Source: a virus
Virus record (IMG/VR): IMGVR_UViG_3300034198_029092
Span: 1-64,000 of that record
Direction: 5' to 3' (one strand)
DNA: 64,000 nt
Positions 1 to 64,000 of this stretch are shown piece by piece (positions within the stretch are counted from its first letter, which is position 1; each line of letters opens with the position of its first letter). The translations under genes were made by a program, and so were the position numbers. The notes beneath the pieces are model-generated. The model was not told where the DNA came from. It did not search any database and was given only the letters and a program-made list of their open reading frames with translations.

Positions 1-192
1 CCACTCACGGCACACGGCGATGCCGTACTCCGCGAGCTGAAACTCGAAACCCCGCCACATGCGTGAAGCGGGGTGATTGAGCCACTGGCCTCGGAGAAGC
101 TGCAGGACTTCAACCCGCTGCTTCCCGAGGCGTTGTCGGTCGAGAACTTTCGCCGACGTGGCGAAGTCCTCGTAGGGGAGAAACGTATTTAT
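1..192 (-). CDS. MSMEG_6728-family protein, partial at window edge
   Basis: The 64 codons in frame to the edge read NTFLPYEDFATSAKVLDRQR, then RLGKQRVEVLQ and HPASRMWRGFE. This matches the N-terminal half of the MSMEG_6728 family, small proteins often annotated as pyrimidine-dimer-glycosylase-like but of unproven function. No ATG, GTG or TTG lies where the family starts. The codon at the expected Met is ATA (bases 192-190), and it overlaps the TAA stop of the upstream gene. The start is therefore either non-canonical or affected by a base error. The C-terminus is off the window. Confidence 0.72.
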   Translation of the reverse strand, partial: MNTFLPYEDFATSAKVLDRQRLGKQRVEVLQLLRGQWLNHPASRMWRGFEFQLAEYGIAVCREW

Positions 193-707
193 TCGGCCCC
201 CATGAGCGCCGCGTAGTCGAACTGAGTTCCCAGCGCATCCTTGATTGAGATGTCTGGGCCTTCGTGACCGAGAGCGACGCTGTTGTAGATGAAGACGTAA
301 CGCGGCACGGTCAGCTTCTGCGCCACGAAGTCACGACCTTTCGGCGTAATCTTGTAGAGCCCCGAACGTGCCGAGTCGTCTTCGCGTGCCTCTGACTTGG
401 GTTGAATGAGTTCCCAGTAAACGAGCTTCGCCCAGTCGCCACCGCGCACGACCGCAGACCGAGCGACCGCAGACCAAGTGCGCGAGGACAGGTAGGAGGG
501 AACGTGAAGCCACTCTTCCGTGGGCTTATCGCGGAAATACTGGTCGATGCAGCAGAGAGCTACCGCCATGCTGGCGGTCATGGGTCGCCGGTAGGTCTTC
601 GCGAACTGTCCGCAGCACGGGCACTTGACGCCCGTGCTGCGATGCCGCCGAACCCACTCTCGCGCCTCAAGCAAGCTCCGCCACAGCTCGGGCGGCCTCT
701 CACTCAC
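189..707 (-). CDS. Zinc-finger / winged-helix-like phage protein
   Basis: 172 aa. A CPCC knuckle at about residues 29-32 is followed by a helical segment and a C-terminal part with GLYKITPKGRDFV, which resembles a winged-helix wing. Similar small proteins occur in many phages without assigned function. The ATG overlaps the stop of the upstream gene by 4 bases, and the stop overlaps the next reading frame, so translation is probably coupled. A DNA-binding role is inference only. Confidence 0.7.
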   Translation of the reverse strand: MSERPPELWRSLLEAREWVRRHRSTGVKCPCCGQFAKTYRRPMTASMAVALCCIDQYFRDKPTEEWLHVPSYLSSRTWSAVARSAVVRGGDWAKLVYWELIQPKSEAREDDSARSGLYKITPKGRDFVAQKLTVPRYVFIYNSVALGHEGPDISIKDALGTQFDYAALMGAE

Positions 708-1411
708 GGCGTCTGCGCGCCCTGCGCGAGAAACTGCCGACGCAGTTCGATGTACTGCAGCAGTTTCTCGCGCGTCCAGCTAGGGTCCACCCACTCCTCA
801 CGAACCACGATGTCGTCCCCCGTGACTTCGAAGAATAGTTCAATCGCTTGTCTGTACTCTTGTCGTTCGAGTGAATCGAGGATGTCTTGCGGTACGAGCG
901 TGTTGGCGTATCCGGCATCGACTGCGTAGTCGACACGCTCGAAGCGCGCCAGGATATAGAGGCCCGCTCTAATGAGAGCGTCCCTCTCGGTCGGGTAAGC
1001 CGAGTAGGTCCTCACATCCTCGCCGGACACCTCGAAGATCCAGATTACCGGCGCCGCCTCTTCCGAGCTTCCGGCTCCATCTTCAGCGACCGCTCCTCCT
1101 CCTTCGAGAGGCGGAACGTGATGCTCTCCGTCTCCGGATGAAGCACCAGCCACTGATACGCGAGCACCTGCAGCTGGTACGAGAGAATCGCTTCCTGGTC
1201 CACGAGGCGAGCTTACCACCTTATCCGGATTATCCTCGATGTAGGCTTCCGCACGCAGCGAATGGCTGTTCAGGTCGGCGCTGCTCACGATCTTGATTTT
1301 CATATCGGTCTCCAGTGCGGCTGCAATCCGCTCCAGTGCTCGGGCGATTCGAGGAACCGTCCCGTCGAAGAACTGCTTCCCAGCTATCGTCTGGAAAAAA
1401 GCGATGCTCAT
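704..1411 (-). CDS. Long ORF, possibly two genes joined in frame
   Basis: 235 aa from an ATG that overlaps the upstream stop (ATGA). The N-terminus (FFQTIAGKQFF..TVPRIARALERIAAALE) resembles short phage proteins of that pattern, and the C-terminal part (IWIFEVSGEDVRTYSAYP onward) looks like a separate compact protein. In the middle (about 1045-1203) this frame has mostly A or T at third codon positions and a low-complexity translation, whereas another frame there is GC3-rich. I suspect two genes, the second starting near 1045, that happen to lie in one open frame. Confidence 0.5.
   Translation of the reverse strand: MSIAFFQTIAGKQFFDGTVPRIARALERIAAALETDMKIKIVSSADLNSHSLRAEAYIEDNPDKVVSSPRGPGSDSLVPAAGARVSVAGASSGDGEHHVPPLEGGGAVAEDGAGSSEEAAPVIWIFEVSGEDVRTYSAYPTERDALIRAGLYILARFERVDYAVDAGYANTLVPQDILDSLERQEYRQAIELFFEVTGDDIVVREEWVDPSWTREKLLQYIELRRQFLAQGAQTP
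1045..1203 (-). CDS. Small basic-tailed protein nested in another frame
   Basis: 52 aa from GTG, in a different frame from the longer ORF that covers it. Codons end almost always in G or C, as in neighbouring genes, while the covering frame does not. The product is helical, with QLQVLAYQWLVLHPETESI followed by a charged segment and an Arg-rich end (ARKRRRR). No family is recognised. It is too short for most ORF callers. Its TAA stop touches a candidate ATC start for the following gene (TAATC). Confidence 0.5.
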   Translation of the reverse strand: MDQEAILSYQLQVLAYQWLVLHPETESITFRLSKEEERSLKMEPEARKRRRR

Positions 1412-1857
1412 GGCCGGAACTCCTCCCGCTGAAGGCGGAGCCATTCCGTGTCGCTCATGAACTTGGCGCCTTTTGCCGTAACGAACACTGCGCCTCCTCC
1501 GAACTCCCCGACACGAGGGGACGAACACGTCGCCGCCCAGGAGAGCTGGAAGAAGTTGTCGGGCCGAAACTTGGCGAGGAACTCCTGCACAACGACGGCT
1601 ATGTCGTCGATGCTTCCGTCCTCTTCGGAAACAATGAAGAACATGCGCCCTTCACCCTTGCCCCCGAAGTGCCAGTCGAACATCGGAAAGTTGTCTTCGT
1701 ACGCCACGTGGTGGCTGTACTGCTCCAGGAGCTTCTTTCGAACTTCCGAAGTTTCCTCCCCCGGCTCGGGCACGGTGCAGGCTTCCTTCAGCCAAGTCTC
1801 TTCTTCTGGGGTGACGCCGTCGATGACTTGTGAGAACAGAGTGTAGTTGTTGGCCAT
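1408..1857 (-). CDS. Hypothetical phage protein
   Basis: 149 aa, acidic, probably cytosolic. The motif SSPRVGEFGGGAVFVTAKG near the C-terminus looks conserved-type, but I cannot assign a family. The stop overlaps the next start (ATGA), placing it in the same operon. No signal peptide or membrane segment is seen. Confidence 0.75.
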   Translation of the reverse strand: MANNYTLFSQVIDGVTPEEETWLKEACTVPEPGEETSEVRKKLLEQYSHHVAYEDNFPMFDWHFGGKGEGRMFFIVSEEDGSIDDIAVVVQEFLAKFRPDNFFQLSWAATCSSPRVGEFGGGAVFVTAKGAKFMSDTEWLRLQREEFRP

Positions 1858-1875
1858 GGCTTTGGTGGTGAAGAG

Positions 1876-2319
1876 TTAACGAATGGCTTGTTCGTGACAG
1901 GGTGCGTGCCACATCTCTCCGCGACTCCACGTCGCAAAAGAGCCGCGGCGAAGACGTTGCCCACAGCCCGCACACCAGGCCGGCAGGACAACTGGGATAT
2001 GTTTCGCCTCCGGGTCCTTCTTCCGCTTTGGAGCGGAGTTGTGGACTCGGGGTTGTGGAGGCGGGGGCCGTACCTGCGCCTTGACGTAGTCACTCGGCGC
2101 ACGCGGTTGGTAGGACGAGAACAACTCGTCCAGGTAGTCGTCCATCATCGCCCCGGCGTCCACCCAAGTGCGGGAAGGGGCGGATGATTCGAGGAGACCT
2201 TGTTCGTGAATGAGGCGACACGCCTGCATCGCTGCGACGTGTGCCTCATTCGGGTTGGTCGACGGGTCAGCCGCAAGAGCAGCGAGATCCCGCGCCCTCT
2301 TGCGGCTATCTCGGCTCAC
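1876..2319 (-). CDS. DUF2786-like protein with C-terminal zinc knuckle
   Basis: 147 aa. The start is GTG at 2319, overlapping the upstream TGA (GTGA). The longer ATG-less extension upstream is the shadow of the preceding gene. The N-terminal stretch DLAALAADPSTNPNEAHVAA is typical of DUF2786-like helices seen in phage proteins. The C-terminus has CAGCGQRL, then WHAPCHEQA, a probable zinc-binding site. The middle is proline-rich. Function unknown. Confidence 0.65.
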   Translation of the reverse strand: MSRDSRKRARDLAALAADPSTNPNEAHVAAMQACRLIHEQGLLESSAPSRTWVDAGAMMDDYLDELFSSYQPRAPSDYVKAQVRPPPPQPRVHNSAPKRKKDPEAKHIPVVLPAWCAGCGQRLRRGSFATWSRGEMWHAPCHEQAIR

Positions 2320-2801
2320 TGGAAGTACTGCCTCGCCCGTCGAATGCAGTCTTTCACCGAGCGCAGCGCTGCGCTGAAATCGCACTTCGAGACGGGATGG
2401 ACCAGCTCGTGCAGTGCGATCTCCGCCTCAAGCTGGTCCGAGGCCGTGTTGAGTTCGAGCAGGCTGTACTGCTTCACCGTCTTCTCGAACTGGTCGTCCG
2501 GCTGCCCGTCCGCGACGAACTGGAGCAGCACCTCCGTGATTTCTCGGCTCTTCGCGTCGAGAACGAGCGGACCCTGCTCCTGTGCCTGAGAGAGTGCCTC
2601 AATCGTCAACGGGTCCGCCGACAAGCCCGCCTGCTTGGTCTCAGACCGTCGACGCCCGATGATGAGCACCTCGTTTTGCGCGTTGAATAACTCCAGGGTG
2701 TACGCCCCGGAGAGTTCGTTGAGCTTCTCTTCGAGTGCCGCCGCGTAGGCTTCGACCGACCGGTCGCGGCGGGGCACACCCACAACACGAAACTTCTTCA
2801 T
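2316..2801 (-). CDS. Hypothetical protein behind a phage-type promoter
   Basis: 161 aa, starting at MKKFRVVG with GGAAAG five bases upstream. It is mixed alpha/beta with a long acidic helix near the C-terminus. No family is recognised. It is the first gene after a minus-strand copy of the conserved bipartite promoter (2829-2863), so it is probably transcribed independently of the genes to its right. Confidence 0.72.
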   Translation of the reverse strand: MKKFRVVGVPRRDRSVEAYAAALEEKLNELSGAYTLELFNAQNEVLIIGRRRSETKQAGLSADPLTIEALSQAQEQGPLVLDAKSREITEVLLQFVADGQPDDQFEKTVKQYSLLELNTASDQLEAEIALHELVHPVSKCDFSAALRSVKDCIRRARQYFQ

Positions 2802-2828
2802 GTTCTTTCCACGCCAAAAGTGGCGCTC

Positions 2829-2863
2829 CACTCGCCTTATTCCGCAATGCGCGTGGGTTTTTC
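2829..2863 (-). promoter_or_regulatory. Conserved phage promoter, minus-strand copy
   Basis: On the minus strand an AAAAACCCAC box is followed, 10 bases later, by GAATAAGGCGAGTG. The box-to-box spacing is the same as in the plus-strand copies at 22282, 26996, 27203, 27517, 28450, 29011, 29723 and 46750. It overlaps the last codon of the gene at 2862-3452 and drives the gene starting at 2801. Confidence 0.7.
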
Positions 2864-3452
2864 AGAAATCGCTGCCGTCGTCGAACTCGTCGAAGTGGAT
2901 AAGGCCGCCGGGAAGGGCGTACACATCATCGTCCCCCGCAGAGAAGACATCACGGCGACGATACTCGGCGGGGCGACCAACACTCATCACATTCTTCGGC
3001 GTAAGTCGACGAACGTGACGGCGTACAGTCTCGGGGTCGAGGTCGAGGCTCTCGCAGATGGAGAGAAAGCTCATCATGTGCTTTCCCTCCTGCTCGCGCT
3101 CATTCCACTCGGGAGAGCCGGGTGCCTCCACGAAGAGCCACACGTATGCCTGCTCCGCCAGTGTGCGCTGAACTAGCCGCGTGCTCGTCCGGTACAAAAC
3201 CCAGTCGTACGCGGCTCGGCGTACGACTTCGAGAAGCAAGGTCTTGCAGCCGTTGATTTCCTGGAGCGCGGTCTCCTCATCCCACACGTCGTCTCGCCGC
3301 GTATTGGCGACCGCGAGCTGCGCCCTCAGAACCGTGACGCTACCCGGCACGTGAATCTCTCGCGTTATGGGAGGTGGCGGCGGAGGAACCAGGCGGAGTC
3401 GTGCTGCCCGGGCTGCACGTCGTAGAATCAAGGGCAGCACCCATCCAAGCAT
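2862..3452 (-). CDS. HTH-containing phage protein
   Basis: 196 aa. The ATG at 3452 overlaps the upstream stop (TAATG). The central region (LLLEVVRRAAYDW..) and the segment MSFLSICESLDLDPETVRRH look like the helix-turn-helix of a small family found in phages and phage-like regions. The N-terminus is basic with a short polyproline run, and the C-terminus is acidic. A regulatory role is inferred from the fold only. Confidence 0.6.
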   Translation of the reverse strand: MLGWVLPLILRRAARAARLRLVPPPPPPITREIHVPGSVTVLRAQLAVANTRRDDVWDEETALQEINGCKTLLLEVVRRAAYDWVLYRTSTRLVQRTLAEQAYVWLFVEAPGSPEWNEREQEGKHMMSFLSICESLDLDPETVRRHVRRLTPKNVMSVGRPAEYRRRDVFSAGDDDVYALPGGLIHFDEFDDGSDF

Positions 3453-4348
3453 TACGGGCGAACAGTCACTACAAGCGGCTGTCCCTGAATCCCAGCATCC
3501 GGGATGTGGACGATGCTCTGGTCGGTGCGGGTGACCTGAAGCGCGGCGGTTCCGGGTGCTACGCCGATGAGGGTCAGGGCCACAGGGGAACACGTATAGC
3601 TCAACACATCGGGGTTGCTGCTGGCGTACATGACGTCCCCCCGACCCGTGCCGAGATTCTGCCCGTCGCTCGCCAAAACCTGTACCGCAACCGTAAGTTC
3701 TTGACCAACACGAATCGTGTACGGACCCGGCGGATTCAGAACGATTTTCTCTACGACAGGGAAGATGAGGTCGGCCAGGTTCACGTTCGGCGCGTCCGGC
3801 ACGCTGATGGTCCGAAGCACGTCCTCCTCACCCTGAATCGTCACGCTGTACTGGCCGTTTCGGATGAGGTTGACCTGGGCGTAGCCCTTCTCGTCCGTAC
3901 GGATGATGACGCGCTCTTTGAGCACCGCCGCCCCGTCGAGCCACACCGGGTTGAACTGGGCGATGAAGTGAATGTCGACGTTTGACTGCGGAGCGCCCGT
4001 GATGTCCCGGAAGTAGCCGTACGCCGTACAGAGCCGCGCATCGAGTGGCGTAGGCGGCACCAACACCTCCGCTTTCACATCAAAGACGTTGCTCTGTCCC
4101 GGCGGAAGCGGCGCAGGCAGCACCGTGAAGAACTGGGGATTCGTGAACCCCACCTGAAACTTGTAGAAGCGCGTCTGGTAGGTGATTCCCGACTGAAGCA
4201 GAAACCCTACATGCCCATCGGCGTCCGTCGTGCTCTGCGCGTAGACCAGTCGGCCATCTTGCGAGAACACCTTGACGACCACCCCGGCCAAGGGGCTTCG
4301 CGAAGGCGTCGTATCCTTGATGTAGAAGTCGACCGCCTCGTAGCTCAC
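3452..4348 (-). CDS. Virion protein with beta-sandwich and Big_2-like domains
   Basis: 298 aa. The first half reads as a carboxypeptidase-regulatory/CNA-B-like beta sandwich (LAGVVVKVFSQDGRLVYAQS, DADGHVGFLL) with a second similar unit. The C-terminal third, ending in GVAPGTAALQVTRTD, is typical of bacterial Ig-like group 2 domains. Such proteins decorate tails or fibres. It follows directly on another probable structural gene (4345-5367) with an ATGA overlap. Confidence 0.65.
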   Translation of the reverse strand: MSYEAVDFYIKDTTPSRSPLAGVVVKVFSQDGRLVYAQSTTDADGHVGFLLQSGITYQTRFYKFQVGFTNPQFFTVLPAPLPPGQSNVFDVKAEVLVPPTPLDARLCTAYGYFRDITGAPQSNVDIHFIAQFNPVWLDGAAVLKERVIIRTDEKGYAQVNLIRNGQYSVTIQGEEDVLRTISVPDAPNVNLADLIFPVVEKIVLNPPGPYTIRVGQELTVAVQVLASDGQNLGTGRGDVMYASSNPDVLSYTCSPVALTLIGVAPGTAALQVTRTDQSIVHIPDAGIQGQPLVVTVRP

Positions 4349-5367
4349 AGCGTCCTCCGCACAGCGTAGGGAATGTTGGGAATCTGTACGGTGAACAGCT
4401 CGTTCTGCCCGTTACCGGCCGTCAGCAGATTCAGCGTCTGCACCGCCGGGTCGGTCGGAATCTCAATCTCCCGGGCCAGCGTCGTACCGCCCACCGCAAC
4501 GGTCACCAGAGCACCACGGGCCAGCAACAACTCAACTCGACCCGCGGCATCCGTGAGAAGGTGCTGCGTTCCTCCCACAACAACACGACCTCCGACCTGG
4601 AGCCCGTTGAAGTTGTTGTAGATGAGCACCTCCTGGTTCTCGATGGGCGCCCCTGTCACATCGACGAGGTTCACATAGCCAAGAACCAGGCTCGACATAT
4701 CGAGACCCGCATTCTGTGTGCCCTGGAAAGGCGCAGAGAACTGGCTCACCGTGCGGTTGAAGCTGTCGTAGAACCGCGCCTTATAGAAATACGCGGGAGA
4801 CCCGTTGGGGTCGATGACGCTGTACTGGGGCACACCCCGACGCAGAACAACCCGAGCGTCTCTTCCAAAGGCTAAAGAACCGGGTTCGGTCGTCGCGAAG
4901 CCGAGAAGCGGAGCCGCGTCACCGCCCACACAGCGAAGCGAGGCTTTGAGACCCGGCTCCACCGTCTGAACGATGAGAACTGCGTTGCTAACAAAAGCGG
5001 TCAGGAGCCCGTTGCTGCCGGCCTGTATCTGGGCCGCAGCTGCGCCAAAGCTAACGGGGTCCGGCCCCGCGAACGTGATGTTCACGGGGATGTACTCGTT
5101 GATGAGGAACTGAATCGTCTTGTCTGCGAGTGGGATGCTCGGCCCCGTTTGAGGCGGAGCCGGCGGGTCATCCGGAGTGTTCAGCGGAAGACGCGCCGGC
5201 AGCCACGCGTCATCATGCAATGCTTCGTACGGCCCCATGTCCGTGCCGCGGGAACGCCAGACCTCAAAACGGTCGAAGTACCCTTCCCAGGCTCCCGGCT
5301 CGAAAAAGAAGTCGAGCTGGAAACGCTCCTGAGTAGCCGCAGTAGGGGCCGCACGAAGAATACGCAT
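4345..5367 (-). CDS. Probable tail/fibre structural protein
   Basis: 340 aa, beta-rich. Residues about 80-160 resemble the small beta module also seen in the sheath (51407-54535) and a neck protein (60823-61344): a strand-rich segment, an Ala-rich helix (FGAAAAQIQAGSNGLLTAFV), then LLGF. The C-terminal part has SPAYFYKARFYDSF and a Gly-rich sandwich (GRVELLLARG). Probably virion-associated and part of the fibre/decoration group with 3452-4348. Confidence 0.6.
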   Translation of the reverse strand: MRILRAAPTAATQERFQLDFFFEPGAWEGYFDRFEVWRSRGTDMGPYEALHDDAWLPARLPLNTPDDPPAPPQTGPSIPLADKTIQFLINEYIPVNITFAGPDPVSFGAAAAQIQAGSNGLLTAFVSNAVLIVQTVEPGLKASLRCVGGDAAPLLGFATTEPGSLAFGRDARVVLRRGVPQYSVIDPNGSPAYFYKARFYDSFNRTVSQFSAPFQGTQNAGLDMSSLVLGYVNLVDVTGAPIENQEVLIYNNFNGLQVGGRVVVGGTQHLLTDAAGRVELLLARGALVTVAVGGTTLAREIEIPTDPAVQTLNLLTAGNGQNELFTVQIPNIPYAVRRTL

Positions 5368-5372
5368 GATTA

Positions 5373-5609
5373 CTAACCCTCGACGATGGTGCCGTCCGGC
5401 TTCACAGTCGTCCGGCTGATGTCGACGCCGTACTTCTCACTCAGCTCGGCGCGCTTCTTCTCCATCTCTTGCTGAAGAAGGCGCATGCCATCGACGACCT
5501 GCGCCTTGGCGGCGTCGAGCTGCTGGACCTGAAGCTGCCCGTTCTGCAACTTCAGATAGATGTTCTCGATGCTCAGGCGCTCTTCTTCGGTGAGCTTCTT
5601 CTCGCTCAT
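5373..5609 (-). CDS. Small coiled-coil protein
   Basis: 78 aa, almost entirely heptad-like (LSIENIYLKLQNGQLQVQQL), ending in a short non-helical tail. The ATG follows GGAGAGAAC. It may be a structural linker or chaperone. No family is recognised. Confidence 0.7.
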   Translation of the reverse strand: MSEKKLTEEERLSIENIYLKLQNGQLQVQQLDAAKAQVVDGMRLLQQEMEKKRAELSEKYGVDISRTTVKPDGTIVEG

Positions 5610-5622
5610 GTTCTCTCCATTC

Positions 5623-5832
5623 TCACGGGCCTACAAGGAATGAGTCAATCTCTGAGACCACAAGGTCCGACGCGGCGTCTACGCCTTTCTGCGCGAGCCG
5701 GTCAGACCCTGTGCGTCCCTGGAGAATCTTTTTCAACGAAGCCACCTGATTATTCAGGGTCTTCGTTCTGCTGTCGGCCCACTCCTGCACCGCAGAGGAG
5801 AGCGTCTCTAGTCGTTGAACGCGTTCTTCCAT
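5623..5832 (-). CDS. Small coiled-coil protein
   Basis: 69 aa from the ATG at 5832. An upstream in-frame GTG would add seven residues, and neither start has a strong ribosome-binding site. The helical sequence has Leu repeats (LETLSSAVQEWADS, NNQVASLKKIL). It pairs in size and type with its neighbour at 5373-5609. Confidence 0.6.
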   Translation of the reverse strand: MEERVQRLETLSSAVQEWADSRTKTLNNQVASLKKILQGRTGSDRLAQKGVDAASDLVVSEIDSFLVGP

Positions 5833-5889
5833 GGCGCAGGCAGTGTACCGCACTTCTACTCTTGAACCACGACTGGTGAAAAGACCTCT

Positions 5890-7056
5890 TCAGGCTTTTT
5901 CCAGTGCCTCCATGAGCAGCTTCCCGGCCTCACGTTGCAGGTCGAGCCGGCGGTCCGGGTCTTCGGCCTGCTTGGCGAGGTGGCCGAGCGCACCAGCGGC
6001 CCAGTAGAGGTTGGGCATGCGCGACCCATCCGGGGCAAACGAGACCGGAGGCAGGTCGATGACCGTGTCCTCCTTCTGGTCGAGAACGCTCTGCAGCCAC
6101 TTCGCATCCGTGTCCCCAACGGCGCTGCGGATGCGAGCGCGAAGCTGCGACCACGGAATCTGCTCATCGCGTGCCGCACGGATAGCCGTGAGCAGGCGCT
6201 CGATGTTGCTCTCCGCCAGGTACTGCCCCACATAGTCGCGAACCGCGCTTTGCTGCGCCGCGACTTCCTTTTGCGCTGTCTCGTTCGAGATTTCGAGGTC
6301 TTGGTCCTCGATGATGGAACCGATGTGCCGACCACGGATGGAATCCGGGTCGAGAACACTCGATGTGCCCGCCCCAATCCGCCACACGGACTGCAGCACC
6401 TGAAGCCGTCCGCTGCCGAAGTCCGAGTTCGACCACTCGACCCCGATGCAGATGTACTCACCCGGGAAGGCCTCGAACACGAGCGGAATGAAGCACTTCA
6501 GCGCGCTCCGAACGGCAGAAGACGTGGCTTCCACCGGCTGCGCCCCCGCCGCCTGGCATGCGTCGATGAACGAGCTGAGAAGGGGTGCGCTTGCCATGTG
6601 GCGGTTGAACCGCCGGCTGAGAAAGCCCCGGAGTTCGTTGCCGACGATGCGGTGAAGGAAGCGCGGCGGCTGACCGCTACGTTCCGCCCAGTTCGGCTGG
6701 TGGTACAGCTCGTTCAGATTGTGCGCGAGCAGCTCACGGGACCACGGCCCGCCCTCGGCCAATCGGTCGAGGTAAGCCATGGGGAACTTGATGCGCTCGT
6801 GCTTGCACAACTGGTTCAGCGCGTGCCGGTGCACACGCAGCGGAACGTCGTCGCCATACGCCAGCCGCACCGCGTTCTTGTCCGTCGGGTCGGCGATGAA
6901 ACGCATCGCCTTCGGCGGGACGAGCTTGTCGATGATCACCGTGTTCATGACGCTGTTGAGGAGCGCCCGCTGCTGCGCCTCACCAAGAGAAAAGCGGTGC
7001 TCCATCTTGTGCTGCGCCACGGTGAAGGGGTCGAACATGTCGAGTTGCTGATTCAT
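5890..7056 (-). CDS. DUF932-like phage protein
   Basis: 388 aa. The pattern of an RVHRHALNQLC segment, an LLAHNLNELY segment, R.LSRRFNRH, then GVEWSNSDFGSGRL and RGRHIGSI follows the layout of DUF932 (plasmid/phage YfjQ-like) proteins. Their biochemical role is not established. The ATG follows AGGAG. A strong terminator lies just upstream, so this gene must have its own promoter or depend on read-through. Confidence 0.55.
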   Translation of the reverse strand: MNQQLDMFDPFTVAQHKMEHRFSLGEAQQRALLNSVMNTVIIDKLVPPKAMRFIADPTDKNAVRLAYGDDVPLRVHRHALNQLCKHERIKFPMAYLDRLAEGGPWSRELLAHNLNELYHQPNWAERSGQPPRFLHRIVGNELRGFLSRRFNRHMASAPLLSSFIDACQAAGAQPVEATSSAVRSALKCFIPLVFEAFPGEYICIGVEWSNSDFGSGRLQVLQSVWRIGAGTSSVLDPDSIRGRHIGSIIEDQDLEISNETAQKEVAAQQSAVRDYVGQYLAESNIERLLTAIRAARDEQIPWSQLRARIRSAVGDTDAKWLQSVLDQKEDTVIDLPPVSFAPDGSRMPNLYWAAGALGHLAKQAEDPDRRLDLQREAGKLLMEALEKA

Positions 7057-7072
7057 GTGAACTCCTGGAAAT

Positions 7073-7104
7073 GAAAACGGGGCCGAGCGTTTGCTCGACC
7101 CCGT
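7073..7104 (-). terminator. Rho-independent terminator after the sigma gene
   Basis: Read on the minus strand, ACGGGGTCGAGC, an AAAC loop and GCTCGGCCCCGT form a 12-bp stem with one G-U pair, followed by TTTTC. It lies between the sigma factor gene and the DUF932-like gene. Confidence 0.85.
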
Positions 7105-7128
7105 GGGTTGTTGGTCGGAGGAAGTAAG

Positions 7129-7926
7129 TTACTCGTCGAGACCCATGTGCTGCCGCAGCGTGTTACCCATCTGGGTTTTCATGCGGCTCACCTGGGACTG
7201 GCTCTTGTTCAGACGCTTGGCGAGGTCGCCGGTCGATTGAATCTGCGGATACCCGTTCGTGCCGAACGTGTAGTGGAAAAGGTCGTGCATGTGCGGCTGA
7301 TTCGGGAAGATGGTCGGCAGGATGTGCTGCGCCACCGCAATCTGCTGCTCCTCGAAGCCGCGCCCGGTACGGTCGGCCCCGGCGGAGTAGTCGAACGCCT
7401 CCTCACCTGCCGACCGGCCCATCGGTACGTCCCGCTTGACCGACTTCAAGATGGTGTCGATGCGCCGAGGCGTCATCCCCAAGTGGTCACCAAGCTCATC
7501 CGTTGTCGGCGGACGGCCCAGTTCGTCGGTCAGCTGATTCTGCGCCCGCTGAATCTTGCCGATGTGCCCCGACTGGCCTTCGGGGATGTAGGCGAGATTC
7601 TGGTAGCGGTTGTTGTACCGCATCGCCTTCGGCAAGCGTGCCTCAACATGCGTGTTCAGTGCAGCACCCCGAGAGGGGTCGTACGTCTGAAGCGCCTTGA
7701 TGAGATGCGTCTGCAACTCGGCGCGGAAGGCGCTCTCCGGAACTTGCGGCGCCTTCCACTTGCGAATCTTCTGCGCCACGACCGGCTCGTAGAGCTTCAG
7801 AAGTGGCTGAAGGTGTTCCGGCTGCTCGCCGTTACTCTTCCACTGGTGCCAGAGGTCGAGTTCTTGCTGCTTCCGCTTTGAAACCGAGGCGGCCTTCTCG
7901 GCCATGTACTCGTCAAAAGGATTCAT
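7129..7926 (-). CDS. Phage RNA polymerase sigma factor (sigma-70 family)
   Basis: 265 aa. Region 2 is visible as YEPVVAQKIRKW, then TYDPSRGAALNTHVEARL (compare FDP.RG..F.tya in group members). Region 3 is LGRPPTTDELGDHLGMT. A region-4 helix-turn-helix is LAKRLNKSQSQVSRMK near the C-terminus. Between regions 3 and 4 is a degenerate 60-residue linker. The start has GGAGG three bases away. It is a candidate to direct polymerase to the conserved non-host-like promoter found eleven times here; that link is inference. The gene is closed off by a terminator. Confidence 0.85.
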   Translation of the reverse strand: MNPFDEYMAEKAASVSKRKQQELDLWHQWKSNGEQPEHLQPLLKLYEPVVAQKIRKWKAPQVPESAFRAELQTHLIKALQTYDPSRGAALNTHVEARLPKAMRYNNRYQNLAYIPEGQSGHIGKIQRAQNQLTDELGRPPTTDELGDHLGMTPRRIDTILKSVKRDVPMGRSAGEEAFDYSAGADRTGRGFEEQQIAVAQHILPTIFPNQPHMHDLFHYTFGTNGYPQIQSTGDLAKRLNKSQSQVSRMKTQMGNTLRQHMGLDE

Positions 7927-7964
7927 GGTCCTCCGGTTTAGTGCGGACGCCGGAGGAACCGGCG

Positions 7965-8378
7965 TCAGCGAAATCCAATCACGCGCATGACCTGGTCGGT
8001 CAGCGTTTCATCAGCGTGCGCCACCTTGAGCGGCAGCCGACCGCGCTGGAGCATCGGAGAGTGCGGAGCGCCTTCGCGTGCATTCTCGAAATGCTCGCTC
8101 ATCAGGGCCTGCTCCGCCGGAGACGACGTACGGGGGCTATCGAAAAGGCGCTCAAGCAGGTTTGCGCGCCCGTCCTTGGCCTCCCGCATCACGGCCGAGC
8201 TGTAGACATCCGGGTAATCGTTCACACCGCTGGGGCTGGGGTCACCCCACTTGGCGTCGAGCGTTCCCGGCCGACGACCTGCATGCGACGGCCAGAGGTT
8301 GTTGACACTGAGTTGCGTCGAATCCTCGTTGGTCTCCGCAGCATCGGCGACCTTACCCAGAAGTCCTTTTGCGCTCAT
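7965..8378 (-). CDS. Hypothetical protein
   Basis: 137 aa from the ATG at 8378 (MSAKGLLGKVADAAE). The translation upstream of this is a shadow of the next gene. It is rich in Ser, Pro and charged residues with little predicted core and may be a small virion protein. No family is recognised and the ribosome-binding site is weak. Confidence 0.55.
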   Translation of the reverse strand: MSAKGLLGKVADAAETNEDSTQLSVNNLWPSHAGRRPGTLDAKWGDPSPSGVNDYPDVYSSAVMREAKDGRANLLERLFDSPRTSSPAEQALMSEHFENAREGAPHSPMLQRGRLPLKVAHADETLTDQVMRVIGFR

Positions 8379-8398
8379 GCACTGAGCGTAACGCCGCT

Positions 8399-8421
8399 GA
8401 CGGTAGAAAGGAACTACCGTC
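8399..8421. other. Perfect 8-bp inverted repeat at a gene junction
   Basis: GACGGTAG, 7 bases, CTACCGTC. The repeat contains the stop codon of the gene at 8414-8779 and lies 21 bases upstream of the next start. There is no T run, so it is more likely an RNA-stability or coupling hairpin than a terminator. Confidence 0.5.
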
Positions 8422-8779
8422 GCAGCGCCTGACCTAGACGGCTGAGTGGCTCTCGATACCGCTCCAGCTCTTTCTCCGCCTGCGCTCGGGCGTCCTTCTC
8501 CCGCAGCAAAGTTCGCCGTTCTTCGGCCAGCGTCTCTTCGAGAGCGCGAATCTTGTCGCGCATGCTGCCCATGACCTCCATGTGGAAGTCGTCCACGGTA
8601 AAGACGCGAAAGCCTTCCGTGAACTTCGCTTCGACGGCGTTCCAGACCTCGATGTCGTGGACAACGCCCGTGACCTTCAACTCGACATAGAATGTCCGCG
8701 TCTTGGCCGGGAACGAAACAGAAGAGCCTTTCAGCCACAGTGTGACGCCGGGGACTTTTTCATCGTGCTCGTCACTCAC
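8414..8779 (-). CDS. Hypothetical protein with C-terminal coiled coil
   Basis: 121 aa. The N-terminal half is a beta-rich segment (FYVELKVTGVVHDIEVW) and the second half a long charged helix (RDKIRALEETLAEERRTLL). It overlaps the end of the upstream gene by 8 bases. Function unknown. Confidence 0.7.
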   Translation of the reverse strand: MSDEHDEKVPGVTLWLKGSSVSFPAKTRTFYVELKVTGVVHDIEVWNAVEAKFTEGFRVFTVDDFHMEVMGSMRDKIRALEETLAEERRTLLREKDARAQAEKELERYREPLSRLGQALRR

Positions 8780-9362
8780 TCTTCACCAACCTTTCAAAGA
8801 GAGTAGTCAGCGCATCGCGTGAGCTGCTGAACGCGAAAAACACGCCGAACAACAACTCACCCACACGACCGGGATTCGACGCGCCGCGGCGAACCTCGTC
8901 GATTAGTTGGACGTAAACGTCGGCAGCTCGCCGAAAACGCGGCAAGTCGTTGAGGTAGTGCAGGTCATCTGCACGACCCTTCGCCCCACCGGACAGGCGG
9001 TACTCTGTCGACGAGATGATTGTAGACTCTCGTAGCGCCTTCGCGCCCTCTTCGAGCTTGTCTAGCTGTGCTGCTGTCAGCGGACTAAAGTCTTTTGCCG
9101 GCGGACGTGGCAGACACAACGCTTCCAACAGACGGTGGGTAACCGTGTGTACCGACCACGACACACGGCGCGAGGTCAGTGCTTCTTCAGGCTGCCCTGC
9201 TTGCTGTCGCGCTTGGTCTACGCGTTCTCGAAATCGCGCATCCGCGGTATATCCCGCCCCCGACTTGTCAATTTCGTACACCACGTTGTACGCGGCGAGA
9301 TACCCGCGAACTACGGGCTCTAGTTCTTCATCCGACACAAGCCTCCTGGAGAAGACAAACAT
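8772..9362 (-). CDS. Hypothetical protein behind a phage-type promoter
   Basis: 196 aa, mostly helical and charged, starting at an ATG with GGAGGAG directly upstream. It is the first gene after the second minus-strand copy of the conserved promoter (9368-9402). The C-terminal half contains a hydrophobic helix LLFGVFFAFS. No family is recognised. Confidence 0.7.
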   Translation of the reverse strand: MFVFSRRLVSDEELEPVVRGYLAAYNVVYEIDKSGAGYTADARFRERVDQARQQAGQPEEALTSRRVSWSVHTVTHRLLEALCLPRPPAKDFSPLTAAQLDKLEEGAKALRESTIISSTEYRLSGGAKGRADDLHYLNDLPRFRRAADVYVQLIDEVRRGASNPGRVGELLFGVFFAFSSSRDALTTLFERLVKSE

Positions 9363-9367
9363 CTCCT

Positions 9368-9402
9368 CCAGGTTCTTGTTCCGCGTAAGCCTTAGATTTT
9401 AC
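9368..9402 (-). promoter_or_regulatory. Conserved phage promoter, minus-strand copy
   Basis: On the minus strand TAAAATCTAA, 10 bases, GAACAAGAACCTGG. The downstream box closely matches the plus-strand copy at 46771 (GTACAAGAACCGTG), and the spacing equals all other copies. The site overlaps the stop codon of the gene at 9392-10204, so it sits inside the operon and drives the gene starting at 9362. Confidence 0.65.
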
Positions 9403-10204
9403 CTTTGAACGCGCCTGGAATCCCGATGCCGAAGTGCTCTCCCTTCGGCTTGGCGATGTCCGCAATCGAAGGGCCGGGCGGAGCCGTTACCTTTGGCGCG
9501 CCAATGTGCTGTGTCTTGCTGAGTTGGCCACGCGGGGAAGAGACGTTTGCGTGTTTCTGAACTGCGCGGCTCAGGATTGGAGCACGAAACGCCGGTATGT
9601 CGCTCTGTTGCCGGTGCGCGCCGCCAAACTGGCCATTCCAAGAAACGGCGGGCGACACGTCAGCTTGCTTTCGTAGTTCTTCGACAAAGACCGCTAGTTG
9701 CTCCGTGGAGGTATCACGAAGTGCTTGCGCCTTCTTCTCTATCGCGCGCAGCTTCTCGTAGTACTGCGGGTCTTCGGTGAGGTGGTCCATGGCGATGGAA
9801 CGAGCAAGCGCATGTCGGCTCGTGTGCTCGTGCTCGATCTTCTCACCCGCATTGAGTTTCTTGGCGGGGAAATCACTTTCGGTCTTGTGCGCCTTCGACG
9901 CCAGGCCGCCAGGGAGGGCGGTAATCCCTCCCGCATTTTTCTGCACGGCGGTATCCAGGCGCGGCTGGCGCCAACCCGGTAGGTCGCTCGCCATCATGAA
10001 GTTGCCGCGTGTTGGAGCACTCGCAGCTTCTTTCACTGCGAACGAGCCGGTTTTCTGAACCGGAGCGCGCAGTGAAGGCACACGCATCGGAGGCAAGTCG
10101 CTCGCCCCGCTCAGAATGACCGGATTGAGAGGCGTTGAGTACTGCGACGTGGTGAACGCCGTCTTCGTCAACGCGCCTAGCGAGGCAAAAAGCTCAGAGC
10201 GCAT
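9392..10204 (-). CDS. Virion-type protein: 3 SDLP..R repeats, DUF5661-like core
   Basis: 270 aa. Three copies of the pattern SD(L/I)P..R.P.L...VQK lie at about residues 35-51, 73-89 and 201-217. Between them, IEHEHTSRHALARSIAMDHL and EDPQYYEKL match DUF5661-like phage proteins. Residues 173-181 (FVEELRKQA) are a variant of the F.DEL.KIA tag of neighbouring genes. Likely a virion cargo or internal protein, inferred from these shared motifs. Confidence 0.6.
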   Translation of the reverse strand: MRSELFASLGALTKTAFTTSQYSTPLNPVILSGASDLPPMRVPSLRAPVQKTGSFAVKEAASAPTRGNFMMASDLPGWRQPRLDTAVQKNAGGITALPGGLASKAHKTESDFPAKKLNAGEKIEHEHTSRHALARSIAMDHLTEDPQYYEKLRAIEKKAQALRDTSTEQLAVFVEELRKQADVSPAVSWNGQFGGAHRQQSDIPAFRAPILSRAVQKHANVSSPRGQLSKTQHIGAPKVTAPPGPSIADIAKPKGEHFGIGIPGAFKGKI

Positions 10205-10206
10205 GG

Positions 10207-11664
10207 CTACTCCTGGAAAAAGCGCAGAAGCTCGTCCGAAAAACCGCCAAATTGCGCAGCTTCTTTCGACTTACCGAGAAGACTACGTCCCTTTGCGGCA
10301 AGACGCGCGGCGTCCTCCCGATTGTGCGGTGTGGGTTCGCCCCAAGCCTGCGCCGAGAGCGCAAGACGCGTCGGACGGCCCTTCTCGTCCTCCATCGGCC
10401 CGCGAGGGTTCGTGAAGAAGCGCGTGAGGAAGCTCCCCTTGCGCTTTGCTTTCTCGCCCGTTGGATTTTTCTCCTTCACGCCCGGCTTGAGGTGCGCACC
10501 CTCTTCACGAGCGAAGTGTGCCCGACCTGCCGCCGTCAACCCGCCGGTCGCCGCGTGCTGCTTGTCCGCGCCCACGGGGTTGCGCTCCAGCTCCGCAATC
10601 TTTTGAACTTCGTGTACGAAAGCCGCGTACGTCGCCGAAGAAATCTTGCTCTTGAGCGGCATCCCCTGAAGCGCTTCGTGCGAGCGGGGCTCGATGTAGG
10701 AGTGAACCTGAGACAGGTTCTCGTGCGCCGAGGTGATGTGGTCGCTCACCCAAGGCGGCAGGTGGTCGTTCGGGTGAATCGCCCGAAGCATGTCGCCGGA
10801 CATGTCCATCAAGTGGTGAAGACGCGAAAGCGTCATCCCGCCTTCCGGTTGCGGCTCCGTCGCCGAAGGGTCGTGCTGAAACTCCAGGTGTTCGGCGGCG
10901 CTTTTAACGCGCGCGGCAGTAGTATTCGGCACGATTTCCTTACCCTTCCGGTCGCCTTCGACCTTCTTCTTGTCCGTAGCGAGTTGCTCTTTCTTCGTGA
11001 GCGACTCCCACTTGTCCTTGGGAAGATACCGGTGCGTCACGCCACCACGCTCCGCCTTTTCGGGCGTACCGGGGCGCGTCTGCCAGTCCTGCTTCGTCCA
11101 TTTGGCGAGGCTGTTCTTGGACGCGGACGGCTTCTTGCCAACGTACTTACCGCCCTCGGACTTGTACTTCTGTACCGCGAGCTGCGCAGCGCGGGCCGAC
11201 CATTTACCGCCCAACTGCGCCTTGGCCTCGCTCTTGGCCTTCGACCACAGCTCGGGATTCTTCTTCGTCGCGACATCGGGCCCTTCGGCGGAAGCCGTGA
11301 CCAGCTTGCCGCCCAACGGAGCAAGGCGGTCGATTCCCTTTTCCAGCCCCTTTTTCGCTGCCAGGTACGCTGCCGAGATGCCCGGAACCGGCACGGCCGT
11401 CATCGGAATCATCTCGGGATTTTCAATCAGCGCATGCGCCCCGCTCTGGAGCGCGCCACGAATCTTCGGGTTGGCGACTCGTGAGAGAAGATTCGTCGCC
11501 TTTGCCTTGAGCGGCTCCTGAACGCGCTGAAACGCCCCCTCTACACCCTGTTGGAGAGCCGCAAGTTCCTCTGGCCCGCGCTCACGCATCAGAAGACGCG
11601 GCGTGTTGGGGATGTCTGTGGCGCCGAGGCGCACAAGACGCTCAAGAAGGGCCTGCTTGTCCAT
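10207..11664 (-). CDS. Multidomain virion-type protein (DUF5872-like, DUF6321)
   Basis: 485 aa from the ATG at 11664, which overlaps the helicase stop (TAATG). An N-terminal helical and hydrophobic part is followed at 150-255 by a basic module (KWTKQDWQTRPGT, HRYLPKDKWESL, DRKGKEIVPNT) like DUF5872. At 375-465 comes DUF6321 (LTAAGRAHFAREEGAHLKPG, KGSFLTRFFTNPRGP, AWGEPTP). Tag-like peptides occur just before DUF6321 (FVHEVQKIA, 349-357) and at the extreme C-terminus (FSDELLRFF, 475-483). The role of these DUFs is unknown; co-occurrence with tagged neighbours suggests packaged or structural use. Confidence 0.65.
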   Translation of the reverse strand: MDKQALLERLVRLGATDIPNTPRLLMRERGPEELAALQQGVEGAFQRVQEPLKAKATNLLSRVANPKIRGALQSGAHALIENPEMIPMTAVPVPGISAAYLAAKKGLEKGIDRLAPLGGKLVTASAEGPDVATKKNPELWSKAKSEAKAQLGGKWSARAAQLAVQKYKSEGGKYVGKKPSASKNSLAKWTKQDWQTRPGTPEKAERGGVTHRYLPKDKWESLTKKEQLATDKKKVEGDRKGKEIVPNTTAARVKSAAEHLEFQHDPSATEPQPEGGMTLSRLHHLMDMSGDMLRAIHPNDHLPPWVSDHITSAHENLSQVHSYIEPRSHEALQGMPLKSKISSATYAAFVHEVQKIAELERNPVGADKQHAATGGLTAAGRAHFAREEGAHLKPGVKEKNPTGEKAKRKGSFLTRFFTNPRGPMEDEKGRPTRLALSAQAWGEPTPHNREDAARLAAKGRSLLGKSKEAAQFGGFSDELLRFFQE

Positions 11665-14015
11665 TACCAACCCTTCCCGCTTGAATCCTTAGGAGGTTCA
11701 GGAGTCGCGACTTCAGGTGTGGGATTTTTCTTCCAACCATCACCCTCCACCTTCGTCTCCAGTTGCGCAATCTGGCGGCGCATGCGCTTCAACTTTTCCG
11801 CGTCGCGTAGTTCGTTGTGCGCTCGCACATTTTCAAGCTCATTGAGCGCAATCATGCGGCGGTACTTATCCAAGTAACCCGTACCAAGAGCGCCAAGCGC
11901 ATGTGCGCCCGCCGTAGCTGCAGCTAGTCCAAGCGCCCTTTTGTTTCCCAGCAAGAGCGACTCCGCCATTGGCATCGCGCTCACACCTGTCCGTAGTGCG
12001 ATGGATTTGCCGATAGTCTTCCAGTCCAGATTTTCCGCACCTTCGCGGAGTGCATTTTCTTTGGCCGGGGTCTTGAGTGCTTGTCGGGCCAAATCACGCC
12101 CTTCTGCCATAAGGTTAGACTGTCGGCCCTTTGCTATAAGATGACCGATTGCACCACCGGCAAGCCCACTGACCGCCGCCGCCGCGGGGTGCACTTGTTG
12201 CATCAAACCGGCACCAATTGCCACGCCTGGAAGCGTGTAGGCCAGCTCTGCCGCAACGCGCGGTTTCCACGAAGAGGAAAGCTCCTTCGAGGCCTCCGTC
12301 GTAGCAATCGCAGCCTTTTTCTCTTGATTAGGCAACAGCGCACGGAACTGGTTAATGAGGTCTTCCTTGCTCTTCGACATTTGAGCGAGGTACTCATCAA
12401 CCGACTTATCCGGCTCACGCCCGACGAGTTTGTTACCTAGCCTCGTAAGCGTCCCTTCCGGGCGAGAGGCCAAGTAGTTCTCAATCAACAACTTACGCTT
12501 TTCGGGCGGCAAGTCGGCATGGCTCATGTACCGCGCGCCACGCCCTTCCACCTGCTTGAGTTTCTCCGCATTCCAGTGCGGCTCCAGAATCTGCATGAGG
12601 CGCGTGCCCTTGAGGTCTAGGCCCTCTCCTCCAGCTGAAGACAAGAGCAAGGTACGCAGCTTCCCTGCATTGTAGTCTTTGACGAGCTGTTCCCGCTTCT
12701 TGGAGGGCATGCTCCCGGTGAACTCACCGTAGGGAATCTTCGCCTCGTCGAGCCGGCGCTTGTAGGGGTCAATCCCCGCCGGCAGGTAGTTAGAGTAGAC
12801 GACGGCACGCGACGTAGGGTCCTGCGCCAGAGTCGCCTGAAGGCTCTCAAACGCCTTTTGAATCTTCGGGTCTTCGGCCTTCGTTCCCGCTGGCACAAAC
12901 GGCGCCGTGGTATTCGTCGCCTGTCGCGCCGCGCCCAAAAACGCGTTCAACTGTTGTGACTCCTGCTTACTCGGCGGGAGTCCACGCTTGACCTTGGCGG
13001 CAACCCAGGCAGGGGCTTGCCCCATAAGCGTGTCGTACACCTTGAGCTGGTCCGGCGTCATCGGCACGCGCACATCTCGGCGCTCGACTTCGGGAAAGTT
13101 TTCCGTACTTCCGGGGTGGAAATCTACCCACTTCTTGAAAACGTCTCGAAGCTCAGGTGCGGTCTTTTGGTAGAGAACCGGAACTACACCCGGCTTGACC
13201 TTATTTTCATCGGAACGCACCAGGTTGGCGGCCCGCTGGAATAGACTCGGGTTTACCGCCTTCTCCGTGATGTATCGGCGCGTGAACTCGTCCTTGTCGT
13301 AGGGCAGGACTTTCGCGTCCGCGGCCAAGTCGATAAGCGGCGCGATGTCCGAAGGATGGTTGTAAAAAGGGCTGCCCGTAAGAAGAAGGCGCTTCTGACT
13401 GGTGTTTCCTTTGAGCGTCTGGAACGTCGCGGAACCCGGATCACGCGCACGGTGTGCTTCGTCCACAACCAAGAGGGGCGCCGTAGGAGAGACCCCTTTC
13501 GTCGCCATGTTCTGCATGGACATGAGCGACGCGGGAGGTGTCTTCCCCTTCAAATGCTTCGCTCGTTCTTTTTCGTAGTTTCCCAGAAGGGCCGCGGGCG
13601 CGATGACCTGCGACGGCTGACCCAGTGCATCCTGCGCGGCGATGCTGGTTAGCGTCTTTCCGGAACCAAGGCCGTGAACTACAAGAAGTCCAGGCTGATT
13701 CTCTTGCTGGATGCGGTCAACGACGCGTTGCTGGTGCGGCAGCAACGCCGTTGAGACTGCGGCAATTTTGCCTAGTTCATCCGTAAACCCGGCCAGCGAC
13801 GCGCGCTTGCTGTCGGGGTTCGCCGTGTGTTCGTCGTCTTTAGGAGTGTCGTACTTGGCCTTTGCCGCACGACGCCCCTCTACGGTGCCGTAACTTTTTG
13901 GTGTCTTCCCGAGAGAGTGGCTCTGCTGCGTTGCGATAGCCCAAGCCTGGGACTCCGACATTTTCGGGTTACGCGCCATCAGATGCTGTGCACGGTCGTG
14001 AATCCACTTGGGCAT
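11664..14015 (-). CDS. SNF2-like helicase with virion-type leader and membrane-like tail
   Basis: 783 aa. Residues 1-70 form a leader (KWIHDRAQHLMARNP, AWAIATQQSH, KSYGTVEGRR) and 77-85 carry the tag FTDELGKIA. The helicase follows: Walker A GLGSGKT (about 115-121), VVDEAH (about 183-188), LTGSP (about 212-216), and a second RecA-like half with GGEGLDLKG and QVEGRGAR. The last 180 residues contain hydrophobic Gly/Ala-rich segments and a charged end. Phage helicases of this type can travel in the capsid (P1 DarB is the known precedent for virion-borne helicases). Packaging here is inferred from the shared tag. Confidence 0.8.
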   Translation of the reverse strand: MPKWIHDRAQHLMARNPKMSESQAWAIATQQSHSLGKTPKSYGTVEGRRAAKAKYDTPKDDEHTANPDSKRASLAGFTDELGKIAAVSTALLPHQQRVVDRIQQENQPGLLVVHGLGSGKTLTSIAAQDALGQPSQVIAPAALLGNYEKERAKHLKGKTPPASLMSMQNMATKGVSPTAPLLVVDEAHRARDPGSATFQTLKGNTSQKRLLLTGSPFYNHPSDIAPLIDLAADAKVLPYDKDEFTRRYITEKAVNPSLFQRAANLVRSDENKVKPGVVPVLYQKTAPELRDVFKKWVDFHPGSTENFPEVERRDVRVPMTPDQLKVYDTLMGQAPAWVAAKVKRGLPPSKQESQQLNAFLGAARQATNTTAPFVPAGTKAEDPKIQKAFESLQATLAQDPTSRAVVYSNYLPAGIDPYKRRLDEAKIPYGEFTGSMPSKKREQLVKDYNAGKLRTLLLSSAGGEGLDLKGTRLMQILEPHWNAEKLKQVEGRGARYMSHADLPPEKRKLLIENYLASRPEGTLTRLGNKLVGREPDKSVDEYLAQMSKSKEDLINQFRALLPNQEKKAAIATTEASKELSSSWKPRVAAELAYTLPGVAIGAGLMQQVHPAAAAVSGLAGGAIGHLIAKGRQSNLMAEGRDLARQALKTPAKENALREGAENLDWKTIGKSIALRTGVSAMPMAESLLLGNKRALGLAAATAGAHALGALGTGYLDKYRRMIALNELENVRAHNELRDAEKLKRMRRQIAQLETKVEGDGWKKNPTPEVATPEPPKDSSGKGW

Positions 14016-14019
14016 GACA

Positions 14020-14382
14020 CTACTCTTGCGGGTGTTGGCGCATGTAGTCGCGCAGGTTATTCATCTCGACGTGCCGGTCCAGTGCCGTGCGCGCGATAGG
14101 AATCACGCTTGCACCGAGCGCACCCTTCGTCGCCGATGCCGCAATCGTGCGAAGACGCCGTCCCGGCCCACCCAAAACCCGAGACGGGCCGCCCTCAACC
14201 AAATCGGCAACCCCGCCGATTATCGGAGACGCCACCGCGCCAATTGCGGCGTAGCGCCCCAACTGCCCGAGCGTCGGCTTGCTTTTCTCCAACGACTCTA
14301 GGCGGTCCAGGGACGACCTAGCCTCTTCGTGGGAAACAGCCCCAAGTTTCTGCAGTTCATCGAGACAGGCGCGTACGTCCAC
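14020..14382 (-). CDS. Small membrane-type protein with a tag-like N-terminus
   Basis: 120 aa from GTG at 14382 with GGGGTGAG upstream. The N-terminus CLDELQKLGA (residues 6-15) is a diverged form of the tag of adjacent proteins. A hydrophobic segment (LGRYAAIGAVASPIIGGVADL) and a Gly/Ala segment follow, and the C-terminus is polar. It probably inserts in membranes. It lies between the helicase and another tagged gene. Confidence 0.6.
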   Translation of the reverse strand: MDVRACLDELQKLGAVSHEEARSSLDRLESLEKSKPTLGQLGRYAAIGAVASPIIGGVADLVEGGPSRVLGGPGRRLRTIAASATKGALGASVIPIARTALDRHVEMNNLRDYMRQHPQE

Positions 14383-14385
14383 AAC

Positions 14386-15546
14386 TCACCCCTTGTGCGT
14401 GAGGAGTTTATGAAGTTCGGGTGCAGCCAAAATACCAAGGCCGCCAACATCAAGCGCCGCGTGGGCACCCTCACCGAGCAGGCGTTTCTTTTCCCAACCG
14501 TGTGGGTCTTGGTCATGGCGAGAACGAAGTTTGGCCTGTAGCGTATCCAGCCCCGGAACCGCGAGGACACCAAGACCCGCCAACTCAACCGCGTGTTCTC
14601 CCTTGGGAGAGGTGAGAGCCTGGCGGACGTTTTGTAGAACACCCGCCTCCTTTGCCCGCGCCTTCACAGCCGGCACATCACTACGCGCCGCCAGCTCGGG
14701 AAACTTCTTCGCGACGTCCTTGTAGACCTCGCGCTTCTCCGCCGGAGAACCGAACTGTTTCACCCGTGCGAGCGCGTTCGCAGCGTGCGCCTTGTCGTGA
14801 ATCGGATAGGCCGGCTTGCCCGTATCCGACTGCTTGGCGCTGAGTGCGAAGTTCTTCGCCTTGATGTGTTCACGTCCGGTTTCGGTGAGTTCAGCGGCGG
14901 TCTTTTCAGGGTCTTCCCCCTCAGACAGCCTCTTCTTCTTGTTATTGACCGAACGCGCAGCCGCGTACAAGAGCCCACCTGCCGTAGTAACGCCCGCTGT
15001 ACCGCGGGCAGCGGTCACGGCGCTACGCTCCGCGGTGAGGTTTTTTTGTGTTTTATGTAGGGCCTCATTCATATGGCTGGCGGCCTCTATGACGCGGTTA
15101 AAATTCTTGGGGTCTTTCTGATACGCATTTTGCGCAGCGCGTGCCACGGCTTCATCTCGCGTCGTATTCAGATGTGTAAGGCGCTGTCCCAGATTCTTCG
15201 CGCGTTCGCCCGTAAAAAGCTGCTTTACCCGTCCCAGCCCCTTTTCCTTTGCGAACGAGACAGCGGCCGCGGACTTCTCCGGCTCAACCGCCTTGTTGCC
15301 GTAAGTACGTGCGTGCCCAGCACGAAAACTATCAACCACAGAACTATTCCGAATTTTATGCGCCAGGTTCTCAACCGCACGATGCCCGTGTCCGGCCACT
15401 TGTCCCACCTCTTCGGCCAAGTTGAACGGACGCGATTGCGACAGGCGTTCTTTCACTTTTTGGGCAAGAGGCGCGTGATTCTCATTTGCCTCGGCAATCT
15501 TGTTCAACTCGTCGAGAAACGACGCCTGCACGATTTCGTAATCCAT
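14386..15546 (-). CDS. Tagged virion-type protein with DUF6582-like segment
   Basis: 386 aa from the ATG at 15546, chosen because AAAGGAG lies 8 bases upstream; the upstream in-frame extension overlaps the preceding gene. The tag SFLDELNKIA is at residues 9-18. A long helical basic region follows. Residues about 218-290 (HIKAKNFALS, PAYPIHDKAHAANALARV) match a small DUF6582-like module common in phages. The C-terminus has Gly-rich hydrophobic turns (VGGLGILAAPELHKLL). Confidence 0.62.
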   Translation of the reverse strand: MDYEIVQASFLDELNKIAEANENHAPLAQKVKERLSQSRPFNLAEEVGQVAGHGHRAVENLAHKIRNSSVVDSFRAGHARTYGNKAVEPEKSAAAVSFAKEKGLGRVKQLFTGERAKNLGQRLTHLNTTRDEAVARAAQNAYQKDPKNFNRVIEAASHMNEALHKTQKNLTAERSAVTAARGTAGVTTAGGLLYAAARSVNNKKKRLSEGEDPEKTAAELTETGREHIKAKNFALSAKQSDTGKPAYPIHDKAHAANALARVKQFGSPAEKREVYKDVAKKFPELAARSDVPAVKARAKEAGVLQNVRQALTSPKGEHAVELAGLGVLAVPGLDTLQAKLRSRHDQDPHGWEKKRLLGEGAHAALDVGGLGILAAPELHKLLTHKG

Positions 15547-15560
15547 CGCCCGCACTCCTT

Positions 15561-16406
15561 TCAGGGCTGCGCGTTCAAAAACGCCGCAACAGTATTCGCT
15601 ACTTGAGAGTTGTAGGTCTGCCGAATCGACAAATCCTGCTCGATTTGAATGCCCCAAGAAGAGGCGCAACGGTTCGTGATGTTCGACGGAGAGTTTCCTT
15701 CGTACCCGCTCGCCGCCGACGCCAGGGCCACGGTCTTACCGGGCACGACGGGAATAAGCGCCGCTTGAAGCGCTGTTTTCACTGCGAGAGGTGCCGACCC
15801 ACCAATCAAGATGCCAGACTGGGAGAAACCGTGAAAAGAAACGGCGTACTTCGCCTTTCCTCGTTCCACGTTCCAGTTGTGAAGTAGAGGCCAGGAGTTG
15901 ATGTCGATGTCCGTGCTCGTGATGTGGTAGCGGTTGTACGCCCCACCACCAATTCGACGACCGACGCAGTACCAGTAGTTGCAGTTCAGCGCGAGGGCCG
16001 CCGTCAGCGCCTGCGTATCCACACCAACTTCAATCGCCCCGCCATGCGGAGCGATAATCATGTACTTGTTGGACTGCCCCTGGGTTGCGTACTCAATGAT
16101 GTCGTCGTTCGGGTCTACCCCCGGCGCCGACAAACGGTTTGGTGCTGGGAATGTAATCGAGCCCGCCGCGGGGGCGGTCAGTGCAGCAAAACGCGACACC
16201 GCCGAGGCGTCGATGTAAAGCGAGTCATCCTTCGACGCCTCCGAGACGGTGAACAGAACGAAATCGGCGGGCGTCGTAGAGCCGCCCGTGTTTACACGGA
16301 CTTGCTTGCCCAGCGCCGACGCGGGTCCTGCGCACCGTTCCTTCTTGCCGACAATCGTAGGGTACGTGCCGTTCGACACGCGGATTGTAGTTGCCACGCC
16401 CGCCAT
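15561..16406 (-). CDS. Poly-gamma-glutamate hydrolase family protein
   Basis: 281 aa. Residues in order: MIIAPHGGAIEVGVD (zinc-binding HGG..E pattern), then YWYCVGR, RYHITSTDID, AVSFHGFSQSGILIGGSA, SNITNRC and WGIQIEQDLSIRQ. These are the signature segments of the PgaH/YoqZ family of zinc hydrolases that cut poly-gamma-glutamate. The family usually occurs as soluble prophage enzymes. Here it sits between tagged virion genes. It may clear a host capsule or matrix; attachment to the particle is not shown by the sequence. Confidence 0.8.
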   Translation of the reverse strand: MAGVATTIRVSNGTYPTIVGKKERCAGPASALGKQVRVNTGGSTTPADFVLFTVSEASKDDSLYIDASAVSRFAALTAPAAGSITFPAPNRLSAPGVDPNDDIIEYATQGQSNKYMIIAPHGGAIEVGVDTQALTAALALNCNYWYCVGRRIGGGAYNRYHITSTDIDINSWPLLHNWNVERGKAKYAVSFHGFSQSGILIGGSAPLAVKTALQAALIPVVPGKTVALASAASGYEGNSPSNITNRCASSWGIQIEQDLSIRQTYNSQVANTVAAFLNAQP

Positions 16407-16432
16407 CTGCTCGCTCCTTCCACGTCCTCAGA

Positions 16433-16942
16433 CTAGGTGTGCTCGGCGGGCGAGTTGAACGCCCCGATACCCGTCGACTGCTGCCCAAGCCCCGTCACCG
16501 TCGTTGCGTTGTCACGCTGGTCGTAGCGGTCAACGACGTTCGAGTCGTCCTTGCTCGGAACGTCTCCCTTGCGCCGGGGCTTCTTCGCCTCCTGATAGGC
16601 GAACGGCGACTCCCCCGTTGGGATGGGAGGAACGTCACCGTAGATGTAGCCGAGCTTCTGCCCGACCGCGATGTTGTCGACCGTGCGCGTCGGCACCTCA
16701 CCGGGGCGCTTCGGGAGCTGCGCAGCACCTGGGTCATCTGAGCTATCGCCGCGGACGTTTTGAGGATTGCCCTGGCTGTCGGCCTGCTTCCAAAGCGTGC
16801 CGTCCTTCTCCTTACGAAGAAGCGTGTCGACGCTCATCGGACGAATCCCCGAACGCGCCTTCGGGATGTTCATCGCTCCGTGAGAGGCCGCGATCTTCGT
16901 CAGCTCATCGACAAAGCTCGCAAACATCAGAGACTGTTTCAT
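16433..16942 (-). CDS. Small tagged protein of unknown function
   Basis: 169 aa from the ATG at 16942 (the longer frame upstream lies inside the peptidase gene). Residues 10-18 are FVDELTKIA, the same position as in the neighbours at 14386 and 30270. The rest is polar, Pro/Ser/Asp-rich and looks disordered. The start overlaps the stop of the peptidase gene (ATGA), suggesting the two are made together. Confidence 0.6.
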   Translation of the reverse strand: MKQSLMFASFVDELTKIAASHGAMNIPKARSGIRPMSVDTLLRKEKDGTLWKQADSQGNPQNVRGDSSDDPGAAQLPKRPGEVPTRTVDNIAVGQKLGYIYGDVPPIPTGESPFAYQEAKKPRRKGDVPSKDDSNVVDRYDQRDNATTVTGLGQQSTGIGAFNSPAEHT

Positions 16943-17526
16943 CGGACGCTCCCGACAGTTTTGGTCATGGATGACCGCTGCAAGTCTACAGGGCGCGTGT
17001 TCCCCACAAAACGATTCTTGGCAAACGGAACCGAGGGGTACGCATTCGCCACAAGCTGAGAGCAGAAGAAACGGTCGACGTCCTGACGCTTGTTCTCGTG
17101 CTTTTCGTTCCAAACAGGAAGAGCTTGTCGTGCGACTCCCAAGTAGTCGTACTCTTTACCCACTTGGCTCTTTGCGTACTGCACGGCGTCTTTACGCGCC
17201 GCATCGGGCGCTTTGACACGCAGCGCCTTGAACCGGTACTCCGCGCCAAAGTCCTCTAGGGGCTTCCGCGTGACACCTGTCTCGGGATGGATGTCGACCA
17301 CCTGCCCATCGCCGACATAAAGCGCCGCGTGGTAGTTTTTTGTCCCACCTTGGAACACAGAAAGGGCACGCCCCAGTACCGATGGGTCGCGCCGTCCCCC
17401 AACAAGAATGTCCCCCGGCTCTAGTTTCGACTGTAGGCGGGGTAGGCCGCGTGGGGCAGTCGCTGCCGCGGCAATTTTCGCGAGTTCATCCGAAAAAGCC
17501 GCGAGGGTGTCCGAATGGAGGCGCAC
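16939..17526 (-). CDS. Permuted papain-like peptidase (YiiX/NlpC-P60 type), tagged
   Basis: 195 aa from GTG. The tag AFSDELAKIA lies at residues 10-19. The enzyme domain has GDILVGGRR, then NYHAALYVGDG with a candidate catalytic His, an IHPETG turn, and RFFCSQLVANAY with the candidate catalytic Cys after the His. That permuted order is typical of YiiX/LRAT-like members of the NlpC/P60 superfamily. Substrates in the family are peptides, amides or lipids. A cell-wall or entry role is likely for a phage, but not proven. Confidence 0.72.
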   Translation of the reverse strand: MRLHSDTLAAFSDELAKIAAAATAPRGLPRLQSKLEPGDILVGGRRDPSVLGRALSVFQGGTKNYHAALYVGDGQVVDIHPETGVTRKPLEDFGAEYRFKALRVKAPDAARKDAVQYAKSQVGKEYDYLGVARQALPVWNEKHENKRQDVDRFFCSQLVANAYPSVPFAKNRFVGNTRPVDLQRSSMTKTVGSVR

Positions 17527-17567
17527 CGTCCTTTTTTATCAGACGAAACGCCTCGTCGGAAGCCGGG

Positions 17568-20500
17568 TCAGCCCAAGATGGCGCGAGCGAACTGAAGAGC
17601 GGCGACGTATTCCTGCACCGCGAGCTGCTTACGCTTCCGCACGTCACCCTTCTGGGCCGCCGTGCTGCCTCGTTGAAGTCCGATAACCGATTCGATGTCG
17701 TTGGTGACGAGGCCGAACAGGTCGTCGTAGGGACCGAAGGCGCGTGAGTGGAAACCCTCCACGCCTTGCAGGACTTCCTTGCCGTCAGACGAGAAGACCA
17801 GGTCACCCGACCCGAACATGTCGAAGATGTTCGCCACGGGACGCCACGTGTACGACCGGATGAACTCGTCCACATCAAGACCCTGCTGCTTGATGTACGA
17901 GTACGTCTGCACCAAGAAGGCAACCGCCGCTTGGATGCTGGAGTTCTTGTCGAGCGCCAGAAGCCCCGGTGAAATTGCCCGAGGGTCGTCGGCACTGGTG
18001 GCCTTTGCCGCGTCGGCAAGAGCCTTCTCGGCCAACTCCAGGGGAGTGCCCACCGAAGCGGTGTCGCCAATCTCTACTTGCTGCTCGTCGGTGATGGCGC
18101 CCGTGCGGAAGAACTTTTGGTAGGCCTTGCCGATGAGCGCGGGATGCCAGATGTCTCCGTACCAGCCTGGGCGGATGTATTCCTCGGCCGGAAGGTCGAC
18201 AACTTCCTGACGATACCTCGGAACTGTCTCCGTCACCTTGTAGGCGCGGAAGCGCACTAGCGTGTCGGAGGACCCGATGAGCGACACCACATCTTGCCCG
18301 TAGTCGCTCGCCGGAAGCGTGAGACCAATGGGCACGTTGACGCGGGCGTTGTTAGTTCCGGCCTGTGTCGGTCCTTGGTACACCGGCAGCTTCTGGCCGG
18401 TTTTGATGTCCTGCGCCTGATACGCCTGCGTCACATCCTCAACCGCCGTAATCTCACCCTGGTTCGGGCCAAGCGCGGGAATCGTCGGGGGAAAGACAGC
18501 GGCCACAACCGTCTGGCGCACGGCGTCCGAGCCAAGACGCCGCTGCACCGTTTGGTCCGCGCGAATAACGCCAAGGAACTCCGTGCTCTCATCCGGCTGC
18601 CGGGCGTACGTTCCGTTGACCTGAGTCATACCCTGGTGCTGGTCAACGACATGAACCACTTCCGTGAGGTTGCACAGGAAGTGCGTACCCAGGAGCTTGT
18701 TCATGTCCGGAGTCGTGACGCCACCGTTCTGGGCGATGAGCTGCTGACGAAGCTCAAGCTGCGCGGGGTTCACATACTTGTCGATGACCAAGGCAGGGAA
18801 TCCCGAAGCCAAGAACGGATTGAACTTCCCTGCGATTTGAAGCTGCCGCGCCGCGAAACGATACTTGAAGTAGAGGAAGTTCGCCGAACGCTGGGCGAGG
18901 CCAATCTTCGGCTGTTTGCCGTTTACCGCACCCGACCGCGCAGCAAAGATGTTCAGCTCGCCCATCTTCTCGAAGACCGGCAAGATGCCGGTGAAGAGTT
19001 CGTGGTCGAGAATGTCGTTGCTCAAAATCGCTTGGAGGTCACGCTGCCCCTTCTTGAGCGTGAAGCCCTTTGGAGCAAAGTAAAACTGGTCGAAGAGTTC
19101 GTCCTCTCCGAAGAACTCGTCGTTGGTCTTGAGTAGAAGCCGCGTCGGCTCCTTCAAGAACTCCCGCTGGTAGGTCAGGGAGTGGTAGTGCTCCGGGAAG
19201 ATGACGTTGCAGCGTGGAGGAGCGCTGAACCAAACGTCGGGTCGGAAGATGTGCTGGTTCAGGCGCGCAGGAACCACTGTCGTCGTGCCCGACACCACTT
19301 CGAACTCTGCCGCCCGCTGAAGCTGGGCCCGAGCTTCTTCCAGCGGCGCCGTGATGTTCTTCACAATCTGCTTGTTCGCTCCCGGCTTCCAGGCCTTGAG
19401 CTTGGCCTGCGCCTGCGAAAGAGAACGCAGTGCGCTGGAGTAGAACGACCGCGCGCCCGCCATCGTCTTGTCCGTGATTTTACTAACGGTCTGGCGACAG
19501 AGAGTGCACATCTGCGCCAACGAAGCGAGCACGCTGAAGCGCGCATCCGCCGACGAGCCAAAATCCTGCTGAATCGCAAGCTGAAGAACGGCCTCGACTT
19601 GGTCAATCGACTGAAGAAGGCCATCGGCAGTTGTTGCGATGAAAGCGTTGTTGGGGTCTTTGCGGACACTTTTGCGAGTCCGTCCCCCGGGGTCACCAGT
19701 CGAACTCGGGAAGTAGCACGGAGCGCACTGTGCGTACGTCTCGTGAAAAATGATGCCCGACAAGGCGCTGATGGCCTGCCGGATGGATACCTGCTGCCCG
19801 AGACCGTTGAGGGTACGCCCCAGAAGAGAATCGTACCCTGCGTTAATGAGGCGACTCGACGTAGGGTCGTCCTCATACGCCGTAATCATCTGCGTAATGT
19901 GCAGGCGTAGCTCGGCGATGGAGAAGAAAATGTTCTGACCCGCAAACTTCTTGTCCTGATAGTAGCAGCCCCCAATCGCCTCCAGCAGATGGACGATACC
20001 GCCCAGTAGTCCCTTGAGTTTCGGGTACTGAACGCTCGGCGTCTGGATGATGCGCAGAATGACGCTTCCTTCCTCCTCCAAGAAGTCCGTGAAGAGGTTG
20101 GTCGCGCCACCGCTAAATATAGCTTTGTAGCCCGGCCCAAAAAGGTCGGTGTTGTTCCACTGGTAGGCGTAGTCCCAGTAGTTACTCCAGTCCTGGCACT
20201 GAAGAACCAGGGAACGGCTGTCCTGGTTCTTCGTCCACTGGAATCCGATGATTTCACCGCCAAAGAGCAGCTTGTAGCGGGACAAGTCCGTGTCGTGCGC
20301 GTCGCCGACAAACGACTTGGGAATCAAAACATCGCCACCCGGCCCTTCGACGTCTTCATACTCGGTCGGGCTGCGTAGGTTTTTCGTGGTCGCGAACGGC
20401 GCCTGCGCCTCGTAGAAATCGAGGAAGAACAGGTGCACCAAGGACCGAGGAAGAATCTGTGTCCCCTCGGCCAGCGGTGGAATCTGAATGCTGCAGGCTG

Positions 20501-20600
20501 CAGGTGCGTTTGGTGCTGTTTGCACCTGCGCCGCGATGACAGGAACCTCGACGCCCTCGACGAAAAGGCGCAACCGCAGCCGCTGTCCGTAGCCTGCCAT
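17568..20600 (-). CDS. Probable baseplate hub / tail lysin-like structural protein
   Basis: 1010 aa. The N-terminal 250 residues carry strand-rich segments with FGGEIIGFQWTKNQDSRSL and LVLQCQDWSNYWD, as in gpD/gp27-like hub proteins that swivel at the tail tip. Later segments (FKYRFAARQLQIAGKFNPFL, GFPALVIDKY) also fit a hub. The extended C-terminal third (with PAEEYIRPGWYG) may be a late-tail addition. It is the next large gene but one after the tape measure, as expected for a hub. Confidence 0.6.
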   Translation of the reverse strand: MAGYGQRLRLRLFVEGVEVPVIAAQVQTAPNAPAACSIQIPPLAEGTQILPRSLVHLFFLDFYEAQAPFATTKNLRSPTEYEDVEGPGGDVLIPKSFVGDAHDTDLSRYKLLFGGEIIGFQWTKNQDSRSLVLQCQDWSNYWDYAYQWNNTDLFGPGYKAIFSGGATNLFTDFLEEEGSVILRIIQTPSVQYPKLKGLLGGIVHLLEAIGGCYYQDKKFAGQNIFFSIAELRLHITQMITAYEDDPTSSRLINAGYDSLLGRTLNGLGQQVSIRQAISALSGIIFHETYAQCAPCYFPSSTGDPGGRTRKSVRKDPNNAFIATTADGLLQSIDQVEAVLQLAIQQDFGSSADARFSVLASLAQMCTLCRQTVSKITDKTMAGARSFYSSALRSLSQAQAKLKAWKPGANKQIVKNITAPLEEARAQLQRAAEFEVVSGTTTVVPARLNQHIFRPDVWFSAPPRCNVIFPEHYHSLTYQREFLKEPTRLLLKTNDEFFGEDELFDQFYFAPKGFTLKKGQRDLQAILSNDILDHELFTGILPVFEKMGELNIFAARSGAVNGKQPKIGLAQRSANFLYFKYRFAARQLQIAGKFNPFLASGFPALVIDKYVNPAQLELRQQLIAQNGGVTTPDMNKLLGTHFLCNLTEVVHVVDQHQGMTQVNGTYARQPDESTEFLGVIRADQTVQRRLGSDAVRQTVVAAVFPPTIPALGPNQGEITAVEDVTQAYQAQDIKTGQKLPVYQGPTQAGTNNARVNVPIGLTLPASDYGQDVVSLIGSSDTLVRFRAYKVTETVPRYRQEVVDLPAEEYIRPGWYGDIWHPALIGKAYQKFFRTGAITDEQQVEIGDTASVGTPLELAEKALADAAKATSADDPRAISPGLLALDKNSSIQAAVAFLVQTYSYIKQQGLDVDEFIRSYTWRPVANIFDMFGSGDLVFSSDGKEVLQGVEGFHSRAFGPYDDLFGLVTNDIESVIGLQRGSTAAQKGDVRKRKQLAVQEYVAALQFARAILG

Positions 20601-22243
20601 TACGCGAAGATGCCCGTATTTTTCGAAGAAGTCGAGGTGCCGTTCGGCCCGAAAGACCAGCTGTTCTTCGAGCTACCGGACGGGTCATACGCGCCCGGAA
20701 CCGCCGCCGTAGAGAATGCACTCGGCGCACCCCCGACGTTCACCGACGACCCACTTCCCGACAACCCGTTCCCGTAGCCGTTTCCAGCGTTCGAACCCGA
20801 ACCGAAGGCAGGCCCCCCGGTGGACGGTGTGAGGCTGCCTCCGTTACCCGCAACGCCTCCAGGAATTCCGCCGCCAATACCCGTTCCTTGAGAGACGCCG
20901 CCCTGTACCGGGACGCCGTTGCCGTAAACCGCCTTGGTGCTGGTCGACGTGCCCGTACCCGCAGATGCAGAAGCACCGGCAGAAGCCTTCAAGCTGGCCG
21001 AAGCAGTATACGCCCCCGTAAATCCGAGACCCCCTCCGATACCGGTAGGACCCGACGAAGCCGTGGGTTTCGGGCCGAAACTTGGGGTGGGCGTTGCGCT
21101 CGACCCAAAGCCAGAAAGCCCGCCAGGACGACCGGCGGACCCGAAGTTCGGTCCCAGCCCTAGACCATTAAGTGCTTGCGGGCTATTGGCGTCACCGCCA
21201 AAGCGGCCCACCTGGTCCGCCACCACCGTTTGCAAGTCGCCAGCTTCAGGCTTGCCATCTTCGTCTTGCGTCGGGTCACCGTCGGGGACGACGACATGCG
21301 GCGGAGCGGTGAACTCATCCGTGTTGTCCGCGATGAGGCTGCGCAGAGGACGCGTGCGTCCTTCACTCTGCGCAATCTTCAGGGCCTGCCGCGCGTTCGA
21401 CAGAATCGCGTCGACATCGGGCGTACCCGTCGCGTCCAGGCCCGAACGCAACGCGTCGGACAGGTTCTGCGCGCCACCAAAGCCGCTGCTCTGCTGCGCC
21501 GCACCGATGGTCGCTTGGTTAATGGTCGCATCGAGAAGCGCTGCATCCGACGCAGCCGTAATCGCAGCGTTCCCCACCGTAGTCACGTCGGCTGACGTCA
21601 GGCTAACGGAAGGTGGGAGATTCACGCTGGAACGCACCGGAAAGTGCGGGTCACCAACGAACGAGACATTGGAATAGTTGGTGAGGTAGAGGCGAAAGGT
21701 GAGCTGAATCAGAAACGGGGTATCGGCTGAGTTTCGTGCCTGCGCATTCAGCATGTACCCCTCGACGATGTTGTCGTCGTAGAAAAGATAGGTGCGTGCG
21801 CCTTCTTCAACCAGCCGCGTGCCGCGTAGGTGGGCATCGTAGTTTGCCCAGAACTCTGCCTGCCAGTTGAAGTCGTTTGAACTAATCAGCAGGGCCACCA
21901 CATCGAGAAAACGCGGACTCTCGCCGAAGAAGAAGATGTAGGGCTCGCCGAACGTGTCAACGATTTGATGCTTCTCCATGCGGGCTTCTTGAACTGACTG
22001 AATCAAGAAGTTCGTGTAGCTCGTCGAAGTTCCCGTCGAAGAGCCCGAGTCCAGGAGAGGAATCTCCGAGCCATCGGCGCGGATGACCTTGAGGATGGCG
22101 TACGTGTCCTCCTTGATTTCAAGGCCCCGCATCGGCCGCCGTGCGCTGTCTGTGCCGGCACGACGGACCTTTTGAGCAGCGCTACGCCGCTTCGCAAACT
22201 CTTTCGCGAATGCTTCCGTGGTCAGCTCGATGAAGACGGGCAT
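20600..22243 (-). CDS. Baseplate/tail protein with Gly-Ser-rich C-terminus
   Basis: 547 aa from the ATG at 22243, with GGAGG 7 bases upstream; the in-frame GTG further up overlaps that ribosome site. Residues about 80-210 form the folded part (FGEPYIFFFGESPRFLDVVA, YDDNIVEGYMLNAQ, FLIQLTFRLYLT). This resembles adaptor proteins between tube and baseplate. The last 250 residues are Gly, Ser, Ala and Pro-rich and low complexity. Confidence 0.6.
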   Translation of the reverse strand: MPVFIELTTEAFAKEFAKRRSAAQKVRRAGTDSARRPMRGLEIKEDTYAILKVIRADGSEIPLLDSGSSTGTSTSYTNFLIQSVQEARMEKHQIVDTFGEPYIFFFGESPRFLDVVALLISSNDFNWQAEFWANYDAHLRGTRLVEEGARTYLFYDDNIVEGYMLNAQARNSADTPFLIQLTFRLYLTNYSNVSFVGDPHFPVRSSVNLPPSVSLTSADVTTVGNAAITAASDAALLDATINQATIGAAQQSSGFGGAQNLSDALRSGLDATGTPDVDAILSNARQALKIAQSEGRTRPLRSLIADNTDEFTAPPHVVVPDGDPTQDEDGKPEAGDLQTVVADQVGRFGGDANSPQALNGLGLGPNFGSAGRPGGLSGFGSSATPTPSFGPKPTASSGPTGIGGGLGFTGAYTASASLKASAGASASAGTGTSTSTKAVYGNGVPVQGGVSQGTGIGGGIPGGVAGNGGSLTPSTGGPAFGSGSNAGNGYGNGLSGSGSSVNVGGAPSAFSTAAVPGAYDPSGSSKNSWSFGPNGTSTSSKNTGIFA

Positions 22244-22281
22244 GCGGACGGCCTCCACCGCGCATCATACCCGGTCCCTGC

Positions 22282-22316
22282 GCAAAACTCACGGGGTACG
22301 CAGAATAAGAAGAATG
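22282..22316 (+). promoter_or_regulatory. Conserved phage promoter 1
   Basis: CAAAACTCAC, 10 bases, GAATAAGAAGAATG. The start codon of the following gene lies in or directly behind the second box, so the transcript would be leaderless or nearly so. Confidence 0.75.
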
Positions 22317-22442
22317 ATGGACAACAACACAGTAACCGTAACGAGGGCCGAACTCCAAACGCTTCGCTTCACGGCCGGAATTGCCTTCATCGGGGGTCTC
22401 GCGACCCTCGTGATGATGGTATTCGGCGGGCGTAAGCGCTGA
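22314..22442 (+). CDS. Small single-pass membrane protein
   Basis: 42 aa (or 41 from the second ATG). A polar N-terminus (MDNNTVTVTRAEL) precedes one hydrophobic helix (FTAGIAFIGGLATLVMMVF) and ends GGRKR, a positive-inside tail. It has its own promoter and terminator against the direction of the tail operon, a moron-like cassette. It has no ribosome-binding site ahead of the ATG. Confidence 0.72.
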   Translation: MMDNNTVTVTRAELQTLRFTAGIAFIGGLATLVMMVFGGRKR

Positions 22443-22445
22443 AAA

Positions 22446-22493
22446 GAGCGCCCGAAGGGCGCTCGAAGCGCCATCAGGCGCTTTTCTTAGCCT
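22446..22493 (+). terminator. Double hairpin terminator with CTTAGCC suffix
   Basis: GAGCGCCC/GGGCGCTC forms the first hairpin and AAGCGCC/GGCGCTT the second, followed by TTTCTTAGCCTC. It closes the small membrane protein cassette. The suffix after the T run recurs at the other plus-strand terminators. Confidence 0.8.
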
Positions 22494-22494
22494 C

Positions 22495-22758
22495 TCAAAT
22501 CACGACGTTCGACTTGATGAGGTAATCGCGCACCGTGCGGTCGGGCGTAACCCCTGCAAACGGCTCACCCTGCTGAATGGCGAACGCCTCGGCTTTCACC
22601 AAAACAAGATACGGGTCTTCCACCGCGATCTTGTCGCGAATCTTCAGCTGGTAAAGACGCCCGAACTTGCGAACGGCAACCGTCGTTTCCTGACGGCAAG
22701 GAGAGCAGCCCGGAGGCACGCCGAAAGGAAGCGTGCCGGTGAAAAGAAGGGACTTCAT
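22495..22758 (-). CDS. Hypothetical tail-region protein
   Basis: 87 aa. CSPCRQET near the N-terminus could be a CxxC site. The rest is compact alpha/beta (VRKFGRLYQLKIRDKIAVED). It lies immediately downstream of the tape measure (2-base gap), so it may act at the tail tip. Confidence 0.68.
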   Translation of the reverse strand: MKSLLFTGTLPFGVPPGCSPCRQETTVAVRKFGRLYQLKIRDKIAVEDPYLVLVKAEAFAIQQGEPFAGVTPDRTVRDYLIKSNVVI

Positions 22759-22760
22759 GG

Positions 22761-25700
22761 CTAGGGCTTGAAGAGCGTAACTTGAAGAGGTTTGTTGAGG
22801 GAGCCGTTCAGCACATCAAGTTTTCCGCCGAGCAGATTTGCCGTCTTCTCGTTCGCCTCCTTGATGGCTTTCGCCACCGGATTGTTTGCTTCCTCTTTCT
22901 TCTCCTTGTCCTGCTTCGACTTGGACTCTGCCGTCTCAGAAACGCGACGAATAGCTTCCGAAAGGTCGGCTTGCTTGCCCGACTTCGCCGCCTTCACAAT
23001 CTCGTCGCTCATCCCCTTATCGGTGATGCCCTTCTGCGAGAGGAGTTTGGCGACGTCATCCGCGTTCTTGAGGTCAAGCCCCTTCATGTCAACGCCGAGC
23101 AGCTGTGCGGCTGCGTCGCCCGCACCGCGACGACGTGAGAGTTTCGTGAAGCGCTCTTGGAAGCTGGCCGAGCGCCCAAGCTCTGCGCCTTCCTCCGTAC
23201 CGGCCATTTCACGCGAAAGTTTCCGACGCTCCTGCACGCTCATACCCGACACAAGAGCTGCACGGTCTTGCGCCGCGGATTGCATCTTGGCGAACAAGGC
23301 TTGATTGGTTTCATCCGACGCTTCCGTCGTACCCAGGCCCTGTTGGTATTCCAGAATGCGTGCGGAGTACTGGGCGTATTTCTGCGCCGCAGTCGTACCG
23401 CCCTCGCCGGTCTTACCAATCTTTCCGAGCTTCGCCATGCCCGCTTCGGAAATTTGACCGTTAGCGTCCATGAGGCCCAGCGCGGTAAACTTCTCCCGCT
23501 GTTCACCCGCCCCTTCACGGACACGTCTCGCTGTTTCCGTGCGGTCCGTCTTGTTACGCGCGTCGATAACTTGAAGCATTCCGCCGAGCTTCTTCTCGGC
23601 CTCCTCGACCGAAAGTGGAATGTCGTTCGCTTTTAGGAAGGCTTCCTTCTCTTCAGCGGTCGCGTTCGGCTTCGTCGTCAAGAACGTCGCGTACTGCGAT
23701 GCCCCGAGCATCTGCTGCTTCACTTCGTTTTCAGGCGAAGACAAGTTTTCGCCTGCCGAACCGAGCTGTTTCCTCAGCGCATCTTGCGCTGATTTCGCCG
23801 TTGCCGGGTCCGAGCTAAGGAGGTCCGAAGCTAGAGTTCGGAACTGTTCGCTCTTGATAAAGCGGCCTGCGGCCTGTTCGCGCTCTGCCGTACCGGTCAT
23901 GCGCCCAAACAAACCCTCACTGAACTCTTGAATCTTTCCCGCGCCAACCACGGAAAGCGCAAGGCCTTGAGTGCCAAACAGCGCCTGCATTCCGGATGAA
24001 ATGGCGACACTCATTCCGGCCGCTCCGGCTTTCTCCAAAGCCGATTTTTCGTGGGCGACACCGAAAGCCTCGGCAAAAGCCTTATTCGCCGCACCTTCAG
24101 AGCCGAACCCGCCAGTGCCTTGTTTCGCCAGAAGTGCGCCCATACCTCCGGGTGGCAAGCCGTAACGTGCGGCAAGGCTGCCCTCTCCCGTAATGCCTTG
24201 GGCGCGCTCGTAGTTTCCAATAAGACCAGCCTTTTCAGCCGTCGACAGCTTTGGGTTACTGAGCTGGGCTTCCATCGCCTTTGCCGCGATGGTGTTGGGG
24301 TCCTTCGGGTCGCCCTTCGCCTTTTCACCGATGAGGCTCTCGATGTTCTTCATCCGAACATCACCCTCGCCCTCGATGGAACCCATGGCGTAGGCCTGCG
24401 CCAAGAAGTCACCGCCGCCCGCCGTCAACGTCGCGGTCTTGTCAAACCCCGTAGCCGCTGCAAGGCGCGTGGCTTCAATGCTCTGGAGCTTGCTTTGAAT
24501 CTCATGGTCGCTCATGCCCGAGATGTCGAAGCCGGCCTTACGCAACTTGCTCGCACCGGACTCGCCGAAAATGGCGTACTTAAGTCCTTCCAAGTGGGCG
24601 GCTCCGATGCCTCCACTCAACGCAACCCGCCGGTCGGACTCGGTCAAGCGGTCGAAGTCAGCACCTCGATTCAGCGCTTCCCCCAAGCCAAGAGCCGAAG
24701 CGCCACCCAGATTGGGACGACCTCCGAGCAGGCTTTCAAAACCCTTGCCCTTCTGCGCCAGGGCTCCGGTGTTAAGTTTCGGACCTCCAACACCAAACGC
24801 CACGCGACCCGCGCGAGCGCCCGCCGCGCCACCACTCATCATGGTGCGGAACTGGTCGTCGATGTCCTTAGAGTACGTCTGGACATACGTACCGAACAGG
24901 TCGTTCAGGAAACTGTCCACCATTTCCGAACCCTGATTGAACACGTCCTGCCCGACCTTTTGCAGCGAGCTGTTGACCTGCTCCTTTGCATGCTCAAAAC
25001 GCTGCTTCACACCACTAAGACCTTGTTGCTTTCGCTGCAAAGAAAGGTTTTTGAAATAAGTGTCGCTTTTCTCATCCCGACGCTGCTGCTCAAGAATCTG
25101 CGGCATGTTCTGCGCCATCTTGATGGCCTGGTCGACTTCATCGCGACCCATGTGAAGTTGCCGCTGCGCAAACAACATGGAACGGTCGTCCATGTCGTTG
25201 ATGTCGATGCCCTTTGATGCCGCCCACTCTTGCAGCTGCATTGCAGGCAAAAAGCCGCCGAGGCGTTCCATCGCCGCGCCGCGAAGACGACCTTCGTTGC
25301 GAATGAAATTCGCGCGACCGACCTTCGCTAAGTTTTGCTTATCCAGGCGCATCGTCTCGCTGATGGACATGCCGCCCGTGAGAAGTTGTTGAACAGAAGC
25401 CTCATCGAGCGTGCCATTTTTACCAGCCATCGAAGCGAGCAATCGGCGACCTCGGCCCGTCTGAAGAAAGCCCGCAGAACTCTGCATGGCGCTCGCGGCA
25501 TACGCCTGGCGACCTTCCGCTCCCGTAAGCCCCGTCACGTTGTAGATGTCTTCTTCCGAAAGAACGCCCATCTGCTGCGCGGTGCCGATTTGGCCAATCG
25601 TGCGCATCCCCGCTACGGCGCCTTGACGCCCAAGTCCGCCGATAGAGCGAGAAATCTGCGAACCGATGCTCGCTGCTCCCGTCACTTCACTGAGCGCCAA

Positions 25701-26480
25701 TCCTCCGGACACGGACGTGGCGCGTGCCATCGAAGTAAACGCCGCGGCATTCTTCATTCCAAAGATGCCGGAGTTCTTTGCCGAGGCGGCTAGTTCCATC
25801 GCTCCTTCGAGCGTCGTACCGAGGTCCGTCGCCATCGTCTTCAAGGTCTTGACCATCTCCTTGAAGCGACTGGAAAACTCCTTCACGTCTTTGACGCCCT
25901 GGGCAAAGCCCATCTGGCCCATCTTCCCGGCGAGTCCCGTCAGCTCGCGGAACGACGTCATCTCGCCGCCAGGACCGAGGTCGTGTGACATCTCGCGGAC
26001 CATCGTTCCGATGGACGACATGTCGGAACGAGCAAAGCCCTGCCCGCCGTATTGATTTCGGAAGGAGTACGACTGTCGCAGCTGCTGGTTTAGGTCCATC
26101 TGCTGCTGCGCGCCGGTGTACATCTGGTTTCCGGCGTAGTTGGCTGCCGCTCCAGCCGCCATGAGCGGAAGCGCTACCGCGCCGCCTGCGAGAGCAGCCC
26201 CGCCAAACCCCGCACCAGCGCCAAACGCCCCCATACCCGCCCGGAGTCCAAGGCTCATAGGGTCGAGCCCAAGCAGGCTCATTGCACCTGTAGCCAGAGG
26301 GGCACCAACCGACGCGGCCGTGCTCATCATGCCGCCCATCATGCGGTCTCCGGCTCCGCCGCTGGTCCCGCCGTACACGCCGCCGCCCTGACCAATCATT
26401 CCAGAGTAGGCCATGTTGTTCATGGCCATGCCCTGGTAGCCCCCGTTCATCGCGGCGATTTCAGTCGAAGAAAGCGGCAT
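22761..26480 (-). CDS. Tail tape measure protein
   Basis: 1239 aa. The N-terminus is very Gly/Met/Ala-rich with hydrophobic stretches (MSLLGLDPMSLGLRAGM, GFGGAALAGGAVALPLMAAG). Long helical, Gln/Lys/Glu-rich regions follow, with repeated SIGSQISR-, GLGRQGAVAGM- and DEVDQAIKMAQ-type segments. Length and composition fit a tape measure that sets tail length and may help DNA entry. The tail assembly chaperone pair is upstream in the same direction, as usual, although separated by about 12 kb. Confidence 0.8.
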   Translation of the reverse strand: MPLSSTEIAAMNGGYQGMAMNNMAYSGMIGQGGGVYGGTSGGAGDRMMGGMMSTAASVGAPLATGAMSLLGLDPMSLGLRAGMGAFGAGAGFGGAALAGGAVALPLMAAGAAANYAGNQMYTGAQQQMDLNQQLRQSYSFRNQYGGQGFARSDMSSIGTMVREMSHDLGPGGEMTSFRELTGLAGKMGQMGFAQGVKDVKEFSSRFKEMVKTLKTMATDLGTTLEGAMELAASAKNSGIFGMKNAAAFTSMARATSVSGGLALSEVTGAASIGSQISRSIGGLGRQGAVAGMRTIGQIGTAQQMGVLSEEDIYNVTGLTGAEGRQAYAASAMQSSAGFLQTGRGRRLLASMAGKNGTLDEASVQQLLTGGMSISETMRLDKQNLAKVGRANFIRNEGRLRGAAMERLGGFLPAMQLQEWAASKGIDINDMDDRSMLFAQRQLHMGRDEVDQAIKMAQNMPQILEQQRRDEKSDTYFKNLSLQRKQQGLSGVKQRFEHAKEQVNSSLQKVGQDVFNQGSEMVDSFLNDLFGTYVQTYSKDIDDQFRTMMSGGAAGARAGRVAFGVGGPKLNTGALAQKGKGFESLLGGRPNLGGASALGLGEALNRGADFDRLTESDRRVALSGGIGAAHLEGLKYAIFGESGASKLRKAGFDISGMSDHEIQSKLQSIEATRLAAATGFDKTATLTAGGGDFLAQAYAMGSIEGEGDVRMKNIESLIGEKAKGDPKDPNTIAAKAMEAQLSNPKLSTAEKAGLIGNYERAQGITGEGSLAARYGLPPGGMGALLAKQGTGGFGSEGAANKAFAEAFGVAHEKSALEKAGAAGMSVAISSGMQALFGTQGLALSVVGAGKIQEFSEGLFGRMTGTAEREQAAGRFIKSEQFRTLASDLLSSDPATAKSAQDALRKQLGSAGENLSSPENEVKQQMLGASQYATFLTTKPNATAEEKEAFLKANDIPLSVEEAEKKLGGMLQVIDARNKTDRTETARRVREGAGEQREKFTALGLMDANGQISEAGMAKLGKIGKTGEGGTTAAQKYAQYSARILEYQQGLGTTEASDETNQALFAKMQSAAQDRAALVSGMSVQERRKLSREMAGTEEGAELGRSASFQERFTKLSRRRGAGDAAAQLLGVDMKGLDLKNADDVAKLLSQKGITDKGMSDEIVKAAKSGKQADLSEAIRRVSETAESKSKQDKEKKEEANNPVAKAIKEANEKTANLLGGKLDVLNGSLNKPLQVTLFKP

Positions 26481-26528
26481 GCGGGCACTTTACCACGCCG
26501 ATGTGCCCGAAGAAACGGAGGTCCATAC

Positions 26529-26562
26529 GCCCTCTAAACAAGGCAAAAAAGCCAGAATAGTG
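26529..26562 (+). promoter_or_regulatory. Conserved phage promoter 2 (degenerate upstream box)
   Basis: The second box (AAGCCAGAATAGTG) keeps AGAATAGTG, followed directly by the ATG at 26563. The upstream box position reads GCCCTCTAAA, a poor match, although an A-rich GGCAAAAAA stretch lies between. It is the weakest member of the set. Confidence 0.55.
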
Positions 26563-26922
26563 ATGGACAACATTCAGAACCCCGAAGTTGCCACGGGAGT
26601 TGGCAACATTTCCCTCCGAATGCAGAACGCCCTTGGTCAGTTCCGCAGGGCGACCGAAAAAGCCACCGAAGCACAGCAGGCACTTCTCAGCGGGGCGCAA
26701 GCCCTGCTGCTGGAGTACTCGCGACCGAGCGCGAGAGCGCTCGACGCGCTCGTGGTGATGATCGAAGTATCGGCCACCGTGGTAGAAGAGTACTCGGACA
26801 ACATCCGAGACCTCGCAGCGGGTTTCGCGTCGGCCGCACAAACGACCAGAGTGGCGCGAGACGTCCGGGGGGCGTGGACGATGGAACAAGTCGCGCAGCT
26901 CGGCGCGCAGCTCGGCAAGTGA
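26563..26922 (+). CDS. Helical accessory protein
   Basis: 119 aa from the ATG directly behind the promoter box; there is no leader. It is almost all helix (RRATEKATEAQQALL, ALVVMIEVSATVVEEYS). It may be a small oligomeric or phasin-like protein; no family is assigned. It is part of the plus-strand cassette array that opposes the tail operon. Confidence 0.7.
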   Translation: MDNIQNPEVATGVGNISLRMQNALGQFRRATEKATEAQQALLSGAQALLLEYSRPSARALDALVVMIEVSATVVEEYSDNIRDLAAGFASAAQTTRVARDVRGAWTMEQVAQLGAQLGK

Positions 26923-26928
26923 CGAAAC

Positions 26929-26981
26929 GGGGGTCGTGCGGCATCCGCCGCGCGGCCCCCGGCGCACCTCTTTTCTTAGCC
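26929..26981 (+). terminator. Terminator with CTTAGCC suffix
   Basis: A 13-bp GC-rich stem with two G-U pairs (GGGGGTCGTGCGG / CCGCGCGGCCCCC) is followed 10 bases later by TTTTCTTAGCC. Confidence 0.7.
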
Positions 26982-26995
26982 GTCGATATGTGTGG

Positions 26996-27030
26996 GCAAT
27001 AAACCCCCACAATGCGGAATAAGAATAGTG
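26996..27030 (+). promoter_or_regulatory. Conserved phage promoter 3
   Basis: CAATAAACCC, 10 bases, GAATAAGAATAGTG, with ATG immediately after. It is the closest match to promoter 4: the two share 9 of 10 upstream-box bases plus the preceding G. Confidence 0.8.
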
Positions 27031-27144
27031 ATGGAACTACACCTTTGGGGCGAAGCCTTGACCGAAGTGTTTGGTACGGCAATCGGAACCTTTTCGCCGT
27101 TTTTGCTCGGAGCCCTCTGGGTCTGGGCAAGGGGCGAGAAGTGA
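27031..27144 (+). CDS. 37-residue membrane peptide
   Basis: MELHLWGEALTEVF is followed by a hydrophobic stretch (GTFSPFLLGALWVW) and ends ARGEK. It has its own promoter (zero-length leader) and a strong terminator 7 bases after the stop. The compact promoter-gene-terminator unit supports expression despite the short length. No family is recognised. Confidence 0.65.
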   Translation: MELHLWGEALTEVFGTAIGTFSPFLLGALWVWARGEK

Positions 27145-27150
27145 CGAGAA

Positions 27151-27192
27151 ACGGGCTCTCCCTTCGGGGATTGAGCCCGTTTTTCTAGCCCC
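27151..27192 (+). terminator. Terminator with CTAGCC suffix
   Basis: ACGGGCTC and GAGCCCGT form an 8-bp stem around a further CCC..GGGG pairing, followed by TTTTCTAGCCCC. Confidence 0.85.
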
Positions 27193-27202
27193 TACCTCCC
27201 GC

Positions 27203-27237
27203 GCAATAAACCCGGTTTACCGGGAATAAGAAGAGTG
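27203..27237 (+). promoter_or_regulatory. Conserved phage promoter 4
   Basis: CAATAAACCC, 10 bases, GAATAAGAAGAGTG, then GGAGG as ribosome-binding site for the ATG at 27249. Confidence 0.8.
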
Positions 27238-27248
27238 GAGGGAACACC

Positions 27249-27476
27249 ATGCTCGCAACCCTGGCAATGAAGGCCGCGACGTCGGTCATTCACGGAGCCG
27301 AAAGCGTGTTGGGGAAGATTTCTACCGCCACCAGCCTGTGGGCCGGGGTGGACGAGGAGAAGAACCTCGTCTCTATAGACCTGCTCGTCAACGATGACGA
27401 GCTGGAGGAGATCCTCAAAGACCCCAAAATCGTGCGCGCCTGGAAGGCCGCACAAGCCGTAAAGGAAGTGTTGTGA
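27249..27476 (+). CDS. Small acidic accessory protein
   Basis: 75 aa. The amphipathic N-terminal helix (TLAMKAATSVIHGAESVLG) is followed by an acidic helix pair (NDDELEEILKDPKIVRAW). GGAGG sits 7 bases ahead of the ATG. No family is recognised. It shares a unit with the next gene, since no terminator lies between them. Confidence 0.75.
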   Translation: MLATLAMKAATSVIHGAESVLGKISTATSLWAGVDEEKNLVSIDLLVNDDELEEILKDPKIVRAWKAAQAVKEVL

Positions 27477-27516
27477 GCGAAGAAGAGGAGCTTCGGCTCC
27501 TGGGTTTGGAGCTTGT

Positions 27517-27551
27517 GCAAAAACGCACCGATTCCGGGAATAAGAACATTG
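27517..27551 (+). promoter_or_regulatory. Conserved phage promoter 5
   Basis: CAAAAACGCA, 10 bases, GAATAAGAACATTG. It lies inside an open GTG-initiated frame (27473) that runs into the next gene. The leader downstream carries a small GGGGCAGACCGCCCC hairpin. Confidence 0.78.
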
Positions 27552-27583
27552 AAGGGGCAGACCGCCCCCAGAAGGAGACCACC

Positions 27584-27826
27584 ATGAGCCACGACAGTGT
27601 CAACGTCAACAACAACAACAACAACAAGCACGCCACCCTGGACCAGAAGCTGGATTTCATCGCGGAGGACATCGCCGCCCTCCGGGCGGCGCTGGTGAAG
27701 GAAAAGAGGGCACTGACCCGAAACCAGAAGATCGCCGCGGCGGCGGCCGCGACCACCGTCGCGGTGGTCGCGGTCGCGACGGTGGTCTACCACCGTCGCA
27801 AGGCGACGCCCCCCACCCAGGGGTGA
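27584..27826 (+). CDS. Small membrane protein with poly-Asn segment
   Basis: 80 aa from the ATG with AAGGAG upstream. A run of six Asn (AAC repeats, 27610-27628) is followed by an acidic helix and one transmembrane helix (AAATTVAVVAVATVVY), then HRRK. The frame is open back to GTG at 27473, which overlaps the previous stop; that would give a longer form of 117 aa. The promoter and ribosome site favour the short form. Confidence 0.7.
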   Translation: MSHDSVNVNNNNNNKHATLDQKLDFIAEDIAALRAALVKEKRALTRNQKIAAAAAATTVAVVAVATVVYHRRKATPPTQG

Positions 27827-27832
27827 CTGGGT

Positions 27833-27875
27833 GAACGCGCGGCCCCTTCGGGGGTGACGCGCGTTCGTTAGCCCC
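27833..27875 (+). terminator. Terminator with GTTAGCCCC suffix
   Basis: GAACGCGC/GCGCGTTC with an inner GGCCCC-TTCG-GGGG hairpin; the suffix is GTTAGCCCC and there is little T run. Confidence 0.7.
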
Positions 27876-27886
27876 TCATACCGACT

Positions 27887-28171
27887 ATGTGGTTCGTCTA
27901 CCTACTCTTCAGCAAAACTCTCAATCGCTACTACACGGGAATCACAACGAGACCCGAACAACGACTGCGCGCACACAACGGCAAAGGCGGCGCCAAAGCC
28001 ACACGCGGAGGACGCCCCTGGTCAATGTGCGTTCTGTCGGCCCTCGACTCAAAAGGAGATGCGCTGCGAGAGGAGTACCGCCTCAAGCGGCTAAGTCATG
28101 CAGAGAAGGCACGTCTCTACGAAGCGAAGAAATCTCAAGATTTACGTGAACAACCACTTGCAGGCCGCTGA
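27887..28171 (+). CDS. GIY-YIG nuclease superfamily protein
   Basis: 94 aa. VYLLFSKTLNRYYTGITTRP carries the GIY-YIG-type pair of strands (VYLL and YTGIT). It is followed by the conserved Arg in RLRAHNGKGGAKATRGG and by EEYRLKRLSHAEKARL with the catalytic Glu region. Size and layout match UPF0213/Slx1-like stand-alone domains. It could be a mobile or repair nuclease. No promoter of the conserved type precedes it, and the ATG has no clear ribosome site. Confidence 0.82.
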   Translation: MWFVYLLFSKTLNRYYTGITTRPEQRLRAHNGKGGAKATRGGRPWSMCVLSALDSKGDALREEYRLKRLSHAEKARLYEAKKSQDLREQPLAGR

Positions 28172-28207
28172 AGTAGCTTCTACAACTACTTATGAAAGGA
28201 GGACGCC

Positions 28208-28450
28208 ATGACTGAGCCGATTCTGTTCACCAACACGATGTTTGAAACCGCCAACGAGGCGTTCCTCTTCTGCAAGGACGACTTGGAGAAGAAGGGGCAC
28301 GTCTTCGCCGCAACACATCTTGAAAGCTGCGGACCTGTCTACAACGCCGTGACAGGGCGCTTGGCGCTCGATGCGCTGCACGCCGTGCAGCCCGTTTGCG
28401 CGTACGCCGACATCGCCATCAACGCGGTCGAACGCGCACTGCGGTTCTGA
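28208..28450 (+). CDS. Small hypothetical protein
   Basis: 80 aa, with a very strong AAAGGAGG site 6 bases before the ATG. Mixed alpha/beta with ESCGPVYN and a hydrophobic C-terminal helix. No family is recognised. Confidence 0.7.
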   Translation: MTEPILFTNTMFETANEAFLFCKDDLEKKGHVFAATHLESCGPVYNAVTGRLALDALHAVQPVCAYADIAINAVERALRF

Positions 28451-28484
28451 CAAGTTCAGCTCCTAACGCGGGATAAGAGTCATG
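28450..28484 (+). promoter_or_regulatory. Conserved phage promoter 6
   Basis: CAAGTTCAGC, 10 bases, GGATAAGAGTCATG. Both boxes lie at the start of an 11-bp inverted repeat that ends at the next ribosome site (28457-28517). Confidence 0.68.
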
Positions 28485-28517
28485 GGGACGCCCATGCGCT
28501 CTCCCAGTTAGGAGCTG
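28457..28517 (+). promoter_or_regulatory. 11-bp inverted repeat spanning promoter 6 and the RBS
   Basis: CAGCTCCTAAC (28457-28467) and GTTAGGAGCTG (28507-28517) are perfect complements; a second hairpin CATGGG-GACG-CCCATG lies between. The right arm contains the AGGAG ribosome site of the ATG at 28519. The left arm lies in the promoter spacer, upstream of the expected start point. RNA from upstream promoters would hide the ribosome site, while RNA made from promoter 6 would not. Confidence 0.65.
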
Positions 28518-28518
28518 T

Positions 28519-29037
28519 ATGTTTTTGTTCGAGATGTTTGACGAAGCGCGGCGCGGATTCTCCACGACCGACCTGCCCCCGCGGGTGTTCGTGGCCAAAG
28601 AGATTGGAAACCGGATCATCGAGGAACTGCACAAGAACCGAGAGACGCGGCTCGTGCGCGCTGAGGGCGCGATTGTGCGCGACGAACAGGGAGTGTGCGC
28701 GATTTTGAGTCCGCCAGTGTTCACGGTGGCCGAAAACATCGCGCTGATCTGGGTGCGCACGGCGCCCGAAATCGAAGGCGGAAAGATTCGCCTTACCGCA
28801 GCACTCAGAGAGAACAACGTCTGGCAGCCGTTGCGCCGAAGCGGCTGCGCGATGTTCCATGGGAACGAAAATGACGCGGAGGACGCACTCGTGATCGTAC
28901 CCGCGCGTGGCACGTTCCGAATCGAGCGCCCCGCGCAAAGCGTGTCTCCCGAGCTATTCGTCCGATGGGACGGATGCGGGGGCCTGGAAATCGGCGTACC
29001 CCGCCGGTACGCAAAACCCGAAGAAATTCGGGCATAA
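28519..29037 (+). CDS. Hypothetical accessory protein
   Basis: 172 aa. A helical N-terminus (FEMFDEARRGFSTTDLPPRV) is followed by a long beta-rich part (ALVIVPARGTFRIERP). No family is recognised. Its translation may be gated by the inverted repeat around its promoter. Its 3' end contains promoter 7. Confidence 0.72.
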   Translation: MFLFEMFDEARRGFSTTDLPPRVFVAKEIGNRIIEELHKNRETRLVRAEGAIVRDEQGVCAILSPPVFTVAENIALIWVRTAPEIEGGKIRLTAALRENNVWQPLRRSGCAMFHGNENDAEDALVIVPARGTFRIERPAQSVSPELFVRWDGCGGLEIGVPRRYAKPEEIRA

Positions 29038-29045
29038 GAATAGTG
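29011..29045 (+). promoter_or_regulatory. Conserved phage promoter 7
   Basis: CAAAACCCGA, 10 bases, GCATAAGAATAGTG, followed directly by ATG. It overlaps the last 27 bases of the upstream coding region. Confidence 0.78.
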
Positions 29046-29489
29046 ATGCGAAATACCGCAGCCCCCACGCGCACCGGGGGAGTCGTGCGCAACCTTGTCC
29101 GCGGATGCGGACACCTGGCCGTGCAGGGTTACACGGAGATCAACCGAAGGGTGGAAGAGCATCTTGACTTAACGTCAAAGATGTACCCCTTCTTTCAAGC
29201 GCACGTGGTCCCGCGCTGCCCAGAAGCGGCGCAGGATCTGCTGTGCGAGCTGTACGCGCGAGCTGAGGCCGCACGGCAGCCGGAGTTGCGGGACGCGGTG
29301 TACGCCGCGTACGACCGCGCGCTCCGAGGCGTGGTCGACTGCGCCCTCGGGCTCAAGTCGACGGAGGAGGTCCGTGCGCTCCTAGAGAGAGCGCGCGACC
29401 TCAACTTGCAGTGGACGGGGCTCTCGCGCGCTCTTGCGGAGATGCAGCTGACGGCTGCGCTCGGCGGGGCCGCTCCGGCGCAAGCCTGA
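29046..29489 (+). CDS. Helical accessory protein
   Basis: 147 aa from the ATG abutting the promoter box (leaderless type). It is all helix, Arg/Ala/Glu-rich (AAQDLLCELYARAEAAR). No family is recognised. Confidence 0.72.
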   Translation: MRNTAAPTRTGGVVRNLVRGCGHLAVQGYTEINRRVEEHLDLTSKMYPFFQAHVVPRCPEAAQDLLCELYARAEAARQPELRDAVYAAYDRALRGVVDCALGLKSTEEVRALLERARDLNLQWTGLSRALAEMQLTAALGGAAPAQA

Positions 29490-29509
29490 GCTAAGCGCAC
29501 GCAAGAAAT

Positions 29510-29552
29510 CCGCTCCCTCCCACGCGGAGGTTGAGCGGTTTTTCTTAGCCCT
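29510..29552 (+). terminator. Terminator with CTTAGCCC suffix
   Basis: CCGCTCCCTCC, a 5-base loop, then GGAGG-TT-GAGCGG (11-bp stem, TT bulge), followed by TTTTTCTTAGCCC. The suffix also supplies the TAA stop of the convergent minus-strand gene. Confidence 0.82.
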
Positions 29553-29721
29553 CGGTTGATACGCGCGTCTTGAAGAACAAGTACGTCTTCAGAATGGCGA
29601 CCTCAGAACGGACAAGCGGGTCGTTCCCCTGCGTCTGAAACCACGCCTCAAAGCGCCGGATGTCTTTCTCGACAGCGCTCTCCAGCGATTCCCCATTCAG
29701 CTCTGTGTCGACCTTCACCAT
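29545..29721 (-). CDS. 58-residue hypothetical protein, convergent in the cassette array
   Basis: MVKVDTELNGESLESAV is followed by a helical segment (RRFEAWFQTQG) and a hydrophobic one (VAILKTYLFFK). Third codon positions are GC-rich as in real genes here. The stop lies in the conserved suffix of the plus-strand terminator. It is the only minus gene inside the plus-strand array. Function unknown. Confidence 0.6.
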   Translation of the reverse strand: MVKVDTELNGESLESAVEKDIRRFEAWFQTQGNDPLVRSEVAILKTYLFFKTRVSTEG

Positions 29722-29722
29722 G

Positions 29723-29757
29723 TCAAATCTCTTCTACAACAAGGGACAAGAAGAGTG
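29723..29757 (+). promoter_or_regulatory. Conserved phage promoter 8
   Basis: CAAATCTCTT, 10 bases, GGACAAGAAGAGTG, then AAGGAG as ribosome site for the ATG at 29771. Confidence 0.75.
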
Positions 29758-29770
29758 AAGGAGATACTCA

Positions 29771-29968
29771 ATGTACCCGATGCAGGTGTGGAGTCTCGTA
29801 GAGTTGGTCGACCTGCTCACGCAGGTCACGATGCAAGTAGCAATCGCGCAAAACACCGCCGTGGCGATCGACACGGCCAGAAAGGAAATCGACATGATGG
29901 TGGCGTGCGTGCGCGCCACCCCGGTGCGGCAGCAGATCATCACGATTGTGGAAGGGGGTGATGCGTGA
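29771..29968 (+). CDS. Small helical protein
   Basis: 65 aa with AAGGAG upstream. The helix is amphipathic (LVELVDLLTQVTMQVAIAQ). It is coupled by GTGA overlap to the zinc-ribbon gene that follows. No family is recognised. Confidence 0.7.
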   Translation: MYPMQVWSLVELVDLLTQVTMQVAIAQNTAVAIDTARKEIDMMVACVRATPVRQQIITIVEGGDA

Positions 29969-30216
29969 AGCCCTGCGCGGCCTGCGGCACGCAGGAGACG
30001 GCGCTCGTGCGCACAGACCACAAGGGGCTTCAGCCCTTCTGCGGTCCGTGCCGTGCGCGAGTCGCACGGAGGGTCGACCGGCAGTACCCCGAGCTGCCCA
30101 TTGTGGGCGCGCGGGTGGCCGCAACGCGAGCGGCTTACACGGCCGAAGACTTCTGCGCGCACGAGCGCGCCGAGCGACGAGCGGGCAACCGCTTCGTCGA
30201 GCCGGAAGGAAAATAA
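29965..30216 (+). CDS. Small zinc-ribbon protein
   Basis: 83 aa from GTG. CAACGTQE and FCGPCRARV form a four-Cys site at residues 4-30; the rest is Arg/Ala-rich helix. Probably a zinc-stabilised nucleic-acid or protein-binding module. No named family. Confidence 0.68.
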   Translation: MKPCAACGTQETALVRTDHKGLQPFCGPCRARVARRVDRQYPELPIVGARVAATRAAYTAEDFCAHERAERRAGNRFVEPEGK

Positions 30217-30264
30217 GTCCTCCCTTTCGGGGGAGGCACGCGGCTTCGGCCGCGTTTCTTAGCC
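30217..30264 (+). terminator. Double hairpin terminator with CTTAGCC suffix
   Basis: TCCTCCC-TTTC-GGGGGAGG, then CGCGGC-TTCG-GCCGCG and TTTCTTAGCCTC. It closes the last plus-strand cassette of this array. Confidence 0.82.
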
Positions 30265-30269
30265 TCTAG

Positions 30270-31295
30270 TTAGTGCCCCGTGCGAATAAAACGATTTAGA
30301 GACAAGGCTTTAGACGCAGCCTCCCGCCCGGCCCGGAGCTTATTCATCAGGCCGTTTTCGGCACCGACATTCTGGATTGCACTCGACGCTTCTTGAATGC
30401 TCGGCAGACCTTTTGGAAGATAAGGAACTACGTTGCCCCGGAGTTGAGCTAGGAGAGCATTCGTGCGCGCCTGCGGGCTCAGCTTCGCGACGGACGAATC
30501 GAGCATCCGTTCAACAGCGCGTTGCTGCCGACCGCCGAGCGCGAGAGGGGCGTCAGCCGTGCCACCCGCACGACGAATGAGCTTTTGAACCAGAGCATCG
30601 TCAGGGTGCGCCTGCCGCGCTCGACTCATGATACGGGCTGCTTCGGGATCACCTTGCACGCCCAACTGCTCACGCAGGATAGGCGCCACTCCGGCGTGGC
30701 TGGCGTGAGGCCGCCACACATTACGTGCCATCTCTTCTGCCTCACCAAGCTCGTGCTGCCCTACCGCCTGGTTAATCGTCGCGTCCACCGGTTTCTTAGG
30801 GCCGAGCGCGGCATGCAAAAGTTTGTTACCGGTTTCATTGGGAATACTGGCTCCCATACTCGCGCCCAACAAACGTGCACGCCCCAGCGGGCCGCCTTCG
30901 CCCACGGTGCGCATGAGAGCGCCCGATTCTTCCGGTGCGTGCACGTGGTACTGGCCTAGACCACCATGCGTACCCGCCAGCATGCCCGGCATGATTTCCG
31001 TCGAACCTACCGCACCCGGTACGTAAGAACTCGCCGCTGCCATTTGCGCGGGGAGCTGGCGCTCTTTAAGAACACGAAGCGCCGCAACAGATTCCGGTGA
31101 GCGCGCTGCTGGCGCGGCCAGCTGTCCCCGTGTCATCTTGCGCGAGGCCGCGGAGAACGCCCCAGGCAGCTCTACGACGCCAGGAGAAACATCACTGCGC
31201 GTGATGGCACCTTCCTGAATTGCGCGCTCGTACCGGGGAAGAGCGATCTTAACCAGCTCATCGGACATCGCCTGTAGTGCTGTAATCGGCAGCAT
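30270..31295 (-). CDS. Tagged virion-type protein of unknown function
   Basis: 341 aa from the ATG at 31295. Residues 10-18 are MSDELVKIA, the same tag and position as in 14386-15546 and 16433-16942, but 13 kb away and across the tape measure. The rest is helical and polar without recognisable domains (EGAITRSDVSPGVVELPG; AARIMSRARQAHPDDALVQK). The isolated location suggests the tag, not genome position, unites the group. Confidence 0.62.
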   Translation of the reverse strand: MLPITALQAMSDELVKIALPRYERAIQEGAITRSDVSPGVVELPGAFSAASRKMTRGQLAAPAARSPESVAALRVLKERQLPAQMAAASSYVPGAVGSTEIMPGMLAGTHGGLGQYHVHAPEESGALMRTVGEGGPLGRARLLGASMGASIPNETGNKLLHAALGPKKPVDATINQAVGQHELGEAEEMARNVWRPHASHAGVAPILREQLGVQGDPEAARIMSRARQAHPDDALVQKLIRRAGGTADAPLALGGRQQRAVERMLDSSVAKLSPQARTNALLAQLRGNVVPYLPKGLPSIQEASSAIQNVGAENGLMNKLRAGREAASKALSLNRFIRTGH

Positions 31296-31355
31296 GCGCC
31301 CACAGTACCACGCCACTTCACTCGAAGAATAGATGCTGCCTTCGGCTACCCGGCT

Positions 31356-31820
31356 ATGCTGCACAATGTGATTCGTCCACTCGTCTCCGAAGACCTTCAC
31401 GCGGTGCTCTGTTTAGAGCAGGCTCTTTTCGACAACGCGCTAAGTGAGACGGCGTTGCGACGAGAGCTAGACGCAGGGTGGGGGCTCGTTCTGTGTGAGA
31501 ACGAGGTCGTTCTCGCTTACGCCCTTTTGCGCCCCGATGCGGAAGTGCTCGACCTGACGCGCCTTGCCGTAGCGCCCAACGCGCAGCGACATGGGTACGG
31601 GCAGCAACTCCTGCGCTACATCCTAGACGAGCCAAAGCCGATTGTGCTGACCGTTCTCAAACACAACCGGCGGGCCTTGCAGTTGTACCTAAAGCACGGC
31701 TTTAGGATTGTCGGACACTTCAGCCCGGAGTGCGCCTGGGTACTACGCCGGGAGCCGGGGCCTTGGGACGGTCCATGGCCGAACTCGTGTAGTTCGCCCC
31801 GCACCCACCGCACTGCGTAA
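31356..31820 (+). CDS. GNAT-family acetyltransferase (RimI-like)
   Basis: 154 aa. LTRLAVAPNAQRHGYGQQLL is the acetyl-CoA-binding motif A (Q/RxxGxG), preceded by strand pairs (AYALLRPDAEVLD) and followed by VLKHNRRALQLYLKHGFRIVG (motif B region). The substrate is unknown; RimI-type enzymes modify protein N-termini. It is divergent from 30270-31295 and overlaps the convergent zinc-ribbon gene by 101 bases. No conserved promoter is seen upstream. Confidence 0.82.
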   Translation: MLHNVIRPLVSEDLHAVLCLEQALFDNALSETALRRELDAGWGLVLCENEVVLAYALLRPDAEVLDLTRLAVAPNAQRHGYGQQLLRYILDEPKPIVLTVLKHNRRALQLYLKHGFRIVGHFSPECAWVLRREPGPWDGPWPNSCSSPRTHRTA

Positions 31821-31956
31821 CGGCCTGGCCGTTCGCAAGCGTCTGGGCCGTACAGACCATCTGGCACTTCGGGCACCGCGTCTGTCCAATGCCGCCTTCA
31901 GGCATCTTCTGGATGACGTTTCCCTTCGTATCCCGAACGCTACGGATAATCTTCAC
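31720..31956 (-). CDS. Small zinc-ribbon protein
   Basis: 78 aa from GTG, coupled to the upstream gene by GTGA. CPKCQMVC and CGGCGANY make a treble-clef or ribbon-type site in the middle. The Pro-rich C-terminus overlaps the acetyltransferase gene on the other strand. The function could be nucleic-acid binding. Confidence 0.68.
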   Translation of the reverse strand: MKIIRSVRDTKGNVIQKMPEGGIGQTRCPKCQMVCTAQTLANGQAVTQCGGCGANYTSSAMDRPKAPAPGVVPRRTPG

Positions 31957-32351
31957 GCGTTTCCTCCGAAGATGATGGGGCTGTCCTCGTCCGCCGAAAC
32001 GATAGAACTCGTCGACCCGTCCGCAGCCTCGGCATCCGCGAGTGCTTGAACGTATTGCCGAAGGTACTTCGTGAAGTCGATGTAACGGTTGTCCGCCGTG
32101 GTCTGCACGGGGTCATCCGGCGTGCGCACACCCTTCGTCACCAACGTATAGAGGTCCTGCGCGACACGGCGCAGGATAGCGTTCTCCGCCTCTAGCATCT
32201 GCATCCCGTCGCTGAAGACCTTGGTGTTCGTGTTGAACGCGTCTTCGAGCTGCAGGAGACGCTGCTCCAGCGCGGACAGAACCACGTGAACGGGGGGCTT
32301 ACCGCCGCCGGGGTTTGCGAGCTGGTTTTGGGGCGGGGGCTTGTTGCTCAT
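31953..32351 (-). CDS. Coiled-coil protein
   Basis: 132 aa. Disordered Pro/Gln N-terminus, a heptad helix (LSALEQRLLQLEDAFNTN, AENAILRRVAQDL), and an acidic Ser/Asp-rich end. It overlaps the upstream gene by 53 bases in another frame. No family is recognised. Confidence 0.68.
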   Translation of the reverse strand: MSNKPPPQNQLANPGGGKPPVHVVLSALEQRLLQLEDAFNTNTKVFSDGMQMLEAENAILRRVAQDLYTLVTKGVRTPDDPVQTTADNRYIDFTKYLRQYVQALADAEAADGSTSSIVSADEDSPIIFGGNA

Positions 32352-32640
32352 TTTTCTTAGGCTCAGGGGCAGGCGTGTCTTGGTCAGGGAACGGAAGGTC
32401 CGACACGCGGACCATCCGGAACTCGTTCATCTTCTGGCGCTCGACGTTCTCCCAGAGCTGGAGCTTCGTCAGGATGCGCAGAAGAACGTACTGCGGGATT
32501 TCGCTCTCGAAACGCGGAACTTCCTCGCAGACCATCGTCTCCTTCGGCGGGGTGTCCGACTGAAGGAAGCGGTCGAGCAGGATACGCTGAATCGTTGCAA
32601 CAGCGGAGCGCTCGTAAGCGTGGTCTTTGTACTCGCTCAT
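32299..32640 (-). CDS. Hypothetical protein with a basic proline-rich tail
   Basis: 113 aa. Compact helical core (YERSAVATIQRILLDRF, QYVLLRILTKLQLWENV), then a Pro/Lys/Arg tail. The tail is dual-coded with the N-terminus of the next gene. The start overlaps the preceding stop (ATGA). Confidence 0.7.
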   Translation of the reverse strand: MSEYKDHAYERSAVATIQRILLDRFLQSDTPPKETMVCEEVPRFESEIPQYVLLRILTKLQLWENVERQKMNEFRMVRVSDLPFPDQDTPAPEPKKNEQQAPAPKPARKPRRR

Positions 32641-33296
32641 GCGGATAGCAGCGCGCGGAAGCGCCCCAAGAGGTCAGCGCCTGCCGACGTGTCCTTGATG
32701 ATGTGCTTCAGTGGATAGATATACACGTCGCGGCGCGTTCGTGCACTAGCCAGCGTTTCACCCATCAGTTGGCGCGCTTGTTCTTGCTCCGCGGCACGGC
32801 GGATGTCCGCACGAGGCAGCTTCACATAGATGTCGGCGTTGTGGCCCATGCGGGCAAAGTACTTGTAGACCAAGCGCGCCCAGTCATCCGTCGTGAGGCG
32901 AGCAAAGACTTCACCATGCACTTGGTCACCTTTCCAGACCGCCTTGCAGTCCGGGCAGACCAAGAAGCCGTAGCCCTGCGATGCGTCCGGAATGAGGCCG
33001 TTGCAGTCGCTCTTGCCCAGGGCACGAGCAGGGCACTCGTACATCTTCGTGTCCCCGCCGCCGTGGAGCTTGTTGCCGCTTTCCCAGAGAGAAAGCGCAC
33101 CCGCGTAAGGCACGCGACCACTACGACGGCTGGAGAACAGCAGCTCAATCTTGTACTTCGCCTTCTGCTGGTCCGCGAGGAGCTTGTCCATCGCGGCCAT
33201 GCGCTTGCGAAGAGTATCCTCTTCTTCCTCCGTGAGCTGCGGAGCCGCATCCAGCGAGTTGTCCTCGCCCCACTTCACTTCACCAATCAGGGGCAC
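32637..33296 (-). CDS. Zinc-binding phage protein
   Basis: 219 aa. An acidic N-terminus is followed by a helix. The central MYECPARALGKSDCNGLI and LVCPDCKAVWKGDQV form a four-Cys ribbon, followed by FARLTTDDWARLVYKYFARM and a basic helix. Similar proteins occur near tail genes in large phages. The role is unknown. Confidence 0.68.
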   Translation of the reverse strand: MPLIGEVKWGEDNSLDAAPQLTEEEEDTLRKRMAAMDKLLADQQKAKYKIELLFSSRRSGRVPYAGALSLWESGNKLHGGGDTKMYECPARALGKSDCNGLIPDASQGYGFLVCPDCKAVWKGDQVHGEVFARLTTDDWARLVYKYFARMGHNADIYVKLPRADIRRAAEQEQARQLMGETLASARTRRDVYIYPLKHIIKDTSAGADLLGRFRALLSA

Positions 33297-33299
33297 GTC

Positions 33300-33770
33300 T
33301 CAGCCTCCCATCGCTTTGGTTTGAAACGCCCCGGGACCAACGGGCACCGTACCGACAGGGCCAGCGCCGCGCCGACCACCTGCGGTGTTGTTCCGGTCGC
33401 CTCCGGCAGCCAAAGGAATCTCCAGCACCTCGGCCCGCGCTGACGGTGACGTCTCGATGATGTTGATGACGTCGGCGTAGTGCTGGGCGACGTTCTCACC
33501 TTGCAGCAGCACGCGCCATGCGAACACCATCTTCTGCGTCTCTTTCCGGATGAAGTACGACTTGGAGAGGTCCACCTTCCAAGGACGGTCCTCCATCGCG
33601 AGCAGCAGCCGGTACTTCACAATCTTCCAGTTGTTCCCGTTGAGCCCAAGGGCGTCTTCCGGGATACGACCGAGAATGCGCAGCTGATTCGGGGTCTCGG
33701 TGTGTGACACCACCTCAAGACCCACACGCTTACGAAGGGCAGCGAAAAGCTGATTAGCCGTTGTGGACAT
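33300..33770 (-). CDS. Hypothetical protein
   Basis: 156 aa. Folded alpha/beta core (NNWKIVKYRLLLAMEDRPW, YFIRKETQKMVFAWR) with a Gly-rich C-terminus. It overlaps the previous gene end by 17 bases. No family is recognised. Confidence 0.7.
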   Translation of the reverse strand: MSTTANQLFAALRKRVGLEVVSHTETPNQLRILGRIPEDALGLNGNNWKIVKYRLLLAMEDRPWKVDLSKSYFIRKETQKMVFAWRVLLQGENVAQHYADVINIIETSPSARAEVLEIPLAAGGDRNNTAGGRRGAGPVGTVPVGPGAFQTKAMGG

Positions 33771-34242
33771 CCGGCGACTCCGTCATCGAAGGAACACAGA
33801 CCATGAACGCCTTGTGGGTTCCGTAGTGCAGCTCGCGTACGTCATGGAAGAACACGCGCTGTGCGGTTGCGGTCACGAGGTACGTCAAGCCGTTCGTCAT
33901 CAGCTCTTTGATGCTCTCGCTCTTCCACGGCACGATGAACTCACCAATCGGCGTACGTCCGTACACCACGGGCACATCAACCGTCTCCGAGTCGGTCTCG
34001 ACATGCAGTACGCCTGACTCCGTCGTCATCGCGTACTGATGCAGAACTTCCAGGTCCGTCTCACGGATGAAGACGTACTGCTCGCTCTGCAGCGCAAGCT
34101 CGACCAAACGGGCTGCCGTTTCGAGGTCGGCCGGGGCGTCCGTCTCGGCTTCGTCCAGCACCGGGCTGAACCGGCGCATCTCACGAAGCATCTCTGGCGA
34201 AACGAGCCCAGCCTTCAAGACCGCTTCTGTTATAGGGTTCAT
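33754..34242 (-). CDS. Hypothetical protein
   Basis: 162 aa from the ATG at 34242 (ATGA overlap); the longer frame is antisense-like noise over the upstream gene. The N-terminal helix (EMLREMRRFSPVLDE) is followed by mixed strands (YVFIRETDLEVLHQYA, VYGRTPIGEFIVPW). No family is recognised. Confidence 0.68.
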   Translation of the reverse strand: MNPITEAVLKAGLVSPEMLREMRRFSPVLDEAETDAPADLETAARLVELALQSEQYVFIRETDLEVLHQYAMTTESGVLHVETDSETVDVPVVYGRTPIGEFIVPWKSESIKELMTNGLTYLVTATAQRVFFHDVRELHYGTHKAFMVCVPSMTESPDVHNG

Positions 34243-34781
34243 GGAGTCACCTGCGGGATGACGAGCTTGTAGCTTCGTTGGGTGTCGACCAAGGCGCTTG
34301 AACGGGTGTAAGCCGCGCACAGCACGACGACGTGGTCTTCCAGAAGGCGGTCGCGCAAGAACGGAACGCCGTACATCTGGTCCTGCGTTGCCGGTGTCAC
34401 TCCGGTGGACGTGGCGTACCAAGACCAGAACTGCGTATTTGCGCCCCCGACCAACGCCACCGGAAACAGATGGTCCACAGCGGCCATGTTGAAGAGCTGG
34501 CACAGCGCGACGGCGGCGTTCGGGCTTGCCCCCGACAGTTCGGCAACGCGACTGTTGCGGATGACGGCGTAGGGCAAAAGAGACTCAAAGTCCGTAGCGA
34601 CCGGACGGGACGATTCACCTTCCCGAAGAAAGTGGCGGTACTCCACGTTGCCCCGAGAGTCGATGTGGATGCTCTGCACACGGGGCAGTTTGAGAATGTC
34701 CTCAATCACCTTGAGGAATCCTCGAATCCCCGCGTTCTTCGGTACTTCTACCGACCCCGATACGTCCTCGTACTCTGCCAT
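34239..34781 (-). CDS. Hypothetical protein
   Basis: 180 aa from the ATG at 34781, which shares a base with the upstream TGA. Alpha/beta fold with FLKVIEDILKLPRVQSIHID and a hydrophobic middle (AAVALCQLFNMAAVDHLFPV). No motif points to a function. Confidence 0.7.
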   Translation of the reverse strand: MAEYEDVSGSVEVPKNAGIRGFLKVIEDILKLPRVQSIHIDSRGNVEYRHFLREGESSRPVATDFESLLPYAVIRNSRVAELSGASPNAAVALCQLFNMAAVDHLFPVALVGGANTQFWSWYATSTGVTPATQDQMYGVPFLRDRLLEDHVVVLCAAYTRSSALVDTQRSYKLVIPQVTP

Positions 34782-34966
34782 CACACTTGCTCCACGTCGT
34801 CGCCGTGCGCCGCAGCGGCACGCTGTTCGACTAGGTCTGCATCCACCAGTCGTTGAAGGAAATGAGTCACCAACGCGGACAACGTCGTCTGCCGCCGCTG
34901 CGCAACTTCCGTAGCTTGTTTTTTCAGCAACGGCGCGACGCGCAGCTGCAGCCGGTCATCCTTCAT
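34781..34966 (-). CDS. Ribbon-helix-helix-like small DNA-binding protein
   Basis: 61 aa. The strand DRLQLRVAPLLKKQA followed by two helices (EVAQRRQTTLSALVTHFLQ) fits an Arc/CopG-type dimer. Likely a repressor or DNA-binding factor; targets unknown. It sits between tail-region genes with overlaps on both sides. Confidence 0.6.
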   Translation of the reverse strand: MKDDRLQLRVAPLLKKQATEVAQRRQTTLSALVTHFLQRLVDADLVEQRAAAAHGDDVEQV

Positions 34967-35220
34967 TTGGGTCCGTGAACGAACTTCAACGCATCGAGGT
35001 AGTCGCGCAGCCCCTCGACAGGAAACCTCTGCGCAAGGAAGTCGAGCACCTGGTCGTGCGCGAAATCAAGGACCTGCTCCGTCAGCTCGACACCCACGAG
35101 TTTCTCTTTCAAGTGCGCCTGCAACTCAGTCGCCATGGCGCTGTTCATTCCGATGAACGTCGGCAGCCACATGAAGTTGAGTTCCAAGACACCCGGGCGT
35201 GTCGCGACGACGGCTCTCAT
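34963..35220 (-). CDS. Hypothetical protein
   Basis: 85 aa. N-terminal hydrophobic strand (LELNFMWLPTFIGM), then helices with VELTEQVLDFAHDQVLDF and EGLRDYLDALKFV. This layout recurs in large tailed phages; function unknown. Confidence 0.68.
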   Translation of the reverse strand: MRAVVATRPGVLELNFMWLPTFIGMNSAMATELQAHLKEKLVGVELTEQVLDFAHDQVLDFLAQRFPVEGLRDYLDALKFVHGPK

Positions 35221-35549
35221 GTACCCGGCTCCACGACATAAAGAATGTCGTTTGCGCGGATGAGGCCCGTATCTTCCTCGACTTGCTGAAGAATACGAAC
35301 CAGCTCCTTACCCTGCTGGTGCTCCAGGTTTTCGCGGAAGAACGCCACGCGGTCGCCCGGAACAACGCCCGTGGGCTGAATCGCGCCACTCTTTCCTACC
35401 GGGCGCCCAGGACCCGTCTTGAGCACCGTGCCGTAACGCACGCGCTCCTGCCCGCTGGTTGTCGCCGGAAGGAAGATGCCGCCCGAAGAGCTTTCAGGCA
35501 GCGGCTCCAGCTTCACCAGAATCCAGTCGAGGAGAGGACGAAACGACAT
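35217..35549 (-). CDS. GroES-like co-chaperonin
   Basis: 110 aa from the ATG at 35549. RPLLDWILVKLEPLPES, GGIFLP, VRYGTVLKTGPGRP, GDRVAFFREN and IRANDILYVVE follow the GroES/Cpn10 order (start strand, mobile loop region, core strands, terminal strand). Length is normal for the family. It probably pairs with host GroEL to fold the capsid or other virion proteins, as gp31 does in T4. No GroEL gene is in the window. Confidence 0.85.
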   Translation of the reverse strand: MSFRPLLDWILVKLEPLPESSSGGIFLPATTSGQERVRYGTVLKTGPGRPVGKSGAIQPTGVVPGDRVAFFRENLEHQQGKELVRILQQVEEDTGLIRANDILYVVEPGT

Positions 35550-35550
35550 C

Positions 35551-35895
35551 TCACTCCTCGCCGCCCAGGACGTCCACCGCGTCTTCCTTCGGAAGCGTTG
35601 CGGTCGTCGTCTCCCCCAAGAAGCGGTCCTCCAGCGTCTTGGCGAGCTTCGAGTCCGTCGCAAGCGGGCGAAGAGTCGCCGCATAGTTCTCGCCGTTCGG
35701 AGCGATGTGCCAGACACCGCCGATACGGTGCATGAGCGTCGTGCGCACGCGCCCGTCCGAATCGGCGTAACGAACCGCGTACGTCTTCGCTTCGACGAAG
35801 TTCACGACCGTGCCGGGCTGCGCATCCGCCACCGACCGCTGTCCCTCCGGAATTCCAACACTCGTGGGGCGACCGCCCGTTACCGTTCCGAACAT
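35551..35895 (-). CDS. Hypothetical protein
   Basis: 114 aa. Beta-rich core (VVNFVEAKTYAVRYADS, VWHIAPNGENYAATL) with an acidic C-terminus. It precedes the GroES gene by one base. No family is recognised. Confidence 0.66.
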   Translation of the reverse strand: MFGTVTGGRPTSVGIPEGQRSVADAQPGTVVNFVEAKTYAVRYADSDGRVRTTLMHRIGGVWHIAPNGENYAATLRPLATDSKLAKTLEDRFLGETTTATLPKEDAVDVLGGEE

Positions 35896-36596
35896 ACGAC
35901 GTTCTCCTTCTCGGCCTTGTAGGCGCTGTACTTCTGTTCAAGCATTCCGCGGCTTACCCACGGACGACCTTCATTCCACGCACGCGGGAAGTAGAACGCA
36001 GGCAGCGTTCCTTCCAAGAGGTGGTCCACCCGGACGTAGCCCCACTGACGAAGGCACGTGACGGCGAAACGCTCTTTGCACTTCTTCGGGCAGACAAAGA
36101 CCGTGCGGAAAACAGCACCCTCACGGTCAACGCTGTCGAGTAGCCCAGGAGAGGTGTACATCCCCCAGAACCCACATCCCGGGCATTCCAGCTCGTGACC
36201 CCGCACGCGAAAGTAAACAACGTCCCCAAACGAGTCCGCGAGGGCATCGTGCCCAGCGGGAATGGGTCGGGGCGGTTCAGTCGCCTCTGCCGCACGCTGC
36301 GCGGTCAGTGAGGGGCTCTGCGATGAAAACTCCATCGACTCGATTGCCGCTTCCGGATTCGTGCGGAGCAGCTGCACCAGAGCAGCGTCGAGCTTGTAGG
36401 GAAGAAGCCCGGGGCGGTCTGTACGCTGCAGGATGACTTCCGTCTCGTCAGAGCCTGGCTCCAACACGCGCGCGAGCATCTGCATCATCTCGCGAAACTC
36501 GACGGCTACGAACTCCTGCTGCGTGCCTTCTTGTTGAATCGACCCTGTGGACGTGAACGCGCCTGGGTCACGTCGGTACTCCAATCGCACCTGCAT
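35880..36596 (-). CDS. Zinc-binding hypothetical protein
   Basis: 238 aa. Two Cys pairs (ELECPGCGFWG, CPKKC) flank a beta-rich region in the second half. The N-terminal half is alpha/beta (FVAVEFREMMQMLARVLEPG). The start ATG shares a base with the upstream TGA. Role unknown. Confidence 0.68.
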   Translation of the reverse strand: MQVRLEYRRDPGAFTSTGSIQQEGTQQEFVAVEFREMMQMLARVLEPGSDETEVILQRTDRPGLLPYKLDAALVQLLRTNPEAAIESMEFSSQSPSLTAQRAAEATEPPRPIPAGHDALADSFGDVVYFRVRGHELECPGCGFWGMYTSPGLLDSVDREGAVFRTVFVCPKKCKERFAVTCLRQWGYVRVDHLLEGTLPAFYFPRAWNEGRPWVSRGMLEQKYSAYKAEKENVVCSER

Positions 36597-37090
36597 CACG
36601 TAACCTCCGCCAGCACTCGACGTGCGTACGAGCTGGGGCGGGACACGCGGTACACCACAGCACCATCGGAGCTTGCGCCGAAGTACACGCGCGACCCGTC
36701 CCAGAGTTCCAGTGCGTCGACAAGCACACGCTTGGCGCCTGCAACCGTCTTCCCAATGACCGAACGAACCGGCTGCTCCCGCAAAAGCGACTGCACCGCT
36801 TCGAGGTCACACTGCTGCTCGGCCGGAAAGCCGAGGCCGTTGAACGCCGCAAAAGCCTCCTGCGGAGTCAGGTCGTGCAGCTCCAGCACCTGAAGCGCCT
36901 GCGCGTCCGCCTGGTTTTCCAAAAGTCCCGTGCAGCGTTTGCTGCAAATGGGACACGGAAACTGGTCGGGCCAGAATTCGCTCGTAGTTCCGACGAGTTG
37001 GTCGACCTCCATCACGCTCTCGGTATCCGAAACGCGCTGAGGCATCACGCGCACGACCAGCCCGCAGGGGAGGCAAGGGACCACAATCAT
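36596..37090 (-). CDS. Zinc-binding hypothetical protein
   Basis: 164 aa. PCLPCG at the N-terminus and CPICSKRC at about residues 46-53 form a probable zinc site, followed by helical segments. No family is recognised. Its stop overlaps the following start. Confidence 0.68.
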   Translation of the reverse strand: MIVVPCLPCGLVVRVMPQRVSDTESVMEVDQLVGTTSEFWPDQFPCPICSKRCTGLLENQADAQALQVLELHDLTPQEAFAAFNGLGFPAEQQCDLEAVQSLLREQPVRSVIGKTVAGAKRVLVDALELWDGSRVYFGASSDGAVVYRVSRPSSYARRVLAEVT

Positions 37091-37593
37091 ACGGACCCGA
37101 CTCCGTCTTCATCGGGGTCACGGCTGCCCGTGATGTCGGCCGTGTTGATGCCCGCGTTCGGCACCAGCGGGTAGCCGTACTCGTCCTTCGGAACCGACCG
37201 AGAGCCGACCACCATCTTGCCGTTCGGAAGCCGCTGAACCACCGACCCCTTGAGTGCCGGCGGCGTCGGAACCGGAGCGGGAGCGGGTGCCTCCGCAACC
37301 GGCATCGACGGCTCCGGTTCGTGTCCGCCAAAGACGTGCACGACGTCTCCCGTCTCCTCGGGCGCGGAGTAGGCGACAGGTGCAACCGGACGAGGGGCGG
37401 GAGCCGGTGGCTGAATCGCGGCCTGCGGCGGGCCGTTCTCGCCGACATGAGCTTCCATGATTTCCGTCACGGCGCTGTCGTCCACGGCGGCACGAACCAC
37501 CGCTCCGCTCGGCAGCCGCAGAATGAGGTACGTCAGTGTTGTGTTCTGCTCCAGGTCCATCTCCTGGGCGATTCCCGAGATTACGCAGAGCAT
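37087..37593 (-). CDS. Hypothetical protein with a Pro/Ala linker
   Basis: 168 aa from the ATG at 37593. The N-terminal compact domain (LTYLILRLPSGAVVRAAVDD) is followed by a Pro/Ala-rich linker and a short C-terminal motif (KMVVGSRSVPKDEYGYPLVP). Similar linkers occur in phage virion proteins. No family is assigned. Confidence 0.65.
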   Translation of the reverse strand: MLCVISGIAQEMDLEQNTTLTYLILRLPSGAVVRAAVDDSAVTEIMEAHVGENGPPQAAIQPPAPAPRPVAPVAYSAPEETGDVVHVFGGHEPEPSMPVAEAPAPAPVPTPPALKGSVVQRLPNGKMVVGSRSVPKDEYGYPLVPNAGINTADITGSRDPDEDGVGSV

Positions 37594-37898
37594 CACTTCA
37601 CCACCGGAGGCGGCGGGAACCCCGCACGCACCCGGTCCGCAGCCGCGTTCTTCGCCTGCTTAGTCAGCTCGGAGCCAACCGAAGCGAGCACCACCAAGTG
37701 CTTGCCCGCCCGATGCGCGTTGACGAGCAGCATGCAGTTCGCCCACTGCTGGTCTTGGTAGTCAGGACCATCTGGGCGGGTGATGTACGCCATGCAATCC
37801 GCCGCGCAGGGGCGGTCATTGCTCAGAAAGCAGATGAGGCCTTCCGGCTCTTTGAGCGTGGGGTGGTGCGGCGCCGGGTCAGTCACGGGGCGGTGCAT
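37593..37898 (-). CDS. Cysteine-containing hypothetical protein
   Basis: 101 aa with CFLSNDRPCAADCM, a possible metal site, then an Ala-rich helix. The N-terminus overlaps the upstream gene by 20 bases. No family is recognised. Confidence 0.65.
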   Translation of the reverse strand: MHRPVTDPAPHHPTLKEPEGLICFLSNDRPCAADCMAYITRPDGPDYQDQQWANCMLLVNAHRAGKHLVVLASVGSELTKQAKNAAADRVRAGFPPPPVVK

Positions 37899-38298
37899 GC
37901 TGTTCTTTCTCCAACTCGGCGCGGGTGGTCACAATGCTGGCAGCGAGTGCCTTGGCGATGGTGGCGATGTAACGAGCCAGAATCTGCTGTGTCTTCTTGG
38001 CGTTCTTCGGGGTGGGCGCTTCGAGAAAGCCCCACTTGATGAGCATGCGCCCGACATCCTGTGCGAACTGCTGGGAGAGCAGGCGTCGAATGTCGGAGAA
38101 GAACTGCTGAAACACAGCGTCCGGAGAACCCAAGTCGTGCGCGAAGGGCAGCGCAGCAAGCTCTTCTTTTTTGCCCTGCCAAGAGCACACGTTGCACTTG
38201 GCAGCGCCGCCTGCGAGAGCCGAAACCGACACATCGGCCGCCCCGCATTGCGCGCAGAACCACGCCACGTCGGTTGTCTGTGCGTTCGTCGGTGTCAT
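37879..38298 (-). CDS. Zinc-ribbon hypothetical protein
   Basis: 139 aa from the ATG at 38298 (ATGA overlap with the chaperone extension). FCAQCGAADVSV and CNVCSWQG form a ribbon at the N-terminus; a helical region follows (FQQFFSDIRRLLSQQF). No named family. Confidence 0.68.
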   Translation of the reverse strand: MTPTNAQTTDVAWFCAQCGAADVSVSALAGGAAKCNVCSWQGKKEELAALPFAHDLGSPDAVFQQFFSDIRRLLSQQFAQDVGRMLIKWGFLEAPTPKNAKKTQQILARYIATIAKALAASIVTTRAELEKEQHAPPRD

Positions 38299-38747
38299 AC
38301 AGGAATGCTCTTCCCCAGTTTGGCGTAGAGGGCGTTCATCGCCTCGCGAGACCGTCCGGTTTCCGGCTTCTCGTTTTCCTTTTCGACAATCTTCGTCTTC
38401 ATGCGGCTGCGCATCTGGGACTCCTGCCAAAGCGGCTTGATTCCAAGAGCGCCCTTCTCGACTTCGTGCATGAGGATTTTGATGTGGTCCTCTTTGTCGC
38501 GACTCTTCTGTGTCTCGACCCAGGGAAACGCGATCTTCATGTAGTCGTCGAAGACTTCTTTCGCCTTGTCCTTCGCGATGATTGCCTGCGCGAGCGCTCG
38601 TAGCCGGGCGTGCTCAACTTGTTCTTTCTTGAGCACGTACAGCATGAGGATAGACTCCCGAAGAGACCCCTTTTGGGGCGGCTCACGCAGGGACTCGAAC
38701 AACAAAGTTGCACGAGCCCAGCCCTCGGGTGTCTCTAGCCATTTCCC
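38295..38747 (-). CDS. Tail assembly chaperone C-terminal extension (-1 frame)
   Basis: The frame has no ATG or GTG at its conserved-looking beginning (KWLETPEGWARATLLFES, then SLRESILMLYVLKKEQVEHA). It is entered by a -1 slip at GGGAAAT, four residues before the upstream gene stops. About 150 residues would be added. The arrangement matches the G/GT pair of lambda and equivalents in other phages, which chaperone the tape measure. A TTG at 38705 is the only alternative initiator. Confidence 0.68.
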   Translation of the reverse strand, partial: GKWLETPEGWARATLLFESLREPPQKGSLRESILMLYVLKKEQVEHARLRALAQAIIAKDKAKEVFDDYMKIAFPWVETQKSRDKEDHIKILMHEVEKGALGIKPLWQESQMRSRMKTKIVEKENEKPETGRSREAMNALYAKLGKSIPV

Positions 38748-39928
38748 AGTTTTTCGGCCACGAAGAGCTTGCGGACTCGAATGTCGAACCAGAAGTAGTT
38801 CACACCAAGAGACGCGAGCATGTGGAAGGGATAGCGCGTGACGAAGTCGAACTTCCGCCAGAACAGGTCTTCGTCAAAACGACCATCCTTGTCCTGGTGA
38901 CTCGGGATGACGTTGTTGTTGATGGAGCGAAGACCAATCGTCACGGCCATGAGCGAGAACTTGTCGAGAAGGTAGCGGTCGCTCACCTCGACACCCTTTG
39001 ACTCCGCCATGACGAGGCGCTTGATGGCGAGGTCCTCGCCACCGGTCATTGACTGGAACTCGGGCTCGAACTTTCCAGGAATGACGGGAACCCGCTGCGT
39101 CACGAATCCCCGCATGATGAGGTCGGTGATGTCGAGCGGCACACAGCGCTTCTCGATGATTTCGCGCTGTTCCTCGTTGTTGATGATGTCCTTCATCATC
39201 ATCTCGCGGAACGTATTGAAGTCGAAATCGTCGAGCTTCTTAACGGCCTCGGTCGCGTTCTTCTGCGCCGTAGCAGTATCGGCTTGAGGTCCGTTCTCTG
39301 GCGAGTTGCCGAGACGTCCCGCCGAACCAGCAACACCCTGAGCGGCTTCGCGTTCGATGCGCGCGTCTTCGCTCTCCGCTTGCTGCCGCTGCTGCTGGGC
39401 TTCCTGCACCGCCTTGAGGCCTTCCAGCGTCTTCTGGCTCAACCCCTTGTTCGCCTGCCCGAGCTGTTGAGGCGAGATGCGGTTGCCGTTACGGATGACA
39501 CCGTACTTGTACGCCAGCATCGGCTGCGCCGTGGCGTACATCGAGCCCTGACCCTCTCGAAAGTCGGGGTCGCTACGGGCCTCATTCGGCAGAATGTCGA
39601 TGGGCAGCAGGTTGGTGGGCGGACGACTCATCGCAGGGTTCTGGCTCGGGGCTTCTTGAAACACGGCTCCTGTGGGTCCGGTGAAGATGTTCGACGGTGT
39701 CATGGCCACGCGCTGCATCTCCGCCTGGTCGGCCATCGTCAGGTTTTCCCCTGCCGGCAAATCCAAGCGGGGAATCGACGGCGTGGGGCCGCCTGCCACC
39801 GGCTGCGTGTACTTGGGTGGACCGCTCTTACGCTCAGCAAAGCCCGCCGCGTACTTGAGTGCCTGCGGGTCGGTAATCCCCGGGGCCACCACTGGCCCTC
39901 CAAACTGCATCGGGTCGTCTCGCTTCAA
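38735..39928 (-). CDS. Tail assembly chaperone-like protein, zero-frame product
   Basis: 397 aa from TTG with AAGGA 7 bases upstream (the first ATG is six codons in). The N-terminal 200 residues are Pro/Gln-rich and look disordered. The C-terminal 180 residues are folded (FREMMMKDIINNEEQREII, LDITDLIMRGFVTQRVPV, VSDRYLLDKFSLMAVTIGL). It ends in the slippery site. The location between tube and tape-measure genes supports the assembly-chaperone call; the length is larger than classic gpG. Confidence 0.6.
   Translation of the reverse strand: MKRDDPMQFGGPVVAPGITDPQALKYAAGFAERKSGPPKYTQPVAGGPTPSIPRLDLPAGENLTMADQAEMQRVAMTPSNIFTGPTGAVFQEAPSQNPAMSRPPTNLLPIDILPNEARSDPDFREGQGSMYATAQPMLAYKYGVIRNGNRISPQQLGQANKGLSQKTLEGLKAVQEAQQQRQQAESEDARIEREAAQGVAGSAGRLGNSPENGPQADTATAQKNATEAVKKLDDFDFNTFREMMMKDIINNEEQREIIEKRCVPLDITDLIMRGFVTQRVPVIPGKFEPEFQSMTGGEDLAIKRLVMAESKGVEVSDRYLLDKFSLMAVTIGLRSINNNVIPSHQDKDGRFDEDLFWRKFDFVTRYPFHMLASLGVNYFWFDIRVRKLFVAEKLGNG
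38741..38747 (-). promoter_or_regulatory. Slippery heptamer GGGAAAT for -1 frameshifting
   Basis: In the zero frame the codons are CTG GGA AAT GGC TAG, so G GGA AAT is in the exact X XXY YYZ phase. After a -1 slip reading continues GGG AAA TGG CTA into the 38295 frame. Lambda uses GGGAAAG at the same kind of site. A CGAG..CTCG pairing lies downstream. Confidence 0.68.
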
Positions 39929-39952
39929 GCCGTCATCCTTCCTTCCACCCGT

Positions 39953-39981
39953 TCTGTACTCACGACGTACTCCTCATGTCA
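39953..39981 (-). promoter_or_regulatory. Sigma-70-like promoter for the chaperone gene
   Basis: TTGACA (39981-39976), a 17-base spacer, TACAGA (39958-39953), on the minus strand, immediately downstream of a terminator and ahead of the TTG start at 39928. It resembles host-type rather than the conserved phage promoter. Confidence 0.55.
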
Positions 39982-39983
39982 AT

Positions 39984-40023
39984 GAGGAGCTAGAAAAAAG
40001 GCGCCGGTCAATCGACCGACGCC
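39984..40023 (-). terminator. Terminator with CTAGCTCC suffix (minus strand)
   Basis: AGGCGTCGGTC-GATT-GACCGGCGCCT (11-bp stem with one G-U pair) followed by TTTTTCTAGCTCC. The suffix resembles that of plus-strand terminators, showing it is not limited to cassettes. It ends transcription of the 40-46 kb genes before the chaperone promoter. Confidence 0.85.
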
Positions 40024-40029
40024 TCGTAC

Positions 40030-40404
40030 TCACTCGCTCACCGCTCCCAGCAGCAGAGCCTGTAACTGCTCCTGTGCCATGTCTCCTGGGAAGGTCAGCA
40101 CTTTGGCGAGGGTGACACTGATGAGACGCAGTGGAACGTCCCAAGGGTCCGAGAGCCTCGCCCGCAAAAGAAGAAAGGGGCCCTGAGCGGCCACTGTACG
40201 TTCGGGATTAGTGAAAACAAGCTGCACGTCCGGAGGAAAAAAGTGCTGCAGTAGCATTCCCTGCAGCACCAGGATTCCCGCCGCAGGCGAGTACGTCAGT
40301 GACGGAAGGTCGAGACGCTCAAACTCCACACCGCCTGCGCACATGCGTTTTCGCGAGATGCGCGGACCGTATGCGATTGTTCCGGCCCAACCTCCACCGC
40401 ACAA
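40030..40404 (-). CDS. Hypothetical protein
   Basis: 124 aa from TTG at 40404 with GGAG at the right distance; an earlier start would overlap the previous gene by 100 bases. Alpha/beta with a strand-rich middle (AAGILVLQGMLLQHFFPPDVQ). No family is recognised. It is the last gene before the terminator. Confidence 0.6.
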   Translation of the reverse strand: MCGGGWAGTIAYGPRISRKRMCAGGVEFERLDLPSLTYSPAAGILVLQGMLLQHFFPPDVQLVFTNPERTVAAQGPFLLLRARLSDPWDVPLRLISVTLAKVLTFPGDMAQEQLQALLLGAVSE

Positions 40405-40406
40405 CT

Positions 40407-40661
40407 CTACTCCGAAGGAATCTTCGTCCACCCCACGGGAAGTTGGAGCTTCTTCGGGGGCGGTTCGTTCATCACCTTCATCTTGTGCCGCTTGCATACG
40501 GGACACCTACCTACGTCAGGGTTTGTCGGGTCCTCCGGAATGACACTTCCCAGAGTCCACCCGGCACTCATGGCTTGTTCGAGGGCTGCTTTCCCGAAGC
40601 ATCCGGGATGCGAGCACACGAGTTTGTACTCGAAGAACAGAGGGTTGACCATTTTGGGCAT
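40407..40661 (-). CDS. Zinc-ribbon hypothetical protein
   Basis: 84 aa. CSHPGC and CPVCKRHK at about residues 16-60 form a four-Cys site. Its N-terminal half is dual-coded with the transglycosylase C-terminus. No named family. Confidence 0.62.
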   Translation of the reverse strand: MPKMVNPLFFEYKLVCSHPGCFGKAALEQAMSAGWTLGSVIPEDPTNPDVGRCPVCKRHKMKVMNEPPPKKLQLPVGWTKIPSE

Positions 40662-41076
40662 GGTAGTTCTTCACCGCTTCCTTGATGGCCGCGAGGTACT
40701 CACGGCTCCCAGGATTGTACATGCGGACCCAGCCAAGCCTCTTGCAGTCCTTCTTGCAAAGAGACCGCATCAAACTGAGAAGGCGACCAACACGATGAAG
40801 GTTGTACTGGGGGTTGAGCAGAGGCTGAACCGACGCCTCATCACAACGCGTATTGACCTGCCCCAGTCCGACTGAGCACGAGCCATTGTTTTCGTGCCGA
40901 ACCGACCCCGAGCGCCAGTGTGTCTCTCGGTGGACGATGGCTTGAATCAACCAAGGGTCGAGCTTGTTCGTGTGCGCCTCGTGGAAAACCCACTCAGCGT
41001 ACTGCGCTGCCCGCGCTTCGGACAATCCCGGATTGCTCTGCCGAATGGCTTGCGCCAGGGCGAGTTCGATGAGCAT
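40516..41076 (-). CDS. Lytic transglycosylase (SLT-like)
   Basis: 186 aa. The catalytic Glu is in IVHRETHWRSGSVR; then GSCSVGLGQVNTRCD (GLxQV/T motif), LLNPQYNLHRVGRLL and WVRMYNPGSREYL follow the SLT fold order. No signal peptide is seen, so it is either virion-borne or helped out by a holin. The last 45 residues extend past the domain and overlap the next gene. Confidence 0.8.
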   Translation of the reverse strand: MLIELALAQAIRQSNPGLSEARAAQYAEWVFHEAHTNKLDPWLIQAIVHRETHWRSGSVRHENNGSCSVGLGQVNTRCDEASVQPLLNPQYNLHRVGRLLSLMRSLCKKDCKRLGWVRMYNPGSREYLAAIKEAVKNYHAQNGQPSVLRVQTRVLASRMLRESSPRTSHECRVDSGKCHSGGPDKP

Positions 41077-41347
41077 CTGCTTTCTCCGCTAGTTGGATGA
41101 CTTGTTCTAGGACTTCTTTTTTCGTGAGGTCGCGTGTGGGTTCCGCCGGACCAAGCGTCAGACGGCGCTCCAACAGCGCAACCCGAATCGCTTCACGTTG
41201 AATCGTGAGCAGCGATTTCAGCTCCTCGGTGGCTCGCGCCTCCAGGCGTTCCGCCACCGAAAAGCACATGGGGCAAACAAACACAGCGGCGAAGATTTTC
41301 GCCTCGTTCGGGTCAACCGGATTCTGGCAGTTGGTACAGGGGAGCAT
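40994..41347 (-). CDS. Zinc-ribbon hypothetical protein
   Basis: 117 aa. CTNCQNPV and FVCPMCFSV form the ribbon at residues 4-30, followed by a long helix (EELKSLLTIQREAIRVALLE). The C-terminus overlaps the transglycosylase by 83 bases in another frame. Confidence 0.64.
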   Translation of the reverse strand: MLPCTNCQNPVDPNEAKIFAAVFVCPMCFSVAERLEARATEELKSLLTIQREAIRVALLERRLTLGPAEPTRDLTKKEVLEQVIQLAEKADAHRTRPGASHSAEQSGIVRSAGSAVR

Positions 41348-41573
41348 CTCCCCACTTTACCTCACCGTCGTACTCAACACACTTCACAAGTCGCGCCTCA
41401 AGCGAGAGAACCGCGGCGCTGACGTTTACCAGAACAAGGTGTCCGCTCGACTTCCACACCGCGCCCTTGATGACATTATCGAGAGCGTGGCGCGGCATAT
41501 CCGGAAAGACATACTTCGCGCCAAGGTGCGTCTCTACAGTCACTGTGACCAGGTCATGCCCCATCGCCGACAT
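41313..41573 (-). CDS. Hypothetical protein
   Basis: 86 aa, beta-rich (LVTVTVETHLGAKYVFPDM, HLVLVNVSAAVLSLEARLV). It overlaps both neighbours. No family is recognised. Confidence 0.62.
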   Translation of the reverse strand: MSAMGHDLVTVTVETHLGAKYVFPDMPRHALDNVIKGAVWKSSGHLVLVNVSAAVLSLEARLVKCVEYDGEVKWGDAPLYQLPESG

Positions 41574-42096
41574 CGTCCGTCCCCGTCTTCACCGCGAACA
41601 CGCGGATGGTAGTAGGCGCCTTGCGCATGATGCGCTTCTGCGTTTCCGTGAGACTCTCCGCAACGCACTTGAGAAGCGCCTCCTGCTCGAAGCCAGCTGC
41701 GTCAGCCGCAACCTTGGCGTTGAGCGCCGAGTACTCGCTGCGGATGCGGAAGATGAACTGGTCCATCATCGCGTCTGCAACGTGAGCGTGCGCCTCGCAG
41801 AAAACTGGCTGCTGCATCATGTCCACCACGCGCTTGTAGCGCGGAGGCGCCGCAAAGTAGCTGCGTAGCCAGTCCCACCCACCACGCGACCGTTGTAGCA
41901 GCGGCGCCGGATAACGAGCGACCTCGCCGCAAACACATTTGGGGGCGGCGTCGTAATCGGCTCGCGCACGGTCTTCGAACTTCTGTTGTTCTTCCCGCCG
42001 CGTCGGCTTGTGGAAATGCGTCATTAGGGCGCGAACCATCACCGCGCCCATGATGCCAGCACAAAGCACAAGGAAAACTCCCTGCGTGGTATCCAT
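41554..42096 (-). CDS. Membrane-anchored protein with a Cys/His site
   Basis: 180 aa from the ATG at 42096. One N-terminal transmembrane helix (GVFLVLCAGIMGAVMVRAL) is followed by a soluble part with CVCGEVAR and VFCEAHAHV, a possible zinc site. The N-terminal anchor places it in the host inner membrane or an internal virion context. No family is recognised. Confidence 0.66.
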   Translation of the reverse strand: MDTTQGVFLVLCAGIMGAVMVRALMTHFHKPTRREEQQKFEDRARADYDAAPKCVCGEVARYPAPLLQRSRGGWDWLRSYFAAPPRYKRVVDMMQQPVFCEAHAHVADAMMDQFIFRIRSEYSALNAKVAADAAGFEQEALLKCVAESLTETQKRIMRKAPTTIRVFAVKTGTDDVGDGA

Positions 42097-42121
42097 TCGC
42101 GTACTCCTTGAACTTGTTTTA

Positions 42122-42442
42122 CTACAACGCCAACAAGGCGTCGCGGTCCCGACGCAAATGCTCTTCGCGCTCAATCTTTTGCAAGAGAGCCTGAAGGCCG
42201 AGAAGATGCTGCACCAACTCCGCGCGCAGATATTCCGTCTGCACGGTCAGCGCTTCCAACGCGCGCTCGGCGTGCTGTTCTGCACGCCGAAGCTCAAGAA
42301 GCGCGTAGAACTGCCCGTCGTCCAAGAGTTGTTGGATGACGGGGTCTACCTGATTTCGCCGAAGTACTTCTTCCGGCAACGTGCGGGTGAAGTGACCGAT
42401 GTCGAGCAGCCGCGCGACGAACTCCAGCTCCGTCAGTGTCAC
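42122..42442 (-). CDS. Helical hypothetical protein
   Basis: 106 aa from GTG at 42442 (GTGA overlap). All helix (RRAEQHAERALEALTVQTEYL, VQHLLGLQALLQKIEREE). The frame upstream of the GTG belongs to the previous gene's shadow. Function unknown. Confidence 0.64.
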   Translation of the reverse strand: MTLTELEFVARLLDIGHFTRTLPEEVLRRNQVDPVIQQLLDDGQFYALLELRRAEQHAERALEALTVQTEYLRAELVQHLLGLQALLQKIEREEHLRRDRDALLAL

Positions 42443-42837
42443 GGCTGCACGAAGTAGTCGTCCACCGGTGTCCACCCCAGCAACGCCCCAGGGTCCGGCG
42501 TCACCAGGATGTTCACGGCGTTCTTCGTTTTCTGCCGCACCACACCCAAGACATCCGCCTTGGAAACGGGACGGGTCAGAAACTGGATGAAGTACCGAAG
42601 CTCCGGCGGCCACGTCTTAGGAAAACTCACGCCTGGGGGGAGAGGTGCGTTCGGGTCCTGCCACTGAACCCACAGGCTGTAGCGCTTTACGCCGTTCGCC
42701 TTCTCGATGTCCTGAAGCGCCGTTTCCAAGACAAGCGCCTTGTCCTGGTTGACGCTGCCGTCCGAGTTCAGCGTGCCCTGCTGCGCCAGGGAGATGAGCG
42801 CTTCGTACTGTTCCTGCGTAAGCGTGAACGTGGCCAT
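42439..42837 (-). CDS. Hypothetical protein
   Basis: 132 aa. N-terminal helix with TLTQEQYEALISLAQQG, then a compact alpha/beta end (YSLWVQWQD, DVLGVVRQKTKNAVNIL). No family is recognised. The next gene ahead is the dNMP kinase. Confidence 0.66.
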   Translation of the reverse strand: MATFTLTQEQYEALISLAQQGTLNSDGSVNQDKALVLETALQDIEKANGVKRYSLWVQWQDPNAPLPPGVSFPKTWPPELRYFIQFLTRPVSKADVLGVVRQKTKNAVNILVTPDPGALLGWTPVDDYFVQP

Positions 42838-42849
42838 GCCGAGAGCCTA

Positions 42850-43533
42850 CTACTCCTTGCCCTGAGCGAGAAAGCGCCGGAGAAGGCCCCTGGCCCGCTC
42901 CTTCAGTTCAGCAACTGTGCCGTCGTTCAGCAACACCGCGTCAAAAAGACTCGGGTCGATGCTTTCTTGCTCGGTTTCGCTCGCATGTTGCCCCGCCACG
43001 CCGCGGAGCCCCGCAGACGGTCGCTCCAAGCGCCAAACAATGCCGCCACCGCGTCGAATCGCATCGACTTCATTCTTGAAACGAACGTCCGGAATGATGA
43101 CGCCCTTCGGCGCCAGCCACGCCGGCTGGATACCCGTCTGGGCGGTGTAGTTCAGCGTCCGCGCGGTGCCTGCAGAATCTAGGAGCGTGGTTGCCGCGCG
43201 CAGAGCGTAGTCAATCCACACGTTCTCGTAGCACGCCCTTCCCCACTCTGTACCGAGCTGCTGGAGGGCGTACCGCGGTGTCAGAAAGCCCTGGAAGTCA
43301 TGCGCGCCACTGCCTTCCGGTGCTCGACTCCACTCCGATGGATAGCGCGTATCGGGCGCGTTTCGCTTCTCACTCGGCCCCCAAAGCTGTTCGTCGGTAA
43401 AGGCGAACACATCTTTGCAGAACCGCTTGAGCGGGTCGGCCAGGGAGACTTTCGTAAAACCGAAGTCTTTGACCAGGGCGTCCGCTGCGGTGTCCTTGCC
43501 GCTTCCGGCGAGGCCGCACAGACCCAAAATCAC
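42850..43533 (-). CDS. Deoxynucleoside monophosphate kinase-like
   Basis: 227 aa from GTG at 43533 (GTGA overlap). The P-loop LCGLAGSGKDTAAD is followed by KVSLADPLKRFCKDVFAF and later VIIPDVRFKNEVDAI and ERPSAGL, the layout of T4 gp1-type dNMP kinases. It would phosphorylate dNMPs for phage DNA synthesis. The neighbouring dCMP deaminase supports a nucleotide-supply pair. Confidence 0.8.
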   Translation of the reverse strand: MILGLCGLAGSGKDTAADALVKDFGFTKVSLADPLKRFCKDVFAFTDEQLWGPSEKRNAPDTRYPSEWSRAPEGSGAHDFQGFLTPRYALQQLGTEWGRACYENVWIDYALRAATTLLDSAGTARTLNYTAQTGIQPAWLAPKGVIIPDVRFKNEVDAIRRGGGIVWRLERPSAGLRGVAGQHASETEQESIDPSLFDAVLLNDGTVAELKERARGLLRRFLAQGKE

Positions 43534-43838
43534 AGGAGCACCTCGATACCGGCCACCCGCGCACGGCGAAGCAGCACGTCCCGACGACCGCCCTGACGCC
43601 ACACGCGGCCGTCCGAGATGTCGAGGAAATGCGTACCGTCCTGCGTGCGCAGGCGCCCCGTCAACGGACCTTCGGACACCGGCTGTTCAGCCGGAGCGGT
43701 CACAACAATCTGCGAACCCAGAAGGTTCAGCATGTCCTGCGCGGCCGTTTGAATTGCAATCTTAACGTACGCTTCCAGGTCATCGACGAAACGAAGAACG
43801 TGCGGCGCGATGGACTGGTTCAGTTGCTCGTGTGTCAT
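43530..43838 (-). CDS. Hypothetical protein
   Basis: 102 aa. N-terminal helix (QLNQSIAPHVLRFVDDLEAY), then a strand-rich end (GTHFLDISDGRVWRQGG). It overlaps the deaminase by 4 bases and the kinase start by 4 bases. No family is recognised. Confidence 0.64.
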   Translation of the reverse strand: MTHEQLNQSIAPHVLRFVDDLEAYVKIAIQTAAQDMLNLLGSQIVVTAPAEQPVSEGPLTGRLRTQDGTHFLDISDGRVWRQGGRRDVLLRRARVAGIEVLL

Positions 43839-45190
43839 GTGAACTCCTTGTGGTCGGAAGATTGCAGCCGGGACACGATAATGCCCACGCGCTCAAGAAG
43901 TTCAAGCGATTCTTTTCGCCGGTAATCTTGGGCGTACCAAACGCGCACGACTCCACCGAGATTGATGAGACGTTTCGCACACATCAAGCAGGGCAGGTGC
44001 GTGCAGAAAACAATCTTCGGCGTGTCGCGGGGCACGTCGCAGTTGATGACCGCGTTCTCTTCTGCGTGAAGGCAGTTTTGCGCTACCATGCCTGCATTCC
44101 CGGCGGCGTACCACCCCGACCGGGTCTGAAGGTTGTACACATGGCCCGCCCACTCCTTGCGCTCGATGAGCCGGACCTTGTTCGACGCTACCTTGAGGGG
44201 GACACTGTTCTGTCCCTGGCAGCGCGGTACAAGGTCTCGCACACGACCATCCAAAACCGCCTGCGCAAACACGGCGTCCTTCGCCAAATGGCCGAGGACC
44301 TGCGCCGGCATAAGAGCGCCTCGCGGCTGCGCCTCCCCATCGAAGACCTCGTGCGCCGCTACAACGCCGGAGAATCCGCCAACGGCCTCGCGGCTGTATT
44401 CCACGTAAGCCGTGGTGCTATCGAACGCCGTCTTCAAGAGGCGGGAGTTCTCGACATCGAGCGGCGAACTACGCGCCGCTCCCGACGGGCGCGCGAAGTC
44501 GATGGCCGAGTGCGCCGGGCCTTGAACGCCGAGAAGCGGGGGACGCTCCAGGGCAGCGGGGAGGCTTGGTTGGTCGAAGAGACACAGAAAGCCGGACTCT
44601 TCGTAGAACCTCAGAAAGCAGTCGGAGGATACAACCTCGACCTCCTGGTCGAGCACACCGTCGCCGTGGAACTGATGACGGGCGCCAGCATGCCGTACCA
44701 ACCGGCCCGCTATGGCGAGCGACTCAAATACCTGCTCGACAGGCACACGCTTTTGGTCGTGTGGAGCTGCGGACGACACACCCTCGTCCCAGCAGGCGTG
44801 CAAAAGCTCGTCGCCCTCTTGAAGAGTCTCTGCAGCAACCCAACCCCGCCCAAGCACCAGTACTGGGTGATTCGGGGTGACGGTGAAGTCGTCGTACGCG
44901 GTGACCAGCCGTACGACCGTGCCCTCGTACCAGCGGCGGTACGCGCGTTCGACCGACAGTGCCGTCGTAAGCGTACCTGACACAAAACAGCCACAGTTTC
45001 CTACCGCGGCTTCACCGTGCACGTCGCAGTCGTTGTCGCACCCTGCCGCGTTGCCGTTGTACCCGACAGCCAGCACCTTTCTGAAATCGGGCGTAACAAT
45101 CGCGCAACCCACACGCAGGCGACGACACGTCGAACGCTCGCTCATGCTGGAAGCGAGACGCATGTAAATGTCTTGAAACGAAGGACGCAT
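43835..45190 (-). CDS. dCMP deaminase-type protein interrupted by an intein
   Basis: 451 aa from the ATG at 45190 with GGAG 7 bases away. The N-extein (residues 1-67) ends GNCG and the C-extein (79 aa) begins CLHAEENAV. Joined they give the cytidine/dCMP deaminase motif HAEENA and the partner motif THLPCLMCAKRL (PCxxC). The intein splits the enzyme right at its zinc site, so splicing is needed for activity. It would supply dUMP for thymidylate synthesis. Confidence 0.88.
   Translation of the reverse strand: MRPSFQDIYMRLASSMSERSTCRRLRVGCAIVTPDFRKVLAVGYNGNAAGCDNDCDVHGEAAVGNCGCFVSGTLTTALSVERAYRRWYEGTVVRLVTAYDDFTVTPNHPVLVLGRGWVAAETLQEGDELLHACWDEGVSSAAPHDQKRVPVEQVFESLAIAGRLVRHAGARHQFHGDGVLDQEVEVVSSDCFLRFYEESGFLCLFDQPSLPAALERPPLLGVQGPAHSAIDFARPSGAARSSPLDVENSRLLKTAFDSTTAYVEYSREAVGGFSGVVAAHEVFDGEAQPRGALMPAQVLGHLAKDAVFAQAVLDGRVRDLVPRCQGQNSVPLKVASNKVRLIERKEWAGHVYNLQTRSGWYAAGNAGMVAQNCLHAEENAVINCDVPRDTPKIVFCTHLPCLMCAKRLINLGGVVRVWYAQDYRRKESLELLERVGIIVSRLQSSDHKEFT
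44075..44989 (-). other. Intein (305 aa) within the dCMP deaminase
   Basis: Residue 1 is Cys (CFVSGTLTTAL, block A-like). Block B is TVTPNHPVLV at 36-45. Blocks F and G are GHVYNLQTRSGWY..AGN then GMVAQN before the +1 Cys. The residue before the terminal Asn is Gln instead of the usual His. There is no in-frame endonuclease. The centre carries FHGDG (107-111) and EVEVV (116-120), exact antisense images of the endonuclease motifs encoded on the plus strand. Confidence 0.88.
44141..44980 (+). CDS. Antisense-nested homing endonuclease (HTH + Vsr-like)
   Basis: 279 aa from the ATG with GAAGG upstream, lying wholly inside the intein on the other strand. Two helix-turn-helix units (residues 12-48, 68-103) are followed by a Vsr-like PD-(D/E)XK domain: QKAVGGYNLDLLVEHTVAVE with D167 and E177, ERLKYLLDR, LLVVWSCG, and QYWVIRGDGEV near the end. 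The order and motifs match free-standing Vsr-like homing endonucleases (I-Bth0305I type). Product and intein are read from opposite strands with codons in register. Confidence 0.82.
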   Translation: MARPLLALDEPDLVRRYLEGDTVLSLAARYKVSHTTIQNRLRKHGVLRQMAEDLRRHKSASRLRLPIEDLVRRYNAGESANGLAAVFHVSRGAIERRLQEAGVLDIERRTTRRSRRAREVDGRVRRALNAEKRGTLQGSGEAWLVEETQKAGLFVEPQKAVGGYNLDLLVEHTVAVELMTGASMPYQPARYGERLKYLLDRHTLLVVWSCGRHTLVPAGVQKLVALLKSLCSNPTPPKHQYWVIRGDGEVVVRGDQPYDRALVPAAVRAFDRQCRRKRT

Positions 45191-45498
45191 CAAAGGGCTC
45201 CTCGGGCGGCTAAAACTTCGCGCATCACATCCCGTGCGTAGTCACAAGCGCGGCGCTGTACGCGCCACGCAAGCGGGCTACCGGCGTAGGACACCCCAAA
45301 AACTTCGGGGCGTGTGAACTCCTTGTCGTAGTGCTGCGGTCCGTCTTCACGCGACGGCCACACCACACGCAGCGTGAACTCCCCGTCCTTGCCGGGAAGA
45401 AAGTCTACGGACGTAGCGTAGGTTGCGCGCCGGATAGGGTCGGCCCACCCACGCAGCTGCCCGCAAAGAGTTTGAAGAAGTACCGTACCTCGGTCCAT
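45190..45498 (-). CDS. Hypothetical protein
   Basis: 102 aa. Beta-rich with GEFTLRVVWPSREDG and a helical end (QRRACDYARDVMREVL). It is coupled to the deaminase start (TGATG). Its own start is 9 bases from the divergent plus-strand gene at 45508. No family is recognised. Confidence 0.62.
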   Translation of the reverse strand: MDRGTVLLQTLCGQLRGWADPIRRATYATSVDFLPGKDGEFTLRVVWPSREDGPQHYDKEFTRPEVFGVSYAGSPLAWRVQRRACDYARDVMREVLAARGAL

Positions 45499-45507
45499 AC
45501 TGCCTCC

Positions 45508-45960
45508 GTGGCGCGCGACCTACGGTACATCACGAGCGAACGCTTTATCCACGATGACCTCGCGGCACGCGCGGCTGACATGGCGAAGGAAGCTCTACAG
45601 CAGTGGCGAAAAGAACGCCGCATCGAGAGCTTCGCCATCAGCTGGCCCAGCGAGCACATCGTTGGAGACGACGGTTCGACCATCACGCACGCGGTGCTTA
45701 TGCCGCTGCGCGGTGACTTAGACGAAGGGGCGAAGCACGCAGCGCTGACGCGGATGGTCGAGAAGACCAAAGCGTACGGACTCGTCGTGATTGAGCGTCG
45801 TCAGAACGAAATCCGCGTGCTCTTTGAAACGCACCATGGCGCCCGAGCCTGGATTACTCCGCTCAAGCGCCATGGGGACCTCCTTGTTCCTGGGAGGACG
45901 CAGGTGCGCGATAACGCCGAGTGTCTGGGATTTCTCTGGCGTCCGCAGCTCGTCAGCTAG
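45508..45960 (+). CDS. Hypothetical protein, divergent plus-strand gene
   Basis: 150 aa from GTG at 45508; no ATG is suitably placed and no ribosome site is visible, so it may be leaderless. Alpha/beta (SFAISWPSEHIVGDDG, ITHAVLMPLRGDLDEG, GLVVIERRQNEIRVLFE). It ends one base before the convergent H1-like gene. No family is recognised. Confidence 0.62.
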   Translation: MARDLRYITSERFIHDDLAARAADMAKEALQQWRKERRIESFAISWPSEHIVGDDGSTITHAVLMPLRGDLDEGAKHAALTRMVEKTKAYGLVVIERRQNEIRVLFETHHGARAWITPLKRHGDLLVPGRTQVRDNAECLGFLWRPQLVS

Positions 45961-45961
45961 T

Positions 45962-46615
45962 TCAGCTCGCGCCGGGAATCGGGAAGCCGACCGCGATGGC
46001 TGCCTTCTTGAGACGCTCGTGCTGCGCACGCTCCTCCGCCGAAAGCGTGGTCTCGTCGATGAGACCGTTGCCGCTACGCGCCTGAATCTCCTCGACCACG
46101 CCGGTCTCGGGCGTATCCAGGGTCACGCGCGTTGCCGCATCACGCGCCACGGTGCGCGCATTCAGGTAGTACTCCGCCGTCGCCGCCGCGTACGCGCGCT
46201 GCTCCATCTCGTTGAGCGAACCGGCGTTGCGGTACGCCGAGATGACCGTCGCCGCGGCGTGCTGGCGAACCGTCGACGGGTCATTCGTCGCGTCGTCCTG
46301 CGCAGCCGCCGTCGCCCGACCCGCCTTGACCGCCTTGACCGCCTTCTTCGCGGCCTTGGCCGGCTTCACCGCCTTGGCAGGCTTCGTGGCCTTAGCGGGC
46401 TTCTTTTCCGCCTTGTCAGCCTTGGCCGCCTTGACGGCCTTCTTCACCGCCGGCGCTCCGCCGAAGTGCTTCTCCGCCGTGGTGCGGGCCTTCTCCTTGT
46501 CCGCATCCGACCAATCCGACTTGCCGATGGCACGACGCGCGCCGACGAGACCGGCGTACTTCCCGGCCTTGAGGTTGATGGCGAACTTCTCCGGGCTGAG
46601 CTTCTCGTAGTTCAT
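45962..46615 (-). CDS. H1-like Lys/Ala-rich protein
   Basis: 217 aa. The N-terminal folded part (KFAINLKAGKYAGLVGARRA, SDADKEKARTTAEKHFGG) precedes a Lys/Ala/Pro repeat (AKATKPAKAVKPAKAAKKA) like histone H1 or AlgP tails, then a helical C-terminal third. Likely binds DNA or RNA non-specifically; it could condense phage DNA or modify host nucleoids. It has a sigma-70-like promoter upstream with a 9-bp inverted repeat touching the -35 box. Confidence 0.72.
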   Translation of the reverse strand: MNYEKLSPEKFAINLKAGKYAGLVGARRAIGKSDWSDADKEKARTTAEKHFGGAPAVKKAVKAAKADKAEKKPAKATKPAKAVKPAKAAKKAVKAVKAGRATAAAQDDATNDPSTVRQHAAATVISAYRNAGSLNEMEQRAYAAATAEYYLNARTVARDAATRVTLDTPETGVVEEIQARSGNGLIDETTLSAEERAQHERLKKAAIAVGFPIPGAS

Positions 46616-46680
46616 GTCTGAAAGTCTCCTGCGTGAGCACCGTTAGTGGCGGCTCAATACTCCATTGTGGAGGGCTTGTA

Positions 46681-46731
46681 GAAATACTACCGCCTGCAAC
46701 GATGTCAACCTCTCTTCTGAAAGAAGAGAGG
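46681..46731 (-). promoter_or_regulatory. Sigma-70-like promoter with adjacent inverted repeat
   Basis: TTGACA (46708-46703), 16 bases, TATTTC, drives the H1-like gene. Directly upstream on the same strand CCTCTCTTC..GAAGAGAGG (46709-46731, perfect 9-bp arms) abuts the -35 box, as an operator would. The region separates divergent genes. Confidence 0.55.
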
Positions 46732-46749
46732 GCTCGACAGCCTTGTACC

Positions 46750-46784
46750 GCAAGTAGTACGACATTTTGGGTACAAGAACCGTG
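46750..46784 (+). promoter_or_regulatory. Conserved phage promoter 9
   Basis: CAAGTAGTAC, 10 bases, GTACAAGAACCGTG, then GGAGG for the ATG at 46793. It drives the plus-strand cluster 46793-48618. Confidence 0.7.
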
Positions 46785-46792
46785 GAGGTCGT

Positions 46793-46996
46793 ATGGCCAA
46801 GAAAATGGTGTTCATCTGTGATGGTTCGTCGTGCGGTGCAATTCTCGTCAACCCGAGCGACGGGTTCGTTCTCCGGGGCAGCATTCGTGCAACCGCTCTG
46901 GAAGAGGCGGGAGCGCTCGCGCCCCTCGTAACTACGGGGGAAAACGAAGAAACCGCACTCTGCCGGGAGTGCATGATGAAGGCGCTGAAGCTCTAG
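46793..46996 (+). CDS. Small zinc-binding protein
   Basis: 67 aa with GGAGG upstream. CDGSSCG and LCRECM form a four-Cys site around a beta stretch (VLRGSIRATALEE). Probably a small zinc-stabilised accessory protein. It is the first gene of the plus-strand cluster. Confidence 0.72.
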   Translation: MAKKMVFICDGSSCGAILVNPSDGFVLRGSIRATALEEAGALAPLVTTGENEETALCRECMMKALKL

Positions 46997-47004
46997 GTGC
47001 AGCC

Positions 47005-47868
47005 ATGATGGATTATGGAAGGGCCATCGCCTGGCTCAACGCACCGCGAAGGAAAGACCGTACGCGCATCGGGCACGAGACATACCTCTCCCGGACTCAA
47101 GAGGGTGTTGCCCTAGAGTATCGAGAGAGTTTCATCGTGACGTACCGCCCAAATGGGGACCTGTGGTTCCACAACCGCGGCTACCAGACACGGACGACTA
47201 AGGACCGGTACAACCGATTCTTGCCGCCAAACTTCTGGGTGTACGAACACGACAAGTTGTGGTTTCTGCAAACGCCCGCGGGAACGCGGCCGTTTCGGAA
47301 CGGGATGGTCGTGAAGCCCTCAGGGCGGGTCGAAGGGTTTCCGGCGCCATTCTATGAGATTGACGCGCGAGACCTCTACGACCGCACCCGGCGGTACGCT
47401 CGCGACTACACCGACGTACTTACCCGTGGTCTTATCAACCGACCGCGCGGCGAAGGGGATTGCCCCAAATGCTACGACGTTCTCTTTGAGCTTACTGGCG
47501 GAAACACAATCCACGACGAGGCGGCCGTCCAACGGCACCTGTTGGAACATGTGCAAGAGCAGAGCACACCCGGCTCATTGATAGCGCTCGCCGCAGCGCG
47601 ACACGCCGTGCGCGGTTACCCAACCAGCACTGGAGGGCTGTTCCGGTACTCGCCGTCGTTCGCGGCGGTTGTTGAAGTCTGCTGGCCAGATTCGCAAAAG
47701 CTGCGAAAGAAGCCACGGACGAAAGCAGAGAAAATCGAGCAGGTTGAACTACGTATGCTGCGAAATAGCGACGTAGCCCTGCCGAACATCCAACCACGGT
47801 ACTGGCGAAGAGAAATCGCCAGCGTTCTAAAGCACTTCTTGCTGGAGAAGTTCGAGTTCAGCGTATGA
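47005..47868 (+). CDS. Hypothetical zinc-type accessory protein
   Basis: 287 aa from the ATG at 47005. FIVTYRPNGDLWFHNRGYQT and NRFLPPNFWVYEHDKLWFL form the N-terminal beta part; GDCPKCYDVLFELTGGNTIH then HLLEHVQEQ suggest one Cys pair plus His ligands in the middle. Similar proteins occur in actinophages and other phages with unknown function. A 4-base overlap couples it to the next gene. Confidence 0.66.
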   Translation: MMDYGRAIAWLNAPRRKDRTRIGHETYLSRTQEGVALEYRESFIVTYRPNGDLWFHNRGYQTRTTKDRYNRFLPPNFWVYEHDKLWFLQTPAGTRPFRNGMVVKPSGRVEGFPAPFYEIDARDLYDRTRRYARDYTDVLTRGLINRPRGEGDCPKCYDVLFELTGGNTIHDEAAVQRHLLEHVQEQSTPGSLIALAAARHAVRGYPTSTGGLFRYSPSFAAVVEVCWPDSQKLRKKPRTKAEKIEQVELRMLRNSDVALPNIQPRYWRREIASVLKHFLLEKFEFSV

Positions 47869-48266
47869 AACGCGTTTACGAGCGTACCGTACGAGCCTGG
47901 CTCGTCTTAGAAGACGACGCTGCGGTGTTGTTTGAGCTGCTGCGCAGTGCCGTACGGCGCGCCCGTAAAGACAAGGCCCCGACTACCCAGAGTGAGGTAG
48001 TCGGGGCCATCGTAACGGCGTATTGTCTTAGCCACCGGATGGACATCCTGGAGCACTTACCCAATGAGTTCGAACGGCAGCGCTTTGAAGAGGCTCTTCA
48101 ATCCCACCGCGTCGTCACCCGACTACCTCGCTCCCATCGCGCCAACCGTCTTCGACCAAGAGGTGACGTTCCCTCGGTTCCCGACGCTGCAGGAGCAACT
48201 GGCGCACCTGAACGGAACAGCGCCCCATCCGTTGATGGAAGTGGGCGTGGCACCCCCACCTCCTGA
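47865..48266 (+). CDS. Helical hypothetical protein
   Basis: 133 aa. The first 85 residues are a clean helical domain (ERTVRAWLVLEDDAAVLFELL, EVVGAIVTAYCLSHRMDIL). The last 45 residues, over the start of the next gene, are Arg/Pro/Ser-rich and may not be selected. It carries a 13-bp inverted repeat at 47975-48008. Confidence 0.6.
   Translation: MKRVYERTVRAWLVLEDDAAVLFELLRSAVRRARKDKAPTTQSEVVGAIVTAYCLSHRMDILEHLPNEFERQRFEEALQSHRVVTRLPRSHRANRLRPRGDVPSVPDAAGATGAPERNSAPSVDGSGRGTPTS
47975..48008. repeat. Perfect 13-bp inverted repeat inside a coding region
   Basis: GGCCCCGACTACC, 8 bases, GGTAGTCGGGGCC. On the minus strand it is followed by TTGTCTTT, so it could stop minus-strand transcription coming from the genes right of 48.6 kb. 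No T run follows on the plus strand. Confidence 0.6.
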
Positions 48267-48618
48267 CCGGTCCCTTTTCCAAGGCCTGCTCGGCGGGCGT
48301 CTCGACGTCTTGCAGCAAGACGTTCAGGAGAATCCAGACCGCTACGACGAGGCCACGCGTGCGGTGTTTGCCGAGCTAAGTTCCGGAGCGAAAACGGTCG
48401 AGAGTCTCGACCCGGTTGCCCGGAAGGCTCTCGACCGCGCCACACTGGATTTCGCTTCGTACCGCCCGCCGCGCACCGCGGCACGGTCGGAACCTTCCAA
48501 GCCGCCACCGGCGCCGAAAAAGCCCCGACTCCTTTATGATGGAGTACTGGAGGACGGCCGGGCACCGCAGGTCGAAGAACCCGGCGGGCCGATGACCGCC
48601 TACTGGTGGCTCACATGA
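48064..48618 (+). CDS. Hypothetical protein, Pro-rich
   Basis: 184 aa. The N-terminus overlaps the previous gene by 203 bases in another frame. The middle is helical (VLQQDVQENPDRYDEATRAV) and the C-terminus Pro/Lys-rich then acidic. It overlaps the convergent gene by 8 bases at the end. No family is recognised. Confidence 0.58.
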   Translation: MSSNGSALKRLFNPTASSPDYLAPIAPTVFDQEVTFPRFPTLQEQLAHLNGTAPHPLMEVGVAPPPPDRSLFQGLLGGRLDVLQQDVQENPDRYDEATRAVFAELSSGAKTVESLDPVARKALDRATLDFASYRPPRTAARSEPSKPPPAPKKPRLLYDGVLEDGRAPQVEEPGGPMTAYWWLT

Positions 48619-49375
48619 AGGGCGTCCCGAGTGTGGGCTGTCCGTACTCGTTGACACCATACGGAAGCTGGTAGCCGACTCCACGGCGGGGTCCGCCATA
48701 AGGCGCGGGAGGACCTTGGGGCTCGCGATTCATCTCACGCGAAGCCGCCGAAATCCCCTTACTGCCAAGCGCCAGGCCACCAGCCGCCAGTCCCGTAAGT
48801 GCGAGATTACCCTTCCAGCCAAGTCCGAGTTTTCCCTTGAGTTGGTCTTTGGCTTCAGAAACCAGAGACGTCAGGTCACCCTCTGGTGCTGGGGGTTTCG
48901 GGATAGGCGGGGCCTTGAACGGCTTGACCGCGTTTACGGCCTTCGTGCCAAACTGTTTGATGGTCGGTACGATTTTCGAACCGAAGGATTTTGCCGTGGC
49001 GACAAAGTCACCAATTCCGGCTTCCTTCGCCATATCTGCGCCTGTTTCGGCGGCAATTGACGCCAACCGAACCATGCCCTCATCCCAGCCCGCCGGAAGG
49101 TCGCTTCCTGCCGGAATGATGAGTGGAACCCGTGTATGTCGCAGGTTTTGGTTAACCTGCCGAATCTTAGCTAGTTCGTACTCACGGCGAGCTTCGTACC
49201 GAAGCCGATCCTCAAGTTGCTGGTCAGCAACTTCTTGTCGCATCTTTTCGGCCAAACGGTAGCTGAGAACCCGCGCGGCAAGACCCATCGCAAGAGGAGC
49301 TTCTCCGGCGAGTTTCGCCAAGAAAACGTCCTCCGTACCATAGTGCTGCATCAACGCAGGAATCGGAGTATCCAT
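48611..49375 (-). CDS. Membrane-type virion protein
   Basis: 254 aa. A helical N-terminal half (RYEARREYELAKIRQ) precedes hydrophobic Gly/Ala segments (NLALTGLAAGGLALGSKG) and a Pro/Gly-rich C-terminus. EDVFLAKLAGEAPL near the N-terminus loosely resembles the tag. It fits the class of glycine-rich membrane proteins packed or ejected by large phages; function not shown. Confidence 0.58.
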   Translation of the reverse strand: MDTPIPALMQHYGTEDVFLAKLAGEAPLAMGLAARVLSYRLAEKMRQEVADQQLEDRLRYEARREYELAKIRQVNQNLRHTRVPLIIPAGSDLPAGWDEGMVRLASIAAETGADMAKEAGIGDFVATAKSFGSKIVPTIKQFGTKAVNAVKPFKAPPIPKPPAPEGDLTSLVSEAKDQLKGKLGLGWKGNLALTGLAAGGLALGSKGISAASREMNREPQGPPAPYGGPRRGVGYQLPYGVNEYGQPTLGTPFM

Positions 49376-49551
49376 CAGGCTGCCGTAACACGCTTTCGCG
49401 CGAGAAGCTGTGTGATGTCGGAAGCACGCCGAAACGCGTCGACCTGGACGCGGCGCAACGAAGCAATCGCTTCGTGCACCACGGGGTCGGTCGGTGCCGG
49501 AAGGTCTTCGTCAGGAGCCGACGACCGTTCGCGAATCTCTGGCCGACTCAC
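49375..49551 (-). CDS. Small helical protein
   Basis: 58 aa from GTG at 49551 (GTGA overlap); the longer frame is the shadow of the upstream gene. Pro/Asp-rich start, then a basic helix (RVQVDAFRRASDITQLLARK). Its stop touches the next start (TGATG). Confidence 0.58.
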   Translation of the reverse strand: MSRPEIRERSSAPDEDLPAPTDPVVHEAIASLRRVQVDAFRRASDITQLLARKRVTAA

Positions 49552-49964
49552 TTCAGCATACCTTCCAGGCGCCCGAGCGTTCTCGCCATTTCCTTCCATT
49601 GGTCCTCCTGCGACTTCGTGAACGACGCAAATGCATCACTACGAACGTAGCGAGACCCTCGTTCTTTTAGCTTCTCGATGTCCTGGTGCATTTGCGCCAG
49701 TTCCTTGGCGCGCATATCCACGAGCTGCTGCTGATGTTGCAGCTCGCGTCGAATGTCGGCACGAAACGCATCGAGTTCGGCCCGCCAACCCGCAGCCGCA
49801 ATCTCGTACTGTCGCCGCAGACGCGGAACCTCGTCCGAGAGCTTTGTCAGCGCGTCCTCGCACGCTTTGAGGCGCTGCTTGAAGCGGAAGAACGCGCCTA
49901 GAAACGATGCCCCACCGCTGGCCGCTGCCGTCAAGCCGTGGTCGAGAATGGTAGTCCAGTCCAA
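49548..49964 (-). CDS. Membrane-anchored coiled-coil protein
   Basis: 138 aa from TTG at 49964 with GGAGG 4 bases upstream; a TTG seven codons further up is possible. The N-terminal hydrophobic segment (ILDHGLTAAASGGASFLGAFFRF) could be one membrane pass, followed by a long coiled coil. A holin, spanin-like or virion role is possible. A DHGLTAA..G start is common in related phages. Confidence 0.58.
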   Translation of the reverse strand: MDWTTILDHGLTAAASGGASFLGAFFRFKQRLKACEDALTKLSDEVPRLRRQYEIAAAGWRAELDAFRADIRRELQHQQQLVDMRAKELAQMHQDIEKLKERGSRYVRSDAFASFTKSQEDQWKEMARTLGRLEGMLK

Positions 49965-50009
49965 GAGGCCTCCTGACACAAGCAAAGGGCAGGAGCGCCC
50001 CGGCCGGCA

Positions 50010-50396
50010 TCATCCGAGCACCCAGACGCGCAGCTGGCAGGACGAGGTGTAGATGATGCTGAGCGAAGTCGCTCCCGACGACGGCGTCGGGTTGAACCAC
50101 ACAAAGAAACCCCCAGCAGAGATTTCAAGTGGTTCCGTTCCCCCGTTGATTACGCACCGAACGACAGCGCCCGACTGCCCGCCGTCGTATCGAATCAACA
50201 GCCCCTTGGCTCCGGGCGCCCCAACCGACCCAAAATCGAACGACTTCGTACCGGCGCCCACCAAGTTGAGCACCGACTCCTGCAGCGAAACGAACTGCGA
50301 GGCGAAGTTGAACGGGATGGGGTCCTGCGGAAGCGACTGGTCGGCCGCCAGCTGCAAAGACCCCGCGAATGCAAACGGCTGAACAACCGGAGCCAT
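50010..50396 (-). CDS. Small structural protein
   Basis: 128 aa, all-beta (FDFGSVGAPGAKGLLIRYDGG, AVVRCVINGGTEPLEISAGG), with the Gly/Ser-rich look of virion surface domains. It lies just after the tube gene. No family is assigned. Confidence 0.6.
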   Translation of the reverse strand: MAPVVQPFAFAGSLQLAADQSLPQDPIPFNFASQFVSLQESVLNLVGAGTKSFDFGSVGAPGAKGLLIRYDGGQSGAVVRCVINGGTEPLEISAGGFFVWFNPTPSSGATSLSIIYTSSCQLRVWVLG

Positions 50397-50405
50397 GGGC
50401 TACTC

Positions 50406-51161
50406 CTACGAGTTCTGGATGCCGGGGAAGGTCCCGTTCGTACCGCCCGCGTTGGCGTTCGAGTTCGTGATGAGCGTAAGGGCAGCCACCGCCACCGGCA
50501 CGGCGCGCTCGAACTGCACCGCGACGGACTCCTGAATGAGCACGCCCTGCGCATCCGTGGCCCACGAATGGTTCGGCAGGTAGCAGGCCTCGAAGTACAC
50601 AGCCGCCAGCGTGTCGAGATTGATGTCGCGGATGTACATCAGCATGCCGATGGGCTGCGCGAACAGGTCCGACGCCAGGTTGACGTAGATGTTGTCGTAG
50701 CCCGGAGGAATGATGACGTCGTGCGGGTTCGACATGGCCTTGTTGCCCGCGTTCGGGAACATGGCCGGAACCGCCGTCGGAGGAATGAGGTCCTGGTAGT
50801 ACGCGTACAGCGTCCGGAGCAGCGACGCGCCGTGGTAGTAGATGCGCCCGAGACCGAGCTGACCCACGGTACGACCCGCGATGAAGTAGCTCCGCTCAGA
50901 ACCAATTTCGAAGATACGCGAGAACTGCCGCGTATGGCTGAGATTGAAGTTCTGGACGATGCCAATCGGGTAGACGATTTGATTCGCCGCCTGCCCGTTG
51001 CCCTTCACCGCGCCGGCTACGGCAGCAGCACCGCCGATGTTCGCAAGGCGGGGCGGACCCGCAGCGAGCATCGTGAAGCCGGCGTTTGCGTAACGCCCAT
51101 CGACCATGCCGGCCTGGACGTAATTCGAGTACGGCGCCCAATCGGAGAAGTTGCCAGCCAT
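50406..51161 (-). CDS. Probable tail tube protein
   Basis: 251 aa. Strand-rich with IVQNFNLSHTRQFSRIFEIG, ERSYFIAGRTVGQLGLGR and HDVIIPPGYDNIYVNLASDL. Size and position directly after the sheath (and a small gene) match tube proteins of contractile tails. It would form the inner tube through which DNA and proteins pass. Confidence 0.66.
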   Translation of the reverse strand: MAGNFSDWAPYSNYVQAGMVDGRYANAGFTMLAAGPPRLANIGGAAAVAGAVKGNGQAANQIVYPIGIVQNFNLSHTRQFSRIFEIGSERSYFIAGRTVGQLGLGRIYYHGASLLRTLYAYYQDLIPPTAVPAMFPNAGNKAMSNPHDVIIPPGYDNIYVNLASDLFAQPIGMLMYIRDINLDTLAAVYFEACYLPNHSWATDAQGVLIQESVAVQFERAVPVAVAALTLITNSNANAGGTNGTFPGIQNS

Positions 51162-51165
51162 CGTC

Positions 51166-51390
51166 TTACTCCCTCACCTTGGAGGTGTAGTCTCCCCCGA
51201 GGTCTTCGTACACGTTCAGGGTCTTACCCGTGTCGAACGTCGCAGCGACGCGGAGGAGACCGACATCCGCTCGCGCAATCTTCTGAAGAAGAACCGCCTC
51301 CAACGAGGAAACGCGCGGCGAACCGAACCGCTCCTCCAGAGCGGCCCGGCCCACCACCTCAGCGGCAAGTTTTCGCAGTTCAGTACTCAT
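51166..51390 (-). CDS. Small protein between sheath and tube
   Basis: 74 aa from the ATG at 51390; GTG at 51405 would add five residues. Helical start (ELRKLAAEVVGRAALEERF), strand-rich end. Probably tail-related by position. No family is recognised. Confidence 0.58.
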   Translation of the reverse strand: MSTELRKLAAEVVGRAALEERFGSPRVSSLEAVLLQKIARADVGLLRVAATFDTGKTLNVYEDLGGDYTSKVRE

Positions 51391-51406
51391 TGAGCGCCCC
51401 GGCACA

Positions 51407-54400
51407 CTAGATGGTGAGGGTCAACCGAATGTAGTTGCAGGGGAACGGAACATCGAGCGTCACGTCGATCAGCACCGTGTCGGGCGCCGTCGTGTCCTGC
51501 ACGATGTTGTTGAGCTGCGACCCAATGAGCACACCCGAATCCGCGAGGAAACCGAGCAGGCCTTGAATGACGTGCCCAAGGCTGTCGAGGAAGCCCTGCG
51601 TGATGTTGAACCGCCCGATGAAGTTCTTGAGGCCCTGCCGCAGGAACTTCGCCGTGAAGTCCACCACCTTCGTGATGGAGTCCGTGCGCGTCTCGATGCT
51701 GGTCATGTCCGTCGTCAGCGCCATGCGGCTGATGAGGGGCGTGCCCGTCGAGTCCTGCACGATGACGTAGTTGCCGCCCGCCGCCATGACGTTGAGCTGC
51801 CGCTCGCCGAAACGGTCGTTCGACCCAATGACACGGGTGAACCCCGTCATCGGGAAGTTCGTGAACGACTGCTGCGGAGGCTGCTGACCAATCATGCCCG
51901 CCACCGCGGCGTTCATGTAGAAGCCCTCAACAATCTGCTCGATGCCCTGAAGGGTCGCCGCAGCCTTGTCCGGGAACGTCGACCACACGCGGCGGCTGGC
52001 GTAACCCTGCGCCATCTGCTGCACCGTGAGCGCCGTACCCTCAAGGTCCGGCGACCCATCGAGGAGCACCAGTGCCGCACCCCGAATGCGCACCGCGAAC
52101 GGGTCGCTGATGAGGGGCGTCGGAAACGCGCTCGTCGCGTAGTAGCCGTCGTCGTTCTCGCCCGGGAGGAACCCAGACGTCTTGAGCATAACGACGCTGC
52201 CGACGACGTTGACGATGTTGTACTTCTTGCCGTCGCCAATATCGAGGTAGATGCCCGCCGACGTAGCGTACGGACCCGAACTCGTCAGGCCCTGCGCCAC
52301 GAGCAGCGCGCCGAGGTTGGACACGCCCGTATCAAACGTATCCGGCGTCGGCGTCGTGTTGCCGTTCGCGCCCGACGAGACGAGCGTGTCGAGCTTGTGG
52401 GTCGGCACCTCCGGATTGATGAGCACAATGCGTTCGCCCTTGTTGGCCGGCGCGCTCATCACCGAAACGTGCGTGCTGAACACCTGGAAGACGGTCGTGT
52501 CGTGCGTCAGAGGCGCAAGAGCGTAGACCTCGTAGCCTTCGAGGAACGTCGCTGCACGCGTGTACGCCTCCACCGTGCCGTACGGCGCAGCAGGCGTCGC
52601 CGAATCCACGCCAAGCGCCGTAACCTGCACGCCCGGGCTGTTGAGCAGCGCGAAGTACAGACCGAGGGCGAGCGGGTTGTCGACCGTGATGGGCGACAGC
52701 TGGCTGGCAAGAGCCGTCGTGTCGCCGAAGCGGAGCAGGCCCGGATTCGTCGCACGGGGCGACACGTCGAGGCGCACCGCCTTGTACGCAAGGTAGAGCG
52801 TAGCGCGCGAGGGGTACGACGGATTACCGCGCGGATCGCGAACCACCTCAGGAACAATCCGACACGCACCCGTGCCAGAGTCCACAACGAGGTTCGGATA
52901 CGGGCGCGAGATGCCAGTCGTCGCTGACGACGCCTTGAGCTTCTGCGCCTCGATGTACCAGGCCAGGCCCACGTTGCTGGAGATGGGAACCTGCTTGTCG
53001 ATCTTCAGGTAGCTGACGTTGCCGCCAGGAGCCACCTGAGTGACCGTCGCGTACGAGATCCCATCCACCCAAACGCGGTCACCCGGAAGCGGCTTGAACG
53101 GGTTACCGCGCACCGTCGTCCCAGCCGTAAGGCCGAGCGTCGCGCACGCCGTTCCGCTCACAACCTTCATGATGGAGGTGGCGCCGAGCGTGATGTTCGT
53201 GAGCGCGAGATTGCCGCCGCCCGTAAGCGTAGCAACCGTGCGCCCTTCCGACGCCGCGCCGAAGAGCGCGTTGATCTGCGTCAGCACCAGGGCAGGGCTC
53301 GACGCACCCGAGAACGTGAGCGTCTGCGGCTTGTCGCCGTCGTCCAGGGTTAGCGTCTCGCCGTCCGGAACGCCGCCACCCGGAACCGCAATCGTGCCGA
53401 CAATCTGCCCAGCACCCGGAGACGCCGTGAAATCGGCGCCCGTGAACGCGAGAAGCGGGGTCACGGCGGTGCCGTTGCCGCTGTCGATGGCACGAACACC
53501 CGAAACGCCGTACGTCGTACCCGCAACCAGGCCGACCGTCAGGTTGGCCGTTCCCGCGCCAACCTCAATGCTGGACTCCGGGCCAAGCGCCAGCGTCGTG
53601 ATGCGGAGGAAGTTGGTGGTGGCGTCGTAGGACGCCGTAGCCACCGCACCGATGACCGCATTGATTTCCGCAAGGGCAATCGCGGTGTTCGCCGGAGCGC
53701 CGAACGTCACCGTCAGCGGCGACGAAGCACCGTTGAACGTGAAGATGAGCGTCTTGCCGCCGAGGTCGAGCGGGAGAGTCAGCGTCGTCACGTCGACCGT
53801 ACCCACCACCGTCGCGGCCGTTCCGATGCCGTTGCGGAGGAAGGCTTCCGTCTGGAGAAGCTCCATGAGCGTCCCGCCCGTTCCACCCATGAAGAGGAAC
53901 GCGCGAACCGACGGAGGCTCCACGACGAGCTGCGAAAGGTTCGCGTTCGGGTCGGGGAAGCTGGCGAACGTGATGTCCGTGACGTGCTGGTCGTAGTACG
54001 TCGAGCCCGTATAGACCTTGTCTGCACCGAACCCAAACGCAGCCAGAACGACAGGCGAGCTGGCGGCCAGACCCGTTCCAACCACCTTGATGGTCTGGAA
54101 GTCGTTTGCGGCGTACGAACGAATCCGCCAGGACATGCCGTCCGGGGACACCTCCGCCGTAAACGCCGTCACACCCTCGTCACTGAACGCCATGAGCACC
54201 TGCGCCACGACCTGCGCCGGCGTAAGGGGCTCACCGCTGAACGTGATGGTGATGTCCGGGCCATTGTTGAGCGACACGACGAGCGAGAGGCTGTCGAGGC
54301 CCGAGTACACCGGAGGCGTTCCCACGGCGTCCATCGCCTGCGCAATCGCGTTGAGCGACACCAGCGCTTGCGGATTGAGCACCGACGCACCCGCGCTGTT

Positions 54401-54535
54401 TTGCACGAGAACGTCAACGACCTGCCGACACACCCCCACAATGCAGGGAACGAGAGTGGGCGTCACAACGGTCGGCGTGACCGTCTGGAAGACTTGAATG
54501 ACCTCTACCCCCGGGCGGGGAAGCTCAGCAGCCAT
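51407..54535 (-). CDS. Tail sheath protein
   Basis: 1042 aa, much longer than typical sheaths. The N-terminus LPRPGVEVIQVFQTVTPTVV and the C-terminus (DFTAKFLRQGLKNFIGRFNI, IDVTLDVPFPCNYIRLTLTI) are typical sheath ends that join neighbouring subunits. Three copies of a small beta module fill about 80-470 (see finding). The enlarged middle probably gives a thick, decorated sheath. Confidence 0.84.
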   Translation of the reverse strand: MAAELPRPGVEVIQVFQTVTPTVVTPTLVPCIVGVCRQVVDVLVQNSAGASVLNPQALVSLNAIAQAMDAVGTPPVYSGLDSLSLVVSLNNGPDITITFSGEPLTPAQVVAQVLMAFSDEGVTAFTAEVSPDGMSWRIRSYAANDFQTIKVVGTGLAASSPVVLAAFGFGADKVYTGSTYYDQHVTDITFASFPDPNANLSQLVVEPPSVRAFLFMGGTGGTLMELLQTEAFLRNGIGTAATVVGTVDVTTLTLPLDLGGKTLIFTFNGASSPLTVTFGAPANTAIALAEINAVIGAVATASYDATTNFLRITTLALGPESSIEVGAGTANLTVGLVAGTTYGVSGVRAIDSGNGTAVTPLLAFTGADFTASPGAGQIVGTIAVPGGGVPDGETLTLDDGDKPQTLTFSGASSPALVLTQINALFGAASEGRTVATLTGGGNLALTNITLGATSIMKVVSGTACATLGLTAGTTVRGNPFKPLPGDRVWVDGISYATVTQVAPGGNVSYLKIDKQVPISSNVGLAWYIEAQKLKASSATTGISRPYPNLVVDSGTGACRIVPEVVRDPRGNPSYPSRATLYLAYKAVRLDVSPRATNPGLLRFGDTTALASQLSPITVDNPLALGLYFALLNSPGVQVTALGVDSATPAAPYGTVEAYTRAATFLEGYEVYALAPLTHDTTVFQVFSTHVSVMSAPANKGERIVLINPEVPTHKLDTLVSSGANGNTTPTPDTFDTGVSNLGALLVAQGLTSSGPYATSAGIYLDIGDGKKYNIVNVVGSVVMLKTSGFLPGENDDGYYATSAFPTPLISDPFAVRIRGAALVLLDGSPDLEGTALTVQQMAQGYASRRVWSTFPDKAAATLQGIEQIVEGFYMNAAVAGMIGQQPPQQSFTNFPMTGFTRVIGSNDRFGERQLNVMAAGGNYVIVQDSTGTPLISRMALTTDMTSIETRTDSITKVVDFTAKFLRQGLKNFIGRFNITQGFLDSLGHVIQGLLGFLADSGVLIGSQLNNIVQDTTAPDTVLIDVTLDVPFPCNYIRLTLTI

Positions 54536-54550
54536 CAGCGGCTCCTTTCA

Positions 54551-55588
54551 TCACACCTTGACCGTGCTCGTGTCCGTGACGTGCGCATTTGCGTTGGTCA
54601 CACACGATTCTTCCACAGTGGTTACGGCTATGGGAATAGTGCGCCCTCCAATCGAAGGCGGACGCACCGCGGGGCAGTTCGGCCGAGCAGCACGAACAAT
54701 CACTTGTTGAGCGGGATTAAGCGGGTGCGGCATGAGCGGAAGTGTCGATGCGGCGCCTCCGGGACGGGGCGTTGCGCCGTAGACATCGCTGGCTTGAGGA
54801 GCAAACGCATCCGGCGGACAGGTGTGGATGTTTACGGGCACTCCGCCCGTTGGTCCGCCAGCAGGTCCGCAGTGCCCACCCTCTACCGAGTTATTCTCCG
54901 ACGAACCTACCGGAGCGCCCGCCGGACCAATAAGCTGCTGGTTGACGGACTGAAGCTGCGCTCGAATCGACAGGCCCATGTTCCGGACAATGGTTTTGCC
55001 CAACGGGCTGAACTGCGACGTGCGGTAGAACTGGTACGGGCAGTTGACTGTCGTGACGTACCACTCGTCTCCCGAATCGGCGGAAACCACCGAACCAGCA
55101 GGGGACGGGGCACCAATCGCCGGTTGTCGCCCAATCTCGAAGAAGCCCGCTTGCATGAGAAGTTCGCGGTGCAGCCACAACTGCTCCGCGCAAATCCAGG
55201 CAATACGCTCCGACTCCAGCGCCGCGCGGGAGCTACAGTTGACGACCATTGTGCCAGGAACAAGAACCGATTTTTTCTTAGTTCCCGTCTGGAAGTCATA
55301 CGTCAGCATGTCATCGAGGCCGAGCGAGTAAAACTGCACGGGGCCGCGCGTACATGAGATGGCTGGGCGCTGTCCTACCGTCTCCGCCTTGATGGGGTTT
55401 TCGTCGGAGATATAAATCTCCGCGTGCTCATCGTTCGGCTCCCAGTGGTAGGCGCCGTAAGGCGCCGCGTGGAAAAGACCCTGGAAGAACCCGACGAAGA
55501 GCGAACGAACGTGCTCTAGCGGCGAATACTTGAAGCTGTCTTCGGGGAACGCGCCGTTAGGACTTGTTGTCGGGATTTTCGAGGGCAC
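54551..55588 (-). CDS. Probable neck / tail terminator-type protein
   Basis: 345 aa. FFQGLFHAAPYGAYHWEPND and ISDENPIKAETVGQRPA start a beta-rich core; VVNCSSRAALESERIAWICA, a helix, continues it. The C-terminal 120 residues are Pro/Gly-rich. Position between sheath and connector proteins suggests a tail terminator or neck role; not proven by motifs. Confidence 0.56.
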   Translation of the reverse strand: MPSKIPTTSPNGAFPEDSFKYSPLEHVRSLFVGFFQGLFHAAPYGAYHWEPNDEHAEIYISDENPIKAETVGQRPAISCTRGPVQFYSLGLDDMLTYDFQTGTKKKSVLVPGTMVVNCSSRAALESERIAWICAEQLWLHRELLMQAGFFEIGRQPAIGAPSPAGSVVSADSGDEWYVTTVNCPYQFYRTSQFSPLGKTIVRNMGLSIRAQLQSVNQQLIGPAGAPVGSSENNSVEGGHCGPAGGPTGGVPVNIHTCPPDAFAPQASDVYGATPRPGGAASTLPLMPHPLNPAQQVIVRAARPNCPAVRPPSIGGRTIPIAVTTVEESCVTNANAHVTDTSTVKV

Positions 55589-55892
55589 GGCGCATCTCCT
55601 CTACTTGGTGGGCCTGCGCCAGATTGTACGCGAGACCGAGTCCAGCCCCCAAAATCGGGGCCGCCGTCATCAAATGACGGGCCGGAATATCGTGACCCAT
55701 GATGTGCTTGTACGCCTGGTTCGACAGGTGCGCTGCGCCGGCACCTGCCAGCGTACCAAGACCCATACCCGCCACACTTTTCAGAATGGGAGCAAGCGCA
55801 CTCGGGCGGTCCTTCTTTGACTCTTCCGCGAGCTTGCAGAGGGCTGTTGCTGCGTCCACCGGCAGATAAGAAAACAACGTAGGAGCGCGCAT
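55557..55892 (-). CDS. Small membrane-type protein with Gly-rich helices
   Basis: 111 aa from the ATG at 55892, sharing a base with the upstream TGA. Two hydrophobic Gly/Ala segments (GMGLGTLAGAGAAHLS, APILGAGLGLAYNLA) flank a polar loop. ALCKLAEESK resembles the tag loosely. It may be an ejected membrane protein. Confidence 0.58.
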   Translation of the reverse strand: MRAPTLFSYLPVDAATALCKLAEESKKDRPSALAPILKSVAGMGLGTLAGAGAAHLSNQAYKHIMGHDIPARHLMTAAPILGAGLGLAYNLAQAHQVEEMRRALENPDNKS

Positions 55893-56788
55893 CACTGCCT
55901 CGGATAAGTGGTGTAGAGACTGTAGATGGCCGGAATCTCGGAATCCATGAAGGATTCAAGATTCATCGGGTTTTCGTAGTTACGAGACGGGTTGAGCCAC
56001 AAGTCCCGCAGCGCCTCCGACAAGTTCAGCGGCACGGCGAACTCAACATCCTTTGGCGGGATTTCATGCAGCTGAACTTCCTGATGAACGGCCGCACGGC
56101 CCTGCTCCGTCTGGTTCACCTGAACAACGCGCCACCGCCGGTTTTCCGGTTCGATGATGAGGTCGCGGGGCTTGAGCGGCGGATACCAGGACAAGCGTGC
56201 AGTCGTGTTGGACTGCTGCTGCGCTCCGACGTTGGTGTTCTGTTCTGTCTTCGCCGAAGGGTCGATTTGAATCCACGACTCAATCGGGTGCAGGTAGCCC
56301 CGGACAAATCCCGTATCAAAACAGAGCTTACAGCCCGACGTGCGCTTTTGTTTTAGCGTCGCGTTGTAGCAACTGCAGCGCTGTCCGAATGTCCTCGCTG
56401 GAAGAACCCAGCAGCGCCGAGCCGCAAACTCCCGAAACAAGAGCTGCATGTGCCGCCGCAGTTCCAGTGCGATGAGGTCAGGGTCGGGGTCTTTTGACAC
56501 CGGACCAAAATCAAGAAACTCACCACTCGGAACGTGCGCTACACGCAACTGGTAGAAGTACTTCCGCCAACGGTGCCCAGTCGACAAGGTGTTGTCGACA
56601 AACGTAAAACGATCCTGAAAGGGCCGCCCGATAATGTCGAACGGCCCACTCGGAGATTCGCTGCGCTGAACGGCGAACGTGTAATCGAGAATGTCCTCGC
56701 TCGTATCAACCAGACGCCACGACAGTTCGTTGAAATCAATGTCCAACGAACGGACGCGAAAGTCTTTGACCTCAAGCGAGACACCCAT
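55892..56788 (-). CDS. Neck/connector-type structural protein
   Basis: 298 aa. Cys-rich middle (TFGQRCSCYNATLKQKRTSGC, CKLCFDTGF) may bind metal; the N-terminal half is beta (FNELSWRLVDTSEDILDY) and the C-terminus polar. The Cys knot between beta parts appears in connector proteins of large phages. Function inferred from position. Confidence 0.58.
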   Translation of the reverse strand: MGVSLEVKDFRVRSLDIDFNELSWRLVDTSEDILDYTFAVQRSESPSGPFDIIGRPFQDRFTFVDNTLSTGHRWRKYFYQLRVAHVPSGEFLDFGPVSKDPDPDLIALELRRHMQLLFREFAARRCWVLPARTFGQRCSCYNATLKQKRTSGCKLCFDTGFVRGYLHPIESWIQIDPSAKTEQNTNVGAQQQSNTTARLSWYPPLKPRDLIIEPENRRWRVVQVNQTEQGRAAVHQEVQLHEIPPKDVEFAVPLNLSEALRDLWLNPSRNYENPMNLESFMDSEIPAIYSLYTTYPRQ

Positions 56789-56790
56789 GA

Positions 56791-58632
56791 TTAGCTCGTT
56801 GCCGCCGGAAGAAGTTTTCCAGCCGAAGGCGAGGGAAGTTCACGTACTTGAATTTGAGGCTCTGGAATAAGGGTTTCAGCCGAATGCGCAGGAAGTTTCG
56901 GCGCTTGAGCTTTCGGCATGCCCTTAAACAGAGGTTCTCCTGAAACGCCACGACGAACCATGTTCACGCCAGACTGCGCGGTATTACCAACCGCCTTTCG
57001 GAATGTCTGTCCAGCGTACATGCGACCCCCGATTCCGCCCGCGGCACCACCAAGCGCGGCTCCCGCAAGTCCGCCCTTCAGCGCACCAGAAAAACCATGC
57101 CCGGACTCTGCGCTTGCCGCTCCTCCAGCCGCACCGACGGCCGCACCACCGAGCGCGCCAGCCGTACCGGGGTTCTTCATCGCCCACGCACCGAAACGCT
57201 GAAGTCCCTTGGTGACATCCACTGAGCCAAGTGCCTTCTTCTCCATCTGCGCACGCAGGGCCGCATGCTCTGCCATCGCCTGCTTAATCAAGCGCGCCGA
57301 CCCCGTAACAATCTTTCCGAGCGAAGGGTCGCCTTGGTTGATAAGCTGCCCCCGCCAGTTCCTTTGAGCCGGCTGGTACAGCATGGCTTCGTTCGCGGCT
57401 GGGTCAAAAACCGGTGTTCGATGCGACATGCCATACTCCAGGTCAATCGGCGCTGCCGACCCCGGTGTATGCCCAAATGACGCCGGCGTTGCTGGCTCTT
57501 GCAGCGGTGCGCTAAATCGAGATTTTGTGGGTGACGGCGCATGCTCTGGGTCCACCAACATGTTGTGGACATCCACCAGATTCTTCTGGTTCTCCTTTGC
57601 CTCACGCACCTGCTCTGGCGTCAGCACGGCAGGACGAGGCGCAGGAGCGGCAGGAGCGGGGTGAGGTGCAGCGACGCCACCGGCAGGCGGCGCGGGTGCG
57701 CGCCCGACAGGCGCCGCCGGCACACCCGTTACCGATTGATGCTGAAGGTTTTTCAGGTCGGAAAGGCTCTCATCAATCACGCCCTTTGCCGCCGCACTGT
57801 TTGTGAGGTGCTGACTCATGCCGCCCGCGAGTCCACCGACGGCGGCGCCACCCAGACCCCCCTTCACTGCCCCCGAGAGACGATTCCCCGGACCTCCGGC
57901 CACCGCGCCGCCGACGGCACCCGCCGCACCGCCCACCAACGCGCCTGCGGCGGCACGATTCTTCATCGCCCATCCGCCAAAGTTTTTCAACGCATCCGCT
58001 GCGGGCACCCCGCCCAAGGCAGTTTTCGCCATCATCGTGCCGGCCTGCGTCCCGTACGACGTCAGCGCCTGAACGTGGGCCGCTTTCTGCATGTCCTGCC
58101 GCGCCAGCATCCGACCGAAGTTGTCCGCAAACGCCACCTTTGCGACACCGCCGCCAAGCCCCTGCGCAGCATCTTGCGCTCCTTCAGCGGGCACCGGACC
58201 CGGAGCCCCCGCACCCTGGGCGGGCATGTCGGGCGCCTCGGGCATCGCAGGGGGCGCACCTTGCATTTTTGCAAGTTCAAGCTCCAACATGCGCTTCTTG
58301 AGCTGGATCTTGCTGCGAAGCTCCCAAGGGTCCCCCGCCGCACGCTGCTCTTCGCGGCGCTGCTGGTCGAGGATGTCGGCCTGAAGCTCTTCCTGCTCCA
58401 GTCCGAGAGCCTGCTCAAAAAGCGGCGTACCCCGGAACCGCTCCAGGAACACCGAACCGCTCTCTTCCGGGTAGGCGAGCTTGAGGTGCCCGTACAAAGT
58501 CTCCACCGGAGTACCGCTCGCCAGAGCGCGCAGCTCATTTTCCGGAAGGCCGCTAAGAAGCGACGTCAGCTCGGCCTGTCCTTGCTTGGCCAACTCCGCG
58601 GTGTATGCGACTTTGAGGAATTCGTTGAGCAT
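56791..58632 (-). CDS. Gly-zipper membrane-type virion protein, two repeats
   Basis: 613 aa. Two 70-residue repeats (about 204-272 and 467-537) each hold L..FG.WAMKN...AGAL followed by GGxAxGAxGG and G.xGG glycine zippers. A helical N-terminus and long Pro/Ala linkers surround them. Such repeats pack into membranes. With 58632-60818 it may form an ejection pore or internal core; this is inference. Confidence 0.6.
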   Translation of the reverse strand: MLNEFLKVAYTAELAKQGQAELTSLLSGLPENELRALASGTPVETLYGHLKLAYPEESGSVFLERFRGTPLFEQALGLEQEELQADILDQQRREEQRAAGDPWELRSKIQLKKRMLELELAKMQGAPPAMPEAPDMPAQGAGAPGPVPAEGAQDAAQGLGGGVAKVAFADNFGRMLARQDMQKAAHVQALTSYGTQAGTMMAKTALGGVPAADALKNFGGWAMKNRAAAGALVGGAAGAVGGAVAGGPGNRLSGAVKGGLGGAAVGGLAGGMSQHLTNSAAAKGVIDESLSDLKNLQHQSVTGVPAAPVGRAPAPPAGGVAAPHPAPAAPAPRPAVLTPEQVREAKENQKNLVDVHNMLVDPEHAPSPTKSRFSAPLQEPATPASFGHTPGSAAPIDLEYGMSHRTPVFDPAANEAMLYQPAQRNWRGQLINQGDPSLGKIVTGSARLIKQAMAEHAALRAQMEKKALGSVDVTKGLQRFGAWAMKNPGTAGALGGAAVGAAGGAASAESGHGFSGALKGGLAGAALGGAAGGIGGRMYAGQTFRKAVGNTAQSGVNMVRRGVSGEPLFKGMPKAQAPKLPAHSAETLIPEPQIQVRELPSPSAGKLLPAATS

Positions 58633-60818
58633 CAGCCTGCCCTCTTGCTGAGAATGTCCTTGAGATTGCGAGCAATCGAACCGACGTGCTCACCTGACCG
58701 TTTCAGCGACCCCACAACTTGCGGGCCATTTGACGCACCAAGCAGCGCACCGCCGAGAGCCCCCATCCCTGCCGATACGCCGGGGTGTTCGTTCGCGAAC
58801 TCACCCATCGTCAGTCGTGCACGCGACTGCGCGAGGTTAAGCGCATCGCGATAACCTCGGTCCGGCTTCGCCTCCAGCTCTTGGACCTTTTGCCGAAGCG
58901 GGTCGTAATCCGCACGAGATTCTAGGTAGCCGAGACCCCCACCCATGGCTGCACCAGCAGCGGCATGCGGAAGAACTGAAACGGCTTTTCCAGCCTGCAT
59001 GGTGAGGTAGTTTTTGAGGGACGCCTGCTTACCGGCGACGCCAAAAGGGAGGAAGTGCGACAAGACCTCCTTGCCCGGCGTCTGCCCCTGCTGGTCCTTC
59101 TGGTTCATCGACGTCGCCGGATTCGCGTTCGCGAACATCGGTTCCGTGCCCGCAGCCGGTGCGTTGTTCTGGTCCTCTCCCATCGGGGCAACCGAGTTCG
59201 GTGCCGCACCGGGGCTCGCCGCCTGACCCGCAGGTCCCGAAGTCGGCTCGGGCGCACTGCTCGGCGCCGCAGCCTGGCTCGCCGCTTGGGCCGCGGCATC
59301 CATGCCCGTCAACGACGGAGGCTCTTGCGATGCCGCCTGAAGCAGCGTCCCACGAAGCTGCTGGTACGCCATGCGCATCGCAGCAGCGGCTTGCTGCTGC
59401 TGGAGAATCTGGTCTTGCGCTGCCATGGCTTTTTGCGTCGACGAGGCGACCTGCGCTTGGTACGCCGCCGTCTGCTGCTCGTTCAGCGCCTGTTGTTGCT
59501 GCGCCTGCTGAACTTGCTGCTGAAGCTGCTGTGCCTCTTGCTGCTGTTGCTCCTGAGCCTGCTGCGCCTGCTGGAGCTTCTGGCGGAGGAAGTCGATGTG
59601 ATTGTTCTCCGCACCCTGCTGCGCCTGTTGCTGGAGGGCGAGGTACTGCTGAACCTCCGGGGCAAGCATGGGCTCAATCGGCGCGCCCGGCATGGGCTGC
59701 GGAGCCGCTTCCTGCTCCGGCTGCATGCCCATCTCGTCCAGAGCAAACTTGAACGCCGATGCCGCCTTTTGATATGCCGCCGCCGTCTTCCATTCCTCCG
59801 GCAGCGCGCCCGTTTGGTTAAAGTGGATAACACTCGGCGTAGACTGCTGCGCGTCTATATGGGCCGCAATGCCACGCGCAGCGCGTTCACGCGCCAAAAC
59901 ACGGGCATGCTCCTGCGCGTATCGCTTACCCCCGCGCACAGCACCACCCAGAGTGCCCAAAGTGGCGCCAGCTAGAGCACCACCAAAGGCTCCGTGACTG
60001 AGTGGCTTTTTCGCAAGATGTGCTAACAAGCTACCGCCGGCAGCGCCGCCCAAAGCACCAAGCAGTTGTCCGCCCCGCACGTTTTGACGGTACGTAGGGA
60101 CTGCTTCTCTGTTTGCCGCTTGATGCGCCGCTACTTCGTTTGGGCTAACTACGTGCATCAGGAAGGCATTCCTGCGTGCGATGTCGCGGTCTAGTGGTTG
60201 ACCGTTGTGCATCGTCGCGTAGGAATCCACCAACTGACGTAGCTGGTCATTCGCAGTCTTCTCGTGCCGATGACGGTCCATCGACCCGCCCACTTCACGG
60301 CCCGCCTTGCCACCCATGTGCTGACCGAGCCAAGCACCACCCAACGTCGCCATCGGGTTGCCCTTACCGTAGTGGTGCATGAGCGCTGCGCCGGCAGCGG
60401 CCCCAGCTCCACGCCCAGCCAGCTCACCGTGCCGCTCGCTGCGATGCGCGTGCTCTTTCGCGAACTCCGCACTGAGCGAAGCACGAGCGCGTTCGTGCCC
60501 CGTCTCTTCCGGCGACTTGGACGCCGCCGTTTTTGCAGGGGGCACAGCGTGCTGCCCTTGAGCAGCGGGAGGAAGGGACACAGGGGGCGCGGCCTGCATG
60601 TTCTGACCCTGCGCCGTAGGCGGCAGTGTCATGGGCGCGCCCATTCCCATCGCCTCGGCCTGCTTCAGCAGGGCGTACTGCTCCTGCACGGAGAGTGACT
60701 CAAACGCCGCGTCTAGGTCCGCAACGGTGGCTTGCTTCTCCACACCGCGAACCTGGATGAAGAACGCAGCGGCCTCGGCTTGAGGGATGCCCTTGAGCAA
60801 AAAGTCGTCGAAGTTCAT
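58632..60818 (-). CDS. Gly-zipper and Gln-rich virion-type protein
   Basis: 728 aa. Two membrane-like Gly/Ala segments (RGAGAAAGAALMHHYG, GALGGAAGGSLLAHLA, about 125-265) are followed by a long Gln/Ala helix (about 390-500, Gln-rich), and a further Gly/Ala segment near 650 (PHAAAGAAMGGGLGYL). The stop overlaps the next start. Likely works with 56791-58632 at the head-tail vertex or in ejection. Confidence 0.6.
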   Translation of the reverse strand: MNFDDFLLKGIPQAEAAAFFIQVRGVEKQATVADLDAAFESLSVQEQYALLKQAEAMGMGAPMTLPPTAQGQNMQAAPPVSLPPAAQGQHAVPPAKTAASKSPEETGHERARASLSAEFAKEHAHRSERHGELAGRGAGAAAGAALMHHYGKGNPMATLGGAWLGQHMGGKAGREVGGSMDRHRHEKTANDQLRQLVDSYATMHNGQPLDRDIARRNAFLMHVVSPNEVAAHQAANREAVPTYRQNVRGGQLLGALGGAAGGSLLAHLAKKPLSHGAFGGALAGATLGTLGGAVRGGKRYAQEHARVLARERAARGIAAHIDAQQSTPSVIHFNQTGALPEEWKTAAAYQKAASAFKFALDEMGMQPEQEAAPQPMPGAPIEPMLAPEVQQYLALQQQAQQGAENNHIDFLRQKLQQAQQAQEQQQQEAQQLQQQVQQAQQQQALNEQQTAAYQAQVASSTQKAMAAQDQILQQQQAAAAMRMAYQQLRGTLLQAASQEPPSLTGMDAAAQAASQAAAPSSAPEPTSGPAGQAASPGAAPNSVAPMGEDQNNAPAAGTEPMFANANPATSMNQKDQQGQTPGKEVLSHFLPFGVAGKQASLKNYLTMQAGKAVSVLPHAAAGAAMGGGLGYLESRADYDPLRQKVQELEAKPDRGYRDALNLAQSRARLTMGEFANEHPGVSAGMGALGGALLGASNGPQVVGSLKRSGEHVGSIARNLKDILSKRAG

Positions 60819-60822
60819 CCCA

Positions 60823-61344
60823 TCACTCCCAGGTGTAGACGTTGTGCATGTTGTCGTTGCCGCTGTACGACCACGTCCAACACGGCGCGGTGTTGTTCAC
60901 CGCCGAGGGCTTGTAGAGCTTTCCGACCGTGTCGCGGTCGTCATCAAACCCGAGCAGGCTGTTCGACGTGCCACTCTTCTCAACCGTCACGCCGCTGCTC
61001 GGGGTAGCCTCAATGAGAACCAGACGCTGCTCCGCGTCCAGAAGGGCCAAGACAGAGGGCACTGCCGCCTCAATCTGTGCCTTGATGTCCTTGAAGAGCA
61101 GCGTGTATGGGTCTGGGTTGGTGCCCGGCGGCGTGGCGCTCGCTGCAACCCCAAACGTAACCGTGGCCACGACCGGCGACGTGAACTTAAGGGTGCGCCC
61201 CACCAGCCCGTTGATACCGGCGGTGAGATTTGCCGGCGTACCGCCGCCCTGCGCGCGGTTCACGCTTCCGCCCGTAACGCCCCCGTTGAGGAACGCGGTC
61301 ACGTCTTCGATGCGACGGAATTTGTAGAGACGATTGACGGCCAT
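60823..61344 (-). CDS. Neck protein with the sheath-type beta module
   Basis: 173 aa. Residues about 40-150 match the module of the sheath: RTLKFTSPVVATVTFGV, an acidic helix (KDIKAQIEAAVPSVLALL), then LVLIEATPSSGVTVEKSG and LLGFDDD. It probably binds or extends the same lattice at the neck. Confidence 0.62.
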   Translation of the reverse strand: MAVNRLYKFRRIEDVTAFLNGGVTGGSVNRAQGGGTPANLTAGINGLVGRTLKFTSPVVATVTFGVAASATPPGTNPDPYTLLFKDIKAQIEAAVPSVLALLDAEQRLVLIEATPSSGVTVEKSGTSNSLLGFDDDRDTVGKLYKPSAVNNTAPCWTWSYSGNDNMHNVYTWE

Positions 61345-61395
61345 TAGCCCTCTCCAGGTTCTTCTGAGACGAAAGAACGAGGCAACTCGTGCCTT

Positions 61396-61893
61396 TTAGT
61401 AGGCGGCGTACGTAGCGTTGACCGCCCAGAGTTCCGAGTGAACTCCGCTGTTGCTCGGACCAAGAATGCCTTGGATGTTGATGGCGACCTTCACCCGTTG
61501 CTTCATCTGGTCCGTGAACGCTTTGTAGTACTGGAGCCAGTTCATGAGCATCGGCGTCTTGTCGTTGACGCCGACGTTGATGCCGCCGTTTGAGTAGTTG
61601 ATGTGGTTTCGCGTCTGCAGCAGGCCCACGGACTCGATGAGCGAGATGGTCGTCATCCGTAGTAGCAGCGCGTGCTGGTTCAACTGCAGCAAGTCTTCAA
61701 GACCAAGCGCGGTGAAGTGCGGCGTACCGTTGAAGTCGGCGAGCGCATCGTACACCGCCCACGCAATCTGCCGGTCGCTCGACTCTTCGCCCGAAACAAT
61801 CCGGTTCAGCTCAGGGAAATCCCGATGATAGAGACGTACCATCTGGACAAAGTCCCGAAAGGTCGGACTCATCGTCGGGATTCCCTGCAGCAT
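61396..61893 (-). CDS. Head-tail connector type protein
   Basis: 165 aa from the ATG at 61893 (a second ATG at 61872 has AGGGA upstream). Helical: FRDFVQMVRLYHRDFPELNR, ESSDRQIAWAVYDALADF, LQLNQHALLLRMTTISLIE. Its place two genes after the capsid group suggests a connector or adaptor. Confidence 0.6.
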   Translation of the reverse strand: MLQGIPTMSPTFRDFVQMVRLYHRDFPELNRIVSGEESSDRQIAWAVYDALADFNGTPHFTALGLEDLLQLNQHALLLRMTTISLIESVGLLQTRNHINYSNGGINVGVNDKTPMLMNWLQYYKAFTDQMKQRVKVAINIQGILGPSNSGVHSELWAVNATYAAY

Positions 61894-61896
61894 GAA

Positions 61897-62175
61897 TCAG
61901 CCGCCCTTCTTCTTCGACGGCGCAGCAGGAGCAGGAGCGCTTTGCGCCCGATCCTTCTGAAGCACGTACGAAGCCGGGGGCTGGTCACCGAGCGCCAGCG
62001 CACCCACCGAAACGAGCTGCTGAAGACCCGGGCGCAGCGCGCGAATCTGCTCCTCGCTGACTTCCTGGCTCGCGCCCGGCGCCAGAAGAAACGAACCCAC
62101 CGCGATGGTGTGATTGCTGAGGCCGCGCTGCGCGAGCGCCGGCGTCTCCATATCCGTAAGGTTGAAAACCTTCAT
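61897..62175 (-). CDS. Small head-region protein
   Basis: 92 aa. Beta-rich (HTIAVGSFLLAPGASQEV), then a Pro/Ala/Lys tail. A 4-base overlap couples it to the previous gene. No family is recognised. Confidence 0.6.
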   Translation of the reverse strand: MKVFNLTDMETPALAQRGLSNHTIAVGSFLLAPGASQEVSEEQIRALRPGLQQLVSVGALALGDQPPASYVLQKDRAQSAPAPAAPSKKKGG

Positions 62176-62759
62176 CGACGATTCCTCCTACCCGAGCGGA
62201 AATCCTTACCCGAGGATACTGCGTCCGACGTCATAGGAGCAGAGGGGTCTGCGGAGTTTTGTGCTGCTTCAAGAGCCGCATCAAGTTCTGCATCCGCGTC
62301 CGGCGCCGCCGACGTCGCGACTTCTTCACCGTACTCCAGCGCCGCCTGCGCCAGAAGTGCGGGGCGCTGTCCGGGCGCCATCGTTTGCGGCATGACACCG
62401 TCGTCACCCGCGTAGGGCGGGATGTACTGACCGACCTGCACGTCGTCTGCGACCGAGTCCAAACGCGGACGAGGAAGCGGGGGAATCGGAGCACCGGGCA
62501 GTGCCTCGAACGTATCGAGGTTCACAAGACGGCCGTCTACCGTGCGCACTTCCAAAATGTGCTGCGCGGCCTTCTGTCGAATCTCTTCGAGGTTCTGCTT
62601 CAGCATGTCTTCGCTGATGAGCAGCCGGCGTTCCGGAACCAGGCGCAGCGTACCGTTGACCAGGTAGTGCTTCCGCGCCATGTGCTCCGGAAGACCTGCG
62701 CGGTGAAAGCGGAAATCCTTCTTCCGCACCACGCTGTGCAATGCGTAGTGAACAGTCAT
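62172..62759 (-). CDS. Head-region protein
   Basis: 195 aa from the ATG at 62759 with GGAGG upstream; the longer frame starts in the hairpin region. FRFHRAGLPEHMARKHYLVN and MLKQNLEEIRQKAAQHIL give an N-terminal folded half; the C-terminus is acidic and basic-tailed (SSGKDFRSGRRNRR). Perhaps a completion or scaffold-like protein. Confidence 0.6.
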   Translation of the reverse strand: MTVHYALHSVVRKKDFRFHRAGLPEHMARKHYLVNGTLRLVPERRLLISEDMLKQNLEEIRQKAAQHILEVRTVDGRLVNLDTFEALPGAPIPPLPRPRLDSVADDVQVGQYIPPYAGDDGVMPQTMAPGQRPALLAQAALEYGEEVATSAAPDADAELDAALEAAQNSADPSAPMTSDAVSSGKDFRSGRRNRR

Positions 62760-62778
62760 TACAAATCCTCCAAACGCC

Positions 62779-62814
62779 ACGGGCGCCGGCACCTTTACCG
62801 GCACCGACGCCCGT
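62779..62814 (-). other. Hairpin directly after the capsid gene
   Basis: A 14-bp stem with G-U pairs (ACGGGCGTCGGTGC / GTGCCGGCGCCCGT, loop CGGTAAAG) lies between the capsid and the 62172 gene on the minus strand. No T run follows there. On the plus strand the suffix TTAGCCTC follows. It could attenuate reading into the later genes and keep capsid RNA abundant. Confidence 0.6.
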
Positions 62815-62841
62815 TAGCCTCGCAGATGCGAGAGCGTGTGG

Positions 62842-63966
62842 CTAGTACTGCTGGACGTTCGGGAACTTCAGGCCGGCGTCGACCTTGTTGTTCGGAGCGC
62901 CGAGCGCGTCCTCGGAGACCGGGACGAAGTTCGAGATGAGCGCGTCCGCGTTCGTCGTCGGGTTCGCGTCCGCCGAGTACAGCTCCAGCTTACGCACCGC
63001 GGCGATGTTGATGATCGCCATCGCGATGTCTTCCCAAGCCTGGAAGGTGATGACGTTCGCGATCTTGTCGATGTAGAACTTGGTGTTGTTCAGGACGTAG
63101 AACTTCCCGAAGAACTCCGGCTTGGTGAAGCAGTACACGTTGCCCGGACGGAGGATGTCCGACTTCACGGTACGGATGTACGAACGCCCGAAGAGCGTGT
63201 TGTACTTGTAGCCGTCGACGGCCGTCTCCGACTGGAGCCGGTCACCGAAGTCCTCAAGCGTCCACTGAAGGATGTCGTCCCAGTCGACCTCCGTCATGAG
63301 GAGCCGCTCCGAACGAAGGCGGTTGCCGTCGAGGAGCTTGAAGAGGTTGATGACGTCCGGGCGCTGAATCGGGCGCACCGTCGCGTCGTTCGAGGTCGCC
63401 GTACGAGCCAGCTCACCCTTGCGGATGGAGAACTCGACCACGCCCGCGCCCTGGATCTGCGAAGCGTTGAGCGGCGTAGCCACGCCACCGTTCGCCTGAA
63501 GCTGAAGCGCCTGGCAGGCGGCCTCGATGTTGATCGTGAACTCGCGGTCCTCGACCTCCTGGATGTCCTTCACCGAGTTCTCCTCGATGATCTTGGTGAT
63601 GGGCATCTCGTAGGCGAGAAGCTCCTGCTCCGTCTTCTGGAAGATTTCCGACGAGACGGTGTAGAAGCCGACCTCGGCCTTGGCGCCGCGAATCATGCGC
63701 GCCGTGGGCGAACCACGAAACGTCATGGTGAGCGCGCGGCTCTGCGGCTCGACGTCAACGATCTTGACCAGCGTGTCGTGGTTGACCGAGCGCTGGCAGT
63801 CGCTGCGCGTCACCTGCTCCGGGGGGAGCACCTTACGCGCGTACGACACCTCACGGAGACGGTCGCGGATGTAGGACCCGCCGTACTCCGCCATCTTCTC
63901 CTTGCCCTCACCCGAGCCGAGCTTCTGCGTGAAAAGCTCGTTCAGAACGCGTGCCGGAACACTCAT
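62842..63966 (-). CDS. Probable major capsid protein
   Basis: 374 aa. Mixed alpha/beta with FGKFYVLNNTKFYIDKIANV, ITFQAWEDIAMAIINIAAVR and an E-rich N-terminal half (EKMAEYGGSYIRDRLREV), as in HK97-type capsid proteins of large phages. It lies first in the right-hand gene order, is followed by an attenuator-like hairpin and precedes connector genes, all typical of a capsid gene. The C-terminus is complete. Confidence 0.76.
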   Translation of the reverse strand: MSVPARVLNELFTQKLGSGEGKEKMAEYGGSYIRDRLREVSYARKVLPPEQVTRSDCQRSVNHDTLVKIVDVEPQSRALTMTFRGSPTARMIRGAKAEVGFYTVSSEIFQKTEQELLAYEMPITKIIEENSVKDIQEVEDREFTINIEAACQALQLQANGGVATPLNASQIQGAGVVEFSIRKGELARTATSNDATVRPIQRPDVINLFKLLDGNRLRSERLLMTEVDWDDILQWTLEDFGDRLQSETAVDGYKYNTLFGRSYIRTVKSDILRPGNVYCFTKPEFFGKFYVLNNTKFYIDKIANVITFQAWEDIAMAIINIAAVRKLELYSADANPTTNADALISNFVPVSEDALGAPNNKVDAGLKFPNVQQY

Positions 63967-64000
63967 GATGCCTCTCCTTCCTTTCCTGTTCCGGCCTACT

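Follow-up and report, generated by a model that had tools for sequence, protein, structure and literature searches.

The window analysed here, a 64,000-nucleotide stretch of viral DNA (positions 1 to 64,000 of IMG/VR record IMGVR_UViG_3300034198_029092), carries on its minus strand an ORF (43835-45193) that encodes a dCMP deaminase (phrog_174, E-value 8.9e-32; Pfam dCMP_cyt_deam_1, E-value 3.5e-15). The deaminase is interrupted, directly ahead of the Cys of its CLHAEE motif, by a predicted intein of 305 residues (44075-44989, minus strand), which separates an N-extein (44990-45190) from a C-extein that includes the stop codon (43835-44074). Its sequence has the features of class 1 Hint inteins, and these recur in the first 88 non-identical members of the set assembled below: the block A nucleophile is Cys1 (Cys in 86/88 inteins), block B contains the TxxH pattern as TPNHP (His41 in 88/88), block F reads HVYNL, and block G ends in Gln-Asn305 followed by the extein Cys (terminal Asn in 87/87). 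The penultimate Gln, at a position where the usual His is found in 64/87, counts against the mobile-intein reading; a penultimate His is typical of inteins, not obligatory. The Hint N-terminal part, with Cys1 and TPNHP (codons 1-66; 44792-44989, minus strand), is modelled by AlphaFold at pLDDT 94-98 to residue 60, and the C-terminal part, with HVYNL and the final QN (codons 265-305; 44075-44197, minus strand), is delimited by the model and by sense conservation. Between them lies a middle predicted to be unstructured (codons 127-260; 44210-44611, minus strand), sense conservation being absent over codons 121-270. No in-frame endonuclease domain was found between blocks B and F, in agreement with a preliminary description of the locus: a search of the intein protein for endonuclease families returned zero matches at E <= 1.

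On the opposite strand, an ORF of 279 codons plus stop (44141-44980, plus strand; product P0001) spans the whole intein except 66 and 9 bases. It thus lies wholly within the intein, as a homing endonuclease gene lies inside its own element; the open frame itself extends farther upstream, to 43832. The two reading frames are in exact codon register, such that plus-strand YNLD..VAVELM is the codon-by-codon antisense of intein HQFHGD..EVEVV. Both codon alignments, like the positions and margins of the two frames, had been given correctly in the preliminary description. A Shine-Dalgarno-like GAAGG (44128-44132, plus strand), located 8 nt ahead of the ATG, is the antisense of the intein HVYNLQ block. 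Within P0001, two helix-turn-helix (HTH) motifs are predicted, the first at residues 10-43 (44168-44269, plus strand; AlphaFold helices, with a match of residues 9-58 to the phage DNA-binding proteins of phrog_1303, E-value 4.1e-8) and the second at residues 67-100 (44339-44440, plus strand; AlphaFold, with a Pfam HTH_58 match over residues 68-103, E-value 3.9e-5). Profiles, AlphaFold and fold alignment together place a Vsr-like PD-(D/E)XK nuclease domain at residues 139-230 (44555-44830, plus strand). Its candidate active-site residues are strongly conserved: the helix glutamate Glu141 (44561-44563) is Glu in 84/86 inteins of a first batch and 48/48 of a second; in Tyr164-Asn165-Leu166-Asp167 (44630-44641) the Asp is present in 136/136 sampled inteins, the Asn in 134/136 and the Tyr in 132/136; Glu177 (44669-44671) is present in 136/136, the opposite sense codons being always TTC or CTC in the first 88; and Arg194 (44720-44722) is Arg in 121/136 and Lys in 15/136, all on the plus strand. 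The unstructured intein middle faces antisense residues 24-157, namely the bulk of the HTH region together with the linker and the first nuclease helix.

Openness of the antisense frame in related inteins

The comparison set of 136 non-identical inteins comprises that of the window, 19 from named phages and 116 from IMG/VR loci. The IMG/VR loci were the best 80 of 547 and the best 80 of 587 confirmed relatives found by intein-strand profiles, so broken members may occur among more distant relatives; they were thus chosen through the sense profile, and part of the named-phage loci through antisense matches. From the first IMG/VR batch 12/80 rows were dropped (the window's own virus, L023, and 11 identical inteins), and from the second 32/80, identical to earlier inteins or to one another. 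Because four retained pairs differ by < 0.5%, the 136 are to be taken as non-identical, not independent, and some C-ends in the second batch are placed a few codons off.

In the register described, the intein codons TTA, CTA and TCA are read as stops on the other strand, and the number expected was computed for each intein from the usage of Leu and Ser codons in its host gene, over an interior running from intein codon 25 to 25 codons from the end. In the first 88 inteins, 493.5 interior antisense stops were expected and 3 were seen, at codons 25, 26 and 32; in the 48 further inteins, 335.0 were expected and 8 seen, all at codons 25-32. Over the 136 sampled inteins this amounts to ~828 expected and 11 seen, all 11 at codons 25-32 from the intein N-end, where the antisense ORF itself ends. 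The preliminary description had named a plus frame broken by stops in related inteins as evidence that would speak against it; from codon 33 to 25 codons from the C-end, such a stop occurs in 0/136 inteins, in a set whose IMG/VR members are the best 80 relatives of 547 and the best 80 of 587. Canonical inteins served as controls, with the Baka TerL and SPbeta inteins as seeds (LAGLIDADG domains were confirmed for these two). The 33 control loci were reduced to 29 by removing three partial matches and L119, which like L118 matched at 100%; among the 29 there are 25 unique inteins, of which 13 are close relatives of the SPbeta intein. These 25 contain 285 antisense stops, compared with 291.3 expected, and 3/25 are stop-free, so that the null is calibrated.

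For a single carrier of low G+C content, the probability of an antisense frame with no stop falls as low as 4e-13 (L041), and G+C is below 50% in 26/135 related loci, the lowest being 35%. For the window alone, it is 0.066 or 0.09, in two estimates, and this G+C-rich stretch contains many antisense ORFs longer than 200 aa, each of little meaning by itself; the case therefore rests on comparison across inteins.

The limits of the frame follow those of the intein. An antisense stop falls inside the first 32 intein codons in 129/136, and in the other 7/136 the frame passes the intein N-end by 0-7 codons. At the opposite end, an in-frame start codon lies 10-40 codons within the intein C-end in 135/136 sampled inteins, and the chosen start is an ATG 20-23 codons within it in 62/88. 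Among the 77 inteins with a block-F His, an ATG start occurs in 59, compared with 29.9+-3.9 under synonymous redraw; a strict Shine-Dalgarno sequence in 51, compared with 16.6+-3.3; and a member of a looser set that includes the GAAGG of the window in 66, compared with 41.6+-3.9. This codon usage points to selection on an antisense initiation signal. A search for a sigma-70 promoter-like site in 43700-45300 found none, which counts against expression of the gene from the intein.

Selection on the two strands

Constraint on each protein was assessed by redrawing synonymous codons with the protein of one strand held fixed and scoring similarity of the other as mean BLOSUM62; 71 of the 88 inteins, less than 45% identical, entered, and pairs below 40% identity were compared. 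With the sense protein fixed, antisense similarity was 0.901, compared with 0.183 in redrawn sequences (Z 98); with the antisense protein fixed, sense similarity was 0.903, compared with 0.134 (Z 115). Purifying selection on both strands, which the preliminary description had proposed to look for, is thus apparent from the codons. The same test gave Z -1.5 for 11 Baka-type control inteins and Z 25-37 for three random 11-member subsets of the present family.

The two constraints are distributed unequally along the element. Over intein codons 1-60 the sense protein has Z 126 and the antisense Z 18, and over codons 271-305 Z 71 and Z 7, respectively; over codons 61-105 the antisense has Z 47 and the sense a weaker Z 17. 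Over codons 121-270 antisense Z is 37-85, and sense similarity is negative, with Z 3-9 above null. In a segment of 15 codons, 106-120 (44630-44674, both strands; sense FHGDG..EVEVV, antisense YNLD..VAVE), both are strong, with antisense Z 42 when the sense is fixed and sense Z 40 when the antisense is fixed. Recent divergence has the same polarity. In the 8 near pairs used, of 9, with codons 61-120 left out and the middle taken as codons 121 to n-36, the observed/expected ratio of non-synonymous change for the sense protein is 0.57 in the ends, compared with 1.01 for the middle; for the antisense protein the two values are 1.04 and 0.66. Constraint is therefore mainly on the sense strand at the ends and mainly on the antisense strand in the middle. 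The proposition that the key residues of both proteins are constrained together accordingly holds for codons 106-120 and in part elsewhere (codons 61-105 being weaker on the sense side); equal constraint of the two proteins over their full length does not hold, since the splicing residues lie at the ends and the HTH motifs and much of the nuclease in the middle.

Codon choice within the shared segment is informative in both directions. In the first 88 inteins, the sense residue opposite D167 is Val in 70 and Ile in 18, and that opposite N165 is Val in 56 and Ile in 32; sense residues opposite the antisense active site vary as Val/Ile, Phe/Leu and Ala/Ser/Thr. Sense Val is spelled GTA, GTT and GTC at codons 120, 119 and 117, as antisense Tyr, Asn and Asp require. 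Intein His108 and Gly109 (85/88 each) are more conserved than the antisense alone demands, which implies that the FHGD motif itself serves some purpose in the sense protein or at the nucleotide level. The C-terminal tail of the antisense protein, for its part, mirrors intein block B in places (YxVIRG).

Predicted folds and the nuclease family

The AlphaFold model of P0001, made with 68 relatives, has a mean pLDDT of 86.9. Besides the two HTHs it contains a long helix and, as the nuclease core, an alpha-beta domain; blocks within residues 131-230 reach pLDDT 91 to 98, except for 81 at residues 181-190. The modelled core has the PD-(D/E)XK fold of Vsr/DUF559-like enzymes, and the acidic catalytic pair of that fold corresponds to D167 and E177, invariant in the 136 sampled inteins. 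In VIA-align searches with the nuclease model, I-Bth0305I (3r3p) ranked first (Z 9.7, rmsd 3.1 over 92 residues) and Vsr (1vsr) second (Z 9.2, rmsd 3.0 over 108 residues), with 3hrl at Z 8.6. I-Bth0305I is encoded in the sense orientation within a group I intron; P0001 is antisense. Sequence profiles concur in part: antisense profile A1 matches I-Bth0305I (3r3p, E-value 7.8e-6) and a DUF559-type endonuclease (3hrl, E-value 5.3e-6), and Pfam REase MTES_1575 is matched by 36/69 antisense members at E <= 0.001. Several results count against this assignment. A T. gondii mitoribosome chain (VIA-align Z 9.0) is level with Vsr; Foldseek E-values against the PDB are weak (best, 3r3p, 0.31); P0001 alone gives a weak nuclease-family match (MTES_1575, E-value 0.093); and profile A3 keeps the DUF559-type endonuclease (E-value 1.2e-7), with 3r3p absent at E <= 1. 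Other PDB matches of A3, to stathmins and designed repeats over the helical part, were set aside as matches of composition. In the profile alignment to 3r3p, the columns of the Glu, the Asn and the second Glu are occupied by Glu, Asn and Glu; the Asp column is Ala, and the alignment yielded no HD pair. The tandem HTHs match phage DNA-binding proteins, invertases and resolvases. Structural neighbours of the antisense protein in BFVD are nameless (A0A3G3BXE8, E-value 4e-11, and A7KV39, which we take to be a protein of Bacillus phage 0305phi8-36). The suspicion that the endonuclease match might be spurious is not borne out by the profile, Pfam and fold alignments taken together, and the initial identification of the product as an HTH protein with a Vsr-like nuclease domain is retained, the domain being nearest to I-Bth0305I and Vsr.

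The intein model has a Hint fold, aligned to the RecA mini-intein 5i0a with Z 11.9 and rmsd 1.5 over 105 residues (VIA-align). It is confident at residues 1-60 and ~265-305 and fairly confident at 81-100 and 111-120; over codons 127-260 nearly all residues have pLDDT < 50 (segments 127-137, 139-207 and 216-260). The intein being folded at its ends and unfolded over codons 127-260, the two predicted folds are complementary over that stretch and the ends. At codons ~54-126, the modelled nuclease core is opposite a partly folded stretch of the intein.

Distribution, mobility and interpretation

Searches of named phage records with tblastn (E <= 0.01) located the intein in 109 records and the antisense protein in 48; with the antisense protein of another locus (L063) as query, 124 records matched at E <= 0.001. 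Carriers include phages of Gordonia, Mycobacterium, Rhodococcus, Pseudomonas, Vibrio, Salmonella, Escherichia, Klebsiella and other hosts, and the interrupted genes are mostly annotated as head morphogenesis, minor capsid, MuF-like or hypothetical, with capsid maturation protease and dCMP deaminase also represented. No free-standing endonuclease relative of similar length was identified among the 48 records matching P0001 (E <= 0.01): by annotation, 43 of these matches lie within genes labelled head, capsid or hypothetical or in unannotated records, and 5 are Bacillus phages with an HTH-only match (E-value 5e-3). Two plasmid records also matched, one in a phage minor head protein and one to the HTH only. 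Losses are seen as well. Two loci (L093 and L097) share an in-frame deletion in which the linker and the Glu141 helix are apparently lost, and the antisense protein of REQ3 (L018) is without HTHs; the endonuclease can thus decay while the intein frame stays. In all 21 annotated named-phage loci of this class inspected, the antisense gene is unannotated, and the annotation of phage Snoke enters such an intein without it. An opposite-strand 'hypothetical protein' in the intein of vB_StyS-sam is in another frame and was rejected as the antisense gene.

The nearest named relative of the window's element, in virus Rctr197k (intein 42% identical, antisense protein 44.6% identical), is also within dCMP deaminase, at another Cys, so that this deaminase has sister inteins at two of its sites; Guernseyvirinae phages likewise have inteins at two sites of one protein. 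Empty sites occur in close relatives. The joined Gordonia extein is matched by 801 records, of which the 60 highest-scoring, in a ranking that favours uninterrupted copies, are all uninterrupted (90.7-99.1% identity). Over 180 joined bases, the intein-free phage Jabberwocky shares 93-98% identity with Vivi2, Angelicage and Fosterous, and interrupted and uninterrupted copies are both present in Salmonella relatives. Between Fosterous and Sedona, identity beside the insertion is 95% over the 600 bases to its left and 96% over the 300 to its right, and DNA similarity of the inteins is confined to 56 bp (codons 107-124) and an 11-base match.

We regard it as nearly certain that both frames are real genes. 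Their best explanation, in our view a highly probable one from sequence comparison and models, is a mobile intein class that carries its homing endonuclease gene in antisense. The minus-strand reading would yield a precursor in which the two Hint ends (codons ~1-66 and 265-305) assemble into one fold that removes the insert and ligates the dCMP deaminase. The plus-strand reading would yield a separate homing endonuclease, its two HTH modules recognising the intein-less gene and its Vsr-like domain (E141, D167, E177, R194) cutting it; repair from an intein-bearing copy would then spread the whole element. Because the endonuclease gene is inside the intein, the two functions travel as one piece. 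The sense frame over codons 127-260 would serve as an open, unstructured passenger loop and the antisense frame over the intein ends mainly as a tail, and at codons ~54-126 the nuclease core and the intein would use the same codons. Homing, cleavage, splicing and antisense expression are what we infer, and that the antisense product drives homing is very likely the best account of the data.

An antisense gene could instead be real and have another role, its product acting as a DNA-binding regulator, a restriction-type nuclease directed against rival phages or a repair enzyme, as Vsr is. The affinities of the tandem HTHs to phage DNA-binding proteins, invertases and resolvases would suit such a role. 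It is nevertheless improbable, since the frame starts and stops with the intein, overrunning it by at most 7 codons, as a homing gene would; D167 and E177 are invariant and the closest fold is that of a homing endonuclease; and intein-free alleles exist, with whole inteins exchanged at one site of ~95% identical Gordonia genes. Still less probable is that the antisense transcript, or the protein made from it, is kept for control of the capsid or deaminase message and not for spread of the element: the position opposite the host gene and the conserved start and Shine-Dalgarno sequence are compatible with this, but the constraint is at the amino-acid level, nuclease residues included, and hosts as different as MuF, head or capsid, capsid maturation protease and dCMP deaminase genes are occupied. 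A chance frame, in which G+C-rich codon use and conserved intein codons would have produced the ORF as a side effect and its motifs would mirror FHGD and TPNHP, accords with the many long antisense ORFs and modest probability of the window and with the YxVIRG reflection, but is the least credible of all and is rejected by extein codon use (11 stops for ~828 expected, in loci of G+C content down to 35%), by synonymous redraw with the sense fixed, by the canonical controls, which lack the effect, and by the confident antisense model (pLDDT 87).

For the mobile intein with an antisense homing gene, we found no earlier description in open-licence PubMed Central text, and the mobile inteins that we know of all either include the homing enzyme in their own polypeptide or have it encoded by a separate neighbouring gene. 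Dassa et al. are said to have described, in 2009, Vsr-like genes beside fractured genes with split inteins; these would likewise tie Vsr-like endonucleases to inteins as separate genes, but reportedly between the split genes, whereas in the class described here the gene overlaps the intein on the other strand. In-frame LAGLIDADG endonucleases are a well-known feature of inteins: the TerL inteins of mycobacteriophages Baka and Bethlehem are bifunctional, with a nested in-frame LAGLIDADG homing endonuclease (PMC5050341). They resemble the present class in having Hint splicing ends, mobility (here inferred) and conserved phage host genes, but their nuclease belongs to the intein polypeptide and is read in its frame, whereas the window intein has a separate opposite-strand protein and an unstructured sense middle; antisense constraint, found in this class, is absent from Baka- and SPbeta-type canonical inteins. 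An antisense homing endonuclease gene, expressed and active, is described for I-DsqI in a group I intron of Didymium squamulosum (PMC9548176). As here, where splicing is predicted, that gene lies within a self-splicing element on the opposite strand; its host is an RNA intron in rDNA, whereas in the window class protein is encoded on both strands, in register. I-Bth0305I is a phage homing endonuclease of the EDxHD (Vsr-like) type (3r3p; PMC3943268), and P0001 resembles it in fold, in the profile A1 match and in a separate DNA-binding region, but the HD pair of the EDxHD family was not located in P0001.

These elements probably constitute a third architecture of mobile intein, widespread and old, in which splicing and homing are encoded on opposite strands of the same codons, two unrelated folds using those codons in opposite directions across phages of many hosts. 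Because the antisense gene is unannotated in the 21 loci inspected, gene finders probably miss such genes generally. The class would also add new candidates to the Vsr-like homing endonucleases and new examples of inteins able to accommodate long loops. If the interpretation is correct, the 136 non-identical examples amount to a large natural collection of protein gene pairs conserved in sense and antisense. Their shared codons open several questions about overlapping antisense genes to direct test: how a single stretch of DNA can accommodate the evolution of two enzymes, how a gene is expressed opposite its host gene, and how homing genes avoid decay.

Conservation of the FHGD motif

The intein motif FHGD (window 44630-44674) is conserved beyond the need of the antisense nuclease, the Vsr-like endonuclease ORF that lies in codon register on the strand opposite the window intein. 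Within the first set of non-identical inteins compared, its codons are CAC in 84 of 88 and GGC in 85 of 88, and the FHGD stretch is nearly the sole DNA similarity between the swapped Gordonia inteins of Fosterous and Sedona, which occupy one site with flanks 95-96% identical.

Related inteins and their annotation

A stretch of 10,915 bases that includes the window intein is identical in a second IMG/VR contig, 3300032282_006516 (121 kb). At the intein locus of Rhodococcus phage REQ3 (2276-2950), the antisense ORF is short and lacks HTHs; the first intein residue there is seemingly Ala or Val instead of Cys.

In virus Rctr197k, the dCMP deaminase bears the annotation "putative head morphogenesis protein", a label that may stem from the likeness of the deaminase's intein to inteins in MuF proteins; the bare intein of the window gene (43835-45193, minus strand) also matches phrog_15127, a PHROG family labelled "head protein".

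Genomic surroundings

Elsewhere, the window encodes an SNF2/Helicase_C-type protein (11667-14015, minus strand) and the sole tRNA detected, a tRNA-Arg with anticodon TCG (34580-34661, minus strand). Directly downstream of the dCMP deaminase gene lies one for a deoxynucleotide monophosphate kinase (42853-43602, minus strand; Pfam DNMK, E = 1.6e-10), and this arrangement suggests a nucleotide-metabolism cluster.
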